From: Rufibacter latericius
Lineage (GTDB): Bacteria > Bacteroidota > Bacteroidia > Cytophagales > Hymenobacteraceae
Length of the DNA: 64,000 bases
NCBI RefSeq assembly: GCF_003721515.1
Contig: NZ_RJJD01000001.1
Span: 806,001 to 870,000 of the forward strand
Direction: 5' to 3'
Shown: piece after piece, positions 1 to 64,000 of the stretch
Layout of the letters: each line of letters begins with the position of its first letter
How positions within the stretch are numbered: position 1 is the stretch's first letter
Made by a program: the position numbers and the translations under genes
Notes under the pieces: generated by a model
Seen by the model: only the letters and a program-made list of their open reading frames with translations
Database searches by the model: none
Told to the model about the DNA's origin: nothing

Positions 1-2513
1 TCATTGACGTGAACATGGACGAAGGCATGCTGGACTCTGAGGCCGCCATGACCTTGTTCCTGAACCTCATCGCCTCTGAGCCAGACATCGCCCGCGTTCC
101 TATCATGATTGACTCCTCCAAATGGAGCGTGATTGAGGCCGGTTTGAAGTGCGTGCAAGGAAAAGCCATTGTAAACTCCATCAGCTTAAAAGAAGGCGAA
201 GAAAAATTCAAAGAGCATGCCCGCAAAGTGCGCAGCTACGGGGCTGCCGTGGTAGTAATGGCCTTTGACGAAGAAGGCCAGGCCGACAACTACGAGCGCC
301 GTATCCAAATCTGCGAGCGTGCTTATAACATCCTCACCAAAGAAGTGGGATTCCCCGCCGAGGACATCATCTTTGACCCCAACATCCTCACCGTGGCCAC
401 GGGAATGGAGGAGCACAACAACTACGCCGTAGACTTCATCAACGCCACCCGCTGGATTAAGCAGAACCTGCCGGGTGCCAAAGTGAGCGGTGGCGTGAGT
501 AACATTTCCTTCTCGTTCCGGGGCAATGACCCGGTGCGCGAGGCCATGCACTCTGTGTTCCTGTACCACGCCATTAAAGCAGGCCTGGACATGGGCATTG
601 TGAACGCGGGTATGCTGGAGGTCTACGAGGAAATCCCGAAAGACCTGCTGGAGCGCGTGGAAGACGTGTTGCTGAACCGCCGCCCAGATGCGACCGAGCG
701 CTTGGTGGAATTCGCCGAAACGGTGAAGAACAAAGGCAAGGAAGTAGTACGCGATGAGGCTTGGCGACAGGAGCCGGTACAGAAGCGTTTAACGCATGCT
801 TTGGTGAAAGGACTGGTAGAATACATTGACCAAGACGTGGAGGAAGCCCGTCACCTGTACCAAAAACCACTGGAAGTGATTGAAGGCCCATTGATGGACG
901 GCATGAACGTGGTGGGTGATCTCTTCGGCGAAGGCAAAATGTTCCTCCCGCAGGTGGTGAAAAGCGCCCGCGTGATGAAAAAAGCCGTGGCCTATCTACT
1001 GCCTTACATTGAGCAGGAGAAAGAACGCGCCGCCGCCGCCGGAGACACCTCTACACGCCAGACCAACGGAAAAGTCCTGATGGCCACCGTGAAAGGTGAC
1101 GTGCACGACATCGGGAAAAACATTGTAGGCGTGGTTTTGGCCTGCAACAACTACGAAGTGATTGACCTGGGCGTGATGACGCCTGCAGATAAAATATTAG
1201 ATGCAGCCCGGGAGCACAACGTAGACGTGATTGGCCTGAGTGGTTTGATTACCCCGTCACTTGACGAGATGGTGCACGTAGCCCGCGAAATGGAGCGCCA
1301 GAACTTCAACATTCCGCTGCTTATCGGTGGAGCCACCACTTCCCGCGCGCATACCGCCGTGAAAGTGGCTCCGGCCTACAATGGCACTGTAGTGCACGTA
1401 CTGGATGCTTCTCGCAGCGTGCCCGTAGTAGGCAATTTGCTGAGCCCAGACAACAAGGAGAAGTTTGCCGCTGACACCCGCTTGGAGTACGACCAAATGC
1501 GCGAAGGCTACCTAAGCCGCCAGAAGGATAAGAAATACCTGCCTTTGCCGCAGGCCCGAGCCAACAAGCTACCTATTGAGTGGAAAGCCGAAGACGTGTA
1601 CACCCCGGCCAAAACCGGTGTGCAGGTATTCGAGAACTTCCCGTTGGAGGAGTTGGTGCCGTACATCGATTGGACTCCGTTCTTCCAGGCCTGGGAACTG
1701 CACGGAAAATTCCCGAAACTGCTGGAAGACGCGGTAGTTGGCGAAGCAGCCACCAAACTGTACGCCGATGCTCAAGCCTTGCTCAAGCGCATTGTAGACG
1801 AGAAACTGCTCACCGCCAATGGCGTGGCAGGTCTGTTCCCTGCTAACAGCATAGGCGACGATGACGTGGAAATCTACACGGATGAAGCTCGTACTGAGAT
1901 TTTGACCCACTTCCGGACGCTGCGGCAGCAAGGCCAGAAAGGCCCGAACGTTCCCAACATTGCGTTAGCTGACTTTGTAGCACCGAAGGAAACCGGACTG
2001 GCAGATTACACCGGAGGTTTCGCGGTAACGGCGGGTATTGGCCTGGATGAACTGGTGCAACAGTTTGAAGCCGACCACGACGATTACCACAGCATCATGG
2101 CCAAAGCCTTGGCTGACCGTTTAGCCGAAGCGTTTGCGGAGAAGCTGCACGAGATTGTTCGGAAGGAAATATGGGCTTATGAACCGGAGGAAAGCCTTAC
2201 CAACGAGGACCTGATCAAGGAAAAATACCAAGGCATCCGTCCGGCTCCAGGTTATCCAGCCTGCCCAGACCATACTGAGAAAACCACCTTGTTCCAGTTG
2301 CTGGAAGTGGAAAAGCACACCGGCATCACATTAACCGAGAGCCTTGCCATGTACCCAACCGCTGCGGTGTCTGGCATGTACTTCGCGCACAAGCAGTCGC
2401 GGTACTTCGGGTTGGGTAAGATTGAGAAAGACCAGGTAGTAGATTACGCCCAGCGCAAAGGCATGACCGTGGAGGAAACGGAGCGCTGGCTGTCAACTAA
2501 CCTGAATTACTAA
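1..2513 (+). CDS. metH: Cobalamin-dependent methionine synthase, 3' part
   Basis: Transfers the methyl group of 5-methyl-tetrahydrofolate to homocysteine through methylcobalamin. The frame is open to the window edge, so the homocysteine-binding domain and the front of the pterin domain lie outside. Seen in order (counting from a GTG at base 9): the remainder of the pterin-binding barrel, the cap and B12-binding module with GDVHDIGKN (the cobalt-ligand His is about residue 366), and the C-terminal reactivation domain with [15 protein letters not shown] near residue 750, which binds S-adenosylmethionine. The gene ends in TAA. metF follows on the same strand, so two consecutive methyl-cycle steps are neighbours, but 302 bases with a hairpin and a palindromic repeat separate them, so separate transcription is likely. 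Confidence 0.95.
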
Positions 2514-2520
2514 GAAATCT

Positions 2521-2556
2521 GTTTAGGTGCTGTTTTGATGAAAATGGCTCCTAAAC
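2521..2556 (+). terminator. Hairpin after metH
   Basis: GTTTAGG and the bases after it pair with CCTAAAC across a GATG loop: 16-base arms with one mismatch and two G-T wobbles. It begins 7 bases after the metH stop. No long T run follows. Confidence 0.5.
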
Positions 2557-2577
2557 GGAAAACTGCCTTTAGAATGA

Positions 2578-2684
2578 CCCTCCTTTCTGTCATTTTGGAA
2601 AGATCTTGTGGGCAAACTAGGGAAGCGTTAAAAAAGCGCTACTACAGCTCGCCCACAAGATCCTTTTAGAATGACAAAGAGGGT
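2578..2684. repeat. Palindromic repeat, TGTCAT family, copy A
   Basis: The arms start TGTCATTTTGGAAAGATC and end in the complementary GATCCTTTTAGAATGACA, with a core at 2588-2676 (89 bases) and short outer CCCTC/GAGGG extensions. About 37 bases of partly conserved sequence lie between the arms. Two related copies are at 47859-47947 and 49041-49144. There is no coding capacity, so it is either a non-autonomous mobile palindrome or a REP-like element. Confidence 0.75.
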
Positions 2685-2815
2685 GGAAGGGCATTAGAAT
2701 TCAAAAAGTTAAACAACGAGGCGAAATGCCTCAAATCCTTTGCTCTCTTCAAAAATGAGGGAGACGAAACAATACCATACCAAGGCATACGCCTAAAGAC
2801 ACGACATTACGTCAA

Positions 2816-3769
2816 ATGAAAGTTACCGAGCATTTACAGAAAGCCACTAACACCCTTTTCTCTTTTGAGATTTTGCCTCCGGTGAAGGGAACCAGCATTC
2901 AGTCTATTTACCAGGGCATCGATCCGTTGATGGAGTTCAAGCCGCCTTTCATCAACGTGACCTACCACCGCGAAGAGTACGTGTTCAAAGAGCGCGAGAA
3001 CGGCTTGCTGGAAAAAATCACCATCCGGAAGCGGCCAGGCACGGTGGGTATCTGCTCTGCCATCATGAACAAGTATCATGTGGACGCGGTACCGCACATT
3101 ATCTGCGGGGGCTTCAGCCGGGAAGAGACCGAGAATGCCTTGATGGACCTCAACTTCCTTGGCATTGACAACGTGTTGTTGCTGCGCGGCGATGCCGTGA
3201 AAACCGAGCCTGGTTTTAGGCCGCACAAAGACGGGCACTCCTACGCCTCTGACCTCATCAAGCAGGTGGTACAACTCAACCACGGCCAATACCTGGACGA
3301 GGAGATGGAAAACCCCGTGCCCACTGATTTCTGCATAGGCGTGGCGGGTTACCCGGAGAAACACATGGAAGCCCCGAACCTGTCTACCGACCTGCGGTAC
3401 CTGAAACACAAAGTAGACCTGGGCGCCGATTACATCATCACGCAGATGTTTTTTGACAACCGGTGCTTTTTTGACTTCGTGAAGGCCTGCCGCGCTGCGG
3501 GCATCACTGTTCCTATCATTCCGGGCCTGAAGACGCTCACCACCAGAAACCAGCTCAACGTGCTGCCGCGTTACTTCAACATTGATTTACCAGAAGACCT
3601 GGTGAACGCGGTAGAAGCCTGCACCAATCCCAAGGATGTGAAACAGGTAGGCATTGACTGGACCATTCAGCAGTGCAAGGAACTAATGGACTTCGGGGTG
3701 CCGTGCCTGCACTTTTACACTATGAGTAAGTCAGACGCTACAGTGGCCGTTGCAAAGGCAATCTTCTAA
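2816..3769 (+). CDS. metF: Methylenetetrahydrofolate reductase
   Basis: Reduces 5,10-methylene-THF to 5-methyl-THF with NAD(P)H and FAD, supplying the methyl donor used by MetH. 317 aa, the normal length for a bacterial MetF TIM barrel. Seen: FSFEILPP at the N-terminus with the catalytic Glu, FINVTYHR, the LLLRGD strand, and ADYIITQMFFD in the substrate-binding part. The ATG at 2816 begins the conserved N-terminus, so the start is secure. It lies downstream of metH on the same strand, and a strong hairpin follows its stop. Confidence 0.96.
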   Translation: MKVTEHLQKATNTLFSFEILPPVKGTSIQSIYQGIDPLMEFKPPFINVTYHREEYVFKERENGLLEKITIRKRPGTVGICSAIMNKYHVDAVPHIICGGFSREETENALMDLNFLGIDNVLLLRGDAVKTEPGFRPHKDGHSYASDLIKQVVQLNHGQYLDEEMENPVPTDFCIGVAGYPEKHMEAPNLSTDLRYLKHKVDLGADYIITQMFFDNRCFFDFVKACRAAGITVPIIPGLKTLTTRNQLNVLPRYFNIDLPEDLVNAVEACTNPKDVKQVGIDWTIQQCKELMDFGVPCLHFYTMSKSDATVAVAKAIF

Positions 3770-3804
3770 ACCGGCTTTCCCCTCCATTTCTGAAAAACAC
3801 CCCA

Positions 3805-3848
3805 AAAGCAGCAGGCCCACTTACTCTAGTAAGTGGGCCTGCTGCTTT
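3805..3848 (+). terminator. Strong hairpin after metF
   Basis: A perfect 21-bp stem (AAAGCAGCAGGCCCACTTAC on the left arm) closes on a 2-base centre and ends in TTT. It sits 36 bases after metF, with DUF4249 convergent 140 bases on. Confidence 0.85.
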
Positions 3849-3987
3849 ATGAAGAAAGTATCGCCGGAAGAAGGTATTGCAGCGTCCCCAATCGAAAAAG
3901 CCTTTGAAAAGCCATTAGAAGCAAAGTTTCCGTTTACAGGCTCTTTTCTTTAAAATGCCGCAAAACGGAACCGGCATGTTCCTGTGG

Positions 3988-4935
3988 TTACAGGTTGATC
4001 CGGTATTTGGTCACGGTTATCCCCCCGAAATTACCGTAGCCGTTCCGGATGTTGCTGTGCAGGTTCAGGGGCTCAGCGAAGGGGTTGTCTTCTTCGTAAT
4101 TGTCCTTAGACCGTTCGTACAGGTACAGGTCTGAGGTGATGTGCTGCAGCGTGACTTCTAGTTGCGTGGCCGGTGCCCCACCACCGGTATAGGTGCCGAT
4201 TTTATCAGAGAACGTGATCACGCCCTGGTTTGCCCATCCGTCATCGAACACCTTGTAGAGCTCAATCTTCTCCACCTCTTCGCCAAAGATATCGTCGTTC
4301 TCGTTTCGGGAGTAGGCATTGCCCACGGGGCGGCCCTGATCATCCAGCAGTTGCACAAACAGCCGGTAGTAGTTCCGCTGGCCCACCGGGTCGTTGAACT
4401 GCACCCGCAGAAGCCCCGAGAAATTGTAGGGATCATGCTTGGCATCTGGCTGAAAGGACGTTGACACCACCGGCACCGCCGTGGGCATGGTCAGCTTGCC
4501 TTCAATGGCCTCAAAGTTGGGTGCGCTTACCCTGAGGGTGTATTCCCGGCCCGGCTCGGGGGTAAATGCAGTCAAAGGTTTGTAGTTTCCTTGCTCAGCG
4601 TTATACTCCAGGGGCACAAAAACGAAGCTTTGGCGTACGCTGCCATTGCCTTCGGAGATGGTGATGCTGGCGTCTTTCACCAGGCCGTTGCGCCATAGGT
4701 TGTCTCCCGCCAGGACAGACTGGCTCCGCCCGATGTACATGTTCTGTTTAGGAGAATCGGTGTTGAGGTTGTACTGAACGGCCAGCCTGGGGGTATGCCC
4801 ACGCACCTCAATGTCTACTTCCTTCTCACAGCCAGCCAACGCGACAGCCAGGGCAAGACACCCCAGGCCTCGCTTGAATGAAACCGGGCTTTTAAGTCCT
4901 TTTCCAGAAAACAGGGTAAAAACAGGTGGTAACAT
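3988..4935 (-). CDS. DUF4249 family lipoprotein
   Basis: 315 aa, with a lipoprotein signal ending LALAVALAGC, so the mature protein is predicted to be an envelope lipoprotein starting at Cys. The body has the look of DUF4249 proteins, which in Bacteroidota are usually encoded beside a TonB-dependent receptor and are thought to be its surface partner; the substrate is unknown. It begins 6 bases after the receptor gene ends, so the two form an operon. A hairpin-like stretch lies just past its stop (about 3935-3970). The family call is by sequence style and context; the role is inference. Confidence 0.8.
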   Translation of the reverse strand: MLPPVFTLFSGKGLKSPVSFKRGLGCLALAVALAGCEKEVDIEVRGHTPRLAVQYNLNTDSPKQNMYIGRSQSVLAGDNLWRNGLVKDASITISEGNGSVRQSFVFVPLEYNAEQGNYKPLTAFTPEPGREYTLRVSAPNFEAIEGKLTMPTAVPVVSTSFQPDAKHDPYNFSGLLRVQFNDPVGQRNYYRLFVQLLDDQGRPVGNAYSRNENDDIFGEEVEKIELYKVFDDGWANQGVITFSDKIGTYTGGGAPATQLEVTLQHITSDLYLYERSKDNYEEDNPFAEPLNLHSNIRNGYGNFGGITVTKYRINL

Positions 4936-4941
4936 GCACTT

Positions 4942-7317
4942 CTAGAACTTAAAGGTTTTGCTGATGGACGGTAGAATAGGGAACAGGCTGATCTGCTTGA
5001 ACCGCGCGGGGTCCCCCTCTTTCTCGCCGGCCTGCACGTAGATAAAGTAAGGGTTTTTGCGGTTGTAGGCGTTGTAGAAACTGAGGTTGTTCACCACCTC
5101 GCCCCAGCGTTTCTTCTTGGTATGGCTCAGGCTGATGTCGGCGCGGTGGTAGGCGGCCATGCGGTAGCCATTTCGGTTTCCGTAGTCATTGTAGGTCTGG
5201 GTGCCGCCGTAGCCGCCCTCCCACGCCTCGCCTAGGACATAGCGGGCCTCGGGAAGGGTGATGGAATTGCCCGTGCCGTACACCCAAGTCCCCGACAACG
5301 TCAGGTTGGGTTTGAGTTGATGGATGACCACAACCTCGAAATCATGCCGACGGTCATAGCGGTAAGGGAATTTCTCGCCTCGGTTCAGGTCTGGGAACTG
5401 GCGGTTAGACCAGGCCAGCGTGTACCCGATCCAGCCGTTGGTGCGGCCCGTCTTCTTGTGCAGGAACAATTCCGCGCCATACGCCCATCCTTTTCCGGTA
5501 GTTACCTTAGTATCCCAGCTGCTGGAGATGCCAATGAATGAAGCCCCTTCTTTGTATTCAATGAGGTGATCCATGGTTTTATAGTAGCCTTCCAGGCTGA
5601 CTTCCAACTTGTCACCGGCAATGGTACGCGTGGCCCCCAATGCTACCTGACGCGAGCGTTGCGGCCGGATCTTCTCAGTAGACGGCACCCACAAATCAGT
5701 AGGCAAGCCAATGCCGCTGTTGGTGAGCAGGTGAATAAACTGGGTCATGTGGGCGTAAGATGCTTTCAAACTCAGCTTCTCCGTAGCGATAAACCTGACA
5801 GAGGCCCTCGGCTCAATGGAAGAATAAGTTTCCTTGTTCACCAGGAAACCGTTAGCCCGCACGCCCACGTTCACCTTCACCCGTTCAGAAAGCTTCAGGT
5901 CATCCTCTATGTACAGCCCTACTTCCTGCGCGTTGGTTTTCTGGGTGTTCACGTTGAGATCCTCGGCCGAGCCGCCGTTGTTGTCCCGCACCTGCAAGGC
6001 ACCCGGCTGAAACTGGTGGTGCACGTACTGCCCGCCAAATCTAATGTAATGGTTGGGATTGGGAATGAAGTCAAAGTCAAATTTGGTGCTCAGATCCCGG
6101 ATGTTGGAAAGGTACTTTAGTTTGTAGTTAAAGCTTTCGCCCTGGTAGGTTGACTCTTCCTCGCTGCTGATATCGAACTGGTATTTGGTGTAGGTGAGGT
6201 GCGTGTTCAGGAAAAGGCGCTGGTTCAAAACGCGGTTCCAACGGAACGCCGAGGTAAGATTACCCCAGCCCAAGCCTGCCCGGCTTTTCTCCCGCTCGTC
6301 GCCGCTCCGCTCCATATCGGCGTAAAACTCGTCGTAACCCCGGTAGGCACTCAGGTACAGACGGTCTTTCTCGCTTACTTTCCAGTTCAGTTTGGCGTTG
6401 AGGTCATAGAAATAATAACCGCCCACGCCTTCTTCCTTCTTCATGAACGGACGGGCGAGCACGTCAATGTACGTGCGACGGGCCGATACGATAAACGAGG
6501 CGACATCTTTCTTGATGGGCGCACCTACCGTGAGCCGCGAAGCAATGAGCCCGATGGAGCCTTCGCCATCTACCTCGTTCATGTTGCCCTCTTTCATGGA
6601 GATATCCAGCACCGACGACAGCCTTCCGCCGTACCGCGCCGGAAAACCGCCCTTCACCAGCTCCACGTTGTTCAGGGCCTCAGCCGTGAATACCGAGAAA
6701 AACCCGAACAGGTGCGAGGCATTGTACACCGGCACGCCGTCCAGTAGAATAAGGTTCTGGTCTGGGCCGCCCCCGCGCACGTACAAACCACTGGTTCCTT
6801 CCCCGCCACTCTGCACCCCCGGCAGCAACTGCAGCGTTTTAAGCACGTCTACTTCGCCAAACAACGCCGGCACCGCTTTTATCTGCGCCACACTCATGTT
6901 GATGGTACTCATGCGGGTACTCTCGCGCACGTCTTCCTCGCGGGTATTCACAATCTCTACCTCGCTCAGCGCGGTGGCAAACGGCGAAAGCAGCAGGTTT
7001 TGCTGCATGTCTTTGTCTAAATAAGCCGAAAACGTCTGGCGCTCATAGCCCACGTAAGACAGCACCAGTTTTACGGAGTCTTTGGGCAAGGTAAGGCTGT
7101 AGAAACCGTAGGCGTTGGTGGCGGTGCCCTGGCCGGTCACGGAGTTAAGGATAGCAACCCCAATGAGGTTTTCGCCGGTTTGGGCATCGCGTACATAGCC
7201 GCTGATGGTGAATTTTTGCCCGTACCCCATGAAGGGAAGCAACAGAAAAGCCAAGCCTACAAGGTACCGCAAACTGTGCTTGCCAGCCGGACCTTGACAC
7301 CGTGAACGAGAGGACAT
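4942..7317 (-). CDS. TonB-dependent outer-membrane receptor
   Basis: 791 aa. A signal peptide (FLLLPFMGYGQ) is followed by a carboxypeptidase-like regulatory domain (about 35-120, ISGYVRDAQTGENLIGVAIL), a plug domain with VYVRGGGPDQNLILLDGVPVYN near 175-200, and a beta-barrel that ends in a terminal Phe (ISKTFKF). Such receptors import a substrate across the outer membrane with energy from TonB-ExbBD. It is the first gene of an operon with a DUF4249 lipoprotein 6 bases downstream. A 19-base palindrome lies 42 bases upstream and may be its operator. No B12 riboswitch was seen. The substrate is not readable from the sequence. Confidence 0.92.
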   Translation of the reverse strand: MSSRSRCQGPAGKHSLRYLVGLAFLLLPFMGYGQKFTISGYVRDAQTGENLIGVAILNSVTGQGTATNAYGFYSLTLPKDSVKLVLSYVGYERQTFSAYLDKDMQQNLLLSPFATALSEVEIVNTREEDVRESTRMSTINMSVAQIKAVPALFGEVDVLKTLQLLPGVQSGGEGTSGLYVRGGGPDQNLILLDGVPVYNASHLFGFFSVFTAEALNNVELVKGGFPARYGGRLSSVLDISMKEGNMNEVDGEGSIGLIASRLTVGAPIKKDVASFIVSARRTYIDVLARPFMKKEEGVGGYYFYDLNAKLNWKVSEKDRLYLSAYRGYDEFYADMERSGDEREKSRAGLGWGNLTSAFRWNRVLNQRLFLNTHLTYTKYQFDISSEEESTYQGESFNYKLKYLSNIRDLSTKFDFDFIPNPNHYIRFGGQYVHHQFQPGALQVRDNNGGSAEDLNVNTQKTNAQEVGLYIEDDLKLSERVKVNVGVRANGFLVNKETYSSIEPRASVRFIATEKLSLKASYAHMTQFIHLLTNSGIGLPTDLWVPSTEKIRPQRSRQVALGATRTIAGDKLEVSLEGYYKTMDHLIEYKEGASFIGISSSWDTKVTTGKGWAYGAELFLHKKTGRTNGWIGYTLAWSNRQFPDLNRGEKFPYRYDRRHDFEVVVIHQLKPNLTLSGTWVYGTGNSITLPEARYVLGEAWEGGYGGTQTYNDYGNRNGYRMAAYHRADISLSHTKKKRWGEVVNNLSFYNAYNRKNPYFIYVQAGEKEGDPARFKQISLFPILPSISKTFKF

Positions 7318-7359
7318 TCAGAGAAAAGTTGAGAATGAAACGGAGACCGAAGGTAGAAT

Positions 7360-7378
7360 TTACCTACAATGTAGGTAA
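7360..7378. promoter_or_regulatory. Palindrome upstream of the TonB receptor
   Basis: TTACCTACAATGTAGGTAA is a perfect 9+1+9 palindrome, 42 bases before the receptor start on the minus strand. Its TACA-n-TGTA centre resembles BlaI/MecI/CopY-type operators. The regulator is unknown and none is encoded nearby. Confidence 0.5.
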
Positions 7379-7423
7379 TTGACAGATTCAGTCCACTGTT
7401 CCCCTATCTCCATCGAAAATATT

Positions 7424-8362
7424 TCAGTACCCGATGTGCAGGATGGCGTCGCCTTGGTTTACCACCGGCATGTGGTTAAGCCCCACTACATGCCCGCTCA
7501 CGTGCGTGGTGATGGGATGCGTAGCCTCGCCGTAGGGGTCAGACACAGCGCCAATCTGTTGCCCGCGGGTCACTTCCTGCCCGTTTTTGACAAAACTGCG
7601 GAAAAGCCCCGCCCGCGGGGCCCTGATCCAGGTGGTATGGTGGCAGATGACCGGGGGTTGCGAAATCGGAACCAATGCTTCAGTCATGCCCAGGTGGTGC
7701 ATGACGCGTTGCGTGCCTTCCATGGCCATAATGATGCCTGGTTCATCGAACCGCAGTGATTCACCGGTTTCATACACGATGATGGTCTTGCCCTGGCCTG
7801 AGGCTTCCTTGCGCAGAGAACCCGGCCGGTAATTGGAATTCAGGACGAAGGGCGCCCCGAAGGCCTTGGCCAATGCATCACTCTCGCCATCCTCTAACCG
7901 GCACCTGATCTGCGGGTAATTGGATTTGCTTGCTCCGCCGGTATGAAAATCGATGCCATAATCTATGAGGGGCAGCACTTCTTTGGTGAACCGCGCGGCT
8001 ACGCGGCTGGCCAGAGAGCCTTTTGCGTAACCCGGAAAGCTCCGGTTCACGTCTTTGCCGTCTGGCACCTCGCGCGAGAAATTCAGGAACCCGTAGATAT
8101 TGAGAATAGGAATGGCCAATACGGTACCCCGCAAAGGCGTGAGCAGCTTCCGCCTGATCATGCGCCTGATCACCTCCACCCCGTTCACCTCATCGCCGTG
8201 CATGCCGGCCATGAGCACCAGCACCGGCCCTGGCTCCTCTGCCCGGAACACGTGGATAGGAATGTCTATCTCCGTTCCGCTGGGCAGCCGCGAGATGTTC
8301 AGGCGGATTAGTTTCTTATCCCCTGGATAGATGGGAATATCATTGATGATCATCTCCGCCAT
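7424..8362 (-). CDS. Succinylglutamate desuccinylase / aspartoacylase family hydrolase
   Basis: 312 aa zinc carboxypeptidase-fold deacylase (M14-like). Seen: the zinc-site motif [13 protein letters not shown] (about residues 52-64), the DFHTGG His ligand region, and [11 protein letters not shown] with the likely catalytic Glu. Family members release amino acids or acyl groups from amide substrates. It is last in a three-gene operon: its start lies inside the last codons of the RimK-type ligase (23-base overlap, or 14 if translation begins at the Met three codons later). The context suggests it acts on the ligase product, for example by removing added glutamates; that is inference. Confidence 0.88.
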
Positions 8363-9275
8363 CGGGGGTACTCTTTGATTTGGTCTTTTTGGTTTTCCCT
8401 TTGTTCACCAGCAGTTCCGTGTACTCAATGATCTTTCCGGCGATGTCTTTCTGGGTGGCTTTCTCAATGCCTTCCAAGCCAGGCGATGAGTTCACTTCCA
8501 GGATCAACGGTCCGCGGGAAGACTGCAGCATGTCCACGCCGGCTACATCCAGACCAAGCGACTTGGCGGCCATCAGAGCGGCGGTTTTCTCGGCGCGGCT
8601 GAGTTTGATAAGGCTGGCGCTGCCGCCCCGGTGCAGGTTAGACCGAAACTCGCCTTCCTTGCCTTGTCGTTTCATGGCCCCTACTACCTCGCCGTTCACC
8701 ACAAATACCCTTATGTCGGCACCTTTGCTCTCGGCGATGAATTCCTGCACAATGATGCGGGCCTTTAGGTTGTGGAACGCCTCAATCACCGACTCAGCGG
8801 CTTTCTGTGTTTCGGCTAAGACCACTCCTAAGCCTTGGGTACCTTCCAGCAATTTGATTACCAACGGGGCGCCGCCCACTTCCTTGATCAGTTCTTTGAC
8901 TTGTTTAGAGTAGTTGGTGAACGCAGTCTTAGGCATACCCAAACCGGCACGGGCCATGATCTGAAGGCTACGGAGTTTGTCTCTGGAGCGCAGAATAGAC
9001 TGGGAAGCCACCACGCTTTTCACCTTCATCATCTCAAACTGGCGTACCACGGCCGTTCCGTAAAACGTCACCGAAGCCCCGATTCTAGGAATGATGGCAT
9101 CTATGCCGGTGAGCAACTCCCCTTTGTAAAGAATGTGCGGATCGCCTTTCTCCATGACTAGGTCACAGCGCAGGTGATCCAGCACCACCGCTTCGTGGCC
9201 CCGCTGCTGGGCGGCTTCCACTAACCGACGGGTTGAATATAACTTAGGGTCGCGCGAGAGAATCGCTATTTTCAT
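8340..9275 (-). CDS. rimK: RimK-type alpha-L-glutamate ligase (ATP-grasp)
   Basis: 311 aa. RimK ligases use ATP to add glutamate residues, classically to the C-terminus of ribosomal protein S6. Seen: an N-terminal pre-ATP-grasp domain ([18 protein letters not shown]), the ATP-grasp lysine loop [29 protein letters not shown], and the metal-binding [12 protein letters not shown]. The C-terminus is a basic tail ([12 protein letters not shown]). It overlaps the upstream protease gene by 4 bases (ATGA) and the downstream deacylase start, so all three are translationally coupled. Whether S6 or another protein is the target cannot be read here. Confidence 0.93.
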
Positions 9276-9766
9276 AAAGGAGAGTTCTTGGGTGTGTTAC
9301 TTCTTTTTTTGGTTTTGTTTTTGGCCTTAAGCGAGAGATTTTTCTTGGAGACGTCTACAATGAAACGTTTCCGGAGCAGCGTGCGCCCCAACAGCACGGG
9401 GTACTTGAGGTCACTGCGGTCAGAAAGAGAGAACTCAGTCTCCACCTCTTGCCCGTTGATGAGAATTTTGGTACTGATGACGTAGCGTTCCTGGACATCG
9501 CCAAACGAACTTTTTACGCAGCGCAAATCAAAATCAGTGAACTGAAAGGCCTTGTGGTTGTACCCCGGATGGTTTTCGTCCAGCAACTCAAAATGGATGA
9601 CTTTCTGCCCATCAGGCAGTTCTACCTCCTTGATGTTGTTGCAATGGATGGAAGAGGTATACGCGCCGGTATCTACTTTGGCCTCTATCTCAAACAACTC
9701 CAGCTCAGGGAAATCCACCATCTCCCGCCTGCCTATGATACTCTTAACAGGTTTTTCTTTCTTCAT
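9272..9766 (-). CDS. RimK-associated retropepsin-like protease (ATP-dependent zinc protease family)
   Basis: 164 aa. The [11 protein letters not shown] motif (about residues 32-42) is the Asp-Thr-Gly signature of the RimB/DUF785 family, a clan often encoded next to RimK-type ligases. The second half, with [18 protein letters not shown], matches the usual family end. The C-terminus is Lys-rich, coded partly by an A-rich run. It is the first gene of the protease-ligase-deacylase operon and shares ATGA with rimK. The proposed role is trimming or removing the peptide tail made by RimK, as described for RimB; here that is inference from context. Confidence 0.88.
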
Positions 9767-9783
9767 ACCCCTAAAGCTAAGTC

Positions 9784-9819
9784 GTTTAGGGCCCGTTTCC
9801 GGAAAAACAGGCCCTAAAC
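9784..9819 (-). terminator. Hairpin after the sorbosone dehydrogenase-like gene
   Basis: GTTTAGGGCC pairs with GGCCCTAAAC around an inner GTTTCCGGAAAaAC core, with two mismatches. It lies 7 bases past the stop of the minus-strand gene ending at 9827, and belongs to the recurring CCTGTTTT-type hairpin family. Confidence 0.7.
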
Positions 9820-9826
9820 AGATGTC

Positions 9827-11035
9827 TTAAATTCCAGTGTACGTGATGCGGTAAATGGCGTCGTTCATGTCATCAGATACCAGCATGGAGCCGTCTGGCA
9901 TCACCTCCACGTCTACGGGGCGACCCCACTCTTTTCCGTTTTGGAGCCATCCTGCGGCAAACGGCACAAAACTGCCTTTGCCCTGGGCATCGGTCCGGTA
10001 TAAACTTACGCGGTACCCGATCTTCTCGGTCCGGTTCCAGGAGCCGTGCTCGGCAATGAAGATCTGGTTTTTGTAGTTCTCGGGGAACATGGCGCCAGTG
10101 TAGAACTCCATGCCCAGAGTCCCGCCATGCGGATTGAGTTTCTGCACGGGGGCGGTGTAGCTGGCGCAGTCCTTTCCTTTCCCGAACTCAGGGTCCAGGG
10201 TTTCGCCGGCGTGGCAGAATGGGTACCCGAAGTGCATGCCTTTCTTAGGGGCACGGTTCAGTTCATCGGGGGGCATGTTGTCGCCCATGAGGTCGCGGCC
10301 GTTGTCGGTGAACCAGAGTTCTTTGGTGGTGGGGTGCCAGTCAAAGCCTACGGTGTTGCGCACGCCGTGGGCGAACACCTCCAGGCCGGAGCCGTCTGGG
10401 TTCATGCGGCTGATGGCAGCGTACACGGGTTCTTTTCTAAGGCAGATGTTGCAGGGCGCGCCCACCGGCACGTACAGCTTGTCATCGGGCCCAAAGGCGA
10501 TGTATTTCCAACCGTGGTGCTCCTCAGTAGGGAACTTGTCATAGACTACCGCTGGTTTAGGCGGGTTTTTCAGATTCTGGGCGATATTGTCATAGCGGGT
10601 GATCCGGCTGATCTCGGCCACGAACAGGGAGCCATTGCGCAACGCTACACCGTTGGGCATGTTCAACCCCGAGGCGATGGTGATCACCTCATCGGCTTTG
10701 CCGTCTTTGTTTTTATCTGGGAGGGCGTACACGCTGCCTTTGTCACGAGAACCTACGTAGAGCGTGCCGTCTGGCCCTAAGGCCATGGAACGGGCATTAA
10801 CCACGTTACGAGCGTAATAGCTGATCTGGAAACCGTCTGGCAAAGAGATTTTGCTTAGGTTGGCATCTGCGGCGGGTTCCTCGGTGACGTTCTCAGAGGC
10901 GGTGTCCTGGGCGGCGGTAGAGGTTCTCTCGCCTTCCTCTTCCGCATCGGGCTTGCCCGAGTTAGAAGAGCAACTTAATTGAGAAAGCAAAATGAGCAAA
11001 CAGGCACTCCATTTCACTAGTGAGAGTTGTTTCAT
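9827..11035 (-). CDS. PQQ-type sugar (sorbosone) dehydrogenase-like lipoprotein
   Basis: 402 aa. The lipoprotein signal LLILLSQLSC is followed by an acidic low-complexity linker and a six-bladed beta-propeller of the glucose/sorbosone dehydrogenase family. Seen: MALGPDGTLYVGSRDKGSVY, GLNMPNGVALRNGSLFV, HHGWKYIAFGPDDKLYVPVG, VFAHGVRNTVGFDWHP, LWFTDNGRD and the near-C-terminal MPDGSMLVSDD. Members oxidise sugars with PQQ or bind substrates in the envelope. It is a single gene with its own hairpin. The exact substrate and the need for PQQ are not established by the sequence. Confidence 0.88.
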   Translation of the reverse strand: MKQLSLVKWSACLLILLSQLSCSSNSGKPDAEEEGERTSTAAQDTASENVTEEPAADANLSKISLPDGFQISYYARNVVNARSMALGPDGTLYVGSRDKGSVYALPDKNKDGKADEVITIASGLNMPNGVALRNGSLFVAEISRITRYDNIAQNLKNPPKPAVVYDKFPTEEHHGWKYIAFGPDDKLYVPVGAPCNICLRKEPVYAAISRMNPDGSGLEVFAHGVRNTVGFDWHPTTKELWFTDNGRDLMGDNMPPDELNRAPKKGMHFGYPFCHAGETLDPEFGKGKDCASYTAPVQKLNPHGGTLGMEFYTGAMFPENYKNQIFIAEHGSWNRTEKIGYRVSLYRTDAQGKGSFVPFAAGWLQNGKEWGRPVDVEVMPDGSMLVSDDMNDAIYRITYTGI

Positions 11036-11188
11036 AGTTGTAGAGACAGGTGTATAAAGCAGGCACAGATATTCAAATACTGCAATTACAAATTAAACTT
11101 ACAGCATAAATTTTATTACAATATTAATGAATTTAAATATAGATTAAAATTGATATAAACGACGTAGCGCAAGTTTTAGGGGTTCTTT

Positions 11189-11196
11189 TACTTTTG
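11189..11196 (+). promoter_or_regulatory. Possible -7 element (TACTTTTG)
   Basis: A perfect TAnnTTTG match in an AT-rich gap with no good -33 partner. It would drive the possible small membrane protein starting at 11268. Confidence 0.3.
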
Positions 11197-11267
11197 CATT
11201 CCCATATCAATTAGGAGAACTGAACATTAGATCCTCTTAAAAGTATTACAAACCCCCAAGTACCCAA

Positions 11268-11453
11268 GTGAACCCCATCAAATTTAAAATCATCTCCAAG
11301 ATTCTTGCGCATACCCTCTTCTTCCTGTTAATGGTTTACTCCTTTTTCCATTACGACTTCCTTGGCCTCTTGCCTAACATCCTCTGGGGTGTTGCTTACA
11401 CAGCCAACCTCACCAAAAGGGTGCTTCTGCTCAGGAATTTCATGTACACGTAA
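11268..11453 (+). CDS. Possible small membrane protein (61 aa)
   Basis: From a GTG: a short basic N-terminus (NPIKFKIISKI), then about 40 mostly hydrophobic residues (LAHTLFFLLMVYSFF... LLPNILWGVAY), consistent with one or two membrane segments, ending in a basic tail. A TACTTTTG promoter-like element lies about 72 bases upstream. It is not a family I recognise and the ribosome site is weak; it may be a chance frame. Confidence 0.3.
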   Translation: MNPIKFKIISKILAHTLFFLLMVYSFFHYDFLGLLPNILWGVAYTANLTKRVLLLRNFMYT

Positions 11454-11558
11454 GCAGATTCCGGCAAAAAAGCCAGGCTATCATTCTGGAAAGTCCACAG
11501 TCACAGCCTTGCGTTTCCTTAACCACCTTCAGGAAGGTATATCATTTAGAAACCGAGC

Positions 11559-11579
11559 GAAACCCTGGTAAGGGGTTTC
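11559..11579 (-). terminator. Short hairpin after the alpha/beta hydrolase gene
   Basis: GAAACCC pairs with GGGTTTC across a 7-base loop, 24 bases beyond the stop of the minus-strand hydrolase. Confidence 0.45.
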
Positions 11580-11603
11580 TTATGGGCGTATACGCAAAGA
11601 AAC

Positions 11604-12416
11604 TCAGTTGGCTGTCTTTGAGCGATGATTCCGCAGCCAGGTGGCCACGGTGTAGAGCAGGTTGGTATGCCCCGTCTGCAAGACCACCAGGTTGTGCCGC
11701 TTGAGGGCGTTCAGGAAAACCTGCAACCGCTTTTGCGAGATGATCTGGTCATACTTGCCCAGAAAGACGTTCACCTCAATATTGCTCTGGTTCAGCAACC
11801 ACACAATTTTACGGGTATCGAAGGTTAGGTTACTGAAGCCGGTCCAGCTGCGGTACACGCGCAGGCGCTTCTGCGGAGAGTCCATCTGCCAGTTGGCGAA
11901 TTTCACCAGCCCGGGGTCTACCCATCGTTTCTGCTCCAGCCAACTCAACGTCCTGAAAAACCGGGTAGGCCGCAGCACAATCCGTTTGAAGAGCCCCTGC
12001 AACCAACCGGGGTAGGTGGCCAAACTGTAGAGCAAATGCGTTTTGATGCCATCCGGGGCTATCAGGTACAATTCCTGCATGCGGTCATGGAACTTCTCCA
12101 GCACCGTCAGGGCGAATTTGCCGCCCATGCTGAACGCCATCACCGAGAATCGGCCTATTTCCTCCTGCTCCAGCAACGCCTGAATAAAGGCCTGCAGTTT
12201 CTTTTTGGAGAGCGGTTGGTCTGCCTTGCTCAAGGTACTTTTGCCATGGAAGAAAAGGTCAATCGCAAACACCTTGTACTCGGGTTGCAGCGTCCGGGCC
12301 ATGGTGTCATAGTAATGCCCTTCCTGCCCGTACCCATGGAACGCCAGCAGGGCCCTGTGCCCGTTACCCATGACCCGGTAATGCAGTTTAGAAGATCTGA
12401 TGTGGATGAATGGCAC
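11604..12416 (-). CDS. Alpha/beta hydrolase
   Basis: 270 aa from a GTG at 12416. Seen: ALLAFHGYGQEGHYYDTMA (oxyanion-hole HG motif), the strand FAIDLFFHGKS, the nucleophile elbow VMAFSMGGKFAL (Ser in SMGG), and the C-terminal LQTGHTNLLY with the catalytic His. The frame stays open to 12554, but a separate 58-codon gene occupies 12520-12696 on the same strand and the upstream residues do not look like an alpha/beta hydrolase start; the family-like N-terminus is FIHIRSSKLHYRVMGNG. That is why the GTG is preferred. The substrate is unknown. Confidence 0.82.
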   Translation of the reverse strand: MPFIHIRSSKLHYRVMGNGHRALLAFHGYGQEGHYYDTMARTLQPEYKVFAIDLFFHGKSTLSKADQPLSKKKLQAFIQALLEQEEIGRFSVMAFSMGGKFALTVLEKFHDRMQELYLIAPDGIKTHLLYSLATYPGWLQGLFKRIVLRPTRFFRTLSWLEQKRWVDPGLVKFANWQMDSPQKRLRVYRSWTGFSNLTFDTRKIVWLLNQSNIEVNVFLGKYDQIISQKRLQVFLNALKRHNLVVLQTGHTNLLYTVATWLRNHRSKTAN

Positions 12417-12519
12417 GAAGAAACAAAGATTATCTGTGATGAATAGCTTGTAGAAAATTCTGGCGGAAACCTGCGCATGGGCAGGCCCCTTCCAAGACTT
12501 TGATTTCCCTTTTACTGAT

Positions 12520-12696
12520 TCAGGCCAACGGGGTTTTGGTGACCTCCCGCTCATAGTAGACCAATTCTTTTTGGCCCCGATACTCTTGCACAGTACAGTG
12601 GTAAATGCGTTTCGCGAAATGCCACACCACCAATTCCAACCCAGGGCTCACTTTCACAAAAACGACAGTGCCCGGAACATATAAATTTCCCGCCAT
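12520..12696 (-). CDS. Small conserved-looking protein (58 aa)
   Basis: Translated by hand from ATG at 12696 to TGA at 12520: begins MAGNLYVPGTVVFVKVSPG and continues with alternating hydrophobic and polar residues (LELVVWHFAKRIYHCTV), then ELVYYEREV near the end. There is no signal or membrane segment; it looks like a small beta-rich cytoplasmic protein. I recall similar short proteins in Hymenobacteraceae but know no function. It lies 103 bases upstream of the hydrolase GTG start on the same strand and could be co-transcribed. It is too short for most gene-length cut-offs. Confidence 0.65.
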   Translation of the reverse strand: MAGNLYVPGTVVFVKVSPGLELVVWHFAKRIYHCTVQEYRGQKELVYYEREVTKTPLA

Positions 12697-13055
12697 CTAG
12701 TAAGGTACGCAAAAGCAGGCAGCTTTGGGGTTTAATTTCTGGTATTCGCAGTCAGGCTGATTTAACCGTGAAATGAAAGCATCCAGGGCCTATCCCACAC
12801 TCTCCCGGAGAAAACTTAAAAGCCGGTATTGGCAGGAGTTCTTTCCTCACAACTCCAGGCCTTGGTTGCCACGGTTTTTGCCCAATGCTCCTTGCCACGT
12901 GGGACGTTAGGGAGGCACCTACGTTTGTGGCTTTTCCCCAAGATAGGGGCAAGCGTCTCACAGGCTTTTGATAGTCTCATTTATATATAGTAATCTTTCC
13001 AGCTGTTTTACGTCCGTTTACGTAAAAACAAACAGGAAACACCAACGCTAACAAT
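12697..13055. other. Gap with no recognised gene
   Basis: 359 bases. I see no supported gene, repeat or strong hairpin. A TTTACGTAAA palindrome lies about 40 bases before the plus-strand gene at 13056, near an AT-rich stretch (tatatatag), which may be the promoter region of that gene. Confidence 0.4.
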
Positions 13056-13427
13056 ATGAAAACCAAGATCTTATTACTCACTTTATTCACCGTCGCCTTT
13101 TCCTTTTTCACAGGCCAGGCATGGGCACAAACCACCGAGAACCAGCAAGAGCTAAAAACCGAGCAGGACTCTATCAAGCAGCGGGCGCAAGATGATAAAA
13201 AACGTCTAAACGCCTTAACAGACCTAAAGAAAGACACCAAAGCTGATGCCAAGGTGGCCAAAGAACGGTCCAAGGAAGCCAGCCGGATAGAAAAAGAAGC
13301 CTCAGACGCAGCACAGGAGGCAAAGCAAGCCGCCAGGCTGGAACGCAAAGCCCAACGAAACAGAATGAATGCTGATAAACAAGCCCGAAAAGCGGAGAAA
13401 GCGATGGAAAAAACAATCGACAATTAA
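13056..13427 (+). CDS. Secreted coiled-coil protein, Lys/Ala/Glu-rich
   Basis: 123 aa. A signal peptide (MKTKILLLTLFTVAFSFFTGQAWAQ, cleaved after AWA) is followed by about 98 residues almost entirely of K, A, E, D, R and Q in a heptad-like pattern (AKVAKERSKEASRIEKEASD), predicting one long periplasmic or extracellular helix or coiled coil. There is no catalytic motif and no name. It stands alone and shares a bidirectional hairpin with the convergent hexosaminidase gene. Confidence 0.75.
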   Translation: MKTKILLLTLFTVAFSFFTGQAWAQTTENQQELKTEQDSIKQRAQDDKKRLNALTDLKKDTKADAKVAKERSKEASRIEKEASDAAQEAKQAARLERKAQRNRMNADKQARKAEKAMEKTIDN

Positions 13428-13481
13428 CCCGCTACTTTCCACCTCTATCTGGTAGTCTTTTCTAATCTGATGGAAGCGAGA

Positions 13482-13543
13482 AAAAGCAGAAGCCGTTTCA
13501 GGGCTGATTTGAAGAAATCTGCCCTGAAACGGCTTCTGCTTTT
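13482..13543. terminator. Bidirectional terminator between convergent genes
   Basis: AAAAGCAGAAGCCGTTTCAG and its complement form a 23-bp perfect stem; the top continues as GATTT/AAATC around a GAAG loop. T runs lie on both sides. It separates 13056 (plus) from 13592 (minus). Confidence 0.85.
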
Positions 13544-13591
13544 CAGGTCTGTCTACAGGAAGACTTCGGGTTATTAAGCCCTCCTCTCTGT

Positions 13592-16168
13592 CTAAAGTAC
13601 GGGTTTGTTTTCCTGGGCGGTCACTCTGCTGCTTCTACCCGTCACGTCAAAGGCGGCAAATTTGATGGTTCCTTTCTCTGTGATAGGCCCCGTATACACT
13701 TTGCTTTGGGCAGTGGGCTCTGATCCATCGGTAGTGTACCTGATAACCATGCCGGGCATCTGCACGTTGGCCAGCACTTTGCCGTCCTGGATAGTGGACC
13801 CAACCGTGGGGATGCGGTACTGGAACCCACCCGCGTAGTAACTCATGCGGGGCAGTTCGCGCTTGCCCAGCACGTTCACAAACTGGGACCAGGCTTGCGT
13901 GTAAGCCTCTTTGCTTTGCGCCGATTCAGGGTTGGTGGCCCAGGTGGGCTCCGGCGCCCAGGCTCTTTCCGCGAGGCCTAACAATTTGGGCAACAGCATA
14001 TATTCCAGGCGGTCTGGGGAGGTAATGGTCTCGCTCCACAAAGGTGCCTGCAGGCCCACAATGTTGGCCCGGGCGGAGGCCTTCAATTGCTCTTTCCCGG
14101 CAAAGGCAGTCGCGGAGTTAATGGGTTTCCCGTCTTCGTTCACCCTGATGCTCTTCATGTAGTCGAACGGATTGAAGTAGAAGGGTTTGTCCACGTCCAG
14201 GAAACCGCCCCAGTATAGGCCCTTCTCATCATATTCTTTCTGGTACGCCAGGTCCATGTAGAAGTGCGTTACGTTGGTCAGCACCACTTTGTAGCCGGCG
14301 TTGGCCATACGGTAAGGCAGGTCCAGATTGTCGCCCAGGTTGTTCCAGACATCCACGTGGAAATTCTTTTTCACAAACGTAGGGTTAGCCACATAAGACA
14401 GGCGACCGTTGGTTCTCACCTTGCGCAACCCAATCTCCTCCCAACCAGACAGGTACAGCTTGCGGGCCTCCAGCATCTTGCTCACCTTCCCGAAGAAGTA
14501 GTACCACAGGTCGTCTATGTTTTTCACCTCGGGGTTTTTGGCCATCAATTCCTTTACCTTCGGCGATTTCTCCCACACCCCGCCAGGAACCTCATCGCCC
14601 CCGAAATGGATGGTCTGGATGGGCGCTCCCGCGTCTTTGTACATGGCCAACAGTTCATCGGTCACTTTCTCCAGGAAGGTATAAGCAGACGGCAGGGCCA
14701 CGTTGATCACGTTGTCATTGAAATACTGCACCGAACGGTACTCAGATTTATCGTTCAAATCGCGGAGCAGGTACTTTTGGGCTTCGGCGGTTTTGCCTTC
14801 TTTCATGAGCCGCTCGTAGCGGGCGTCCATGGACTTGATGGCCGCACGCGCGTGGCCGGGCGTCTCAATCTCGGGGATTACCTTGATGTGTCTTTCGGTG
14901 GCAAATTTGAGAATCTGCACCATATCTGCCCTGGTGTAAAAGCCACTGCCGGCAGATTGGTCCACCTCAGGGCCGGAGCCGTAGGCGGGCATCAGAAAGT
15001 TCTTCTCGCTTGGGTCATGGCCGCGGCGGCCGCCTACCTGCGTCAACTCAGGCAAACCCGGAACCTCAAAGCGCCAGCCTTCGTCATCGTTCAGGTGGAA
15101 ATGAAAGACGTTCAGTTTGTACAAGGCCATGAGCTCCAGCACCTTCAGAACCTGTTCCTTCTTATGGAAGTTGCGGGCCACATCCAGCATGAACGCGCGG
15201 TGCCCGAACCGAGGCTCGTCTTTCACCTGCACGCCGGGAATTGAAACGGAAGTCTGTTTTTGAGCCAACGCCGAGGCTGGCAGCATGGTTTTCAGAGACT
15301 GCGTTCCGTAGAAAGCGCCCGCTGGCGTGGTGGCCGAGATAAGGATTTCCTGCGGCGTTACCTGCAGCTCATACGCCTCTTTTCCCAGACCTGCTTTTTT
15401 CTTCAGGCGGATGGCTTTGCCCGGGCCGGTGGTTTTTACCTCGGGGCTTTTTCCCAGGATAGTGCCCAGGTGCGCAGCCAGCAAAGTAGCCTCGTTCTGG
15501 AAAGCCTGATCTGTGATAATCGGCACCGCCGAGGTCAGGGCAAAAAACTCGTCTGTTTCTTTGTATTGCGCCGGGGTTGGGAAAACCTTCGTGAGATTTT
15601 CTGCAGGAATATCCTTGATGACGCTGTTCTGAGTGTAAATGTCTTTGGGCTCCAGCCAGCCTACCATGTTTTTGGCGGGTTTCAGGACCTGGGCAGCGGT
15701 GATAGGATAGCCTTTGGTTGGGTCTTTGTCCCATACCAGGTAGAAGCCGCGGGGCGCCCGGGACTCGTTCACAATCTGACCGGCCGCCACAAACTGAACC
15801 TTCTGCGTGGCTCCTGCCTTCAGTTCCTTGAAGTTACCGGTAGGCAGTATGCGCAAAAGGTCTCCGTTGATAGACTCAGTTTTCAAAGGGGCATCGGTCT
15901 CTTTGGGCACGAAGGACGGCGTACAGTGGAAGTAAATACTCCATCCCGAGGCCGGCAAAGCACCTGACCCATTGTTTTTCAGAGTAAGCACCGATAGCGT
16001 CTGGTTTTTACCCAAATGCCTCTCCTCCAACACTTCCCAGGTGAGGCTCAGCGGCTGAAGTTGGGCATCTATCGGCGCCGCGGTTTTCTGTTGGGGCTGG
16101 GCAGCAGGCGTTTGCCCACAGGACCAAATGGAAATCAGGCTCAGGACACAAACAAAGAGATGTTTCAT
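13592..16168 (-). CDS. Beta-N-acetylhexosaminidase, GH20 lipoprotein
   Basis: 858 aa. The lipobox SLISIWSC marks an envelope lipoprotein. In order: an N-terminal CHB_HEX-like carbohydrate-binding domain (about 40-180), a GH20b alpha/beta domain (190-320), the catalytic barrel with HFHLNDDEGWR and HFGGDEVPGGVW (catalytic Asp525-Glu526), and a C-terminal chitobiase-type beta-sandwich (about 780-850, MVIRYTTDGSEP). It releases terminal GlcNAc or GalNAc from chitin oligomers, glycans or peptidoglycan fragments. It is a single gene with hairpins on both sides. The assignment is firm; the natural substrate is inferred. Confidence 0.95.
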   Translation of the reverse strand: MKHLFVCVLSLISIWSCGQTPAAQPQQKTAAPIDAQLQPLSLTWEVLEERHLGKNQTLSVLTLKNNGSGALPASGWSIYFHCTPSFVPKETDAPLKTESINGDLLRILPTGNFKELKAGATQKVQFVAAGQIVNESRAPRGFYLVWDKDPTKGYPITAAQVLKPAKNMVGWLEPKDIYTQNSVIKDIPAENLTKVFPTPAQYKETDEFFALTSAVPIITDQAFQNEATLLAAHLGTILGKSPEVKTTGPGKAIRLKKKAGLGKEAYELQVTPQEILISATTPAGAFYGTQSLKTMLPASALAQKQTSVSIPGVQVKDEPRFGHRAFMLDVARNFHKKEQVLKVLELMALYKLNVFHFHLNDDEGWRFEVPGLPELTQVGGRRGHDPSEKNFLMPAYGSGPEVDQSAGSGFYTRADMVQILKFATERHIKVIPEIETPGHARAAIKSMDARYERLMKEGKTAEAQKYLLRDLNDKSEYRSVQYFNDNVINVALPSAYTFLEKVTDELLAMYKDAGAPIQTIHFGGDEVPGGVWEKSPKVKELMAKNPEVKNIDDLWYYFFGKVSKMLEARKLYLSGWEEIGLRKVRTNGRLSYVANPTFVKKNFHVDVWNNLGDNLDLPYRMANAGYKVVLTNVTHFYMDLAYQKEYDEKGLYWGGFLDVDKPFYFNPFDYMKSIRVNEDGKPINSATAFAGKEQLKASARANIVGLQAPLWSETITSPDRLEYMLLPKLLGLAERAWAPEPTWATNPESAQSKEAYTQAWSQFVNVLGKRELPRMSYYAGGFQYRIPTVGSTIQDGKVLANVQMPGMVIRYTTDGSEPTAQSKVYTGPITEKGTIKFAAFDVTGRSSRVTAQENKPVL

Positions 16169-16333
16169 CTAGGGGAGGATTTATGATTCACAATGCGATA
16201 AGCAAACTCAAGGCCAAAGGCTATTTTTCACTTAATTAGGCTTTCGCCAGGATTTGCACCTTTAAAGATAAGATTCCCCGCCTTACTTTCCTGCTTTCCC
16301 TTGATATAAGATTAAATTTCCAGGTTGCTCGGA

Positions 16334-16378
16334 GGTTTTCGGCCTGTTTTCTGTAAAAGAGGTTAAAAACCGAAAACC
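16334..16378 (-). terminator. Hairpin after the DUF502 gene (outer of two)
   Basis: GGTTTTCGG pairs with CCGAAAACC, with an inner CCTGTTTT / AAAAGAGG core. Confidence 0.55.
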
Positions 16379-16418
16379 CGCTTTGAGCCTGGTTTCACAA
16401 AAACAGGCTTAAAGCGGG
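16377..16418 (-). terminator. Hairpin after the DUF502 gene (inner of two)
   Basis: CCCGCTTTgAGCCTG pairs with CAGGCTtAAAGCGGG across an A-rich loop. It directly abuts the first hairpin, sharing two C residues, so the two may compete. Confidence 0.65.
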
Positions 16419-16503
16419 CGGCAATCTTTCCTCATTTCAGCCTCCTTTCTTAAAAACAAGGCTAAAACAGGAGCAAGGGTTAGACGGGCTATGGGGCAGC
16501 CGA

Positions 16504-17046
16504 CTACAGTTTAGACACCCCGCCAGAGACTACAAACTTCATCACTTCGCTGCTCGGGATCTCCAGATAAGTGACGTTCTCGCGGGCCACCAGAAACAGC
16601 TCGCCGGAGAAGTTATAGGAGTGCGGGAAATAGACAGCCACTTTCTCGGGCAGGTTCACGGCCTCCATGGAAGCCTGCGTCACGAACCCCAGTTTGAAGG
16701 TATCATTGTACTGCGTCATCTTCACCAACACCGGTTGGTTGAATTTCTGGTTCTCGCCTACAAACGCATCAAAGAGGTCTTTGAGGGAAGAGTAGATCAT
16801 GTTCACAAGTGGCAGGCGGCTCATGATGCGCTCGGTGAGCACGAAGAAAGGCTTCACCAGGAAAGAGGAACCAATATACCCCACCACTGTCACGAGCAGG
16901 ATGATGAGCAGCAACCCTACTCCGGGGTAGTTGAGCCAAAAGAGATCATCGAGCCAATTAATAGTAGCCACAATGATATAGATGGTGATGGAGATAGGTG
17001 CTACAATCAGGAAGCCATTGAGAAAATAGCGTAACAGTTTTTTCAT
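16504..17046 (-). CDS. DUF502 family membrane protein
   Basis: 180 aa. Two N-terminal membrane segments (FLNGFLIVAPISITIYIIVATINWL and VGLLLIILLVTVVGYIGSSFL) precede the conserved DUF502 soluble part with RLPLVNMIYSSLKDLFDAF, PVLVKMTQ and VAVYFPHSYNFSGELFLV, which is exactly the family layout. The function is unknown. It lies downstream of ispH on the same strand, with a hairpin between, so it is probably transcribed separately. Confidence 0.88.
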   Translation of the reverse strand: MKKLLRYFLNGFLIVAPISITIYIIVATINWLDDLFWLNYPGVGLLLIILLVTVVGYIGSSFLVKPFFVLTERIMSRLPLVNMIYSSLKDLFDAFVGENQKFNQPVLVKMTQYNDTFKLGFVTQASMEAVNLPEKVAVYFPHSYNFSGELFLVARENVTYLEIPSSEVMKFVVSGGVSKL

Positions 17047-17064
17047 AAATAGGAAGGCAGGAAA

Positions 17065-17086
17065 AAAGCCCCGTCTCCGGGGCTTT
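17065..17086 (-). terminator. Terminator after ispH
   Basis: AAAGCCCCG pairs perfectly with CGGGGCTTT around a 4-base loop, and T residues follow on the minus strand. It is 37 bases beyond the ispH stop. Confidence 0.8.
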
Positions 17087-17122
17087 CAAATATACTCAGT
17101 TTCTAATATTTTGTTCTAAACC

Positions 17123-18016
17123 TTAGGCCTCCACCGGATGCTGCGCCTGAATGGCATCGGCCACTTGATGCATGAGCCACATGGGCGTGGAAGTGGCTCC
17201 GCAGATACCCACGGAGGTTGCGTCTTTGAACCAGTCCATGTCCAGTTCCTCGGCGTTCTCCACGAAATAGCTTCTGGGGTTCACCCGCTGGCACACCGCG
17301 TAAAGCGCCTTGCCGTTGGAGCTTTTCTTACCGCTCACAAAGATGACCACATCATGGTGCTGCGCAAATTTGTCCAACTGCGGCTCTCTGTTAGATACCT
17401 GCCGGCAGATGCTGTCGTTGGCATCCAGGTCAAACACCTCAATCCCAGAAGCCCGTACCGCCGCTACCCGCTCCTCAATGAGCTCCTTCATGCGATAGAA
17501 GCCTTTGGTGCTTTTGGTGGTCTGGCTGAACAGGGTGATGGGACGGGTGTAGTCCAGTTTGTCCAGATCTTCCTCGGTGGTGATCACGATGGCCTCGTTG
17601 CCGGTCTGGCCGGCCAAACCTATTACCTCGGCATGCCCTTGCTGTCCGTACAGCACAATCTGGCCGTTATGGGCTTTGATGGAGTCGTAAGCGTGTTTTA
17701 CGCGGTTCTGCAGTTTGAGTACCACCGGGCAGGAGGCGTCAATGAGTTCCAGGTTGTTGCGTAGGGCGGTCTCGTAGGTCTCGGGCGGTTCGCCGTGCGC
17801 TCTGATGAGCACCTTGCAGTCATGGAGTTCCTGGAGCTGCTCGCGGTCAATGATGCGCAGGCCTTTGTTATATAAACGTTGTACCTCCATGCTGTTGTGC
17901 ACAATGTCACCCAGGCAATACAACTCAGACACTTCCTCTAATTCATCTTCGGCCATCTGGATGGCGAACTCTACCCCAAAACAGTAGCCCGAATTCTTAT
18001 CTATGGTTACGTTCAT
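17123..18016 (-). CDS. ispH: 4-hydroxy-3-methylbut-2-enyl diphosphate reductase
   Basis: The last step of the MEP isoprenoid pathway: reduces HMBPP to IPP and DMAPP with an Fe-S cluster. 297 aa from the ATG at 18016 (MNVTIDKNSGYCFGV); an open frame five codons longer lacks family support. The three cluster cysteines are visible: GYCFGV (Cys12), DASCPVV and DSICRQVSNR, with HNSMEV and HGEPPE in the active site. A TACCTTTG element ends three bases before the ATG, so the message could be leaderless or nearly so. cmk is 20 bases upstream on the same strand, so read-through from cmk is the other option. Confidence 0.96.
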   Translation of the reverse strand: MNVTIDKNSGYCFGVEFAIQMAEDELEEVSELYCLGDIVHNSMEVQRLYNKGLRIIDREQLQELHDCKVLIRAHGEPPETYETALRNNLELIDASCPVVLKLQNRVKHAYDSIKAHNGQIVLYGQQGHAEVIGLAGQTGNEAIVITTEEDLDKLDYTRPITLFSQTTKSTKGFYRMKELIEERVAAVRASGIEVFDLDANDSICRQVSNREPQLDKFAQHHDVVIFVSGKKSSNGKALYAVCQRVNPRSYFVENAEELDMDWFKDATSVGICGATSTPMWLMHQVADAIQAQHPVEA

Positions 18017-18019
18017 ATA

Positions 18020-18027
18020 CAAAGGTA
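18020..18027 (-). promoter_or_regulatory. -7 element adjacent to the ispH start
   Basis: TACCTTTG on the minus strand, only 3 bases before the ATG; a CTTG 17 bases upstream could be the -33 element. If used, the start site falls on or inside the first codon. Confidence 0.4.
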
Positions 18028-18036
18028 ACAATCTGT

Positions 18037-18732
18037 TTATTGGGCAAGTTCTTTTTGCAGCAGCGCCGAGGCCACTAAATCCAGCACGAAGTCTACCTGC
18101 TCATCAATGGTGATGTGGGAGGTATCCAGCACATGGGCGTCATCGGCTTTTTTAAGGGGGCTTTCGGCGCGGGTAGAGTCAATGAAGTCCCTTTTCTTCA
18201 GGTTCTCCACAATCTCGTCATAGGGCACCATCTGCTTTTTCTCAAACAGTTCCTGCTGCCGGCGCTTGGCCCGGATCTCCACATCGGCGGTCATGAAGAC
18301 CTTCACCTCGGCATCGGGGAAAACGGCGGTTCCAATATCGCGTCCGTCCATCACCACGCCACGCCGCTTGCCCATCTTCTTCTGCTCCGCTACCATGGCA
18401 TGACGCACGGGCGCCAGCACGCTCACTTCGCTCACCTTGTCGGAGATGTACATCTTCCTGATCTCGTCCTCCACGTTCAGACCGTTGAGGAAAACCTCGT
18501 TGCGGCCCGTCTTGGAGTTCCGGTGGAAGGTGACTTCAATGTTATTCAACGCTTCCTGCACCTTTTTAGGGTTGGTGAGGTCCACGTAATGTTCAAGGAA
18601 ATAAAGGGTAACGGCCCGGTACATGGCGCCGGTGTCAATATACGCGTAGCCTAGTTCTTGGGCCACTTGCTTGGCGGTGGTGCTTTTACCGCACGAAGAG
18701 TGCCCGTCAAGGGCTACTACAATCTTCTTCAT
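18037..18732 (-). CDS. cmk: Cytidylate kinase
   Basis: Phosphorylates CMP and dCMP to the diphosphates with ATP. 231 aa, normal length. Seen: the P-loop GHSSCGKSTT (residues 10-19), DTGAMYRAVTLY, VVMDGRDIGTAVFPDAEVK, and the basic RAKRRQQEL lid. It lies between a tiny lipoprotein gene upstream and ispH 20 bases downstream, all on the minus strand. The start ATG at 18732 gives the expected MKKIVVALDGHS N-terminus. Confidence 0.96.
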   Translation of the reverse strand: MKKIVVALDGHSSCGKSTTAKQVAQELGYAYIDTGAMYRAVTLYFLEHYVDLTNPKKVQEALNNIEVTFHRNSKTGRNEVFLNGLNVEDEIRKMYISDKVSEVSVLAPVRHAMVAEQKKMGKRRGVVMDGRDIGTAVFPDAEVKVFMTADVEIRAKRRQQELFEKKQMVPYDEIVENLKKRDFIDSTRAESPLKKADDAHVLDTSHITIDEQVDFVLDLVASALLQKELAQ

Positions 18733-18756
18733 ACCAGTGCCTTAGGGTAAATAAAA

Positions 18757-18924
18757 TTAACAGTCTTTGGTGGGACAGGGAATGCCTTTGCCCGCGCGCT
18801 GATGCCGCTGATAGTTCTTGGTTTTCTTGCTCAAGGACGAGGACTTACGCGTACAGGCCGGACTCACCGCACCCAGCAGCAAGCACCACAGCAACCCTAG
18901 GGAAAAAATCTTTCTCAAAACCAT
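18757..18924 (-). CDS. Tiny lipoprotein (55 aa)
   Basis: From the Met at 18924: a hydrophobic signal (MVLRKIFSLGLLWCLLLGAV), then a lipobox-like region ending SPAC, then a short basic mature part ending GKGIPCPTKDC. The CP-x-KDC ending is a pattern I recall in small Bacteroidota lipoproteins beside cytidylate kinase; no function is known. The frame extends five codons upstream to 18939, which adds nothing signal-like. It ends 24 bases before the cmk start. Confidence 0.65.
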   Translation of the reverse strand: MVLRKIFSLGLLWCLLLGAVSPACTRKSSSLSKKTKNYQRHQRAGKGIPCPTKDC

Positions 18925-18932
18925 TAACTTTG
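18925..18932 (+). promoter_or_regulatory. Possible -7 element for adenine deaminase
   Basis: TAACTTTG, about 97 bases before the preferred ATG at 19029. No clear -33 element. It abuts the start of the divergent lipoprotein gene. Confidence 0.35.
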
Positions 18933-19028
18933 ACTGCAAAGATATACGTAATCTGCCGGAACCACTACGGTTTTTACGGGACCGCCCGTTTCCGGATCAC
19001 TTTTCTGAAAACTCCTCAAAAACATACC

Positions 19029-20687
19029 ATGGCTTCATCCAGATTCTACAAATTGAGCGGCAACATCATTGACGTGCTGCACCAGGAAATCTACCAGGGC
19101 ACCCTGGAGATCATGGATGGCCAAATCGCCAACATCATCCGAGAACCCGTTTCTGAGACGCATTACATCCTGCCGGGGTTCATTGACGCCCACGTGCACG
19201 TGGAGAGTTCCATGCTGGTGCCCTCAGAGTTCGCTCGCCTGGCCGTGCCGCACGGCACCGTGGCCACCGTCTCAGACCCGCACGAGATTGGCAACGTGCT
19301 GGGCCTGAGAGGCGTGGAGTACATGCTGGAGAACGCAAAAAAAGTGCCGTTTAAGTTTTACTTCGGGGCCCCCTCCTGCGTGCCAGCCACGCCCTTTGAG
19401 ACGGCTGGCGCCGAAATCACGCCCGAGGACATCGAAGAGCTTTTCCAGCGGCCTGAGGTCAAATACCTGGCCGAGATGATGAACTGGCCCGGCGTCTTGA
19501 ACGGCGATGACCTGGTAATGCAGAAGATCACGCTGGCCCAGAAGTTCGATAAACAGGTAGACGGCCACGCGCCCGGCCTGCGCGGTGAGGAGGCCCAGGC
19601 CTACGCCGCCGCCGGCATGACCACCGACCACGAGTGCTTCACCGCCGAGGAAGCCAAAGACAAACTGGCTGCCGGCATGAAAATCTTGATCAGGGAAGGA
19701 AGCGCCGCCAAAAATTTCGAGGCCCTGGTAGAATTGTTGGCAGATCACCCCAAAGAGATCATGTTCTGCTCCGATGACAAGCATCCCGACAACCTGGTGG
19801 AAAGCCACATAGACGAATTGGTGAAACGCGCTCTGGCCAAAGGCCATGACTTGTTCCACGTGCTACAGGCCGCCTGCGTGAACCCGGTGCAGCACTACAA
19901 ACTGGAAGTGGGCCTGCTCCAGGAAAAAGACCCCGCCGATTTCATCCTCATCGACAACCCTCAGGATTTCAACGTCCTTAGAACCTACATCAACGGGCAG
20001 CTGGTGGCTGAGAATGGTCAGAGCAAAATCGCGTTCACGCCCTGCGAGATCATCAACAACTTCCACGCCGAGGCTAAAACCGTGGAGGAGTTCCGGTTCC
20101 CGGCTGGCGATGCGGTAAAGATCCGGGTCATTGAGCCTTACAACGGGCAACTGGTAACCGGCATGCTGCTGCTAGATCCTAAGATTGAAGACGGACAAAT
20201 TATAAGCGACCTGGCCCAGGATGTGTTGAAGATGACCGTGGTGAACCGGTACCAGAACACCGTGCCGGCTTTGGCCTTCATCAAGAATTTTGGGTTAAAC
20301 CGCGGGGCCGTTGCCTCCAGCGTGGGGCATGACTCACACAACATCATTGCCGTGGGCGTAGACGATGACAGCCTGTGCCGTGCGGTGAATTTGCTCATTG
20401 AGGCCAAAGGCGGCATCTCGGCGGTAGATGGGGAACGCGAAGAGGTTTTGCCTTTGCCGGTAGCCGGTATCATGTCGCCGGAGGATGGGTATTGGGTGGC
20501 GGAGCAGTACGCCAAACTGGACCGAACCGCCAAAGAAATGGGCAGCACCCTTACCTCTCCGTTCATGACGCTGTCGTTTATGGCCCTTTTGGTAATTCCG
20601 GCCCTAAAACTCAGCGACAAAGGTCTGTTCGATGGGCAGCATTTCCAGTTCGTGGACGTCGCCAGCCCCACCCTTACCGGAAAATAA
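19029..20687 (+). CDS. ade: Adenine deaminase
   Basis: Deaminates adenine to hypoxanthine in purine salvage (Ade type, amidohydrolase fold with Fe/Mn). 552 aa from ATG 19029 (MASSRFYKLSGNIIDV); the frame is open 33 codons further up, but that part is not family-like. Seen: the metal-binding GFIDAHVHVESSM (about residues 52-64), TTDHECF, FCSDDKHPDNL, and the C-terminal SSVGHDSHNIIAVG typical of bacterial Ade. The promoter candidate TAACTTTG is upstream and a small hairpin follows. Confidence 0.95.
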   Translation: MASSRFYKLSGNIIDVLHQEIYQGTLEIMDGQIANIIREPVSETHYILPGFIDAHVHVESSMLVPSEFARLAVPHGTVATVSDPHEIGNVLGLRGVEYMLENAKKVPFKFYFGAPSCVPATPFETAGAEITPEDIEELFQRPEVKYLAEMMNWPGVLNGDDLVMQKITLAQKFDKQVDGHAPGLRGEEAQAYAAAGMTTDHECFTAEEAKDKLAAGMKILIREGSAAKNFEALVELLADHPKEIMFCSDDKHPDNLVESHIDELVKRALAKGHDLFHVLQAACVNPVQHYKLEVGLLQEKDPADFILIDNPQDFNVLRTYINGQLVAENGQSKIAFTPCEIINNFHAEAKTVEEFRFPAGDAVKIRVIEPYNGQLVTGMLLLDPKIEDGQIISDLAQDVLKMTVVNRYQNTVPALAFIKNFGLNRGAVASSVGHDSHNIIAVGVDDDSLCRAVNLLIEAKGGISAVDGEREEVLPLPVAGIMSPEDGYWVAEQYAKLDRTAKEMGSTLTSPFMTLSFMALLVIPALKLSDKGLFDGQHFQFVDVASPTLTGK

Positions 20688-20760
20688 ATCCGCTTTGAGG
20701 CTTCTGGCTATTTCACGCTTATCAACAAAAAGCTTTCTTTGATTGCTTTCGAGCAGGTTA

Positions 20761-20786
20761 ATTTGGAGTTCCTAAGAACCCCAAAT
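20761..20786 (+). terminator. Hairpin after adenine deaminase
   Basis: ATTTGGaGTTC pairs with GAACcCCAAAT over CTAA, with one mismatch. A second stem, CTGGCA...TGCCAG, follows at 20802-20826. Confidence 0.5.
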
Positions 20787-20963
20787 CTGAGGGAGGGTAG
20801 CCTGGCAGAATTTTTGCTTTTGCCAGAGCAACTATTCTGTCTTGGGGACGGTAAGCAAGTTGTTGGCTTCTTTGAAAGAGGCTGACGCTTTACTTCCCGG
20901 CAGGAGCATTATTTTCTACAGGAAAGCTCTTTTCTCTGGCATTGACTTCTACGCACGCACGGC

Positions 20964-21800
20964 TTGTTAACAGATATTCTCCTTTTTGCGGTTGGAATTT
21001 TGGTGAGCACTTTCGGGACGATGGTGGGCTTCGGGGGTGGTGTATTCATGGTTCCCATCCTCATCATGTTCTTCCAGTTCCCCATTGAACTAGCCATCGG
21101 TACGGCCATGACGGCTTTGCTTCCGGCCGCTTTGGTGTCTTCTATCTTCAATTTCCGGGAGAAAAGCATTGACTACGTGGTGGCCTCACTTCTGCAGTTC
21201 CCGGCTATGGTGGGCACCTTGATTGGTGCTTTTCTGGTGGCCTACATGCCGGTACTACAGATGCAGATCCTGTTTTCCCTGTTTGTGTTGCTGGTGGGCA
21301 TTTACATGCTGGTGACTTACAACCAGCAGAAGAAACGCCAACGCGGCATGATGTACCGCCTTAACCGCATGCCCACCTCCTTTATCAGGAAAAACCACCC
21401 CCAGCACCGGGCCTACCGACTGAACGGCAGCCTAATGGCTTTTTTTGGTTTATGCACGGGTACCATCGCGGGGCTCTTCGGGATTGGAGGAGGTTTTCTG
21501 CAGACCCCCATTATGATTCGGGCTTTCAATATCCCGTCGCAGATCGCGATTTCCACTTCTCTTTTTATTTTGGTGGTTACCAGTATGTCTGGCATTTCGT
21601 CGCATTACTGGCTGGGGCACATTGACTGGCAAAAGAGTTTGCCGCTCATGCTGGCTTTTGCGTTGGGTGCTTTGCTAGGGAAAACCCTCAAAGGAAACCA
21701 TTCGGCTACCCAGCAGGCTTCTGAGAAACTGATTGGTTTGGGTTTGGTTTTGGCGGGCCTGAGCGTGATGGTGCACATCCTCCTGAAATACCAATTCTAA
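20964..21800 (+). CDS. TauE/SafE family anion permease (sulfite exporter-like)
   Basis: 278 aa, seven to eight predicted membrane segments in two halves. The repeated family signature is visible twice: TFGTMVGFGGGVFMVPILIMF near the N-terminus and TGTIAGLFGIGGGFLQTPIMI near residue 165. Family members export sulfite, sulfoacetate or other organosulfur anions; the substrate here is not known. The start is uncertain: the frame opens with TTG at 20964 and no ATG precedes the first membrane segment. A perfect 26-bp bidirectional hairpin follows. Confidence 0.85.
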   Translation: MLTDILLFAVGILVSTFGTMVGFGGGVFMVPILIMFFQFPIELAIGTAMTALLPAALVSSIFNFREKSIDYVVASLLQFPAMVGTLIGAFLVAYMPVLQMQILFSLFVLLVGIYMLVTYNQQKKRQRGMMYRLNRMPTSFIRKNHPQHRAYRLNGSLMAFFGLCTGTIAGLFGIGGGFLQTPIMIRAFNIPSQIAISTSLFILVVTSMSGISSHYWLGHIDWQKSLPLMLAFALGALLGKTLKGNHSATQQASEKLIGLGLVLAGLSVMVHILLKYQF

Positions 21801-21828
21801 CCTTACCTCCCGTTTATTGGCTGATTAA

Positions 21829-21884
21829 ACGAGAACGCGTTTATAGGGTGTTTTCCATAAAACACCCTATAAACGCGTTCTCGT
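21829..21884. terminator. Perfect bidirectional terminator
   Basis: ACGAGAACGCGTTTATAGGG and the rest of a 26-bp arm pair perfectly across CCAT. It lies between the convergent permease (plus) and response regulator (minus). Confidence 0.88.
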
Positions 21885-21928
21885 CACTTTATTTCTGATT
21901 TCCTGAGCTTCGTTCCCTCTCTTCTTCC

Positions 21929-22360
21929 TTAGGCTCCCATTTCAGGGAAGTAGGTCTCCAAAAGGTCGTTCACCTTCTGGCTCGTGAGCGGTTTGGTGAG
22001 GTAGGCGATGTTGCTGGCCGCGGCGCGTTCGGTGTCCTGGCTGTGTTCAGAGGTGGAAAGCAGGGCCAATACAATGTCTTTCCGAAAATCGGAGTTCAGT
22101 TTCTCAAAGAGGTTGAGGAACTCAAAGCCGTTCATCACCGGCATGTTGATGTCCAGCAGAATCAATGAGGGTTTGAAATAATCTTGCGAAGAGGCTTCGT
22201 AATTGCCTTCACTGATGTTGTAAAGGTAATCGAAGGCCTGCTTGCCGTTGCGGAACTCCCGAATCTTCTCTGTGATCTGCATGCGGCTCAGCAACCGCTG
22301 GTTCAGGAAATTGTTGGTATCATCGTCATCGATGAGCATGATGCCCTTCAGTTTTTTCAT
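21929..22360 (-). CDS. Single-domain response regulator
   Basis: 143 aa receiver with no output domain. Seen: the acidic pocket IDDDDTNNF, the phospho-acceptor Asp in LILLDINMPVMNGFEF, the conserved LSTS (Thr/Ser) and the YLTKP lysine, so all phosphotransfer residues are present. It overlaps the histidine-kinase-like gene by 4 bases (ATGA), so the two are translationally coupled. Because that kinase lacks its histidine, this receiver may be phosphorylated by another kinase or work unphosphorylated. Confidence 0.92.
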   Translation of the reverse strand: MKKLKGIMLIDDDDTNNFLNQRLLSRMQITEKIREFRNGKQAFDYLYNISEGNYEASSQDYFKPSLILLDINMPVMNGFEFLNLFEKLNSDFRKDIVLALLSTSEHSQDTERAAASNIAYLTKPLTSQKVNDLLETYFPEMGA

Positions 22361-23694
22361 ATCCGTGGTCCGGTCTCTTGGTCATGGTTCACAAAATACA
22401 GCAGGAAGGTGGTGCCTTCGCCGGGCACGCTCTCTACCTCCACTTTCCCGCGGTTGTTGTCCATGATACGTTTAATAATGTATAGCCCGACGCCGCTGCC
22501 CTCTACGTGGTCATGAAAACGCCGGAACAAAGAAAACAAATGTTGGCCATACTGTTTCAAGTCAATCCCGATGCCGTTGTCTTGCACCGTCAGGACCAGG
22601 TATTGGTCCTGGTACCGGGTGGAGAGCGAAATAAGCAGGGGTCGTTGTGGATCGCGGTATTTCAGGGAATTGGAAATCAGGTTTAACAGCAGGCTGTTGA
22701 GGTTATCTTTAGAAAAGTACACCTCTGGGGCGGCAGAAAAATCGGCTTGTAGATTCGCCTGGCTGGCGCGCAGGGCTTCCTCCAGGGTTGCTCTCACCTG
22801 CTCCAGCACCAGCTCAAAGGAAACCATGCTCAGTTGGGTTTCGTCTACGGGCTTCTGGATGCGGCTTACCTCGGCCAGGTTGTTCAGCTTGCGGTTGATA
22901 CTTGACACCGAATCATCCAGGCGGTCGAAGAGTTGGATAAACTCGGGATTACCCGGCGGCAGTTCCTCTCGGATGGCTTCCACCAGTCCGGCCACATTCA
23001 ATACCGGCCCTTTCAGGTCACGGGAAGCGTAGTAGACAAAATCATCCAGATCGGCGTTTTTCTTGATTAGCTCGTAGTTTTTGGTAATGAGCTGTTTTTC
23101 GGCGCGCTTGCGGTTCTCAATCTCGCGCTCCAGCGCCCGGTTAGCAGTGATGGCCTGGGCACTTCGTTTCTGCACCCGGTCTTCCAGTTCCTGCTGCGTC
23201 TGGCGCAAGATGACCTGCGCCTTCTCCCGCTCCTCGATCTGTTCCAAAAGGTCCTTGTTGATTTTCTGCAGTCTAAGCTGACTTGGAATGGCCAATAAAC
23301 CCGGAATGGCTTTGAACAGAAGATACACCCCTATAAAGGCAATCACCCCAAACACCAACCGAAGAACCACCAAGGTGTCTGCCCCTTCGGGAGGCCCCCA
23401 AAAACTGAGCGCATGCAAGGCCCCGCCCATCAACCCGATCGCGCCAAACAACGCCAGCACCACTTTCCGCTCGCGGTCATCGCGTTGGTAGGCCAGGTAG
23501 AACAAGATGGCGGATACCAGCAGATAGGCTGTCACCACCAGAAATTCACCCAGCAAATCTAATCCGCCAGACCTGGGAGCATCTGTCAGAGGGGAAGAGG
23601 AGAGCGTACGTGAGGGAATCTGAAAAAGCAGCACTGCCAAAAGGTTGAGGATATGGTCTTGCTTCAAACGGGAAGGACGGTATAAGGTTTCCAA
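22357..23694 (-). CDS. Histidine-kinase-like sensor with Arg in place of the phospho-His
   Basis: 445 aa. Several membrane segments (about residues 45-150), a coiled coil rich in E/Q/R (150-215), a DHp-like helix pair and a HATPase domain. The ATPase has a good N box (NLISNSLKYRDP), G1 (DNGIGID) and G2 (GSGVGLYII), ending SVPGEGTTFLLYF. The H box reads DDFVYYASRDLKGPV: related kinases have SHDLK, but here residue 225 is Arg (CGT, one transition from CAT), at 23020-23022. So ATP binding looks intact while autophosphorylation by the usual route is not expected. It shares ATGA with the receiver gene. Confidence 0.9.
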   Translation of the reverse strand: METLYRPSRLKQDHILNLLAVLLFQIPSRTLSSSPLTDAPRSGGLDLLGEFLVVTAYLLVSAILFYLAYQRDDRERKVVLALFGAIGLMGGALHALSFWGPPEGADTLVVLRLVFGVIAFIGVYLLFKAIPGLLAIPSQLRLQKINKDLLEQIEEREKAQVILRQTQQELEDRVQKRSAQAITANRALEREIENRKRAEKQLITKNYELIKKNADLDDFVYYASRDLKGPVLNVAGLVEAIREELPPGNPEFIQLFDRLDDSVSSINRKLNNLAEVSRIQKPVDETQLSMVSFELVLEQVRATLEEALRASQANLQADFSAAPEVYFSKDNLNSLLLNLISNSLKYRDPQRPLLISLSTRYQDQYLVLTVQDNGIGIDLKQYGQHLFSLFRRFHDHVEGSGVGLYIIKRIMDNNRGKVEVESVPGEGTTFLLYFVNHDQETGPRI

Positions 23695-23743
23695 CAGGAG
23701 ACTGGCCTATTCGTTAGACATCAGAACACATCCGGTAAAACAG

Positions 23744-23808
23744 AACGGCCACCGCCTTTTAAGGCAAGTGGCCGTTTAGAGCCCGTTTTCAGAAAACAGG
23801 CGTTAAAC
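23744..23808 (-). terminator. Two overlapping hairpins after the cysteine synthase-like gene
   Basis: AACGGCCAC/GTGGCCGTT (23744-23776) and GTTTAGAGCC.../...GGCGTTAAAC (23774-23808) share three bases, so only one can form fully. The second has the CCGTTTTCAGAAAACAGG core. They lie 9 bases past the stop at 23817. Confidence 0.7.
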
Positions 23809-23816
23809 CAGTAAGC

Positions 23817-24797
23817 TTAGTCCAGGTAACCTTGGGCCCGCATCCAGTCATCGTTGTAGATTTTGGCCAGGTAACGGGTGCCATGGTCTGGCAAGATCAC
23901 AACCAGGGTATCGTTCTCGGTGAGGTGCTCTTTGGCATATTCCAGGGCGCCATGCACCGCAGATCCGCAGGACCAACCCACAAACAGGCCTTCCTCTTTG
24001 GCCAAACGGCGGGTCATGAGGGCTCCGTCTTTATCGGTTACTTTGATGAATCTGTCAATTAAATCAAAGTTCACGTTTTTGGGCAGGATGTCTTCGCCTA
24101 TGCCTTCGGTGGCGTACGGGTAGATTTCCTCTTCGTCAAAAACGCCGGTCTCTTTGTATTTCTGGAACACCGAGCCGTAGGTGTCAATGCCTACCACTTT
24201 GATGTCTGCATTCTGCTCTTTCAGGTATTTGGAGATGCCGCAGATAGTACCGCCGGTGCCCACGCCGCAAGCGAACGTAGTAATTTTTCCATCGGTCTGT
24301 TTCCAGATCTCGGGGCCGCTGGTGTCATAGTGGGCGGCGGTGTTGGAAAGGTTGTCGTACTGGTTGGGGTAGAACGAGTTAGGGATCTCCTGGTTCAGGC
24401 GCTTGGCCACGGAATAGTAGGAGTCTGGGTGCTCGGGGGCCACGTTGGTTGGGCACACGATCACCTCGGCACCTACCGCTTTCAGAATATCAATCTTTTC
24501 CTTGCTCTGCTTGTCAGACATGGTGAAGATACATTTGTAGCCTTTGGCGATGGCGGCCAGCGCCAGACCCATGCCGGTATTGCCCGAGGTACCTTCAATG
24601 ATGGTGCCACCTGGTTTCAAAATGCCCGCCTTCTCGGCATCTTCCACCATGCGCAGGGCCATGCGGTCTTTCACGGAGTTACCCGGGTTGAAATACTCTA
24701 CTTTCGCTAACACCGTGGCTTTTACGCCGTCTGTGACGCTGTTCAGTTTCACCAGGGGCGTGTTCCCAATGGCCTCTATTACATTATTGAAATACAT
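23817..24797 (-). CDS. PLP-dependent cysteine synthase / cystathionine beta-synthase family enzyme
   Basis: 326 aa. Fold-type II PLP enzyme: PLP lysine in NPGNSVKDR (Lys43), the phosphate/substrate loop EGTSGNTGMGLA, and the PLP-phosphate glycine loop CGVGTGGTICG. The segment EGIGEDILPKNVNF and the end DDWMRAQGYLD resemble the catalytic core of cystathionine beta-synthase more than CysK, but there is no C-terminal CBS regulatory pair. It makes cysteine or cystathionine from an activated serine; metH and metF elsewhere in the window fit a sulfur amino-acid context. A TACCTTTG promoter element is upstream. Confidence 0.9.
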   Translation of the reverse strand: MYFNNVIEAIGNTPLVKLNSVTDGVKATVLAKVEYFNPGNSVKDRMALRMVEDAEKAGILKPGGTIIEGTSGNTGMGLALAAIAKGYKCIFTMSDKQSKEKIDILKAVGAEVIVCPTNVAPEHPDSYYSVAKRLNQEIPNSFYPNQYDNLSNTAAHYDTSGPEIWKQTDGKITTFACGVGTGGTICGISKYLKEQNADIKVVGIDTYGSVFQKYKETGVFDEEEIYPYATEGIGEDILPKNVNFDLIDRFIKVTDKDGALMTRRLAKEEGLFVGWSCGSAVHGALEYAKEHLTENDTLVVILPDHGTRYLAKIYNDDWMRAQGYLD

Positions 24798-24834
24798 ACC
24801 TTCTTGCTTGGTTATTCAGTCTTAGAATCAGGCA

Positions 24835-24842
24835 CAAAGGTA
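24835..24842 (-). promoter_or_regulatory. Possible -7 element for the cysteine synthase-like gene
   Basis: TACCTTTG on the minus strand, 37 bases before the ATG at 24797. No good -33 partner was seen. Confidence 0.45.
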
Positions 24843-24883
24843 ACCAAAATTTTAAGACCTACCGGCCCACCATGGAGAGTTCG

Positions 24884-25570
24884 CTACCAGCGCGGATCAT
24901 AGAAACTGGTGGTGTCTCTGAAAAAACGGTTGTAGCGCAGACGAGCCTGTCGGATGGAGTCTTGCCGCATCATGATGCGCTCCAGTTCTTTTTGCCGTTC
25001 CCGTTCCTCCATGAGCTTGGCCACGCGGGTGCGCTGCCGGCCTTCTTTGGAAAACTGTTCATACAGGAAACTCAGGGGACTGGTGATCACATCTGCCGGA
25101 GCGGGCGGCCCGGGCGGAATGATGATGCGAGGCACCGTTACGTTCATTCTGGGTTTGGGCGGGGCAGGACGGGGTTTCATATTCCGGAGGACCCGGTCTA
25201 CTTTTTCCGGCGACAGCGGCGATACCCTTACCTCACGCAACTGCACGCTTTCTTCCTGCAGCAGAATATTCACCCGCAGCTCTGTGACGCTGCGTAGCGA
25301 GGGCACGTACATCTTCTCCCGGAAGCCAAGGGCCCGAAAAACGAGCGTATCGGCGGAGGATATTCTTATTCTGAAGGCGCCCTGTTCATTGGTGGCTTGC
25401 CCCTGCCCCGTGCTTTTCAGGTACACAGACACGCCAGCAATAGGCTTTTTGGTATCTTCCCGCAGCACCTGTCCGCTCACCCAGATACTGTGCCCCTGCT
25501 GGGCGGGAGCTCCCTGCCAAGCCAGCAAGGGTAACATGAAAAGAAACAAAAAGCAGAAGCGCTTACTCAT
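24884..25570 (-). CDS. Secreted protein with carboxypeptidase-like regulatory domain
   Basis: 228 aa. A signal peptide (FLFMLPLLAWQGAPAQ), then one carboxypeptidase D regulatory-like beta-sandwich (about residues 28-110: VSGQVLREDTKKPIAGVSVYL, ATNEQGAFRIRI, TLVFRALGF). The C-terminal half is Pro/Arg-rich (RPAPPKPRMNVTVPRIIIPP) and ends in a highly charged helix (EERERQKELERIMMRQD). Such domains usually sit on TonB receptors; here it stands alone and is likely periplasmic or outer-membrane associated. The role is unknown. Confidence 0.75.
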   Translation of the reverse strand: MSKRFCFLFLFMLPLLAWQGAPAQQGHSIWVSGQVLREDTKKPIAGVSVYLKSTGQGQATNEQGAFRIRISSADTLVFRALGFREKMYVPSLRSVTELRVNILLQEESVQLREVRVSPLSPEKVDRVLRNMKPRPAPPKPRMNVTVPRIIIPPGPPAPADVITSPLSFLYEQFSKEGRQRTRVAKLMEERERQKELERIMMRQDSIRQARLRYNRFFRDTTSFYDPRW

Positions 25571-25600
25571 AGATTACAGAAGGGCAGAAACAGCCATGAA

Positions 25601-25631
25601 AAAGGCTTGCCTTTCTTACGGGCAAGCCTTT
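25601..25631 (-). terminator. Terminator after the 16-residue-repeat lipoprotein
   Basis: AAAGGCTTGCC pairs with GGCAAGCCTTT across 9 bases, and T residues follow on the minus strand. It is 21 bases past the stop at 25652. Confidence 0.8.
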
Positions 25632-25651
25632 CAAAGATACTGAGAGAACGG

Positions 25652-26458
25652 TTAGTTCTCCAGTTTTATTTTAGTGTCACCGGACTTGTACTTCACTTCG
25701 TTTTTCTCGCGTTTCAGTTTGGCGTCATCGGTTTTGATCTTTGACTCACCGGGCTCTTTCTTCACTTTGATGTCTTCGGTTTTGAATTTAGACTCGTCAC
25801 CGTCTCTTTTCACCTTGGTGTCACCGGCCTTCAGTTTGGCTTCATCACCGTCTACTTTCAGTTTAGAGCCGTCCTGAGCCTTGTATTTGGCCTCGCCGCT
25901 GTAGTATTTCTGACGGTTGGCCTCATACATCTTGAACTGCTCAGGCGTTAAAAATCCTTTTACCTCCATGTCTACGTTTGTGTTGATGGACTCCATCTCA
26001 CTGTAGTACTGGGTAGGATAATCTTCTGGGTAGCCAGTTACTTCCATGGAGCTTTGCACCGCGGCGCCACTGTCCATCATGTTGTCATCTTCTACCGTCA
26101 AGTCATCGCTCATGGAGCTGCTATCCATGGCCATCCCGGCGCTTTGGTTTGTGCTGCTGTAGCGGGTCTCCAGCTCGTTCATCATGCGGGCGCGGTTATA
26201 CATCACCGTTCTGATGCGGGCCTGGGCGGCGGCGTCTAGTTTCAGGTCTTGTGACATCTGGGAAGACATGCGGTTGGCTCTTTCCCGAGACTCCTTTTCA
26301 TAGTTGTAAACGGTGGAGGAATCGGTGGTTTCGCCCGAGGCGTTGTCTGGGGTATCGCTATCGTTTTCGTTTGTTTCGGTGGAGGTACCTTTGTCTTCGC
26401 TGCAAGCGGTAAAAGCCAAGGCTCCGGCCGCAATAAACATTAACATATACTTTTTCAT
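25652..26458 (-). CDS. Lipoprotein with five C-terminal 16-residue repeats
   Basis: 268 aa from the Met at 26458 (MKKYMLMFIAAGALAFTAC lipobox); an open frame 8 codons longer precedes it. After an acidic low-complexity linker comes a helical middle (ESRERANRMSSQMSQDLKLD, about 60-180). The C-terminus (about 188-268; bases 25655-25897) is five near-identical units of 16-17 residues with the pattern (G/N)-E-x-K-hydrophobic-K-x-x-D-x-K-hydrophobic-K, for example GDEAKLKAGDTKVKRD and NEVKYKSGDTKIKLEN. Alternating Lys and hydrophobic residues suggest stacked beta strands. No family is recognised; the role is unknown. Confidence 0.75.
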   Translation of the reverse strand: MKKYMLMFIAAGALAFTACSEDKGTSTETNENDSDTPDNASGETTDSSTVYNYEKESRERANRMSSQMSQDLKLDAAAQARIRTVMYNRARMMNELETRYSSTNQSAGMAMDSSSMSDDLTVEDDNMMDSGAAVQSSMEVTGYPEDYPTQYYSEMESINTNVDMEVKGFLTPEQFKMYEANRQKYYSGEAKYKAQDGSKLKVDGDEAKLKAGDTKVKRDGDESKFKTEDIKVKKEPGESKIKTDDAKLKREKNEVKYKSGDTKIKLEN

Positions 26459-26609
26459 GGTCTGTTTTCTTAGGTGAAACATTTGCCGCCAAGAGGCTTA
26501 GCTTGTTCCTGCTGTTTACGCAGCCCCATAAGCCAGGTTTTACCTAAATTGCACTTAAGCCATATCATCGTTTTAGCACCACAATTTCCAAAACGGCCTT
26601 AAAAAGCAA

Positions 26610-26659
26610 AAATCCTGTTTTCTGGCTTAATTTAGCAAATCAGCCTGAAAACAGGATTT
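26610..26659 (-). terminator. Hairpin after the membrane metallophosphoesterase
   Basis: AAATCCTGTTTTC pairs with GAAAACAGGATTT; an inner GGCTtAATTT/AAATcAGCC stem closes on a short loop. It is 60 bases past the stop at 26720. Confidence 0.75.
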
Positions 26660-26719
26660 GTACTCCCTTCTGAAGATTGATGAAAAATTCTTCAGAAAGT
26701 CAGGGTTCCAGCGGTTGCC

Positions 26720-27949
26720 CTACCCTCTTTTGAACTCAAAAACGGTAATCTCGGGTAGAAAGCCCACGCGCCCGTGATAGCCCAGGAACCCAAGGCCTAC
26801 GTTCACATACAGGTGCTGGCGGCCTTTCTGGTATAATCCTGACCATTGTTTGTACACGTACTGCACGGGACTCCATTTCCAACCGGGGATGTTCACGCCA
26901 AACTGCATACCATGGGTGTGGCCAGACAACATCAGGTCGATGTCCTGGTACTGGGTGTTCACCTCGCCGTCCCAGTGCGAAGGGTCATGCGAGAGCAGCA
27001 CCTTGAATGGGTATTTCTCAGTGCCGGCATAGGCTTTGGACATGATGCCGTACTTAGGAAAATTCATGCGATGGCCCCAGTTCTCCACGCCCAGCAAGGC
27101 AATCTGCTGCCCGTCGCGCTCCAGCACCCGGTGCTCGTTAAGGAGCAGATCCCAACCCGCCTGCCGATGGTGGTTTTTAAGGGTGTTCAGGTTATGGATC
27201 TTCTCCTCGCGGCTTCCCCAAGCCACATAATCGCCGTAGTCATGGTTGCCCAAAATAGAAAAGACGCCATCGCGAGCCTTGATTTTAGCCAGCGTGGGAA
27301 TATACGGTTCCACCTCTGAGGCCACGTTGTTCACCAAGTCGCCGGTAAACACCACCGCATCCACAGCTTGTTTGTTGATGATGGCCACCGCTTTCTCCAG
27401 CGGCTCCCCAGAATGGAAACTACCCGAGTGCATGTCGGTGATCTGCAGAAGCAGGTATCCTTCAAAAGCGGGCGGAAGGTTGGGGAATTTAAGGGTCACT
27501 TTCTTCACCTGGTAGTCATAGGCGCCTTTCACCATACCCCAGATCAATGCCGTGAACGGTAACGCCCCCATCACCAGCGCCAATTGGCTCATGAACCGGT
27601 GCCGCGACACATCAAACTTTGGCTGCTCGGGCCCGCGTACCGTGTTGGATATCCACTGCGTGAGGCGCACCAGATCATCCAGGAACAGGAAAAGCACGAT
27701 CACCAGTTTAGAAACGAACAGGATGAACAGCACATTGGCCACCTGCATGCGGGTAGGATTAGGGGCCGAGCCTCGGGTTAACAAGGCCAGCAACAACGTG
27801 CCCAAGGTAAACAGGCTGATGGCCCAATAAATGATATAAGCCGCCTTTCGGGCCCCTGGCGCAAAGCTCCCCGCCACCGTACGCACGGCCTGGAAAACGT
27901 AAATGTCTATAAGTAAGACAAGGAGTAACGTGATAATCAGTCTGGTCAT
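26720..27949 (-). CDS. Membrane-anchored metallophosphoesterase
   Basis: 409 aa. About four N-terminal membrane segments (residues 5-150) carry a cytoplasmic or periplasmic calcineurin-like phosphoesterase domain. All metal motifs are visible: QITDMHSGSF, VFTGDLVNN, ILGNHDYG, LLSHDPSHWD and LSGHTHGMQFG. The layout matches the YaeI/YkuE-like family, some of which hydrolyse UDP-diacylglucosamine or related lipids. The substrate here is not known. A TAGCTTTG element lies upstream and a hairpin downstream; it appears monocistronic. Confidence 0.9.
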   Translation of the reverse strand: MTRLIITLLLVLLIDIYVFQAVRTVAGSFAPGARKAAYIIYWAISLFTLGTLLLALLTRGSAPNPTRMQVANVLFILFVSKLVIVLFLFLDDLVRLTQWISNTVRGPEQPKFDVSRHRFMSQLALVMGALPFTALIWGMVKGAYDYQVKKVTLKFPNLPPAFEGYLLLQITDMHSGSFHSGEPLEKAVAIINKQAVDAVVFTGDLVNNVASEVEPYIPTLAKIKARDGVFSILGNHDYGDYVAWGSREEKIHNLNTLKNHHRQAGWDLLLNEHRVLERDGQQIALLGVENWGHRMNFPKYGIMSKAYAGTEKYPFKVLLSHDPSHWDGEVNTQYQDIDLMLSGHTHGMQFGVNIPGWKWSPVQYVYKQWSGLYQKGRQHLYVNVGLGFLGYHGRVGFLPEITVFEFKRG

Positions 27950-27976
27950 TTCTTATTTAAAATCCGAATTTGGTAA

Positions 27977-27984
27977 CAAAGCTA
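27977..27984 (-). promoter_or_regulatory. Possible -7 element for the metallophosphoesterase
   Basis: TAGCTTTG on the minus strand, 27 bases before the start codon. No -33 match. Confidence 0.4.
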
Positions 27985-28098
27985 ATTTTCCATAACGAAG
28001 GATGTACGTGTAATTGTGATAACCCGGTGAACTATTTCTATACCATATAAATTGTACAAGAAATTTTATCCTGAATTCAATAAATTAATTTATCACCT

Positions 28099-28803
28099 AT
28101 GTCAACCGTTTACGCCGCTGCACCGCTCTCTATTAAATCATGGGCCGAAGAAGACCGTCCTAGGGAAAAGCTTCTCCTGAAAGGCCGCGCTGCCCTCTCT
28201 GACGCCGAGCTGATAGGAATTCTGATAGGCTCAGGAACTCCCAAACTGAGCGCCGTAGACGTAGCCAAACTCATCCTCAGCGCCGTGGACAACGACCTGA
28301 ACGCCCTGGCCCGGCTTACCGTGAAGGAACTACAGAAGCACAAAGGCATCGGCGAAGCCAAGGCCATCTCTATTGTGAGCGCCCTGGAACTGGGCCGCCG
28401 TCGGAAAGAAGCCGCCCCCGCCGTTAAAACCCGAATCACCTGCTCTACGGACATTTACGACTACATCCGTCCCCAGCTGCTGGACCTGCCCCACGAAGAG
28501 TTTTGGATCATCCTGCTCAATCGGGCCAACACCATCATGAAGAAAATCCAGATCAGCACCGGAGGCGTGGCCGGTACCGTGGCTGATCCCAAGCTTATCT
28601 TCAAACACGCTCTGGAGAACCTGGCCAGCGCCATCATCCTGGTACACAACCACCCCTCGGGCCACCTGAAACCCAGCGCCGCTGATATCTCGCTGACCAA
28701 AAAACTACAGGAAGCCGGAAAGGTTTTGGACCTGCCTATTCTGGACCACCTCATCTTCACCGATAATAGTTACTACAGCTTCGCCGATGAAGACCTGCTT
28801 TAA
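28099..28803 (+). CDS. radC: RadC family JAB-domain protein
   Basis: 234 aa. N-terminal UPF0758 part (IKSWAEEDRPREKLLLKGR), a helix-hairpin-helix (VKELQKHKGIGEAKAISIV), and a JAMM/MPN+ metalloprotease-like domain with LVHNHPSGHLKPSAADI. The zinc residues His-x-His and Asp are intact. The name radC comes from a DNA-repair phenotype later attributed elsewhere; the molecular role is unclear. It is a single gene, preceded by AT-rich DNA. Confidence 0.94.
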   Translation: MSTVYAAAPLSIKSWAEEDRPREKLLLKGRAALSDAELIGILIGSGTPKLSAVDVAKLILSAVDNDLNALARLTVKELQKHKGIGEAKAISIVSALELGRRRKEAAPAVKTRITCSTDIYDYIRPQLLDLPHEEFWIILLNRANTIMKKIQISTGGVAGTVADPKLIFKHALENLASAIILVHNHPSGHLKPSAADISLTKKLQEAGKVLDLPILDHLIFTDNSYYSFADEDLL

Positions 28804-29004
28804 GGATTGTTGATTGCTAATTGTTGATTGTTTTTGTCTGCATGGAAGGTGGTCACTGCAAAGTGGCTGCCTCCTTTTTTGACCTGTGTTCTGAAAAAAG
28901 CCAAAAAAACAGCCTAGGCAGTAGAGCCCAAACACAGAGCTCAGGAATTTACCTTTTGATAAAGATTTCTTTCCGACCTTTGCGCCTTCAACCTGCCTTA
29001 GTAC

Positions 29005-29610
29005 ATGAAAGGATTCAAATACATCATTCTTATTGGCGTGCTGCTCATTGTGGGCTATCTGGTGAAAGACCTGTTCTTCAATGACGAGAGCTACAACCAG
29101 GCCGTCCTGAAATACAGGGAAAACAAAGACCTTACGTTCAGAAGCCTCACCCGCTCTCCCCTCCCCGATTCCATGCGCCGTGCGTTCAATAAACTCTCTT
29201 ATTACGCTCCCACCCGGGACTTTGAGGTAGCCGCAGATTTCACGCCTCTAGAAAGCAAAGAACCAGTGGCCATGCCCATGACAACTGGCACGCAGGAACC
29301 GTATTTTGTGAAAGGAAAAGCCTCTTTTGAACTGGAAGGTCAGACACATACGCTCACCCTGTTCCAGAAAGCCGGTTCCGTATCAGACACGCTGTTCATC
29401 CCCTTCACTGACCAAACCAACGGTTTTGAGACCTACGGCGGCGGCCGCTACCTGGACGCCATCCCGAATGGGAAAACCATCGTGCTGGACTTCAACAAAG
29501 CCTATAATCCCTTCTGCGCCTATAACCCCGAGTTTGCCTGTCCCATGCCGCCCGCTGAAAACCGCCTAAAGGTGAAGATTCCCGCCGGAGAACAAGCGTT
29601 TGCCAAGTAA
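29005..29610 (+). CDS. DUF1684 domain protein
   Basis: 201 aa. One N-terminal membrane anchor (FKYIILIGVLLIVGYLVKDLFF), then a DUF1684 domain: YRENKDLTFRSLTRSPLP, the strand SFELEGQTHTLTLF, PFTDQTNGFETYGGGRYLDA, and the Cys-containing end YNPFCAYNPEFACPMPPAENRL. The function of the family is unknown. The gene stands between radC and a repeat-rich gap before pheT. Confidence 0.88.
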   Translation: MKGFKYIILIGVLLIVGYLVKDLFFNDESYNQAVLKYRENKDLTFRSLTRSPLPDSMRRAFNKLSYYAPTRDFEVAADFTPLESKEPVAMPMTTGTQEPYFVKGKASFELEGQTHTLTLFQKAGSVSDTLFIPFTDQTNGFETYGGGRYLDAIPNGKTIVLDFNKAYNPFCAYNPEFACPMPPAENRLKVKIPAGEQAFAK

Positions 29611-29647
29611 ACCTGGCGAGTTCTGAGTCTTTAGTCTTGAGTTAATC

Positions 29648-29761
29648 GCTGGCGCGAGTTTCCGGCTCGTGTCCACACGCCTTGAAATTACTTCTGCTTT
29701 CTGAGTTGAAAAAAAGAGGATCCCGAATACGGGCAGAAACGAGCCGGAGGCTCGCGCCAGC
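29648..29761. repeat. Palindromic repeat, GCTGGCGCGAG family, copy 1
   Basis: 114 bases. The left arm GCTGGCGCGAGTTTCCGGCT and right arm ending GGCTCGCGCCAGC are complementary over about 26 bases with few mismatches; about 55 bases of unique sequence lie between. Related copies are at 35095-35195 and 47788-48013. Confidence 0.75.
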
Positions 29762-29971
29762 ATAGGTTTGCCTTTGCAATACTGCCCACTTAAAAGACCT
29801 CGTAGCGTCCGGAGGACCTGCGAGCGTCTGTGCCATTGACGTTTCAAGCCTGTTTTCCCCAAAACAGCCCCACATCACCCAACGAAGTAGCTTTTCCTTT
29901 TAATGGGAATTCTCGCAACACCCCATTCCACAAAAAATCATCCCTTTCCACCCATCTTAACCAGTTTTTGG

Positions 29972-29979
29972 TAATTTTG
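29972..29979 (+). promoter_or_regulatory. Possible -7 element for pheT
   Basis: TAATTTTG, 68 bases before the pheT ATG. The -33 region is not convincing. Confidence 0.4.
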
Positions 29980-30047
29980 AAAATTGTAGCCGCAAAACGG
30001 CTGTAGGTGCGGCGTGGCTGCACCTGTCACACCCTGAGAAGAACACC

Positions 30048-32462
30048 ATGCGCATATCACTGGATTGGCTCAAGACGTTAATTGCCATAGACAAACCCGC
30101 CCAGGAAGTGGGCAAACTCCTCACTGATGCCGGCCTGGAGGTAGAAGGTATTGAAACGGTAGAGGTTGTGGCCGGTGGCCTGAAAGGCATGGTCATTGGC
30201 GAGGTGCTCACCTGCGCCAAACACCCCGATGCCGATAAACTAAGCGTGACCACCGTGGACACCGGCGACGGCGAGCCCAAGCACATTGTGTGCGGCGCTT
30301 CCAACGTGGCGGCGGGCCAGAAAGTAGTCATTGCCACCGTGGGTGCTACCTTGTACCCAGCGGGCGGCGAACCCTTTCAGATAAAGAAATCAAAAATCAG
30401 AGGGGCCGTATCAGAAGGCATGATCTGCGCCGAGGATGAGATTGGCCTGGGTACCGACCACTCCGGCATCCTGGTGCTGGACACTGATCTGCCTAACGGA
30501 ACTCCGGCGGCCCAGTACTTCGGGTTGGCCTCCGATGAGGTGTTCGAGATTGGGTTGACGCCTAACCGCGCCGATGCCGCCTCGCACCTGGGCGTGGCCC
30601 GCGACCTGCAGGCTTTGCTTAAAACGCCGTACAAACTGCCAGATCTAAGTGGTTTCAAAGTAGCCAATACAAGCCTGTCCATCACGGTGGAGGTGGAAAA
30701 CCCGGAGGCTTGTCCGCGGTACGCCGGGGTCACTGTTTCCGGGGTGAAAGTGCATGAGTCACCTAAATGGCTGCAGCAGAGATTGCGCGCCATCGGGTTG
30801 TCGCCGATCAACAACGTGGTGGACGTGACTAATTACGTGTTGCACGAGTTAGGCCAGCCTATGCACGCCTTCGACGCCGAGAAAATCAAAGGCGGCAGGA
30901 TCATCGTGAAAAACGCCGGTGACGGCGCGAAGTTCACCACCTTAGACAGCGTGGAGCGCACCCTGCGCGCCGGGGACCTGACCATCAGCAATGCCGAGGA
31001 GCCGATGGTACTCGCGGGCGTGTTCGGGGGTTTGCAGGCTGGCGTGACCGAGGCGACCCAGAACATCTTCCTGGAGAGCGCTTACTTCGCTCCCGCCGGC
31101 ATCCGGAAAACGTCCCAGACGCACGGCATCAAAACCGACTCCTCGTTCCGCTTTGAGCGCGGCACCGATCCCAACATGGTCATCACGGCCCTGAAAAGAG
31201 CCGCTTTGCTCATTCAGGAAGTAGCGGGCGGCGAGATTTCATCTGAGATTGTAGATGTGTACCCAATGCCGGTAGTGCCTAGGCAGATTCAGGTAAGCTA
31301 CGCGCGGGTGCACCAGTTGATCGGGCAGCACATCGGCGAAGCCCGGATCAAAGAGATTTTAACGGACCTGGGCATTGGCATTGAGGAAGAAACCGCCGAG
31401 GACCTGCTCCTGTCCATTCCGCCGCACAAGGTAGACGTGACCCGCGAGGCCGATGTGGTGGAAGAGGTGCTGCGTATCTACGGCTACAACAACATCACGC
31501 TGAGCGAGAACCTGGCGGCCAGCTACCTGGCCAAGTTCCCCAACCCAGATCCCGAGGTCATCACCAAGCGCATCGCCGATGCGTTGGCGGCTAACGGGTA
31601 CCTGGAAACCATCACCAACTCGCTCACCAACTCCAACTACTACAAAGACGCCGAGGGCAACACGCCCGCTGAGCTGGTGCCTATCCTGAACTACAACTCC
31701 GAGGACCTGGATGCCATGCGTTTGACCCTGGTGTACTCTGGTTTGGAAGTTTTAAGACACAACATCAACCGCCGTCAGCGCGACCTGAAGGTGTTTGAGA
31801 TTGGCAAGGTGTATCGCAAAGAAGGCGAGAAATACAAAGAGAACAACTATCTGGCCTTGTTCATGACCGGCAACCGCGCTTCTGAAAGCTGGCAGCAGGC
31901 CACCGCCAAAGCGAACTTCCATGATTTGGCCGGGCAGGTACAGCAGGTTCTCACGCTTTGCCGCCAGCCTAACTTCACCATGCAGCCTACGCAGCACCCG
32001 TATTTAGCGGGCGGTGTGACCTACCAGAAAGGCGATGTGACCTTGGGCCACATCGGGCTGCTGAAGGACGGCGTGTGCAAGCAGGTAGACGTGAAAGAGC
32101 CCGTTTGGTACGCTGAGCTGAATTGGGATTATTTGTTGCGCAACTACAAAGACAAGCTGGTGTTTGAGGAACTCTCCAAATTCCCCGAAGTGCGCCGCGA
32201 CTTGTCTTTGGTGGTGGAAAAATCCGTATCTTTTGACCAGATCAGGCAGGTGGCCCAGAAGGTGGAACGTAAGTTGCTCCAGGAGGTGAATGTGTTTGAC
32301 GTCTATGAGGGAGACAAGATTGAAAGCGACAAAAAAGCCATCGCCATCAGCTTCACCCTACAGGACAAAAACCAGACCCTGACCGACAAAGTGATTGATT
32401 CTACCATGAACCGCCTCATGCAACAGTTTGAGCACCAACTAGGAGCCGTAATCCGGAAGTAA
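30048..32462 (+). CDS. pheT: Phenylalanyl-tRNA synthetase beta subunit
   Basis: 804 aa, the normal length. With PheS (not in this window) it charges tRNA-Phe. Seen: the N-terminal tRNA-binding (EMAP-like) domain with KHPDADKLSVTTVD and IVCGASNVAAGQ, the B3/B4 editing domain (NNVVDVTNYVLHELGQPMHAFD), the B5 domain, the catalytic-like core (FEIGKVYR), and a C-terminal anticodon-binding domain (FPEVRRDLSLVVEKSVSFDQI). It is the first gene of a run with a coiled-coil gene one base after its stop. Confidence 0.97.
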   Translation: MRISLDWLKTLIAIDKPAQEVGKLLTDAGLEVEGIETVEVVAGGLKGMVIGEVLTCAKHPDADKLSVTTVDTGDGEPKHIVCGASNVAAGQKVVIATVGATLYPAGGEPFQIKKSKIRGAVSEGMICAEDEIGLGTDHSGILVLDTDLPNGTPAAQYFGLASDEVFEIGLTPNRADAASHLGVARDLQALLKTPYKLPDLSGFKVANTSLSITVEVENPEACPRYAGVTVSGVKVHESPKWLQQRLRAIGLSPINNVVDVTNYVLHELGQPMHAFDAEKIKGGRIIVKNAGDGAKFTTLDSVERTLRAGDLTISNAEEPMVLAGVFGGLQAGVTEATQNIFLESAYFAPAGIRKTSQTHGIKTDSSFRFERGTDPNMVITALKRAALLIQEVAGGEISSEIVDVYPMPVVPRQIQVSYARVHQLIGQHIGEARIKEILTDLGIGIEEETAEDLLLSIPPHKVDVTREADVVEEVLRIYGYNNITLSENLAASYLAKFPNPDPEVITKRIADALAANGYLETITNSLTNSNYYKDAEGNTPAELVPILNYNSEDLDAMRLTLVYSGLEVLRHNINRRQRDLKVFEIGKVYRKEGEKYKENNYLALFMTGNRASESWQQATAKANFHDLAGQVQQVLTLCRQPNFTMQPTQHPYLAGGVTYQKGDVTLGHIGLLKDGVCKQVDVKEPVWYAELNWDYLLRNYKDKLVFEELSKFPEVRRDLSLVVEKSVSFDQIRQVAQKVERKLLQEVNVFDVYEGDKIESDKKAIAISFTLQDKNQTLTDKVIDSTMNRLMQQFEHQLGAVIRK

Positions 32463-32463
32463 G

Positions 32464-32760
32464 ATGTCTGACCAATCTACCCTTCAGCAGATACAGTCCA
32501 TTGAGGGCAAAGTGCGCCAACTGGTACAGCAGTACCAGGCCGGGCAGGAGCGGCTTCAGGCAGCCCACCAGGAAATAGCGCGCTTACAGCAAGTGATTCA
32601 GGAGAAAGATGCTGAGATAAAAAATTTTCAGAATCAAGATAATATTAGTAAAATTGTACAAACCATAGCAGTAGACACTACCAATTCAACGGAGTTGAAG
32701 CTAAAAATAAACGAGTACTTGCGCGAAATTGACAAGTGCATCGCTTATTTAAGAGAATAG
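32464..32760 (+). CDS. Coiled-coil protein between pheT and zapA
   Basis: 98 aa. The first 60 residues form a heptad-patterned helix (KVRQLVQQYQAGQERLQAAH, EIARLQQVIQEKDAEIKNF); the rest is a helical tail ending LREIDKCIAYLRE. Its ATG starts one base after the pheT stop, so it is translationally coupled. The position just before zapA and the ZapB-like size and shape suggest a cell-division role, but that is inference; no family motif is seen. It ends in TAG. Confidence 0.78.
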   Translation: MSDQSTLQQIQSIEGKVRQLVQQYQAGQERLQAAHQEIARLQQVIQEKDAEIKNFQNQDNISKIVQTIAVDTTNSTELKLKINEYLREIDKCIAYLRE

Positions 32761-32871
32761 AAGAACGGGTTGTCTGGTTGCGGTTGTTGATTGTTCTCTT
32801 TTAATGCGTGCCTGCACGCCCTTATACCAATTTAGAACCTTAGGCTTGACATGCGGAATTTTTACTTTTTT

Positions 32872-32940
32872 ATGACATCGCAGGGCAACCTTCAAACCAA
32901 CAAACGCGCCACGGCAGCACTTAACAGCATTTGGGCATGA
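32872..32940 (+). CDS. Possible 22-codon leader ORF overlapping zapA
   Basis: ATG at 32872 to TGA at 32938-32940: begins MTSQGNLQTNKRATAALN and ends SIWA. Its stop overlaps the zapA start as ATGA, the same coupling arrangement used by real gene pairs here. It is very short and without similarity that I know, so it may be coincidence. Confidence 0.25.
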   Translation: MTSQGNLQTNKRATAALNSIWA

Positions 32941-33227
32941 GTGAGTTATCTATACGCATCAAGATAGCCGACCGCGAATATCCAATGCGGGTAAACGAGG
33001 ACGAGGAAGAAAGGCTGCGGCAGGCCGGAAAATACCTGAATGAGCGCCTGAGAATGTTTCGGGAAGAGTTCGGGATTCATGACAAGCAGGATCTGCTGGC
33101 CATGATTGCATTGGAAACCGCCGCCGACAAGATAAAAACGGAAGACGCCGCCGTAGAAACCCAACTTTCGTTGGAGGAAAAACTCTCTTCTTTAAACCAA
33201 CTGCTCTCTTCTCTGCAGCTCGGATAA
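32937..33227 (+). CDS. zapA: Cell division protein ZapA
   Basis: 96 aa from ATG 32937 (MSELSIRIKIADREYPMRV); a TTG two codons upstream is less likely. ZapA bundles FtsZ filaments. Seen: the N-terminal beta-strand module IKIADREYPMRVNEDEEERL, the conserved DKQDLLAMIALETAADKI, and a C-terminal coiled coil (SLEEKLSSLNQLLSSL). rny follows after 69 bases, as in many Bacteroidota. Confidence 0.9.
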   Translation: MSELSIRIKIADREYPMRVNEDEEERLRQAGKYLNERLRMFREEFGIHDKQDLLAMIALETAADKIKTEDAAVETQLSLEEKLSSLNQLLSSLQLG

Positions 33228-33296
33228 TCAACCGTCCGCTCCGCATCTGATTTGTTTGGTGTCATTGCTATACTTTAAACCCTTAAAGTTATAGCC

Positions 33297-34889
33297 ATGA
33301 CTATTTATATCATTTTAGCAGCCGTAATAGGCGCCAGCATAGGCTTCTATGCCGGCCGCGTGCTGCTCCTGAAGCTCTTCAAGGAGCAGGAAGAACAGGC
33401 CACTGAGCGGGCCAAACTCATCATCCGCGAGGCGGAGGTAAAAGCCGAGACCCAGAAGAAAGACAAGATGCTGGAAGCCAAGGAGCATTTCCTGAAGCTG
33501 AAAGCCGAGTACGAGGAAGAGGCCAACCGCAAGAAAAACATCATCATTCAGAACGAGAACAAGGTAAAGCAGCGCGAGCAGTTCATTACCAAGCAGCAGG
33601 AAGACCTGAAGAAAAAAGAGCAGGAAACCGATGTTCTCAAAGACAAACTGAACCAGCAACTGGACGGCTTCAACAAGCGCAAAGAAGACCTGGAGGCCCA
33701 GTACCGCGACAAACTCAGCAAAGTAGAGCAAGACCACCACGAAATCCTTAGCCGTCTGGAGCGCATCGCTAACCTGAGCGCCGAGGAAGCCCGTGAGCAA
33801 CTGGTGGAAAACCTCAAGTCCGAGGCCTCTACCCGCGCCTCTTCCTACATCAAAGACATTGTGGCCGAGGCTAAGCTCACCGCTACCAAAGAAGCCAAAA
33901 AGGTAGTAATTGAAACCATCCAGCGCACCGCCGCTGAGCACGCCATTGAGAACTGCGTGTCCATCTTCAACATTGAGTCAGACGATATCAAAGGCAAGAT
34001 CATCGGTCGTGAAGGCCGTAACATCCGTGCCCTGGAAGCCGCCACTGGCGTGGAGATCATCGTGGACGATACCCCGGAAGCTATCATCATCTCCGGTTTC
34101 GATCCGGTAAGACGCGAGATTGCCCGTCTTTCCCTGCACCGCCTCGTAGCCGATGGTCGTATCCACCCGGCCCGTATTGAGGAAGTGGTGTCTAAGACGA
34201 AGAAAAGCATTGAAGAGGAGATTGTGGAGATCGGTGAGCGTACCGCAATTGACTTAGGTATCCACGGTCTGCACCCTGAGCTGATCAAGATGGTAGGCCG
34301 CATGCGTTTCCGGTCTTCTTACGGCCAGAACCTGCTCCAACACTCCAGAGAAGTAGCCAACCTTTGCGCCACCATGGCCGCTGAGCTGGGTCTAAACGTG
34401 AAGCACGCCAAACGTGCCGGTCTGTTACACGACATCGGGAAAGTAACCACCGAGGAACCAGAACTGCCGCACGCTATCATTGGTATGCAACTGGCCCAGC
34501 AGTACAAAGAGCACCCAGACGTGTGCAACGCCATCGGCGCTCACCACGATGAGATTGAGATGACGGCCATGATTTCGCCTATCATTCAGTCTTGTGATGC
34601 CATCTCCGGCTCCCGCCCTGGTGCCCGCCGCGAGATTATGGAGTCGTACATCAAACGTCTGAAAGAACTGGAAGAAACCGCCCACTCTTTTGACGGTGTG
34701 AACCAGTGCTATGCCATCCAGGCCGGCCGCGAGCTCCGCGTCATGGTAGACGCCGACAACGTGACCGATGAACGCGCCCAGCAGCTGTCTTTTGACATCT
34801 CCCAGAAGATTGAGAAAGAGATGCAATACCCAGGTCAGATCAAGATCACCGTTATCCGCGAAATGCGCTCTGTGTCCTACGCGAAATAG
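33297..34889 (+). CDS. rny: Ribonuclease Y
   Basis: 530 aa. Endoribonuclease that starts mRNA decay at the inner membrane. In order: one N-terminal membrane anchor ([18 protein letters not shown]), a long coiled coil (about 30-190), a KH domain with [22 protein letters not shown], and an HD domain with [27 protein letters not shown] and GAHHDEIE (metal residues present). Normal length. It ends in TAG and is followed by a strong hairpin. zapA is the upstream neighbour. Confidence 0.97.
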
Positions 34890-34948
34890 TGATTAGTTAG
34901 AAGTCATCAGTGATTTGCCTTTTAGGGCCGATTTCTGAAAAACAGATA

Positions 34949-34982
34949 AAAAGGCCCTCTGCTACCAAGCGGAGGGCCTTTT
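34949..34982 (+). terminator. Terminator after rny
   Basis: AAAAGGCCCTCtGCT pairs with AGCgGAGGGCCTTTT across ACCA, with one mismatch, and a T-rich tail follows. An alternative pairing of AGGGCC at 34924 with the same GGCCCT is possible. Confidence 0.82.
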
Positions 34983-34996
34983 ATTTTATATTGAGA

Positions 34997-35069
34997 TGTA
35001 GAGGCAATCCCTTGTGGTTGCCCTTTGCTGCTATCACCGTTAGGGCAACCACAAGGGATTGCCCCTACA
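34997..35069. repeat. Palindromic repeat, GGCAATCCCTTGTGG family
   Basis: 28-base arms (TGTAGAGGCAATCCCTTGTG left; its complement right, with one mismatch) around a 17-base loop. A single arm of the same family is at 52728-52756. Confidence 0.75.
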
Positions 35070-35094
35070 GCATTAAACATTTATGCTGGCGCGA

Positions 35095-35195
35095 GCTTGT
35101 AGCTCGTGTCCACACGTATTCCAAATCCTCTGTTGCACATCAGCAAGACAAAGTTCAGCTATGCTTGCGGACACGAGCGGGACGCTCGCGCCAGC
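35095..35195. repeat. Palindromic repeat, GCTGGCGCGAG family, copy 2
   Basis: 101 bases. The left arm GCTGGCGCGAGCTTGTAGCT and its rough complement pair over about 29 bases; the ends are GCTGGCGCGAG and CTCGCGCCAGC. It starts 25 bases after the previous palindrome. Confidence 0.75.
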
Positions 35196-35319
35196 GGAGG
35201 TTGCATTTACCAATACCGTGAATCAGATTACGTTAATCAGATACCGTGGAGACAAGGCGATGCTTGGTCTCTACGGGTGTTTCATTAAACCCTGAACAGG
35301 AAAAAGAACCCTTCCCTTT

Positions 35320-35649
35320 TTAGGCCTGATTTCCAGAAAATGCCTTCGAAATGTTCTTCATCATGACCGCTCTGGAAATGGTAGGGCCACCCCAAACGAT
35401 AATCTCGGTGCAGAGTCCGGCAGCGTTGAACCGAAGGGCCTGCATCGCGCTGTAGACCACGTTGTCTACGGAGCCCCAGGTGCCTTCCAACTGGGCATAC
35501 CCAACTTCTCCCTGCACACCAATCAGCTGATAAGATAAGCTGGCGTATATGCCCAGGAACGTATCGTAATGCTGTTTGATCTTGGCCGGTCCGAAGATAG
35601 GCGCGGCAAAAGGCGATTCCAGCATCCTGACTTCCGGCGAAAATAACTG
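35320..35649 (-). pseudogene. NTF2/SnoaL-like domain cut off from the VOC gene by TAG
   Basis: The reading frame of the VOC gene continues in phase past a single TAG (35650-35652): QLFSPEVRMLESPFAAPIFG follows directly, then about 85 more residues with the look of a SnoaL/NTF2-like domain (LEGTWGSVDNVVYSAM) ending TAA at 35320. A Met 8 codons in could start a separate 101-aa protein, but it would cut the domain's first helix. Best read as the second domain of a fusion split by one nonsense change. The end runs into a CCTGATTTCC hairpin-family core. Confidence 0.65.
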
Positions 35650-36129
35650 CTACAAAGCCAGCAGGTCATTCTCATTTAGAGCGGTTTGCATGGCGTCTAA
35701 CCAAGTCGTGAGGTGAACGGGCGTCAGCAAATGCTTGTGCTTGCTTTCTGGTAACCGCCACTCGGGGTTCACGCGGCTCTGACCCGCATAGTACAGGCAA
35801 ATGAGGTTACCCGAAGGATCACGCAAATACGCTTCGCGCCAAGCCCAGGGTTGGTCTTTGAGGTCCTGCTCAAACACATAGCCCTTGTCTTTCATGGAAA
35901 GCACTTGCTGGTCTACCTGAGCACACTCAAAGTACACAGTAGTAGTAGAAGGTTGAAACGTACCGTCTTGGTGGAGGTGGGCTGAGAACGTGGAAAGTCC
36001 ATCGGGGCACACGAAACGGGCGTAATGCGGGCTTTGCACAATCAGGTGCAAGCCCAGGTTTTTATAAAAAGCAACCGCCTCCGGCATTTGATGCACAGAA
36101 ACGGTTACCTGGTTTAATGCCAATGACAT
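35650..36129 (-). CDS. VOC (glyoxalase/dioxygenase) family protein
   Basis: 159 aa from the ATG at 36129 (MSLALNQVTVSVHQM). One VOC fold of paired beta-alpha-beta-beta-beta units: VTVSVHQMPEAVAFYKNLGL, TTTVYFECAQVDQQVLSM, and WAWREAYLRDPSGNLICLYYAG, with the metal-type Glu/Asp region DPSGN. After residue 125 a linker leads into the first helix of an NTF2-like domain (TTWLDAMQTALNENDLLAL), where TAG ends it. It starts 19 bases after ahpD ends on the same strand. The role is unknown; it could still be made as a truncated, folded VOC protein. Confidence 0.78.
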   Translation of the reverse strand: MSLALNQVTVSVHQMPEAVAFYKNLGLHLIVQSPHYARFVCPDGLSTFSAHLHQDGTFQPSTTTVYFECAQVDQQVLSMKDKGYVFEQDLKDQPWAWREAYLRDPSGNLICLYYAGQSRVNPEWRLPESKHKHLLTPVHLTTWLDAMQTALNENDLLAL

Positions 36130-36148
36130 GGGCAAAAAGATAAGAATC

Positions 36149-36733
36149 CTAACGGATGACCTTGCTCACGCCCACCACTACGGCGGCAATACGCACGGCA
36201 TCAAAAATACGCTGCTCAGAAGCGCCCAGCTTGCGTACGCTTTCCTCATGCGAGGTCACGCAGCGCTCACAGCCATTGATTGCCGAGATAGCCAGACTCA
36301 CCAGTTCAAAGAATTCTTTGCCGGTCACAGGGTTCATCATGATGTTCATCTTCACTTTCGCGGGCGCTGATTCATAGAAATCAGTGTGCATGAAGTGCTT
36401 GAACCGGTACAGAATGTTGTTAGTGCTTAACAGCGACGTCACGGCCACGGCCTCGGCCAACTCAGCGTCAGTAGCTCCGTGAGAGGCAGCCAACGTCCGG
36501 AAAGACTCCGTAAGGGTATTGTTCTCTTCGTTCACCGCGGCTGACAAGGCAATCAGGTAGGCTTCCTTAGAAGTTACGTTTTCAGACTGCAGAGCGGTTT
36601 TCAGGTTAATGCGCAGGTCCTTCAGGTATTTAGAGTCGCCTTGCACCAGTTGGTCCAGGCGCGCGAAATCTTGGCCGGAAAGACCCAGGTCTTTCAGGAA
36701 ATCTTGTTGGGTTTCTTGGATGACAGAAAGCAT
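36149..36733 (-). CDS. ahpD: Alkyl hydroperoxide reductase D-like protein (carboxymuconolactone decarboxylase family)
   Basis: 194 aa from the ATG at 36733 (MLSVIQETQQ); the frame opens 12 codons earlier without family support. All-helical AhpD fold with the redox motif AINGCERCVTSHE: Cys155, Cys158 and His162 match the CxxC...H active site. In mycobacteria AhpD recycles AhpC, and here ahpC lies 155 bases upstream on the same strand. So it is the likely reductant of the neighbouring peroxiredoxin. It probably belongs to the OxyR regulon set up by the dps-side promoter. Confidence 0.88.
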   Translation of the reverse strand: MLSVIQETQQDFLKDLGLSGQDFARLDQLVQGDSKYLKDLRINLKTALQSENVTSKEAYLIALSAAVNEENNTLTESFRTLAASHGATDAELAEAVAVTSLLSTNNILYRFKHFMHTDFYESAPAKVKMNIMMNPVTGKEFFELVSLAISAINGCERCVTSHEESVRKLGASEQRIFDAVRIAAVVVGVSKVIR

Positions 36734-36888
36734 GGTCAATTTGATATAGAGAGGATGGACGGGCGGCATCTCTGAAAAGGGAATTGGGCTCGTTTTCCGG
36801 AAAGTGAGCAGGAAACAGAAGCGTTGGGGACCGGTAAGTGACAGAGGTTACCTTCCGGTCCTCCGCAGCCTTCCTGTATAAAAAACAA

Positions 36889-37446
36889 TTAAACGGATAA
36901 AGTGGCTTCGCCTTTCTTCCAGTTGCAAGGGCAAAGTTCATCGGTTTGCAGGGCGTCCAGCACACGCAGCACCTCGGCTACGTTACGGCCCACGCTTAAT
37001 CCGTTTACGCTCACCCACTGGATGATACCTTGCGGATCTACAATGAAGGTAACGCGGTAGGCTACTTTCTCTTCGGTGTCTAAGATGCCCAATTCTTCGG
37101 CTAGAGACTTGGAGGTATCCGCCAGCATCGGGAAACGAAGGCCACGCAGGTCATCGTGGTCGCGGCGCCAGGCAGCATGCACGAACTCAGAATCAGTGGA
37201 GGCGCCAATCAGTTGGCAGTCGCGGTCGCGGAACTCGTCATAGTTCTTGTTGAACTCAGCAATCTCAGTGGGGCACACGAAGGTGAAGTCTTTCGGCCAC
37301 CAGAACATCACCAACCACTGGTCGTTTTGGCGGTGCTCTTGCTCGGTGATGGTTCTAAACTCTTGGTCTCTCTCTAAAGAAACAACAGCTTTTTTGGAAA
37401 AGGCAGGGAATTCTGCCCCAACAGATAGTACTCGGTTTTGTGACAT
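36889..37446 (-). CDS. ahpC: Peroxiredoxin AhpC (mycobacterial type)
   Basis: 185 aa two-Cys peroxiredoxin that reduces H2O2 and organic peroxides. Seen: the peroxidatic Cys58 in PKDFTFVCPTEI, DSEFVHAAWRRDHDDLRGL, FIVDPQGIIQWV, and two C-terminal cysteines (Cys172 and Cys174) in DELCPCNWKKG. That Cys-x-Cys end and the overall sequence resemble Mycobacterium AhpC, which uses AhpD rather than AhpF; an ahpD gene is next. It is downstream of dps by 59 bases and likely in one transcript with it. Confidence 0.94.
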   Translation of the reverse strand: MSQNRVLSVGAEFPAFSKKAVVSLERDQEFRTITEQEHRQNDQWLVMFWWPKDFTFVCPTEIAEFNKNYDEFRDRDCQLIGASTDSEFVHAAWRRDHDDLRGLRFPMLADTSKSLAEELGILDTEEKVAYRVTFIVDPQGIIQWVSVNGLSVGRNVAEVLRVLDALQTDELCPCNWKKGEATLSV

Positions 37447-37505
37447 GGTATATGTAAAGGTTAAAAGAAAATAAAGGGTGTTAGTAGTGTTTTAAGAACG
37501 GCGGA

Positions 37506-37982
37506 TTAAGAACCTTGGAAGGCGTTCAGCATCCAAAGGTTTTTCTCCAGGGTATTCAGGTTATCACTGATCAGCCCTTGGGTACCTTCGTCGTCCAGTT
37601 CGGCGGCCAAGGCCAGCACCTCACGCTCCAGGTGGATAATCTGCCCGATGTTCTCCACAGTGGCGGCCACAGTGTCTACATCGGTGGTGAGGCCTTTTCT
37701 CTCCTGCACTCTGGACGTGGCCAGGAAATCAGAGAAGCTGTGCATGGGCACGTGGCGCAGGGTCAGAATACGCTCGGCTATTTCATCAATGGTTTCAAAG
37801 GCCTCGGTGTACAGTTCCTCAAATTTGGCGTGTAGCGCGAAGAAGTTTCCGCCTTTGATATTCCAATGGAAGGCGCGCAAGTTTTGATAGTACACGTGGT
37901 AATTAGCCAGCAATTCATTCAGTTTAACGGCTAAGTCTTTAGTGTCTCTGCGTTCCAGTCCTAATTCGTTGTGTGATTCCAT
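37506..37982 (-). CDS. dps: Dps family ferritin-like DNA-protection protein
   Basis: 158 aa. Twelve-subunit ferritin-like cage that oxidises Fe(II) with H2O2 and can coat DNA. Seen: the ferroxidase residues in FHWNIKGGNFFALHAKFEEL (His) and YTEAFETIDEIAERI (Asp/Glu), and the helical ends. It is the first gene of the minus-strand peroxide-defence run dps-ahpC-ahpD. A well-matched promoter (TTTG, 20 bases, CACCTTTG) lies at 38031-38062 with an OxyR-like dyad directly upstream of its -33 element. Confidence 0.95.
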   Translation of the reverse strand: MESHNELGLERRDTKDLAVKLNELLANYHVYYQNLRAFHWNIKGGNFFALHAKFEELYTEAFETIDEIAERILTLRHVPMHSFSDFLATSRVQERKGLTTDVDTVAATVENIGQIIHLEREVLALAAELDDEGTQGLISDNLNTLEKNLWMLNAFQGS

Positions 37983-38030
37983 AGTAATGTGATAGGTTAG
38001 AAAATGTTCTTGTGTTGCCTACCCATACGA

Positions 38031-38062
38031 CAAAGGTGCCCGAAACGATTATATAGAACAAA
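38031..38062 (-). promoter_or_regulatory. dps promoter
   Basis: On the minus strand TTTG (38059-38062) and CACCTTTG (38031-38038) are separated by 20 bases, close to the Bacteroidota TTTG-N19-TAnnTTTG consensus. The start codon is 49 bases downstream of the -7 element. Confidence 0.7.
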
Positions 38063-38064
38063 TT

Positions 38065-38097
38065 GATAGTACTTATACTATCATAGCCATTATCTAT
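38065..38097. promoter_or_regulatory. OxyR-like double operator between dps and oxyR
   Basis: Two adjacent ATAG...CTAT dyads: GATAGTACTTATACTATC (38065-38082, perfect 7+4+7 palindrome) and ATAG-n7-CTAT (38083-38097). The first ends 2 bases from the dps -33 element; the second abuts a TACCTTTG (38098-38105) that faces oxyR. The half-sites match those of E. coli OxyR, though the middle spacing is shorter. Confidence 0.65.
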
Positions 38098-38105
38098 TAC
38101 CTTTG
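38098..38105 (+). promoter_or_regulatory. oxyR -7 element
   Basis: A perfect TACCTTTG on the plus strand, 136 bases before the oxyR ATG, directly next to the second OxyR-like dyad. No -33 match; bound OxyR would cover that area. The leader contains an imperfect hairpin with the AAAACAGG core (about 38124-38161). Confidence 0.5.
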
Positions 38106-38241
38106 CCTCAGCTTCAGAAACTGCCTTTTAGGTCTCCTTTTTAGAAAACAGGCCCAAAAAGCCATCTGGAATAAACACCAAAAATTCACCCGAAGGCTTG
38201 ATTCGGGCATTCAGACCATCACTCATTCACTCAATCTTAAG

Positions 38242-39177
38242 ATGACCCTTACCCAACTGGAATACCTGCTTTCTGTGGACACTTACCGCCACTTCGCCAC
38301 AGCCGCCGAGAAATGTTTTGTGACGCAGCCCACGCTGAGCATGCAGATTCAGAAATTGGAGGAAGAACTGGGCGTACAGGTATTTGACCGGAGTCGGGTG
38401 CCCGTACGCCCCACAGAGTTAGGGAAAGAGGTAATTGCCCAGGCCAGAGTGGCCGTGGCCGAGTTCAAAAAGATTGAGGAACTGGTGAAGGTGCAGCGCG
38501 ATGGCATCACGGGCGAACTGCGGATTGGCGTCATCCCTACCCTTGCCCCTTACCTGGTGCCACTGTTTATCACCTCATTTATCCAAAAGTACCCCAAAGT
38601 ACACGTAACCATTCAGGAATTGGTGACCAGCAGCATTGTGGAGAATCTACGTCTGGAACTGCTGGACGTTGGCTTGCTGGTGACGCCCCTGCACGATAAA
38701 ACCATTGTGGAGGTACCGCTTTTTTATGAAGCATTTGTGGGCTACCTGCACCCATCGCACCCGCTTGCCAAAAACGAAACTATCACCGCCGAGGCCATTG
38801 AGCCCGCTGATTTGTGGCTTTTGAACGACGGTCATTGCTTCCGGAGCCAAGTGCTCCAGCTCTGTAACCGCGCCAAAGGCATTCGCAACGTGCACCTGGA
38901 CTATGAGAGCGGCTCCCTGGAAACCCTTAAACGTATTGTGGAAACCCAAAGCGGCATGACCCTCCTCCCGGAGCTCTCCGTGCAGGACATGTCAGACGAG
39001 AAAAAAGCCATGATCCGGCCATTTGCGGAGCCGCAGCCCTTGCGCGAAGTAAGTTTGGTGGTGCACCGCAGTTTCCTGAAGAAGAAGCTGATTGAAGCCC
39101 TAAGGGATGAGATTGTAACGCACGTGCCTGATGGTCTGAAAGAGCGGCATCCTGTGCGGGTGGTAAAAATTAAGTAA
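38242..39177 (+). CDS. oxyR: Peroxide-sensing LysR-type regulator OxyR
   Basis: 311 aa. N-terminal winged helix (MTLTQLEYLLSVDTYRHFAT, FVTQPTLSMQIQKLEEELG) and a LysR effector domain. The redox pair is visible: Cys199 and Cys208 in GHCFRSQVLQLCNRA, the same x8 spacing and numbering as E. coli OxyR. It is divergent from dps-ahpC-ahpD, with a double OxyR-like operator in the 259-base gap, so it likely activates them and controls itself. A bidirectional terminator follows. Confidence 0.95.
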   Translation: MTLTQLEYLLSVDTYRHFATAAEKCFVTQPTLSMQIQKLEEELGVQVFDRSRVPVRPTELGKEVIAQARVAVAEFKKIEELVKVQRDGITGELRIGVIPTLAPYLVPLFITSFIQKYPKVHVTIQELVTSSIVENLRLELLDVGLLVTPLHDKTIVEVPLFYEAFVGYLHPSHPLAKNETITAEAIEPADLWLLNDGHCFRSQVLQLCNRAKGIRNVHLDYESGSLETLKRIVETQSGMTLLPELSVQDMSDEKKAMIRPFAEPQPLREVSLVVHRSFLKKKLIEALRDEIVTHVPDGLKERHPVRVVKIK

Positions 39178-39218
39178 AAGTTGTTTCAAGGCTGGTTTCA
39201 CCAAAACAGGTCTAAAAC

Positions 39219-39252
39219 AAGAAAGGCTGCCCTTAACAGAGCAGCCTTTCTT
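39219..39252. terminator. Bidirectional terminator between oxyR and sucD
   Basis: AAGAAAGGCTGC pairs with GCAGCCTTTCTT, with T/A runs on both sides. A weaker CCTG-type hairpin (39183-39217) precedes it. Confidence 0.82.
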
Positions 39253-39269
39253 TATGCTAAAAGCAGAGA

Positions 39270-40160
39270 TTACGCGTTGGTAGTCTCGCCTTGTAATACT
39301 CTTACCATTGTCTCGCCAATCTCGGCCGGAGAGTCCACTACGTGGATGCCGTTCTCACGCATGATGCGCATTTTAGCAGCAGCCGTATCATCAGCACCAC
39401 CGATGATGGCACCTGCGTGACCCATTCTACGACCAGCAGGAGCAGTCTGACCCGCGATGAAACCAACTACTGGCTTCTTGTTACCAGTAGCACGGATGTA
39501 CTCCGCAGCAACGGCTTCGTAGTTACCGCCAATCTCACCAATCATCACAATCGCATCCGTCTCCGGGTCTTCCATCAACAACTCCACTGCGTTTTTAGTA
39601 GGAGTTCCGATGATAGGGTCACCCCCGATACCAATGGCAGTAGAGATACCCAAACCAGCTTTCACAATCTGATCGGCGGCCTCATAGGTCAAAGTACCAG
39701 ACTTTGAAACGATCCCGATTCTACCTGGCTTGAACACGAAACCTGGCATGATACCCACTTTCGCCTCACCTGGAGTGATTACGCCCGGGCAGTTTGGTCC
39801 TATCAAGGTAACTGCTTTGTTTTTGATGTAGTTTTTAGCGGCAACCATGTCTTTCACCGGAATTCCTTCGGTAATGGCTACAATCACTTCAATACCGGCA
39901 TCGGCGGCTTCCATGATGGCATCAGCGGCAAACGCTGGTGGCACGAAAATGATAGACACGTTAGCACCGGCTTTCTGTACGGCCTCGGCTACGGTATTGA
40001 ACACCGGACGGTCTAAGTGGGTAGAACCACCTTTGCCTGGGGTTACACCACCTACTACGTTGGTGCCATATTCAATCATTTGCTGTGCGTGGAAGGAACC
40101 TTCTGAGCCGGTGAAGCCCTGCACAATCACTTTGGAATCTTTATTTACTAAAACACTCAT
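39270..40160 (-). CDS. sucD: Succinyl-CoA synthetase alpha subunit
   Basis: 296 aa, normal length. With SucB/SucC (not in the window) it converts succinyl-CoA to succinate with substrate-level phosphorylation in the TCA cycle. Seen: the CoA-binding Rossmann part ([31 protein letters not shown]), [20 protein letters not shown], and the phospho-His motif [13 protein letters not shown]. It has a near-perfect promoter upstream (40208-40238) and stands alone. Confidence 0.97.
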
Positions 40161-40462
40161 GTGTAGTGGATTATGTGAAAGATGTACGCTCTCGTTAAAA
40201 CTGTACGCAAAAATAGGCTTTTTTGCTACCCATCCAAACTAAGAATCTGGATTCACCCTTCAACAGTTGGCTTACGGTTTTAACCGGTTCTCCAGAAAAC
40301 AGGCCTAAAATAGGTAACGCTTCAAGGGAGTGGCTTGCCTCTTTTTCTACTTGCATCCTTTCCCGAGCATAATCTTCTGAACACATCTTTCGCCAGTCCG
40401 TTTAGAAAGGATTGAAACAACCGCTGTGTGTGGTGGTTACCAGTAGAATCAAATTGTCTTGT
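40161..40462. other. Gap between sucD and uvsE
   Basis: 302 bases. It holds the sucD promoter and, near 40278-40305, a lone CCTG/CAGG-core sequence (GGTTTTAACCGGTTCTCC then AAAACAGGCC) that forms only a poor hairpin. Nothing else is recognised. Confidence 0.45.
40208..40238 (-). promoter_or_regulatory. Consensus promoter of sucD
   Basis: On the minus strand TTTG (40235-40238), 19 bases, TATTTTTG (40208-40215): a full match to the Bacteroidota housekeeping promoter. The start codon is 47 bases downstream. Confidence 0.8.
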
Positions 40463-41353
40463 ATGAAAATCGGATATCCTTGCGTGAATGAATCGTTGGA
40501 CTGCACCTCTGCTACCACGTTCAGGTTGGCATCTTACAACGAGGAGCGGCTGGTGCAGACGGTGGAGAAGAACCTGGGCTGTCTGCGGCGCATACTGGAG
40601 TACAACCTGGAGCATGGGTTCCTGTTCTTCCGGATGAGCTCTGAACTGGTGCCGTTCGCCTCGCATGAAATCAATACCTATAACTGGCAGCAGCATTTCC
40701 AGATGACGTTCCGGCGCTTGGGCGATTTCATCAAGAAACACAACATGCGCATCTCTATGCACCCAGATCAGTTTGTGGTACTCAATTCACCCGATGCCCG
40801 CATTGTGCGCAACAGCATCGCGGAGCTGGTGTACCAGGCCACGGTCATGGACTTGATGGGGCTGGACTCTACCGCTAAACTGCAGATTCATGCGGGTGGC
40901 GTGTACGGCGACAAACCCAGTGCCCTAAAGCGCTTTATCCAGACGTACCAGACCTTACCCGAGAACGTGAAAGCCCGCCTGGTGGTGGAGAACGATGACC
41001 GGTTGTACAGCCTCAGAGACTGCCTGGAACTGAACACCGAGACGGGAATTCCCATCTTGTTTGACAATTTCCACCACGAGTGCCTGAACAACGGCGAGCC
41101 TATGGAAGAGGCGTTGCAACTGGCATCGGGTACGTGGCACCCAGAAAAGGACGGCGTGCTCATGATGGACTACAGTTCCCAAAGCCCCGGTGACCGCAAA
41201 GGAAAGCACATCACCAGCATTGAAACGGATTTGTTTAGAGAGTTTCTCACCCATTTAAACGGATTAGACGTAGACATCATGTTGGAAATCAAGGACAAAG
41301 AAGCCAGTTGTCTGCGCGCGCGCCAAGTGCTGGAAGAATTGGCTTTGGTCTGA
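40463..41353 (+). CDS. uvsE: UV damage endonuclease UvsE
   Basis: 296 aa from the ATG at 40463 (MKIGYPCVNESLDCTSATTF); an open frame 17 codons longer is not family-like. TIM-barrel nuclease that nicks 5' to UV photoproducts. Metal-site motifs are visible: RISMHPDQFVVLNS, LQIHAGGVYGDK, LVVENDDRLYSL, ILFDNFHHECLN, DYSSQSPGDRKGKHI and IMLEIKDKE. A single gene with no obvious SOS-type operator. Confidence 0.95.
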   Translation: MKIGYPCVNESLDCTSATTFRLASYNEERLVQTVEKNLGCLRRILEYNLEHGFLFFRMSSELVPFASHEINTYNWQQHFQMTFRRLGDFIKKHNMRISMHPDQFVVLNSPDARIVRNSIAELVYQATVMDLMGLDSTAKLQIHAGGVYGDKPSALKRFIQTYQTLPENVKARLVVENDDRLYSLRDCLELNTETGIPILFDNFHHECLNNGEPMEEALQLASGTWHPEKDGVLMMDYSSQSPGDRKGKHITSIETDLFREFLTHLNGLDVDIMLEIKDKEASCLRARQVLEELALV

Positions 41354-41468
41354 TGCTGTTTTTGCCCCGGTTTCCCGAAATCAGCCTTAAAACAAAATCC
41401 AATTACAATAGAAGATACATCTGCCAGCCAACCTTACTTAAAAAGCTGACTTAGATTATACATCCCCC

Positions 41469-42482
41469 ATGAAAATTCTAGTACGGCTCTTACCTTATTG
41501 CACCTGCCTTGTTATGTCTATTTTTTCAGTCAGTTGCCAGTCAGACGCAGAGTCCACCACCACTCCCACGGCAATCATCAGAAAGAAACTGGTCTTGGAG
41601 GGAATTCCTTCGGCTTCTGGCATAGAGCGCGTGGGCGATCAGTACTACGTCATCGGGGATGATTCGCCTTATCTTTTTACCCTAGACAAGAACTTCAAGG
41701 TAACAAAGAAAACACCGCTGTTCGAGGCCAGTTCTATGGTGGAAGGTCGTATTCCTAAGCCTGTGAAGCCCGATTTGGAAGCCATTACCCAACTTACCAT
41801 GGAAGGTGGTCAGCCCTACCTGTTCATCATAGGCTCTGGGGCCACCGAACCCCGCAACACCGGTTTTCTGATTCCCCTCACCCGAAACGGCCCAGACAAA
41901 CCCATCACCATTAACCTGACTCCTCTTTACAACCAACTGCGCGCCAACAAAGCCATCACGGGGCAGGCGGCCCTTAACATTGAAGGCCTAGCAGCCGATG
42001 AAGAATATGTTTATTTCCTGCAGCGGTACGCGCCCGGCGGGCAAAACGTACTCATCACGTATACCCTGGAATCCATGGTGCCTTTCTTACAAGGAAAAGG
42101 CGCCGCCCCTAAACCAAGTGGCATCAAAAGCTGGACTCTGCCCGATATAGCACAGATTAAAACCGGATTCTCTGGGATGACGACCGCCTTGGGTGGCCGG
42201 ATGCTCTTCACTGCCTCGGCCGAAGAAACCCCCAACGCCGTGCTGGATGGAGAAATCTACGGCAGCCTGGTGGGCTTGCTACAGGCACATCCGCATAACA
42301 CCCCCGGACCCGCCAAACCACAGGTGGCTGTGACCATCACTGAGCAAGACGGTACTCCCTACAAAAGCAAGATTGAGTCTATCTGCATCTCAGGCCAGGA
42401 CCGCAGCGACCTCACCGCCGTCTGCGTGGCCGACAATGACGATGGCTTTTCTGAACTGGTTGTGGTGAAATTCTCCTGGTAA
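41469..42482 (+). CDS. Lipoprotein of the DUF6929 type, beta-propeller-like
   Basis: 337 aa. Lipobox CLVMSIFSVSC. The body begins KLVLEGIPSASGIERVGDQY and YVIGDDSPYLFTLDKNF, with propeller-like repeats, LNIEGLAADEEYVYFLQRY, and the end ISGQDRSDLTAVCVADNDDG. It resembles SdiA-regulated/DUF6929-like surface proteins; that family name is from memory and only moderately sure. Function unknown. A bidirectional hairpin follows. Confidence 0.72.
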   Translation: MKILVRLLPYCTCLVMSIFSVSCQSDAESTTTPTAIIRKKLVLEGIPSASGIERVGDQYYVIGDDSPYLFTLDKNFKVTKKTPLFEASSMVEGRIPKPVKPDLEAITQLTMEGGQPYLFIIGSGATEPRNTGFLIPLTRNGPDKPITINLTPLYNQLRANKAITGQAALNIEGLAADEEYVYFLQRYAPGGQNVLITYTLESMVPFLQGKGAAPKPSGIKSWTLPDIAQIKTGFSGMTTALGGRMLFTASAEETPNAVLDGEIYGSLVGLLQAHPHNTPGPAKPQVAVTITEQDGTPYKSKIESICISGQDRSDLTAVCVADNDDGFSELVVVKFSW

Positions 42483-42497
42483 CGGAAAAACGCCTCC

Positions 42498-42546
42498 TAA
42501 ACGGAAAGGCCTGCGGTGATGGATCATCTGCAGGCCTTTCCGTTTA
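42498..42546. terminator. Bidirectional terminator
   Basis: TAAACGGAAAGGCCTGC pairs perfectly with GCAGGCCTTTCCGTTTA over a 15-base loop, between convergent genes. Confidence 0.85.
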
Positions 42547-42559
42547 TATTGAATAATAT

Positions 42560-42979
42560 TTATCTACGCCGAACGCGCATCTTTTTCCAATACACGGTAT
42601 TAGACGTTTTTACTTCTACCAGATAGGTACCGGTGCCTAACTTACCAATATTGATGGGCGCCGCCAAGGTTTGGTCACCGGCCGGAATAGGTTGGGTATA
42701 GAGCACTTTCCCGGCGTAGTTCTTTAGTTCCAGAACGCCGGCCTCGGGCATGTCTTGCTGGAAGGATAGCAGGAACACTTCACCTTTTTTGTCTTGCGGG
42801 AAAAGGTCAATGCCTGATAAAGTTTCGCGGCGGACGGGAGCTTCCTTTACGGGAGCGGACATGGCCAACGTACCTTTCGGCAATGTGTTAGGTTTATTCT
42901 GTGCTTGCGTGGGGGCACCAGCAAAAGCTAACATCCCCGCCACTAACAAGGCACCAACTGCGTTCAATTTCATTTCCAT
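42560..42979 (-). CDS. Secreted protein with a type IX sorting-like C-terminal domain
   Basis: 139 aa. Signal peptide (GALLVAGMLAFAGAPTQAQ), a short linker, then about 85 residues of beta-sandwich ending GTGTYLVEVKTSNTVYWKKM with a basic tail (RVRRR). The pattern (GVLELKNYAGKVLYTQPI, then GTYLVEV, then a Lys/Arg end) is that of Por/T9SS C-terminal signal domains, but here almost nothing precedes it, so it is either a minimal secreted domain or a DUF3244-like protein. Function unknown. Confidence 0.7.
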   Translation of the reverse strand: MEMKLNAVGALLVAGMLAFAGAPTQAQNKPNTLPKGTLAMSAPVKEAPVRRETLSGIDLFPQDKKGEVFLLSFQQDMPEAGVLELKNYAGKVLYTQPIPAGDQTLAAPINIGKLGTGTYLVEVKTSNTVYWKKMRVRRR

Positions 42980-43071
42980 ACGGGATAGTTAAAGGAGTTA
43001 AAAGAAGCCCGCTCCTGCGGTGAAAGTTCCATTACATATACCGTTCCAATTTTGAGGCACCTCTGAAAAAT

Positions 43072-43800
43072 CTAGTCCAGCAACTTCTTCTTCGCCTCTG
43101 GTAGCGCCATTTGGGCCCATCGCTGGTGCATTAAGCCGCTATAGTGCAACCCATCTGAGGCCAGGTAAGCAGGTGTCTCCTTCACCAACAAAGAGACCTC
43201 ATACACGTCAATTACCGTGATGCCGGCTGCCGCTGCCTCGGCCTTTATGACCTCATTGAACTTCTGTATCTGAGCACTGATATATGCCTGGTCCCTGCTT
43301 GAACCAAACGGCGTAGCACCCCAGTCTGGTATGGTCAACACCAACACATTCTTCGGGTCTTTCATGGCAATAGCGGTGCTAAAGGTCAGCAATTCCTTGA
43401 ACTGTGTTCTGAATTCCTCCAGACCACGCCCCTGGTACTGGTTGTTCACCCCTATCATGAGCGACACCAAGCCGTAGCCTCCGTCAAACTTCTCGGTTTT
43501 TACCCGTTGCAGGAGATCGGCGGTGGTCCAACCGGTTTGGGCAATGACGCGCGGCGCTCCTACCTTCACTCCTTCCCCGGATAAAAAGTTAGCCAAATGC
43601 ACCGGCCACCGCTCTGTAGCCGCAACCCCTTGCCCAATGGTGTAGGAATCGCCTAAAGCCAGGTAAGAACCGGAGGCACTGGGCGTGTCAGGGATCTTGG
43701 GTGAAGGGGTAACTTCTGGCTCTTCGGTATCAGAGGAAGAACACGCCGCCAGGAAAAATAGGCTGGTCACGAAAACTAGTATTCTGGAGAATGGATGCAT
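43072..43800 (-). CDS. SGNH/GDSL hydrolase lipoprotein
   Basis: 242 aa. Lipobox SLFFLAAC. SGNH blocks are visible: LALGDSYTIGQGV (catalytic Ser), the Gly/Asn blocks around SLMIGVNNQYQGR, and DGLHYSGLMHQRW (Asp-x-x-His). Envelope-facing esterase or acyl hydrolase; likely targets are acetylated sugars or lipids, but the substrate is not readable. It lies downstream of the acyltransferase gene and is separated from it by a strong terminator. Confidence 0.88.
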   Translation of the reverse strand: MHPFSRILVFVTSLFFLAACSSSDTEEPEVTPSPKIPDTPSASGSYLALGDSYTIGQGVAATERWPVHLANFLSGEGVKVGAPRVIAQTGWTTADLLQRVKTEKFDGGYGLVSLMIGVNNQYQGRGLEEFRTQFKELLTFSTAIAMKDPKNVLVLTIPDWGATPFGSSRDQAYISAQIQKFNEVIKAEAAAAGITVIDVYEVSLLVKETPAYLASDGLHYSGLMHQRWAQMALPEAKKKLLD

Positions 43801-43906
43801 TTTTCTAAAATCAAGATAAAAGCAGAACCTCCTGCCCTTTTCCTATTTACGCAACAGGACCTCTGGATGGATTGTTCATGCAGCTTTCGGCTTGAGCAAT
43901 AGAAAG

Positions 43907-43960
43907 AAGCCTTTTCCTGAACACTACACTTGCTGAATTGTAGTGTTCAGGAAAAGGCTT
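43907..43960 (-). terminator. Terminator after the PlsC-type acyltransferase
   Basis: A perfect 22-bp stem (AAGCCTTTTCCTGAACACTA...) over a 10-base loop, with a T-rich tail on the minus strand. 21 bases past the stop at 43982. Confidence 0.88.
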
Positions 43961-43981
43961 TAGGAAAGGTTGATCTTTGAA

Positions 43982-45367
43982 TTACGCCTGTTTCGTTTCG
44001 GCCGTGTTTTCTGGGAAAGAGGCTAAAAACTCTTCGCGGGCTTGCTCCAGGGCGGCCATCAAACGGTTCCGCTGTTCCAGGAGACTGTGCAGCACCGTGG
44101 AGCGTTTGGAGAAAAGGGAAAAGAAAATCCAGTTGCGGCGGGCTTCCTGGATGCGGTGCCAGTAGTGCAACACAAAAAATCCGGTGATGGGCAGGGCCAC
44201 CAGATACCCCACCAAGGCCCAACCTGATATACCCAACCAGGTATGCACCGCCCACCCAATCAGCGTATAGAAGATGGGGAACGTGAACATGCCAATGGTC
44301 ATCATCATGGGCGCGTAAAACTCAATGTCTTTGGTCAGGCTGCGCGCAATTTTAGCTGGCAACAGGTACGGCAGGTAGTTGTGAATGACCCCAAACAAGT
44401 AGAAGGGAAAGCCCAACACCAGGTAGAAAATGGTTTTCACCGTACCCCAAGCTACTTCGCGGCGGTTGGGGATTCGTTTGAACGCATCGGGCACCAGGCC
44501 TACACTTTCCAGGTGCTGAAGATAGTCCTGCAGCTCGGTACGCAGATAGTGCATACGTTCTGGCTGGCGGGCCTCAAAGTATTTAATGCTTTGCAGGATG
44601 CCTTTGGTAATCAGGAACCGCTCCTCCGATTCTGACTCTGATAGGTCCAGTTCTTTCACCAGTTTGCTTTGATACACCGCTTCTACCTGACGGGCCAGGG
44701 CGTCTTCCTCATCGGTTTCGGTGTGGATGACCAGGTCCTCCAGCCGCTCCTTTAGATGGTCAGTGAGGGCGTGGGCAGCTTTGAAGGGATCTTCGGCGTA
44801 CGCCGCCTGAAAGTCTTTGACGTAGATGGGCTCGCCTACGTTCACAAACACATCGCTCCGGAAGCGGGACGGGTCTGAGTAATTCACGCCTACCGGCACA
44901 ATGCGCAGCCCCAAGTTGAAATTATGCTGCGCCTCGGCACCCAGGCTGATGCGGGCAGTACCGGTTTTGAGCGGACGGAGGCGGCGCTGCATGAAACTGT
45001 TTCCTTCGGGGAAAACCATAAGGGTGCCACCCTTGCCCAGAAACTCATAGCATTTGGAAAACGTGGCATCGTTCTGAGCGGTTCCTCCCTCACCCACGTC
45101 TTCGCGGCGGTACACCGGAATCATGAACAGACGGTGGAAAAGCCAGCCCTGAATACCGGGTTTGAAAAAGCTGCTTTTCGCCAGGAAGTAGACATTCTGC
45201 TTCATGAGCGAAGCCGTCACCACGGGATCCATGAGCGTGTTGGGGTGATTAGACACCACAATCAACGGACCTTCGGAGAACAGCAGGTGCTTGTTATTCA
45301 CCGTAAACCGCCGGAAGAACACGCGCAAGGCAATCTGGAAGAGAGTCTTAAGCAGAAAGTACAACAT
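43982..45367 (-). CDS. PlsC-type 1-acyl-glycerol-3-phosphate acyltransferase family protein
   Basis: 461 aa. N-terminal acyltransferase domain: SNHPNTLMDPVV (the HxxxxD motif with the usual His-Asp pair), the FPEGNSF motif, and VPVGVNYSDPSRFRS. After residue 250 comes a second half with about four membrane segments (FYLVLGFPFYLFGVIHNYLPY, MTIGMFTFPIFYTLIGWAV, ALVGYLVALPITGFFVLHY). This long form is common in Bacteroidota; it probably acylates lysophosphatidate or another lipid. Single gene. Confidence 0.88.
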   Translation of the reverse strand: MLYFLLKTLFQIALRVFFRRFTVNNKHLLFSEGPLIVVSNHPNTLMDPVVTASLMKQNVYFLAKSSFFKPGIQGWLFHRLFMIPVYRREDVGEGGTAQNDATFSKCYEFLGKGGTLMVFPEGNSFMQRRLRPLKTGTARISLGAEAQHNFNLGLRIVPVGVNYSDPSRFRSDVFVNVGEPIYVKDFQAAYAEDPFKAAHALTDHLKERLEDLVIHTETDEEDALARQVEAVYQSKLVKELDLSESESEERFLITKGILQSIKYFEARQPERMHYLRTELQDYLQHLESVGLVPDAFKRIPNRREVAWGTVKTIFYLVLGFPFYLFGVIHNYLPYLLPAKIARSLTKDIEFYAPMMMTIGMFTFPIFYTLIGWAVHTWLGISGWALVGYLVALPITGFFVLHYWHRIQEARRNWIFFSLFSKRSTVLHSLLEQRNRLMAALEQAREEFLASFPENTAETKQA

Positions 45368-45398
45368 AGAGGAGCAGCATTAGGGAAGGAAGCTACGC

Positions 45399-45434
45399 AT
45401 TTTCAAGCCGATTTCAGAAAAAGGGCTTGAAAAT
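45399..45434 (-). terminator. Hairpin after the Dph6-type gene (distal)
   Basis: ATTTTCAAGCC pairs with GGCTTGAAAAT, with an inner TTTcagAAA. Confidence 0.55.
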
Positions 45435-45470
45435 AGCCAAGAGCTCTGTTTGAGGTCGCAGAAAGGAAGC

Positions 45471-45506
45471 GTTTCAGGCCTGTTTCAAAGAAATCAGGCT
45501 ACAAAC
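45471..45506 (-). terminator. Hairpin after the Dph6-type gene (proximal)
   Basis: GTTTcAGGCCTGtTTC pairs with GAAatCAGGCtAcAAAC with a few mismatches; recurring core. 12 bases past the stop. Confidence 0.55.
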
Positions 45507-45518
45507 GACAGCCTACTA

Positions 45519-46250
45519 TTACGCAGGCAGCAGGTCACAGAACCAGAAGCCGGTATCATACGAAACCGAAGTAGCGGCAAAGCAGTCATCGTCTGAATCT
45601 TGGGTAACCGGCGCATAACTTCTGAACAACACCTCACCTGTTTGCACCGGTACCGTCTGTTTGAAGTTGGGTCCGTCATAGACAAAGGAATGGTACTCGC
45701 CGTTTTCGCCGCAGGGATCTACGTGAGCGGGCAGGTCGTTGATGAAAGCCTCGTCCAACTCACGGCCCGCAAAGGAGGCATCCAGGTGCTTGCCGTTGAC
45801 GCAGACTATCTTGGCTTTGAACCCGGCGTGCCAGAACTCCTTTAGCAACGCGGCCGGGTCTTCGTCCCACAAAGGGAACTCGGCCTGAATCTCCACTGTG
45901 GCCAACTGTTCTTCGCGGTACTTCCGAAGATCCTCCAGATAGATATCCCCGAAGACGCCGTGCGTTACTCCGGCCTTCTTAAACCCGGTCCAGACTTGGG
46001 CCATGGCTTGGTTGTACACCGGCATGCTGGCCCCTTCGGGCAAGTAGAGAGGCCGCCAGGGCAATCCTAACGCTTGAGCCTGAGCCTGCATCAGTTCTTC
46101 GCGTACGCCGTGCATGGTCACCCGCTGGTGGGCCTGGCTTAACGTGGTGAAAAGGGCATGAAGGCCAAAGCTTTGCTGTTGCTGAATTCTGTGTAAAGCG
46201 AGGGCAGAATCTTTGCCACCGCTCCAGTTGAAAATGGCAAGGGGTATCAT
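45519..46250 (-). CDS. Diphthine-ammonia ligase-like ATP pyrophosphatase (Dph6 family)
   Basis: 243 aa from the ATG at 46250 (MIPLAIFNWSGGKDSALALH); the upstream 11 codons are not conserved-looking. PP-loop SGGKDS at residues 10-15, then the Dph6-type ATVEIQAEFPLWDEDPAALL, VCVNGKHLDASFAGRELD and PCGENGEYHSFVYDGPNF. In eukaryotes Dph6 amidates diphthine; bacteria lack diphthamide, so the bacterial role is open (an adenylating amide ligase). Single gene; hairpins follow. Confidence 0.88.
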   Translation of the reverse strand: MIPLAIFNWSGGKDSALALHRIQQQQSFGLHALFTTLSQAHQRVTMHGVREELMQAQAQALGLPWRPLYLPEGASMPVYNQAMAQVWTGFKKAGVTHGVFGDIYLEDLRKYREEQLATVEIQAEFPLWDEDPAALLKEFWHAGFKAKIVCVNGKHLDASFAGRELDEAFINDLPAHVDPCGENGEYHSFVYDGPNFKQTVPVQTGEVLFRSYAPVTQDSDDDCFAATSVSYDTGFWFCDLLPA

Positions 46251-46453
46251 ACCGGGAAGGTACGCAATCTGGTTTGCAGTCAAAGTGGGCTCCTTGGGTT
46301 TCTACCCAGCCGAATAAGGAGGGATAAACCTAAAAAACTGTCATTTTTGCATAAATAAAGCTATTTTTTAGGTGTATGTACTTGAAATTTAACAGATTAG
46401 ATTCGTATATTGAAGAATTATGTAAAGTTAGCGCCACCTTCTTCGGAAATAAG

Positions 46454-46461
46454 TAAATTTG
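46454..46461 (+). promoter_or_regulatory. Possible -7 element for the ROK gene
   Basis: TAAATTTG, 59 bases before the ROK start; the upstream DNA is AT-rich but lacks a TTTG at the right distance. Confidence 0.4.
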
Positions 46462-46520
46462 TACTGCAAGCCGAATAATCTGAGGATACTACCTCCCGTC
46501 TAACCCTTACGCCACCCAAG

Positions 46521-47753
46521 ATGAACAGTACTTTCTTTGAGGAAATGAACCATGATTTCCCAACTGGGGTGGCCTTCAAGAATGTCAACCTCAAGAAGAA
46601 AGTTATCTCCTATTTTGCCAATACGGGCAACGCCACCATTGCCGAACTGGGCAAGGAACTGAACCTGAGCATTCCTAAGATCACCAGCCTGCTGAATGAC
46701 CTTATTCAGGAGGGATTGGTGCAGGACCACGGCAAGGTAGACTCTACTGGCGGCCGCAAGCCCAACGTTTACGGGTTGGCTCCGGAATCGGCCTTCTTTC
46801 TGGGAATTGACGTGAAAACGCACCACATCAACATCGGCCTCACCGATTTCCAGAAGAATCTGATCAGTGAATTCCAGAGCTATCCTTACCTGTTGTCCAA
46901 TGACAAGGCTTCGCTGGATGAGCTTTGCCATATCATCAACAACTTCATCACTGAGCTGCCCATTCCCAAAGAGAAAATCCTGGGCATCGGCATTAACCTC
47001 TCGGGGCGCATCAACTACTCCAAAGGCTACAATTACAACCTCTTCGATTTCCATGACGCGCCGCTGAGTAAGGTCATTGAGGAGGAGATTGGCATCAAGG
47101 TATTTCTGGAGAACGATTCTCGGGCCATGGCCTACGGTGAGTTTTGCTCTGGCGTGGTAGAAGGCGAGAAAGACGTGCTGTTCCTGAACCTGGACTACGG
47201 AATTGGCATGGGCATGATCCTGAACAACCAGCTGTTCTACGGCAAGTCTGGGTACTCCGGCGAGTTTGGCCACATTCCGCTGTACCAGAACGAGAAGATG
47301 TGCAAGTGCGGCAAAAAAGGCTGCCTGGAGACCGAGGCTTCGGGTTGGGCCTTGATTGAGATGTTCAAGGAAAGCATGCAGGCGGGCGCCTCTACCATCG
47401 TTTCCCAGAGCAACATCCACCCCGATGAGCTCACGCTGGAGGACATCATCAACGCCGCCCAAAAAGATGATGTGCTGGCTATTGAGCTGATTGCCAAAAT
47501 AGGCGATAAGATAGGCCGCAGCATTGCCCTGCTCATCAACATCTTCAACCCCGAACTGGTGGTCCTGGGCGGAAGCCTGGCTTCTACCGAGGATTACATT
47601 CTGCTGCCCATCAAGAGCGCCATCAAACGTTATTCTCTAAGCCTGGTGAACAATGACACACAACTGAAGGTCTCCAAACTGGGCGAACAGGCCGGGGTGA
47701 TAGGCGCCTGTCTTCTGGTACGCCATCGTTACCTCGCGCTAGAGCATAATTAG
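46521..47753 (+). CDS. ROK family transcriptional regulator / sugar kinase homologue
   Basis: 410 aa. N-terminal winged helix (VISYFANTGNATIAELGKEL, LSIPKITSLLNDLIQEGLV) makes it a NagC/XylR-type regulator. The ROK domain follows: FFLGIDVKTHHINIGL (ATP/phosphate), IFLENDSRAMAYGEF, LFLNLDYGIGMGMI, and the zinc motif CKCGKKGCLETEASG. It probably senses a sugar or amino sugar and represses catabolic genes. No sugar operon is adjacent, and the GH20 gene lies 30 kb away, so the regulon is unknown. Confidence 0.92.
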   Translation: MNSTFFEEMNHDFPTGVAFKNVNLKKKVISYFANTGNATIAELGKELNLSIPKITSLLNDLIQEGLVQDHGKVDSTGGRKPNVYGLAPESAFFLGIDVKTHHINIGLTDFQKNLISEFQSYPYLLSNDKASLDELCHIINNFITELPIPKEKILGIGINLSGRINYSKGYNYNLFDFHDAPLSKVIEEEIGIKVFLENDSRAMAYGEFCSGVVEGEKDVLFLNLDYGIGMGMILNNQLFYGKSGYSGEFGHIPLYQNEKMCKCGKKGCLETEASGWALIEMFKESMQAGASTIVSQSNIHPDELTLEDIINAAQKDDVLAIELIAKIGDKIGRSIALLINIFNPELVVLGGSLASTEDYILLPIKSAIKRYSLSLVNNDTQLKVSKLGEQAGVIGACLLVRHRYLALEHN

Positions 47754-47787
47754 ATTTCCCCAATATGATCTTTGGACTCCAGAAATC

Positions 47788-48013
47788 GCTGGCACTAGTG
47801 TCTCGCTCGTGTCCGCACGCATGGCAGATAACTTTAAAGGAACTCTCCTCCCCTATTTTGTCATCCTGAAAGGATCTTGTGAGCAAACGGCAATGGCGTT
47901 TCTCCACCGCTGTTCTAGTCCGCCCACAAGATCTTTCCAAGATGACAGGAATGTGTATTAAATCGAATATTCTCAGGAATACATGCGGACACGAGCGGGA
48001 CACTCGCGCCAGC
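47788..48013. repeat. Palindromic repeat, GCTGGCGCGAG family, copy 3, carrying an insertion
   Basis: The outer arms (47788-47823 and 47982-48013) are the same family as 29648 and 35095: GCTGGCACTAGTGTCTCGCT and its near-complement ending CACTCGCGCCAGC. The total is 226 bases against 101-114 for the other copies; the excess is accounted for by a TGTCAT-family palindrome (47859-47947) in the middle. Confidence 0.75.
47859..47947. repeat. Palindromic repeat, TGTCAT family, copy B (nested)
   Basis: 89 bases: TGTCATCCTGAAAGGATC on the left, GATCTTTCCAAGATGACA on the right. Same length as copy A and with a related middle. It sits inside the larger palindrome. Confidence 0.75.
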
Positions 48014-48044
48014 GACGGCAAAGCCCATTCTTTCCTTAAACAGT

Positions 48045-48094
48045 AAGGCCCGTTTCAGGTCTGTTTTCCTAAAAACAGACCTGAAACGGGCCTT
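48045..48094. terminator. Terminator after the DUF4112 gene
   Basis: AAGGCCCGTTTCAGGTCTGT and the rest of a 23-bp arm pair perfectly around CCTA. T-rich on both sides. Confidence 0.88.
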
Positions 48095-48121
48095 CTATAA
48101 TTTTACCGTTATTCTAAAAGG

Positions 48122-48613
48122 TTACCACGCCGAGGAGGCCCAAAGCCACAGGTACTCCGCCACTTTCCAGAGGCCATAGAGCAAGAGCCCGAACAGAATC
48201 AGAAAAGCAATCAGCACGCCGATGATGAACCCTGTTCCTTTGCCCTGGTACTTGCCTTCCTGGTAATGGCGGCGCAGCAGGTTTACGTTCTTCTGGTTGG
48301 CTTTGTACCCGAAGTCAAAGATCCAGCCCACGATGGGGATACTACCGATCACCGCATCCAGGAAAATATTAAAAAGCATCCTGACCACCAACGCCCGACT
48401 AGCCCCATGTTTGGCCATGGTCATGACCAGCACCCCCGACATTGCGAAGGAGGAAAGATCGCCTACCACCGGCAACAAACCCATGATAGGGTCCAACCCG
48501 AACCGGAAGTTGGTGCCGGGCATCTTGAATTGATTATCCAGTAAACGGGAGATAGACTCTACCCACTTCAGGCGTTCATCAACGGGGGTAACGGGCGGGG
48601 TTATCTGGTTCAT
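48122..48613 (-). CDS. DUF4112 family membrane protein
   Basis: 163 aa. The family signature is clear: LLDNQFKMPGTNFRFGLDPI followed by MGLLPVVGDLSSFAMSG, then IFLDAVIGSIPIVGWIFDFGY and KANQKNVNLLRRHYQEG, and a C-terminal membrane segment (GFIIGVLIAFLILFGLLLYGL). The function of the family is unknown. Single gene. Confidence 0.9.
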   Translation of the reverse strand: MNQITPPVTPVDERLKWVESISRLLDNQFKMPGTNFRFGLDPIMGLLPVVGDLSSFAMSGVLVMTMAKHGASRALVVRMLFNIFLDAVIGSIPIVGWIFDFGYKANQKNVNLLRRHYQEGKYQGKGTGFIIGVLIAFLILFGLLLYGLWKVAEYLWLWASSAW

Positions 48614-48664
48614 GGCGCTTTAGGATTTCTCCTTCATACGCAGAAAAAAGCCACAAGATTAGTT

Positions 48665-48985
48665 TCAGCCCTGGCGTTGCAGCAATCCCTGCAGGCTGTT
48701 CTTCACCTCGGACCACTACTGGTCAACGATGCTGAGGATCACGGTATCATGCACACGACCTTCTGAAATAACCATGTGATTACGCAAAATACCTTTCTTC
48801 CTGGCCCCTATGCGGCGCATGGTCTAGCGGGAGCGCTCAAGGACCACATCGGTTTTCAGGGTGCCCCTGATGCAGCCCAGGCCTTCAAAAGCATGTTGGA
48901 GCAGCAGGTATTTGCCCTCGGTATTCACGTCGGTGCATTGCCCGGCCGGGATGAGCTAGGTCAGCCTACCCTTTTTCCACCTTGA
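48665..48985 (-). pseudogene. GNAT acetyltransferase remnant with three in-frame TAG codons
   Basis: One minus-strand frame reads, across stops, like the last 100 residues of a RimJ/RimL-type N-acetyltransferase: CTDVNTEGKYLLLQHAFEGL, GTLKTDVVLERSR-stop-TMRRIGARKKG, NHMVISEGRVHDTVI. TAG codons lie at 48956-48958 (where relatives have Trp), 48824-48826 (Gln) and 48716-48718; the natural TGA is at 48665-48667. The N-terminal half is missing and the repeat at 49041 lies upstream. The product cannot be functional. Confidence 0.75.
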
Positions 48986-49040
48986 AAAATCACCTTCTCT
49001 ACCCTTGAAAGTCTCGTCTATTTGGCATCCTGAAAAGTCT

Positions 49041-49144
49041 TCCCTTTTGTCATCTTGGAAAGATCTTGTGAGCGAGTTAGAATTGTCATGGCCCTAACGT
49101 TATTTTCGTTCGCTCCCAAGATCCTTTCAGGATGACAAAAGGGA
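49041..49144. repeat. Palindromic repeat, TGTCAT family, copy C
   Basis: Core 49048-49137 (90 bases): TGTCATCTTGGAAAGATC left, GATCCTTTCAGGATGACA right, with outer TCCCTTT/AAAGGGA. Next to the broken acetyltransferase. Confidence 0.75.
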
Positions 49145-49237
49145 GGAACCCACCCAATTCCATTTACAACAAAGAAGGGCTTCCCCTTTAGTAACACCGC
49201 AACAAGAAACCAAGGCTTGTTCAGGCCCTCTTTAAAC

Positions 49238-49277
49238 AAAACAGCCCTGAAACGGAAATCCGTTTCAGGGCTGTTTT
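49238..49277 (-). terminator. Terminator after pruA
   Basis: AAAACAGCCCTGAAACGGA pairs perfectly with TCCGTTTCAGGGCTGTTTT around AA. 22 bases past the stop. Confidence 0.88.
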
Positions 49278-49299
49278 CAGGAAATCAGGTCAAAAACGC

Positions 49300-50952
49300 T
49301 TAGAGAGCACCTTCGGCAGCACTTCCGCCTTGCAGGAACGGGTAGCGGTAATCTACCGGCGGCACAAACGTTTCTTTGATCGTACGGGCACTGGTCCAAC
49401 GCAGCAGGTTCAGCATGGAACCGGCTTTGTCATTGGTACCCGAGGCACGGGAACCCCCGAACGGCTGCTGCCCAACCACGGCACCAGTCGGTTTGTCGTT
49501 GATGTAGAAGTTACCGGCCGCATGGCTCAGTTTCTTCGTGGCCAATTCTACGGCGTAACGGTCATTGGAGAAAATAGCACCCGTCAATCCGTAAGGAGAG
49601 GTTGTATCTACAATCTCCAGAATCTCCTCAAACTTATCGGCATCATAGACGTGCAGCGTGAGTACCGGTCCGAAAAGCTCTTCGCACATGGTCACGTACT
49701 GCGGGTCCTGCGCCACAATCAGGGTTGGCTCAATGAAATACCCCTTGCTCTTATCATGGTTACCGCCGGCGATGATTTCTACCTGGTCATCGTTTTTGGC
49801 GGCATCAATGTACTTGGCCAGTTTGTCAAAGGATTTCTCATCGATCACGGCGTTGATGAAGTTACCGAAATCCTCGGGGTCACCCATTTTCAAGGATTTC
49901 AGGTCTTCTACCACATGCTGCTTCACCTCTTCCCAGATGTTGCTTGGGATGTAGGCACGGGAAGCGGCAGAGCATTTCTGTCCCTGGTACTCAAATGCCC
50001 CGCGGGTAATGGCCACAGCCACTTCTTTGGCGTGCGCCGATTTATGTGCCACGATAAAGTCTTTTCCTCCGGTCTCACCCACAATGCGCGGATAACCACG
50101 GTATCTGGTGATGTTCTCCCCAATGGTTTTCCAGATGTGGTTGAACACGCCGGTGCTGCCGGTGAAGTGAATACCCGCGAACTGACGGTGCTTGAAGATG
50201 ACATCTCCGGCCTCAGGACCGTCTACGTACACCAGGTTGATCACGCCATCTGGCAAGCCAGCGGCTTTGAACAGATCCATAATCACTTTAGCGGAGTACA
50301 CCTGGGTGTTGGCAGGCTTCCAAACCACCACGTTCCCCATCATGGCCGGAGCGGCGCACAGGTTAGCGGCGATGGAAGTGAAGTTGAACGGTGTCAAAGC
50401 AAACACGAAACCTTCCAGCGGACGGTGTTCCAGACGGTTCCACATGCCCGGTAAAGACTCCGGCTGCATTTTGTAGACATCGGTCATGTACTTCACGTTG
50501 AACCGGAAGAAGTCAATCATCTCGCAGGCGGCATCAATCTCGGCCTGGAACGCGTTCTTAGACTGACCCAACATGGTGGCAGCGTTCATGCGCGCCCGGA
50601 AAGGTCCGGCCAACAGATCGGCGGCTTTCAGGAAGATAGCGGCGCGGCTTTCCCACGGCATCTGGGACCATTGCTCGCGGGCGGCCAGAGCGGCGTCAAT
50701 GGCCTGCTGTACGTGGCTTGCGTTACCGTAGTGGTAATTCCCGATCACGCGTTTGTGGTCGTGCGGAGGCGTTACAGGCATCAGGTTGCCGGTGCGTACT
50801 TCCTCGCCCCCGATGTACATGGGTATGTCTAATTGCTGCTCACGCAGCTCCTTATAGGCTTGAAGCAGTTCTTCTCTTTCTTTGCTGCCCGGCGCATACC
50901 CTTTTACGGGTTCGTTTACCGGAATGGGGACATTGAAAAATCCGTTGGACAT
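49300..50952 (-). CDS. pruA: L-glutamate gamma-semialdehyde dehydrogenase (1-pyrroline-5-carboxylate dehydrogenase)
   Basis: 550 aa from the ATG at 50952 (MSNGFFNVPIPVNEPVKGYA); the frame is open 76 codons further but that stretch is not aldehyde-dehydrogenase-like. Second step of proline breakdown: oxidises glutamate semialdehyde to glutamate with NAD. Seen: VVWKPANTQVYSAKVIM (NAD site), IVGETGGKDFIVAHKSA (active Glu), GAFEYQGQKCSAASRAYIP (nucleophile Cys) and EELFGPVLTLHVYD. A TACCTTTG element lies upstream. No proline dehydrogenase gene is adjacent. Confidence 0.96.
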   Translation of the reverse strand: MSNGFFNVPIPVNEPVKGYAPGSKEREELLQAYKELREQQLDIPMYIGGEEVRTGNLMPVTPPHDHKRVIGNYHYGNASHVQQAIDAALAAREQWSQMPWESRAAIFLKAADLLAGPFRARMNAATMLGQSKNAFQAEIDAACEMIDFFRFNVKYMTDVYKMQPESLPGMWNRLEHRPLEGFVFALTPFNFTSIAANLCAAPAMMGNVVVWKPANTQVYSAKVIMDLFKAAGLPDGVINLVYVDGPEAGDVIFKHRQFAGIHFTGSTGVFNHIWKTIGENITRYRGYPRIVGETGGKDFIVAHKSAHAKEVAVAITRGAFEYQGQKCSAASRAYIPSNIWEEVKQHVVEDLKSLKMGDPEDFGNFINAVIDEKSFDKLAKYIDAAKNDDQVEIIAGGNHDKSKGYFIEPTLIVAQDPQYVTMCEELFGPVLTLHVYDADKFEEILEIVDTTSPYGLTGAIFSNDRYAVELATKKLSHAAGNFYINDKPTGAVVGQQPFGGSRASGTNDKAGSMLNLLRWTSARTIKETFVPPVDYRYPFLQGGSAAEGAL

Positions 50953-50989
50953 ATTGGGTATTGGTTTTAAATTCAAGTATTGAGATAAG

Positions 50990-50997
50990 CAAAGGTA
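50990..50997 (-). promoter_or_regulatory. -7 element of pruA
   Basis: TACCTTTG on the minus strand, 37 bases before the preferred ATG, which supports that start over the longer frame. Confidence 0.5.
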
Positions 50998-51096
50998 GGG
51001 CTTTCGGGGAAAAAAGGCTAACCCATGGTAGCCAGCGGGTTCATGGGCTTTTCTACCCCAACGGCTACACCTTCTAAAGGTTAATTCTATACTGCT

Positions 51097-51843
51097 ATGG
51101 CACCCAAAGACCATTTCTCTACCCAAGCCAGCCTGTACAAGAAGTTCAGGCCCACCTACCCAGATGCCCTGTACCAGCATCTGCGCTCCCTGGTTCCCAC
51201 CCCTGAACTGGCCTGGGACTGCGGCACCGGCAACGGACAGGTAGCCGTGGAACTAACCAAGTTCTGCCCCCACGTGCACGCCACCGACATCAGCGAGAAG
51301 CAACTGGCGCAGGCCCCGGCCTCAGACCGCATCACTTACCACCTGCTTCCGGCGGAGCACACCACTTTCCCGGATAACTCCTTTGATCTGATCACCGTAG
51401 GCCAGGCCGCGCATTGGTTTGATTTGGAGAAGTTCTACCAGGAAGTGAACCGGGTAGCCAAACCGAATGGCGTTCTGGCTCTCTGGGGTTATGGCGTGCT
51501 TTCCATCTCGCCGGAGGTGGATATACTCTTCCATCATTTCTACTCACAGACAGTAGGGCCCTACTGGGATTTCGAGCGCAGCTACGTTGACAAAGGCTAC
51601 ACCACCCTTCCATTTCCGTTCCGGGAGGAACCCGCTTTTACCGGCGCCATTACCACCCACTGGTCTTTACCCGACTTTGAAGGCTACCTCAATTCCTGGT
51701 CCAGCGTGCAGACGTTTATCAAGAAGCACGGGGAAAACCCGGTGAATGGGTTGATGGAGAGGGTGAAAGAGGTTTGGCCAGAAAACGACACCAAAGAAGT
51801 GCGGTTCCCGGTTTTCAGCCGAATAGGCAGGAAAAATAAGTAA
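51097..51843 (+). CDS. Class I SAM-dependent methyltransferase
   Basis: 248 aa. Methyltransf_11-type: motif I LAWDCGTGNGQVAVELTKF (about residues 38-56), the acidic loop VHATDISEKQLAQA, motif for SAM adenine RITYHLLPAEHTTFPDNSFD, and TVGQAAHWFDLEKFYQEV. The C-terminal half matches the long UbiE-like methyltransferases of unknown target. Single gene, divergent from pruA. Its TAA stop is part of the following perfect hairpin. Confidence 0.9.
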   Translation: MAPKDHFSTQASLYKKFRPTYPDALYQHLRSLVPTPELAWDCGTGNGQVAVELTKFCPHVHATDISEKQLAQAPASDRITYHLLPAEHTTFPDNSFDLITVGQAAHWFDLEKFYQEVNRVAKPNGVLALWGYGVLSISPEVDILFHHFYSQTVGPYWDFERSYVDKGYTTLPFPFREEPAFTGAITTHWSLPDFEGYLNSWSSVQTFIKKHGENPVNGLMERVKEVWPENDTKEVRFPVFSRIGRKNK

Positions 51844-51890
51844 GCCTGTTTTGAGGCCGATTTTAGAAAATCGGCCTCAAAACAGGCTTA
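51841..51890. terminator. Perfect hairpin that includes the methyltransferase stop codon
   Basis: TAAGCCTGTTTTGAGGCCGA and the rest of a 24-bp arm pair perfectly; the left arm starts at the TAA stop codon itself (51841-51843). Confidence 0.85.
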
Positions 51891-51955
51891 TGAAAATTTG
51901 ATTTAGAAGTACGCTGCCCAAGAACTAGAAACGGGAGCAATTGAAATGACAGGAA

Positions 51956-52495
51956 TTAGTTGCTAGTAAGCTTCATAGAGTTAAGGAATTTTCTCAGAGG
52001 TGCCTCAGAAGTCCCTACTGGTTGCGCAAGAGAGGTATGCCCTAAATTGTAAACGCGTCCATTTATAAATAAAAGCCTATTGCTGCGTTTAACTTTGGCG
52101 CCGTCTTGTTGAACGGTAGTATAGGAAAATTCAATGCCCTTATGCGTACCTAAATTAAAAGAGCTGGAATCAGTAAGAGTAGCCTTTGCATTCCGAATCA
52201 TAGAATCCATCATACCGAGATAAAAAGCATATTTATCTTTAATCGGCTCTTGTCCAGGTTGCACCGTGTGATCCATGAAGAAGGCCATGTAAACAGCTTC
52301 CTGCGATCTAGAGACATATAGTTTTATTCCGTTAGCATCCTGCTCTGAGGGTTGACTGGGAAACTCTACAGACATTGTTTGGTCTAATTGCACTCTGGAC
52401 TGCTCCGATAAAGGTGTGGTCAAAGCTAGCAGTGGGCAAAAGCAGATAGCAGCAAGGATTAGGGTTAGCCAGTTAGGAAATTTAGAGTTTTTCAT
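51956..52495 (-). CDS. Secreted protein of unknown function
   Basis: 179 aa. Signal peptide (LTLILAAICFCPLLALT), then about 150 residues resembling small beta/alpha envelope proteins (SRVQLDQTMSVEFPSQPSEQ, AVYMAFFMDHT, RLLFINGRVYNLGH, LRKFLNSMKL). No family is recognised with confidence. Its base composition is visibly more AT-rich than the flanking pruA and methyltransferase genes, which may point to recent arrival. Confidence 0.7.
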   Translation of the reverse strand: MKNSKFPNWLTLILAAICFCPLLALTTPLSEQSRVQLDQTMSVEFPSQPSEQDANGIKLYVSRSQEAVYMAFFMDHTVQPGQEPIKDKYAFYLGMMDSMIRNAKATLTDSSSFNLGTHKGIEFSYTTVQQDGAKVKRSNRLLFINGRVYNLGHTSLAQPVGTSEAPLRKFLNSMKLTSN

Positions 52496-52640
52496 GAGAT
52501 CTTTTAGGATGCAGAATCGAGCCTTAATTATTCTTATTGGGTTTGAAAATTACTAAATCTAAATTGATTCTCTCCTACCAGGTAAAAGCATATTAAATGA
52601 AAGATCAAAAGTCTGCTTTGTAAATACACAATGGCTCCAA

Positions 52641-52700
52641 AATCAGAGATCCGCTTTTGACCTGTTTTTATGGAAACAGGTCAAAAGCGGATCTCTGATT
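52641..52700 (-). terminator. Perfect 27-bp hairpin after the metallophosphoesterase
   Basis: AATCAGAGATCCGCTTTTGA... pairs exactly with its right arm around TTATGG, with the CCTGTTT/AAACAGG core at the top. Confidence 0.82.
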
Positions 52701-52727
52701 CTAAATATTATACAGCGCCGGAAAACC

Positions 52728-52756
52728 AAAGGGCAACCACAAGGGATTGCCCCTAC
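52728..52756. repeat. Single arm of the GGCAATCCCTTGTGG repeat
   Basis: AAAGGGCAACCACAAGGGAT continues to CCCCTACA, matching the right arm of the palindrome at 35042-35069. No opposite arm was seen nearby. Confidence 0.65.
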
Positions 52757-52808
52757 AAGTTCTTGCCAAAAGACTCAGGACTCTAGACTCAGAACTCAGG
52801 ACTGCCTT

Positions 52809-53645
52809 CTAGACATCAAACAAGAAAAAAGGCATCGCAAAGCCGGCTTTCTGCAGGATGGGTTTGGCTACGTTGAATACTTTGATGCCTTTGGCGGTCT
52901 CTCCTTCCAGGGTTCCGATGTGCGCGTGCCCGTGGAAACAGGCTAGCACGTTCTGCCGGTCCAGCGGCTCAGCGAGGCGGGAACAGCCCAGGAACGGATG
53001 GATGGCTTCTGGCTCGCCTTCTACCGTGGCCCTGATGGGCGAATAATGCAACACCGCAATTTTCTTTACCTCCGGATTCTCGGTATCCAGGCGGGAGAGG
53101 CCGGCTTCCAGTTTGAGGGCCTCATCTACGGCCTCCTGCACGAAGGCTTTGTTGCTCACCTCCCCGAACATGGACAACATGTATTTGTCAAAACCGCCGC
53201 CAAAACCCTTTACTCCTGCAAAACCCACGTTCTTGATCACCACCGCATCGCCGTCCAGGAAGTGCACATTGTCACGCATGAGGCAGGACCGGATTTCTTC
53301 GTGCTCGTCTTTGTCATGGTCGTGGTTGCCCAGCACGCAGACTACCGGAATGGTACAGGCGCGCATTTCCTCGGCTAAAACTTCGGCTTCCTTGGCGTAG
53401 CCGTGATCGGTGAGGTCGCCGCAGAGCAGCAGGATATCGGCTTGGTCAGAGGCGGCTTTGAAGAAATCAACCCACTTGCCTTTGTCAGTTTCGCGTACGT
53501 GGATGTCGCCCACGGCGGCAATGCGAACGGGCTTTTTCACTTCTTCGGGCCCGATGGCCGACTCACCAGCGGGAGACGGCGGGGCAATGGGCTGTAAAGG
53601 CTGAACGGGCTGCGGCGTAACGTAGGATTGCGGTTGTTGTTCCAT
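52809..53645 (-). CDS. Metallophosphoesterase
   Basis: 278 aa soluble calcineurin-like phosphoesterase. After a Pro/Gln-rich N-terminal 35 residues come the metal motifs AAVGDIHVRE, LLCGDLTDHG, VLGNHDHDKDEHE, VLHYSPI and CFHGHAHIGTLEG. The substrate is unknown. It lies 155 bases downstream of a nucleotidyltransferase-fold gene on the same strand; a functional link is possible but not shown. Confidence 0.9.
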   Translation of the reverse strand: MEQQPQSYVTPQPVQPLQPIAPPSPAGESAIGPEEVKKPVRIAAVGDIHVRETDKGKWVDFFKAASDQADILLLCGDLTDHGYAKEAEVLAEEMRACTIPVVCVLGNHDHDKDEHEEIRSCLMRDNVHFLDGDAVVIKNVGFAGVKGFGGGFDKYMLSMFGEVSNKAFVQEAVDEALKLEAGLSRLDTENPEVKKIAVLHYSPIRATVEGEPEAIHPFLGCSRLAEPLDRQNVLACFHGHAHIGTLEGETAKGIKVFNVAKPILQKAGFAMPFFLFDV

Positions 53646-53800
53646 TCGGGTTTAGAGTTTAGACGCTAGACAATAGTTGTTAGACCTTTTGTTTGAGTCA
53701 TGGAATACGGGAGAAGAGCGGGGCTTGGTTTAATCCAGGCTTTCGTGCGCTCCTTTCCTATTGAAGATCAAACATCTAAAATCTAGCCTCCAGTATCTTT

Positions 53801-54541
53801 TTAAATGGTCATGATGGTCATGGCTTTGAAGCCCCACTCAGTCACGGCCGGGGCATACTGCGTCTGGTCTATGAGCAGACCTCGGCATACTTTCTCAGTA
53901 GGCGGCGGCATGTCAAACTGTTCTTTGGCACGCAGCAGCAGCTCATCAAACATCCAACGCGGAATGATGTCCCTTTCTGATGGGTACACGAACTGAAACG
54001 ACAGGAATTGCATGAGCACCAGTTGCCAGTGTTGCTCCAAGGTCTGCAAAATACGTTCCCAATCCATGTGCTCGCCGTAGCGCAGAATGAGGTGGTTCAG
54101 GTCTGATCCATCGTAACGCTCGCGGTTCTGCACGTAAATCTTGCACCGGAACAGGTCCTCGGCGGAGATGTATTTCACGGGCACGCCAAACTCAGTTCCA
54201 TCCGGGGCTCTCCGGAACCAGCCATCGTTCACGGGCATGTTGTTGCCGGGGTTGTTGAAGATGAAGTCCACGTATTTCCCATCTTTGAAGGCTTTGGCCA
54301 GCCAGCGGGCATCAACCAGCTCGGTCTTGAAACCTTCATCGTTGAAAATCTTGAGCAAACGCGGGCAGTCGCCGGCCTTGCAGAACACGTCCATGTCTTT
54401 CATGGCCCGTTGCATGCCAGTGTACTGCCGAAGCGCAAAACCGCCGCCCATCAAGAAAGGCAATCCGCTTTCGTGCAGCATCTTGAGCGCTTGCGGGTAA
54501 AATTCCTGGGCCACCTCTGGGGCCATATCGTCTAATTCCAT
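53801..54541 (-). CDS. Nucleotidyltransferase-fold protein
   Basis: 246 aa. Begins MELDDMAPEVAQEFYPQALK, then FLMGGGFALRQYTG and KDMDVFCKAGD, the GG-x-A ... D-x-D pattern of the nucleotidyltransferase (MNT/AbiEii-like) fold, and KYVDFIFNN with the third Asp. The C-terminal part (NHLILRYGEHMDWERIL) matches this group of bacterial proteins of unknown target. No antitoxin-like partner lies next to it, so I do not call it a toxin. Confidence 0.8.
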   Translation of the reverse strand: MELDDMAPEVAQEFYPQALKMLHESGLPFLMGGGFALRQYTGMQRAMKDMDVFCKAGDCPRLLKIFNDEGFKTELVDARWLAKAFKDGKYVDFIFNNPGNNMPVNDGWFRRAPDGTEFGVPVKYISAEDLFRCKIYVQNRERYDGSDLNHLILRYGEHMDWERILQTLEQHWQLVLMQFLSFQFVYPSERDIIPRWMFDELLLRAKEQFDMPPPTEKVCRGLLIDQTQYAPAVTEWGFKAMTIMTI

Positions 54542-54776
54542 AATATTTTCGGTGCTGAAAGGTACATAAGGTGTTCGCCTGCGAAAGCGCTTCGCCCGCT
54601 GCCCTGTTCACGGGTAGCTGAAAGCCGCCTTCGGGAAAGAAACAGTGGGTATAGCATTTACTGAATCCTTTGAAAAATGTTATCCAGAAATCCTTCAATA
54701 TGCCCTTACCTTGCTTACCAGCCTCTTTTTAGATCGATTTCAGAAAAATAGCCCCAATTCGGAAAAAGCAGTCCCG

Positions 54777-54807
54777 CTTGTGGTCTGGGCAAGCCTGCGT
54801 AATTTTG
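54777..54807 (+). promoter_or_regulatory. Promoter of the gene at 54830
   Basis: CTTG (54777-54780), 19 bases, TAATTTTG (54800-54807); the ATG is 22 bases downstream. Confidence 0.55.
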
Positions 54808-54829
54808 GGCTTTACTTCAAGAAAAAACA

Positions 54830-55234
54830 ATGTCTGGAAAGAAAGTGAAATATATCCTGATGGCAGTATTCGCAGTTCTGATCATCTGGTTTGTCAAAGA
54901 TGCGTTTACCCAACCGGGCGTGCAGGATTTAAAAGGAGATTTCACCGAAATAGCCATGTACCGGAACGAAAACAACACCGGTCCCATCCAGCGGATCTAT
55001 GCCGTCACCCTAACAGACACGCTCTGGGATCAGATGCAGCAGTACGGAGACTACATGCCCCATACCAAATACGGCACCACCAAAGTGTATTTCTTTCTGG
55101 AAGGACAGCCCGCACCACAGGCAGTTACGCCAGGAGAACAGAACTTTGACGCACAGTTCCAGCCCCACTGCCTGGCCAAATACGAGAAAGATGCTATGGG
55201 CCAGGTGAGCCTGGTGAAGCGGCCTTTTAGGTAA
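54830..55234 (+). CDS. Small membrane-anchored protein of unknown function
   Basis: 134 aa. One N-terminal membrane segment (YILMAVFAVLIIWFVKDAF), then a 105-residue periplasmic-type domain (FTEIAMYRNENNTGPIQRIY, TTKVYFFLEGQPAPQAVTPG, AKYEKDAMGQVSLVKRPF). No family is recognised. It has its own promoter-like element and ends 10 bases before the convergent TIR-like gene. Confidence 0.72.
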   Translation: MSGKKVKYILMAVFAVLIIWFVKDAFTQPGVQDLKGDFTEIAMYRNENNTGPIQRIYAVTLTDTLWDQMQQYGDYMPHTKYGTTKVYFFLEGQPAPQAVTPGEQNFDAQFQPHCLAKYEKDAMGQVSLVKRPFR

Positions 55235-55244
55235 GGCATTCTAC

Positions 55245-55943
55245 CTAAAATGGCAAATCATCATTTGGTAGGTCATCATTTATAGATGATAAAGCTGAAA
55301 TTTTGCTTTCATTTTGCAACAAATACTCGACTCCACTTTGAGAAATTTTGTATGCATAAAAAACATTCCCAGAATTATCTTCGGTATTTTCCTTTTCAAG
55401 ATATCCTAGTCTTTCCAACTTTATTACACACAAATCAATTTGATTATCATTAACCTCCTTAATATCTTTCTTTACAACCCAAATTGGCCAACCTACTGGA
55501 GCTTGAGTATAAGTAGAAATCAGTGAGGAAAGGACTTTAAAATCAATATCTGACAGGTGATTATTTAGTGTATGATTTAATTGATTATCAACTTTGTATA
55601 ATTGGGCATTTTTGATGGACCCAAGTCTTTCAACTTCTCTTTTAATCTTGGTACAAGCTACATTTACGGCAGATGTTAGATCATTATCCGATCTGTTTGG
55701 CTCGTAATCAGCAGTTGTCATTCCAAGTAGGTCTGTTGGCAGGTGCAATTCTACACCCCTTGGCTTGACGATATAGCATCTTTCCTTTCCTATTGTACCA
55801 ATAAATAACCCAAGTTCAAAAATCACATTATCTCTTACCACTTTCTTTTGCTCCTCCCTGATCATTAATAGATCATCAGGTGAGAATATAAAAACAGCAA
55901 AATCAACAGAGTATTGTATTGTTTGATAAAGCAAATGTGCCAT
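55245..55943 (-). CDS. TIR-like nucleotide-binding protein with a winged-helix-like C-terminus (front missing)
   Basis: 232 aa from a GTG-like upstream-less ATG at 55943. The first 95 residues are the back two-thirds of the predicted nucleotide-binding TIR-like domain (PF10137 type): VDFAVFIFSPDDLLMIREEQ, VVRDNVIFELGLFIGTIGKE, RCYIVKPRGVELHLPTDLLG. Family proteins begin with an RLFIG strand that is absent from this frame but present in another frame just upstream (55903-56049). The C-terminal 90 residues (VVKKDIKEVNDNQIDLCVIK, LERLGYLEKE) look like a winged helix. Such TIR-like domains occur in anti-phage systems. The DNA is distinctly AT-rich. Confidence 0.75.
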   Translation of the reverse strand: MAHLLYQTIQYSVDFAVFIFSPDDLLMIREEQKKVVRDNVIFELGLFIGTIGKERCYIVKPRGVELHLPTDLLGMTTADYEPNRSDNDLTSAVNVACTKIKREVERLGSIKNAQLYKVDNQLNHTLNNHLSDIDFKVLSSLISTYTQAPVGWPIWVVKKDIKEVNDNQIDLCVIKLERLGYLEKENTEDNSGNVFYAYKISQSGVEYLLQNESKISALSSINDDLPNDDLPF

Positions 55944-56049
55944 TCCTCCAAATAGTTACCTCAGTTGAATGATCCATGTTCTCATTTATAGCATCAGCTA
56001 TACTTAAACTTTCAACTGAACATCCTATAAACAATCTTGGCTTTCTCAT
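55903..56049 (-). pseudogene. Displaced N-terminus of the TIR-like gene
   Basis: ATG at 56049 reads MRKPRLFIGCSVESLSIADA then TEVTIWRNGTFALSNNTILC and stops at TGA (55903). This is the usual beginning of PF10137-type proteins (RLFIG-S-VE, then W-x-x-G-F-x-L). The DNA for LSNNTI in this frame codes for LYQTIQ in the next, with a repeated CAAACAATACAATAC-like string, so a short deletion or slippage between repeats probably broke the gene. Together 55245-56049 is one disrupted gene. Confidence 0.7.
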
Positions 56050-56198
56050 TTGGGAGGTATTATGCTTTTCAAAAGTAATAATAAACTTGCTAATTAAGAT
56101 TTCATACCAATCAACTTAGCTCAGCTACCCCAAAACAGCCCTTAGACACCATCCCCTTTGCACTAAACCAAGAACCTTCCTACCCTGCCCAGATTCGG

Positions 56199-56230
56199 TT
56201 TCGCAATCGATTTAGAAACCTTTAACTTTG
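56199..56230 (+). promoter_or_regulatory. dnaX promoter
   Basis: TTTC (56199-56202), 20 bases, TAACTTTG (56223-56230). The ATG is 7 bases downstream, so the leader is very short. Confidence 0.6.
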
Positions 56231-56237
56231 TAGAGCG

Positions 56238-58181
56238 ATGGAGAATTTTGTTGTATCTGCTAGGAAATACCGCCCAACTACGTTTGATAGCGTGGTGGGG
56301 CAGCATCATATTACCACTACTTTAAAGAACGCGATCAGCAGTAACCACCTGGCGCAGGCATTCCTGTTCTGCGGCCCGAGGGGCGTGGGCAAAACCACGT
56401 GCGCGCGGATTCTAGCCAAGACCATCAACTGCCAGAACATCACGCCGGAGGTAGAGGCCTGTAACGTGTGTGATTCCTGCAAGAGCTTCAACAACAACAG
56501 TTCGTTCAACGTGCACGAGCTGGATGCCGCGTCCAACAACTCAGTAGAGGACATTAGAAACCTGGTGGAGCAGGTGCGCTATGCGCCGCAGACGGGCAAG
56601 TACAAAATCTATATCATAGATGAGGTGCACATGCTCTCCAACTCGGCCTTCAACGCGTTTCTGAAGACCTTGGAGGAGCCGCCAGCCTACGCCATTTTCA
56701 TTCTGGCTACCACTGAGCGCCACAAGATCATTCCTACCATTCTCTCGCGCTGCCAGATCTTTGACTTCAACCGCATCCGGATTGAGGACATGGTGCAGCA
56801 TCTGGGCCGCATTGCCCAAAAAGAGGAAATCAAAGCCGATGACGATGCCCTGCACCTGATCTCGCAGAAAGCCGACGGTGCCCTGCGCGATGCCTTGTCT
56901 ATCTTCGACCAGATGGTGACCTTCTCGGGACATCACCTCACCTACAAGGCCACCGTGCAGAACCTGCACATCCTGGACTACGATTATTACTTCCGCCTGA
57001 CGGAATACCTGCTTACCCAGAACCTGAGCGGCGCCTTGCTACTTTATGACGAAATCCTGAAAAACGGCTTTGATTCGCACAACTTCGTACTGGGCATTGG
57101 CGAGCATTTCAGGAGCCTCTTGGTGTGCAAAGACACGGTAACGGTTCAGCTGTTGCAGGTCTCTGACAACATCAAAGCCCGCTACGCGCAACAGGCGCAG
57201 GAAGCCTCGCTGAGTTTCTTGTTATCAGGACTGAACCTAGTAGGAAGCTGCGACCAGAACTTCAAAGCGGCTAAGAACCAGCGGTTGCACGTGGAACTGC
57301 TGCTCATGAAACTGGCTCACCTGCCGCACGCCTTGCAGCTTGCCTCAGACCTCTCTGTGAACGGAGAGGTCAAAAAAAAAACTAATGGAAGTTCCGTCGT
57401 AGGAGCGCAGAACGGTTCGGCTCCGGTTGGTGCTCCGGCAACTCCTGCTCCGGCGCCCGCTCCAGTTATTGCCCCGGCTTCCCCAGCTCCGGCTACACCG
57501 GTTTTAGCCCCTTCTGCGAAAAACGGCTCTGAAACGCACCACAACACCGCTCCCTCAGACATGGACGCCGGCGAAGACCCGGTGTTTGACACCTATCCGG
57601 ATCAGGCGCCTTCCCCGGTGCCTTCCATGGCGCCTCCAATGCCCGTAGCGGCGCCGGCAGCCCCGGCCCGGCCCATTGCTTCCCCCCTGGCCAGCCGGAA
57701 ACTCTCCAAGCTGCCCAGCCTGAAGAACATTGAGGAACAGGTAGCAGCCTCGGCAGCGCCGATGGTGGAAGTCTTGGAAGAGGAGAATGAGGCCTATGTG
57801 CCCGGCTCCCTACCCACCATAAATGAGCACAAACTGCAACAGCTCTGGAAACTGTACGTGGACCGCGTGAAGCACACCGACCGCACCCTAGAGTACACCA
57901 TCCTGAACCGCGAGTGGTACTTTGACGCTGAGAAAGCCGAGGTGCATTTGCAGGTGGAAAACGAAGTGCAAGTAGCCGAGTTCAACAGTTTTAAGCCGGA
58001 GTTTCTCTTGTATCTGCGTCAGGGACTGGGCCATAACCGCCTGCAGGTGCACATTGACGTGGTGCAGCAGGAAAATGCCCGCAAGCTCTACACCTCGCAA
58101 GACAAGTACAATTACCTGGCAGACATGTACCCTGCCCTCAAGGACCTGAAAAACCGGCTGGGTTTGGACACCGATTTCTAA
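56238..58181 (+). CDS. dnaX: DNA polymerase III subunits tau/gamma
   Basis: 647 aa clamp-loader ATPase. Seen: P-loop FCGPRGVGKTTCARI (about residues 47-61), the zinc-binding cysteines (CQNITPEVEACNVCDSC), the Walker B DEVHMLSNSAFNAFLKTLEE and sensor ATTERHKIIPTILSRC; domain III ends near 370. A Pro/Ala-rich linker (about 385-510) and a C-terminal tau-specific region follow. Right at the domain III/linker boundary is an A10 run (57372-57381). In frame it codes Lys379-381; slippage by one base either way meets a stop within 1-7 codons, giving a gamma-like product of about 382 residues. Confidence 0.96.
   Translation: MENFVVSARKYRPTTFDSVVGQHHITTTLKNAISSNHLAQAFLFCGPRGVGKTTCARILAKTINCQNITPEVEACNVCDSCKSFNNNSSFNVHELDAASNNSVEDIRNLVEQVRYAPQTGKYKIYIIDEVHMLSNSAFNAFLKTLEEPPAYAIFILATTERHKIIPTILSRCQIFDFNRIRIEDMVQHLGRIAQKEEIKADDDALHLISQKADGALRDALSIFDQMVTFSGHHLTYKATVQNLHILDYDYYFRLTEYLLTQNLSGALLLYDEILKNGFDSHNFVLGIGEHFRSLLVCKDTVTVQLLQVSDNIKARYAQQAQEASLSFLLSGLNLVGSCDQNFKAAKNQRLHVELLLMKLAHLPHALQLASDLSVNGEVKKKTNGSSVVGAQNGSAPVGAPATPAPAPAPVIAPASPAPATPVLAPSAKNGSETHHNTAPSDMDAGEDPVFDTYPDQAPSPVPSMAPPMPVAAPAAPARPIASPLASRKLSKLPSLKNIEEQVAASAAPMVEVLEEENEAYVPGSLPTINEHKLQQLWKLYVDRVKHTDRTLEYTILNREWYFDAEKAEVHLQVENEVQVAEFNSFKPEFLLYLRQGLGHNRLQVHIDVVQQENARKLYTSQDKYNYLADMYPALKDLKNRLGLDTDF
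57363..57398 (+). other. Predicted dnaX slippage site
   Basis: SD-like GGAGAGG (57363-57369) lies just before A10 (57372-57381). In the 0 frame the codons are AAA AAA AAA ACT. One extra A (or a -1 shift) gives AAA AAA AAA AAC TAA; one A fewer (or +1) gives AAA AAA AAA CTA ATG GAA GTT CCG TCG TAG. Confidence 0.7.
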
Positions 58182-58193
58182 TACACCCTTCCG

Positions 58194-58232
58194 GTAAACC
58201 TGTGGGCCGTTTTGCACGTCTCACAGGTTTAC
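58194..58232 (+). terminator. Hairpin after dnaX
   Basis: GTAAACCTGTG pairs perfectly with CACAGGTTTAC over a 17-base loop in the 66-base gap before the next gene. No T run, so termination may be partial. Confidence 0.55.
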
Positions 58233-58247
58233 ACGTAACTCCCTCCC

Positions 58248-58784
58248 ATGAACCAGCACCTCTTTGATCGTAAAACAGATTCTTTCTTCGGGGCCCTGAG
58301 TTATGTGGGATATGCGCTGTTGCTGGCGGGCCTGGTGCTAGGCAGCAGTGCCTGGTGGCGCACGGATGATGTAGACAAGGTTCAGATGCTGGCCGTTGGC
58401 ACGCTCCTGCTCCTACTAGGCGTACTGTTCAAATTCACATTCCACGGTTTCCAGCTCGATCTCCAGCACCGCCGCGTGCGGGAATACCTGAGCATGTTCG
58501 GCCTGAAGACCGGCAAGTGGGCGCCTTTACCCGCGTTCCAACATGTGCGACTCACCTCCCACCTCAGATTAGCCAAGGACCACGGCCACACCCATGATCA
58601 TGACCATGAACCCGCGGCTCCTGTCATGTGGTACACCATCGGGCTGTACTCCCAATCTGCAGAACCAGACTACGAACTCCGCACCGACAACGCCGAGGAC
58701 GCCCTGAAAACCCTCCACCTCCTTTCCACCCAACTAGGCATTCCCGCCGAGAACAACCTTGCCTCCCCTGCTTCCCATATATAG
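58248..58784 (+). CDS. Two-membrane-segment protein of unknown function
   Basis: 178 aa. Two membrane segments (GALSYVGYALLLAGLVLGSSAWW and MLAVGTLLLLLGVLFKFTF), then a cytoplasmic-type domain with a His/Asp-rich stretch (DHGHTHDHDHEP, about 118-129), which could bind metal. No family is recognised. It follows dnaX by 66 bases on the same strand with only a hairpin between, so it may share the transcript. Confidence 0.75.
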   Translation: MNQHLFDRKTDSFFGALSYVGYALLLAGLVLGSSAWWRTDDVDKVQMLAVGTLLLLLGVLFKFTFHGFQLDLQHRRVREYLSMFGLKTGKWAPLPAFQHVRLTSHLRLAKDHGHTHDHDHEPAAPVMWYTIGLYSQSAEPDYELRTDNAEDALKTLHLLSTQLGIPAENNLASPASHI

Positions 58785-59320
58785 CGATTGTTTTTGAGCC
58801 CGTTTTCAGCAAAACATGCTGTAAATCAGCAGGTGCAAACTCTCCTCTTTGCTCCTCCCAAGAGAGGAATTTGCTATAGCCATTCTTATACTCACGGCAG
58901 TTGCAAACTGCCGGTCATGTTGGGTCCAAGTCACAGACTTAAACCATGAAAAAGGGAGAAGTCTTACCATTCTAATTGACGCATTTCCGTTTCCAGCCTT
59001 TCGGTTGAGCGCCTTTGTTTTAGACCTGGTGCCGCGGATGCGGCAGGCCAACCGGCCAAGGCTAAAACAGCAGCGCGATGCCGGAAGGCGGGGCCTCGCG
59101 GCCATGAGCGCTCGGAGCCCTGCTATGCAACAATAAAGCTATTGCACCTACGCAAACAGCAGCGCCACGCCAGCACAAACAGACTACGCATGCACAAAAA
59201 AACCTTTTAGAGAGCAAAGCCCCTGTCCTACCCTCAACATCAACCCGTTATAAAACTCACCATAAAATCCCCCGGTTTTCTTATATTTGATAACTATCTA
59301 TCAGATAAATTCCACCTGAC
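58785..59320. other. 536-base gap with small dyads and a GC-rich patch
   Basis: No gene supported. Seen: CGGCAGTTGCAAACTGCCG (58895-58913), GGTCCAAGTCACAGACTTAAACC-like dyad (58923-58945), a GC-rich patch (about 59025-59125) with GCCGCGGATGCGGC, and the M16 promoter element at 59282. The small dyads resemble dispersed repeats I recall in Bacteroidota, but there is one copy only. Confidence 0.45.
59282..59289 (+). promoter_or_regulatory. Possible -7 element of the M16 gene
   Basis: TATATTTG, 31 bases before the GTG start; no -33 match. Confidence 0.45.
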
Positions 59321-62284
59321 GTGAAAAAAAGATTTATTGCTTTTTCCCTCATGGGAGCAGTGCTGTTCTCCCAATGCAAGACCAGTACGCCAACCCAAAC
59401 CACCGCCACGGCCGCCGAGACGCCAACTGCGGAGGCAGCCAAGAAAGAGTTCACCTACACCACCGTGCCAAATGATCCGCTGAAGGCGCGCATCTACAAG
59501 CTGGACAACGGCCTCACGGTGTACCTGACCAAGTACGAGAATGCGCCCCGTATCCAGACCTACATCGCGGTACGCGCGGGCAGCAAGAATGATCCCGCCG
59601 ATGCCACCGGCTTGGCGCACTACCTGGAGCACATGGCATTCAAAGGTTCTACCCGCTTAGGAACCATCAACTGGGAAAAGGAGCAAGAGGAACTGGCCAA
59701 GATTGAGGCGCTGTATGAGCAGTACCGCACCCAGAAAGACCCGGCGCTGCGCAAGAAAACCTACCACCAGATAGACTCCATCTCGGGGGTGGCCGCGAAG
59801 TATGCGGTGCCTAACGAGTACGATAAACTGGTGGCGGCCATGGGCATGAAGAACTCCAACGCCAGCACCTGGGTAGAGCAGACCATTTATTACGGCGACA
59901 TTCCCAGCAACCAGGTAGACAAGTGGGCCATGCTGGAGTCTGAGCGTTTGGGCGTGATGATCCCGCGTCTGTTCCACACGGAACTGGAGGCGGTGTACGA
60001 AGAGAAAAACCGTTCGCTGGACTCTGACAACAACAAAGCGTTTGAAGCGGCTTTCGCTGCCTTGTTCCCCACGCACCAGTACGGTGCTCAGACTACTATT
60101 GGGACGGTGGAGCACCTGAAGAACCCGTCCATCACCGAGATCAAGAAGTATTTTGATAAGTACTACGTGCCCAACAACATGGCCATTGCCATGAGCGGCG
60201 ACCTGGACTTTGACCAGACCATCAAAACCATTAATGAGCACTTCGGGAGATGGCAGCAGAAAGCTGATCCAGCCTACGCGCCGCCGCAGGAGAAGCCGAT
60301 TACCGCACCCGTGGTGAAGGAAATCTTGGGACCGGAGGCCGAGAGTCTGTTGATGGCGTACCGTTTTCCGGGTATTAAATCAAAAGACGCGTTGGTGTTG
60401 CGCATGATCAACCAGATCCTGAGCAACGGCCAGGCCGGCTTGATTGACCTGAATATCAACCAGAAGCAGGCCGCATTGGGCGCCGCCTCTTTTGCCGAGG
60501 TCTACAATGATTACAGCGCGCACTTCCTGAGTGCCAATCCACGCCAGGGCCAGACCTTGGACCAGGTGAAGAACCTGTTGCTGCAGCAGATTGAGTTGGT
60601 GAAGAAAGGGCAATTTGAGGATTGGCTCATCCCGGCCATCGTGAACAAGAACAAGATCAGCAAGATGCAGGCCTACGAGAGCAACGCGGCCCGCGCTACC
60701 GCGTTCGTGGATGCGTTCATCGCCCGCCAGGATTGGGCCGATTACCTGAAGCAGGAAGTCGATTTTGAGAAAATCACGAAGCAGGATGTGATGGATGTGG
60801 CCAACCGCTACTACGGAAACAACTACGCCGTGATTTACAAGCGCACCGGTCAGGATCCTACCGCCCAAAAAGTGGAGAAACCTACCATCACGCCGGTTCC
60901 TGCTAACCGCGAGGCCCAGTCTGAGTTCTACAAGCAGGTGGCCAGCCGTACCGTGTCTGACCTGCAGCCGCAGTTCGTGGATTACAAGAAAGACATCCAG
61001 GAAGGCAGCCTGAAGAGCAACATTCCGGTATACTACACCAAAAACAAAGAAAACGGCTTGTTCAACCTGTTCTACATCCTGGACATGGGCACGAACAACG
61101 ACCTGAAACTTGGCTTGGCCGTGGATTATCTCCAGTACCTGGGCACCGACAAATACACCGCCGAGGAGCTGCAGAAAGAGTTCTTCAAGATCGGCTGCTC
61201 CTTTGGCGTTTCCTCGGGTCAGGACCAGGTGTATGTGTCTTTGACCGGTCTGGACACGAACCTGGAGAAAGGCCTGCAGTTGTTTGAAAGTCTCCTGCAG
61301 AATCCTAAAGCCGATCCCAAAGCCCTGAACGACATGGTGGCCGGCATCCTGAAAGACCGCAAAGACGCCAAATTGGACAAGAACACCATCCACAGCGTGG
61401 CCATGGTGAACTACGCCAAGTACGGCCCTAAGAACCCGTTCACCCACATTCTGAGTGAGCAGGAACTGAAGAAAGTGAAGCCTGCCGAGCTGATCTCCCG
61501 CATCAAGAGCATCCCTACGTACCAGCACCGCGTGCTGTACTATGGCCCGCGCGAGCTGCAGGCGATTACCGCCACGTTGAACACTGGCCACATTGTGCCG
61601 GCTGCGTTGAAACCGGTCCCTGCGGAGAATTCCTTTAAAGAGCTGGAGATCAAAGACCGCAAGGTGTATTGGACGAACTATGACATGGTGCAGGCCGAGC
61701 TGCTGTTTTTGACCAAGTCTCTGAATTATGACCCTAAACTGGTGCCTACCATCAGGTTGTACAATGAGTACTTTGACGGCGGCATGGGCGCGATTGTATT
61801 CCAGGAACTTCGGGAGTCTCGCGCGTTGGCGTACTCGGCCAGCTCAAGGTTTGCGAATGCCAGTCGGAAAGACCGCGCCAACTACATCATGTCGTACATC
61901 GGAACGCAGAGTGACAAGTTGCCTGAGGCCATGGCTGGGATGCAGGAACTCCTGAACGATCTGCCGCTGGCGGAGACCAACTTCACCAACGCCAAGGCAT
62001 CGGTGCGCAACAGCATCGCGACGGAGCGCATCAACAAAGTGGGCATTCTCATGAACTACGAGCAGGCGCGTAAACTGGGCGTGGACCATGACCTTCGCCG
62101 CGATATCTACGAGAGCTTAGATGCGCTCACCCTAAATCAGATCAAGGCTTTTCAGCAGCAGTTTGTAAAAGGCCAGAACCAGACCATTCTGGTCATCGGG
62201 TCAAAAAACAGGCTGAACTTCAAGGAACTAGCTAAATATGGCAAAGTGAAAGAGTTGACGTTGAAAGAGCTGTTTGGGTACTAA
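59321..62284 (+). CDS. M16 family zinc metallopeptidase, lipoprotein
   Basis: 987 aa, two tandem M16 halves as in pitrilysin/insulysin relatives. Start is GTG: MKKRFIAFSLMGAVLFSQC gives a lipobox, so an envelope protein. First half has the inverted zinc motif GLAHYLEHMAFKGS (His100, Glu103, His104) and the distal Glu in ELEAVYEEKNRSLD. The second half (about 500-960) lacks the motif, as expected for the inactive partner domain, and has the FDGGMGAIVFQELRESRALAY substrate-binding signature. It degrades peptides in the periplasm; substrates unknown. A hairpin follows. Confidence 0.94.
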   Translation: MKKRFIAFSLMGAVLFSQCKTSTPTQTTATAAETPTAEAAKKEFTYTTVPNDPLKARIYKLDNGLTVYLTKYENAPRIQTYIAVRAGSKNDPADATGLAHYLEHMAFKGSTRLGTINWEKEQEELAKIEALYEQYRTQKDPALRKKTYHQIDSISGVAAKYAVPNEYDKLVAAMGMKNSNASTWVEQTIYYGDIPSNQVDKWAMLESERLGVMIPRLFHTELEAVYEEKNRSLDSDNNKAFEAAFAALFPTHQYGAQTTIGTVEHLKNPSITEIKKYFDKYYVPNNMAIAMSGDLDFDQTIKTINEHFGRWQQKADPAYAPPQEKPITAPVVKEILGPEAESLLMAYRFPGIKSKDALVLRMINQILSNGQAGLIDLNINQKQAALGAASFAEVYNDYSAHFLSANPRQGQTLDQVKNLLLQQIELVKKGQFEDWLIPAIVNKNKISKMQAYESNAARATAFVDAFIARQDWADYLKQEVDFEKITKQDVMDVANRYYGNNYAVIYKRTGQDPTAQKVEKPTITPVPANREAQSEFYKQVASRTVSDLQPQFVDYKKDIQEGSLKSNIPVYYTKNKENGLFNLFYILDMGTNNDLKLGLAVDYLQYLGTDKYTAEELQKEFFKIGCSFGVSSGQDQVYVSLTGLDTNLEKGLQLFESLLQNPKADPKALNDMVAGILKDRKDAKLDKNTIHSVAMVNYAKYGPKNPFTHILSEQELKKVKPAELISRIKSIPTYQHRVLYYGPRELQAITATLNTGHIVPAALKPVPAENSFKELEIKDRKVYWTNYDMVQAELLFLTKSLNYDPKLVPTIRLYNEYFDGGMGAIVFQELRESRALAYSASSRFANASRKDRANYIMSYIGTQSDKLPEAMAGMQELLNDLPLAETNFTNAKASVRNSIATERINKVGILMNYEQARKLGVDHDLRRDIYESLDALTLNQIKAFQQQFVKGQNQTILVIGSKNRLNFKELAKYGKVKELTLKELFGY

Positions 62285-62327
62285 GCGATGGATGTTAGAC
62301 ACTAGATTTTAGTATTTAGACTTTTGC

Positions 62328-62356
62328 AGAAGGAGGGGCCGTGGGTCTCTCCTTCT
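62328..62356 (+). terminator. Terminator after the M16 gene
   Basis: AGAAGGAG pairs with CTCCTTCT with a GGCC/GG-type top, then TTTGTTTTTGG. The same module recurs at 63681-63711. Confidence 0.7.
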
Positions 62357-62484
62357 TTGTTTTTGGCCTGTTTTGCAGAAAAGAAGCCAAAAACAATATG
62401 GCTTCCTTCCCTGAAAATAAATCTCCCTGCGCCTGTGATTTTCTTCCGGCTAGATACACTAATGGGATGAAGATTGATTTTTAG

Positions 62485-62979
62485 ATGGATTTACAAGAGC
62501 AGTTTACCCACGTCATCCAGGAAAACAAAGGCTTGATCTTGAAGATAGCGGCTATGTATACCAACACCTTAGACGATAGAAAGGACCTGCAGCAGGAGAT
62601 TGTGTTCCAGCTCTGGAAATCATATGCGTCATTTAAGCAGGAATCTAAGCTGAGTACCTGGATGTATAGGGTGGCCCTGAACACTGCCATTTCTCAACTT
62701 CAGCAAACTAAAAGGAGAGTAAGTACCACACCCTTGGAACTGGATGCAGATGGTCTCGCCGAAGAGTATGACAAAGCCGAGGAGGAGCAGATTCAGCAGA
62801 TGCACGCCCAGATCCAGAGTCTTAACCTGCTGGACCGAGGCATCATCCTGCTATTTCTGGAAGGCAAGAAGTACGATGAAATAGCCGCCATTGTGGGCAT
62901 AACGTCCAGTAACGTGGGTACCAGAATCTCTCGCATCAAAGAAAAACTAAGAACACAGTTAACTAAACAACCCGCATAA
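62485..62979 (+). CDS. ECF-like RNA polymerase sigma factor
   Basis: 164 aa. Region 2 (MYTNTLDDRKDLQQEIVFQL, WKSYASFKQESKLSTWMYRV, NTAISQLQ) and region 4 (LDRGIILLFLEGKKYDEIAA, IVGITSSNVGTRISRIKEKL) are both clear. Directs transcription of a small regulon, usually held by a membrane anti-sigma factor. The next gene, with a one-base TAATG overlap, encodes a membrane protein and is the obvious candidate. Target promoters unknown. Confidence 0.93.
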   Translation: MDLQEQFTHVIQENKGLILKIAAMYTNTLDDRKDLQQEIVFQLWKSYASFKQESKLSTWMYRVALNTAISQLQQTKRRVSTTPLELDADGLAEEYDKAEEEQIQQMHAQIQSLNLLDRGIILLFLEGKKYDEIAAIVGITSSNVGTRISRIKEKLRTQLTKQPA

Positions 62980-63587
62980 TGGAACTGGAAGAAATGCAAC
63001 AGGCCTGGCTTAAACTAAGCCTGAAAGTAGAGCAACAAGAAGCCTTGGCCACTCAACTGGTGGAGAAAACCATGCATCAGAGCTATCACTCCACTTTGAA
63101 CAGAATCAAGTATCCTGAGATGGTGGGCACCTTTGTCTGCTACGCGGCCGCCGGATACGTGAGCGTGCACCTCTTTAAAATAGAAGGCCAGTTTATGCAG
63201 CTACTGGCAGCCTTGACCATTGTGGTGCTCTTGGTGCTGCCCATTATTTCTTTGTCCGCTGTGCGCGCCATCAAGGGCGTGAACATCTCAGGGGCCACAT
63301 ATGTGGAAACCATCAAGACGTTTGCCCAACAGAAGATACGGTTTCAAAGGCTTCAGAAAATAAACGTATTGCTGGGGCTGGTGCTCTTTGGGGTTTCTCT
63401 GCCGGTAATGGCCGCCATTCAAGGAAAAGACCTTAACCAAATCCCTTACCTCTACACAGTGATGCTACCCGTGGGCGTGGCGACGTTTCTGGCCTTCGCA
63501 TATTGGGTGTTGAGGGCTTACAATAAAACGCTGGCAGAGATGGAAAGCCTGCTCACAGATATACACAATGGATTAGCTTCACTTTAA
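62979..63587 (+). CDS. Membrane protein partner of the sigma factor (possible anti-sigma)
   Basis: 202 aa. N-terminal cytoplasmic helix (MELEEMQQAWLKLSLKVEQQ) followed by four predicted membrane segments (MVGTFVCYAAAGYVSVHLF, LLAALTIVVLLVLPIISLSAV, INVLLGLVLFGVSLPVMAAI, YTVMLPVGVATFLAFAYWVL). The MEL-E-x-QQAW start is a motif I associate with membrane proteins encoded after ECF sigma genes in Bacteroidota. Its ATG overlaps the sigma stop. The anti-sigma role is inference: no classic zinc-ASD motif is present. Confidence 0.75.
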   Translation: MELEEMQQAWLKLSLKVEQQEALATQLVEKTMHQSYHSTLNRIKYPEMVGTFVCYAAAGYVSVHLFKIEGQFMQLLAALTIVVLLVLPIISLSAVRAIKGVNISGATYVETIKTFAQQKIRFQRLQKINVLLGLVLFGVSLPVMAAIQGKDLNQIPYLYTVMLPVGVATFLAFAYWVLRAYNKTLAEMESLLTDIHNGLASL

Positions 63588-63948
63588 AGAATAGCCATGC
63601 CGATAGAGCTTATGGGCTGAGGCTATAAAATAGTTTTCCGTTGTGCCGTGATTAAGTGTGGTTCACAGCGCCTACAGATAAGGAAGGAGCGGCCGTTGGT
63701 CTCTCCTCCTTCGTTTTTGGGCTGCTTCAACCAAACTAGGCCAAAACTGAATTTGTAATCCGTAGGAAAACTAAGCGGATTCTCTTCAACATCAAGTTGT
63801 ACTATCTTTCTTGAGCAGCATCATTCCTAAAAAAGAAAACCTCTCAGGCAACCAGCGTCTTCTATATAGCATCTACAAGATATTAACCTTCTGCAGGGGC
63901 TTTAATATTAGAGCCGCTTGACCTACATCTTGTTAAACAACTAATTCT
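63588..63948. other. Gap before the last gene
   Basis: 361 bases, no gene. Holds the terminator at 63681-63711 and AT-rich DNA before the gene at 63949; no convincing promoter. Confidence 0.45.
63681..63711 (+). terminator. Terminator after the sigma/membrane pair
   Basis: AGGAAGGAG pairs imperfectly with CTCCTCCTT over a GGCCGTTGG top, then GTTTTTGGGCTG. Near-copy of the module at 62328. Confidence 0.6.
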
Positions 63949-64000
63949 ATGATGCTCAAAAGAACCTTGCTGTTGCTGTTTTTCCTGGGGAATATGGCGT
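63949..64000 (+). CDS. Start of a secreted or membrane protein (cut by window end)
   Basis: ATG ATG CTC AAA AGA: MMLKRTLLLLFFLGNMA, a basic start and hydrophobic run typical of a signal peptide. Only 17 codons are visible; the frame is open to the edge. Nothing more can be said. Confidence 0.55.
   Translation, partial: MMLKRTLLLLFFLGNMA

Follow-up and report, generated by a model that had tools for sequence, protein, structure and literature searches.

In Escherichia coli, dnaX contains a -1 ribosomal frameshift cassette with the slippery heptamer A_AAA_AAG, a Shine-Dalgarno (SD)-like stimulator some 10 nt upstream and a stem-loop a few nt downstream. The gamma subunit of this species has long been debated (PMC5009743, section 21). 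In contrast, dnaX of Thermus thermophilus employs transcriptional slippage on a run of nine A (Larsen et al., 2000, as described in PMC1088944 and in PMC5009743, sections 21 and 43); hallmarks of this type are messages with additional or lacking A's and two DnaX forms at similar levels. According to section 43 of the latter, the hybrid within the Thermus polymerase spans 9-10 bp and slippage takes place on runs of nine. The same section describes a Roseiflexus insertion sequence (IS) element, for which a hairpin 5' adjacent to the slippage motif is the enabling feature, while section 7 states for bacterial dnaX the idea that near-even slippage makes it indifferent which product the template encodes. 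Furthermore, GeneTack predicted transcriptional realignment on ten A's for nine dnaX genes split over two ORFs (Antonov et al., 2013; PMC3711429).

The dnaX gene of Rufibacter latericius, which we analysed within a window of 64,000 nucleotides, shares features with each of these systems. As in Thermus, an uninterrupted run of at least nine A lies late in a single tau ORF, beyond domain III, close stops are found in both other frames, and gamma is predicted to originate from slipped mRNAs. However, the run comprises ten A instead of nine, and a single tRNA-Lys isoacceptor was found in Rufibacter while Thermus possesses two (PMC5009743, section 21). The Rufibacter run, considered on its own, also adjoins a strong hairpin. 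With the cluster of Antonov et al. (2013) the locus shares the A10 and the presumed transcriptional realignment, and this cluster matches those relatives of R. latericius whose template encodes gamma. In contrast, the cluster genes span two ORFs and the gene studied here only one, nine A10 genes there compare with 251 A9-A11 genes here, and the passages of the 2013 paper cited here describe no hairpin at the dnaX A10. The IS630 transposase element of Roseiflexus resembles the locus in that its slippage motif is immediately preceded by an RNA hairpin, in the window an inverted repeat of 10 bp with a gap of 0. Yet its motif is a heteropolymeric T5C5 that allows a one-base deletion only and belongs to a mobile element (PMC5009743, section 43), whereas Rufibacter carries a homopolymeric A10 in a chromosomal replication gene. 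The E. coli gene gives the same product pair from one gene, and its heptamer, SD-like site and stem-loop recur in Pontibacter, while dnaX of the window lacks an SD-like site at the right distance and the hairpin just downstream is weak. Slippage on A10 in two-ORF dnaX genes was thus already predicted in 2013. Our literature search, which led to Antonov et al. (2013), PMC5009743 and PMC1088944, found there no description of a single-ORF A10 dnaX in Bacteroidota, of the hairpin or of its replacement by a ribosomal cassette; the hairpin, the exchange of devices and the conservation throughout the class therefore look new.

The A10 run of Rufibacter latericius dnaX

The tau reading frame of dnaX (647 aa) occupies positions 56238-58181 of the forward strand. 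Its protein matches NCBIfam PRK14971 'DNA polymerase III subunit gamma/tau' with 805 bits at a cut-off of 685 and carries the Pfam domains PF13177 (residues 22-179), PF22608 (186-231) and PF12169 (domain III, 246-366); it represents the complete gamma/tau subunit. Residues 1-366 (56238-57335) are common to tau and gamma and make up domains I-III, with the clamp-loader ATPase, the lid and domain III. The original prediction placed an uninterrupted A10 at the border between these domains and the linker, and exactly ten A's are found there, at 57372-57381: 12 residues separate the end of domain III from the run, which forms codons 379-381 in the context GTC AAA AAA AAA ACT and reads Lys-Lys-Lys-Thr as proposed. 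The Pro/Ala-rich linker and the tau-specific C-terminal part follow (57382-58178). One extra A, or a -1 ribosomal shift, leads to Asn and then at once to a TAA (57383-57385), with a predicted gamma of 382 aa, again as anticipated. One A fewer, or a +1 shift, leads to a TAG at 57400-57402 and a predicted gamma of 387 aa. This stop lies just beyond the interval originally marked (57363-57398) and is reached after six sense codons; the seven given at first include the stop itself. Both short products retain domains I-III, and their computed lengths agree with the earlier estimate of about 382-388 residues. Long A-runs are scarce in this genome: 44 overlapping A9 matches on both strands, collapsed by position, correspond to 37 runs of at least nine A and six of at least ten A in 5.67 Mb.

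Directly upstream of the run, an inverted repeat (57348-57371) folds into a hairpin of 10 bp and -15.9 kcal/mol, composed of a 5' arm (57348-57357), a loop (57358-57361) and a 3' arm (57362-57371) that leaves no gap to the run. None of 100 synonymous shuffles equalled this energy, and for the region of 101 nt a folding energy of -41.7 kcal/mol was obtained (z -4.6). It is by far the strongest adjoining hairpin among 24 distinct A-runs of the genome that were examined (taken from the 30 of 44 matches with loci, of which one was unusable and some were repeats), the runner-up reaching -6.7 kcal/mol. The 3' arm includes GGAGAGG (57363-57369), which the original prediction had read as an SD-like element 2 bases upstream of the run. 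While the sequence is present, a role as an E. coli-type SD stimulator is ruled out by its distance, as it lies too near the run and forms a hairpin arm. An RNAalifold consensus of 16 Rufibacter genes comprises a 9-bp stem that ends exactly at the run; its nine pairs hold in 99.3% of cells, as compared to 33-56% with a slid partner. One of these pairs switches between G-C and C-G in five of the 16 sequences, thereby coupling a Leu/Val codon to a Glu/Asp codon five codons later, and is broken in one sequence. On two of five pairing measures, shuffles do equally well (472 of 500).

We consider it likely that the A10 is a programmed site of transcriptional slippage, assisted by the hairpin, that yields gamma in Rufibacter. 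Once the polymerase finishes copying the run, its RNA-DNA hybrid of 9-10 bp would consist entirely of rA:dT pairs and could realign by one or more bases. At this moment the RNA of 57348-57371 could fold into its hairpin inside the exit channel, right next to the hybrid, and thereby favour the realignment. As ten A's just fill such a hybrid, both the run length and the zero gap would find an explanation. Messages with A10 (or A13) would then give tau of 647 aa (or with one extra Lys), and those with A9 or A11, which stop soon or at once, a gamma of 387 or 382 aa with domains I-III. We infer the occurrence of slippage, its share and the role of the hairpin; what the sequences show directly is the A10 with its stops and its hairpin, and that these are conserved.

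Conservation and frame switching across relatives

Comparison with relatives was based on 346 dnaX loci, corresponding to 321 distinct genes if those identical in the first 900 nt after the Walker motif are counted once; 300 belong to the class (families f1-f29 and named loci) and 21 lie outside. The family sample comprises 101 of 150 family genomes, while the wider samples were hand-picked among the matches listed in an order search (186 of 194 genomes matched) and a phylum search (196 of 198). Three order matches (G307, G235 and G258) were skipped since their contigs end downstream, and two weaker matches from the own genome (L002 and L003) were left out. Group names (Rufibacter g1, Pontibacter g3, Hymenobacter g5 and g6) follow 900-nt identity to named records, g101 is perhaps Flavobacterium-like, and the class name Bacteroidia was derived from named members. 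The class sequences are related and do not represent independent observations.

The original prediction expected relatives to keep A9-A11 and the out-of-frame stops while codon choice elsewhere varies, and this is what was found. All 16 Rufibacter genomes carry the A10 at identical codons, spelled by AAA throughout, while upstream Lys codons of Rufibacter dnaX are AAA in 138 of 274 cases. The neighbours of the run change (Thr/Ile, Asn/Asp), yet a stop persists in the -1 frame (TAA or TGA) and, at the same place, in the +1 frame (TAG or TAA) of all 16. Across the class, 251 of the 300 distinct genes possess A9-A11, exactly A10 in 224 of them, and such runs are carried by 87 of 98 sampled genera, so that the design extends far beyond the Hymenobacteraceae, a point absent from the original prediction. 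Codon phase varies as well: the A10 starts in phases 0, 1 and 2 in 84, 40 and 100 of the 224 genes, and readings as different as Lys3-Thr, Glu-Lys3, Leu-Lys3 and others all spell it. Thus the nucleotide run is conserved and not a Lys pattern. A second run of at least nine A occurs in only six of the 251 genes within the stretch examined. Judged from these sequences, the conserved run is not a product of chance, and the proposed Thermus-like design gains support from the runs and stops of the relatives. Outside the class, seven of 21 sampled dnaX genes (L288, L289, L293 and L295-L298) show A9-A10 in the linker region, some of them in split genes.

In every one of the 251 A-run genes, a single frame of the three opens into tau (>100 codons). 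The frame that needs one A more than tau is closed within three codons of the run in 221 genes and the frame that needs one A fewer within six codons in likewise 221, against control values of 0.205 and 0.264 for start points that lie 10-90 codons farther along these genes. Closure of both non-tau frames fits slippage in both directions, while a one-way -1 ribosomal shift would not need it. The template itself reads tau in 154 genes (frame 0); 90 require +1 nt (or a -1 shift) and seven require -1 nt. Hence 97 of the 251 templates spell gamma and need a shift for tau, which the original prediction had not foreseen. Most of these tau frames match the tau tail of the window's protein (E 1e-3), with 146 of the 154, 81 of the 90 and 6 of the 7 genes and thus 87 of the 97 shifted frames. 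Either product, tau or gamma, can thus be the template-encoded one. Since 80 of the 90 +1-nt genes also have A10, the frame offset resides in the flanks. One FastTree gene tree of 172 chosen domain I-III proteins, short-run genes excluded, requires 23 or more changes of the tau frame, although errors in the tree and isolated A11 assemblies may make this number too high. Such frequent changes fit slippage near one half, which would make the template product nearly indifferent.

The hairpin is widespread in the class. A hairpin of at most -4 kcal/mol ending within 3 nt of the run is present in 177 of 251 genes (0.71), compared to 0.203 at control sites, and its distance peaks at zero (gap 0 in 109 and gap 1 in 42 of the 177). 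Synonymous-codon shuffling still leaves a fraction of 0.414 and base permutation 0.295; with one gene per genus (110 groups) the corresponding values are 0.555 observed, 0.324 and 0.231. A synonymous p of at most 0.05 was reached in only 63 of 251 genes, and in Hymenobacter g6 the shuffles attain 0.71. The class signal is real but owes part of its strength to composition or protein sequence, most of all in Hymenobacter. Nor is the hairpin obligatory, as it is missing from most genes of several families (present in 2 of 11 in f4, 1 of 7 in f2 and 0 of 3 in f27). In class-wide pooled covariation, changed pairs were kept at 0.423 (controls 0.14-0.47), not clearly above the controls, and pairs with both sides changed amounted to 0.098 (0-0.109 at 13 control positions). 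Support for the hairpin consists of its position, its energy and one compensatory pair, the latter in Rufibacter only.

Ribosomal frameshifting and other explanations

The original prediction named relatives with a broken run as evidence against itself. Such relatives exist in Pontibacter and some other groups, together 49 of the 300 class genes, yet 42 of the 49 carry an in-phase -1 heptamer near the site and a close stop in one of the two frames. The heptamer is A_AAA_AAA in Pontibacter and L258, A_AAA_AAG in g2, one Pontibacter-group gene, g78, g61 and g96, and G_GGA_AAG in L356 and L362; neither run nor heptamer was found in the remaining seven (L081, L087, L152, L205, L215, L220 and L277). 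The 34 Pontibacter genes show a downstream hairpin at 1.00 (control 0.36) and an SD-like site, scored by string match as in all groups, at 0.88 (control 0.20), while the adjoining upstream hairpin is at control level (0.35 vs 0.32). Among the other eight heptamer genes, SD-like sites reach 0.88 (control 0.23) and downstream hairpins 0.50 (control 0.17); their adjoining upstream hairpins (0.75 vs 0.11) count against a perfect split. In the 251 A-run genes, by comparison, downstream hairpins (0.26 vs 0.27) and SD-like sites (0.12 vs 0.21) do not exceed controls, but adjoining upstream hairpins do (0.71 vs 0.22). Thus Pontibacter, a member of the same family, resembles an E. coli-like ribosomal cassette, its A_AAA_AAA being preceded by an SD-like site and followed by a stem-loop. 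Single Pontibacter sequences fold this local GGTAG...CTACC stem-loop without backing from covariation, as RNAalifold on 31 genes delivered a short and a long-range helix but neither this stem-loop nor a compensatory pair. Since 42 of 49 short-run genes have a heptamer, most with ribosomal stimulators, the two-product design seems to be kept by another route, and our reading is that A-run and heptamer genes may be two mechanisms for one end, swapped within families.

These relatives raise the question whether the window's gene itself makes gamma in the E. coli manner, by -1 ribosomal frameshifting within the run. The run lacks A_AAA_AAG, but A_AAA_AAA is present in phase, the stop after a -1 shift is immediate in all 16 Rufibacter genes, and the short-run relatives look like ribosomal cassettes. 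The sole tRNA-Lys found in the Rufibacter genome is UUU, encoded by two genes (2 of 41 Rfam matches in this genome were not called by ARAGORN), so that shifting is possible on tRNA grounds; a pattern search for tRNA-Lys(CUU) gave 0 of 60 genomes, but the pattern was without positive control and is not relied on. We also count against slippage a stem of 7 bp that begins some 20 nt past the run in the window region and a strong, nearer downstream hairpin (-19.1 kcal/mol) in L018, one of three Rufibacter genes shown. However, the hairpin that starts just downstream of the window's run is weak (-2.1 kcal/mol, and -2.2 in L006), the longest SD-like match at -18 to -7 comprises 3 nt while GGAGAGG is only 2 nt away, and SD sequences are reportedly not recognised by the ribosomes of Bacteroidia (PMC9976891). 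Furthermore, the run keeps ten A's where seven would be enough, a stop soon ends the other frame too, and seven genes would require the opposite shift for tau. Taken together, a purely ribosomal origin of gamma appears rather unlikely. Somewhat better placed, though still the lesser possibility, is a combination of both levels at one site, in which polymerase slippage makes most gamma, ribosomal shifting adds some and lineages drift between the two. The in-phase heptamer inside the window's run and the heptamer-only genes in several lineages of families otherwise equipped with A-runs would suit such a scenario, whereas the stimulators follow the type of site when A-run genes are compared with Pontibacter, which suggests one dominant level per lineage.

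Two further explanations are very improbable. If no recoding took place, the run would be due to chance or to a Lys3 feature of the linker at the protein level, and AAA is indeed the commoner Lys codon of the class (0.65 upstream in A-run genes). Against this stand the equal run length in three phases, the early closure of the two remaining frames, the 97 of 251 genes that need a shift to reach tau and the rarity of other long A-runs in the same genes (6 of 251). Just as improbably, the two-ORF cases could be homopolymer assembly errors: A11 accounts for five of the seven -1-nt cases, and none of the seven stems from a single-contig assembly. However, 80 of the 90 +1-nt cases share the A10 length with in-frame genes, their offset lies in the flanks, and 42 genera show an offset in every A-run gene sampled.

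Implications and neighbouring loci

Beyond Rufibacter, we lean, with less confidence than for the single site, toward a class-wide chromosomal element in which a hairpin set against a hybrid-filling A10 would set the gamma:tau ratio in Bacteroidia. With slippage close to even, its template frame would be almost neutral and would have flipped between tau and gamma many times, while several lineages, including Pontibacter, would have swapped to a ribosomal device. If so, the switch between RNA-polymerase slippage and ribosomal frameshifting would have been replicated many times by nature within one essential gene, which could reveal the cis-signals that each of the two requires. Hairpin-assisted slippage would be extended from a mobile element to a housekeeping gene, and the split look of many Bacteroidota dnaX genes would be explained. 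It would also speak for selective maintenance of the gamma subunit throughout the class.

A further kind of shift site is apparent in two heptamer genes, L356 (a Cytophagales MAG) and L362 (an Arcicella MAG): dnaX ends as gamma with GGGAAAG and then TAG, after an SD-like GGAGGG. In L362 the -1 frame continues for 205 codons without a stop, while the locus of L356 ends first. Elsewhere in the genome of R. latericius, another in-frame A10 (L039, contig C14 near 335117) lies six codons before the end of a 368-aa ORF, presumably a SIR2-type protein, and folding gave no hairpin adjoining this run. Next to dnaX, a 178-aa protein is encoded just downstream (58248-58784, forward strand), for which the Pfam search delivered no match. 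On the other side, an ORF on the reverse strand (55245-55943) contains the C-terminal half of a CAP12/Pycsar TIR domain (PF10137, profile positions 51-118 of 119). The apparent N-terminal half was seen by eye just upstream, in another frame and up to about 56100, and with its halves in different frames the gene looks split. Its product is possibly an anti-phage effector.
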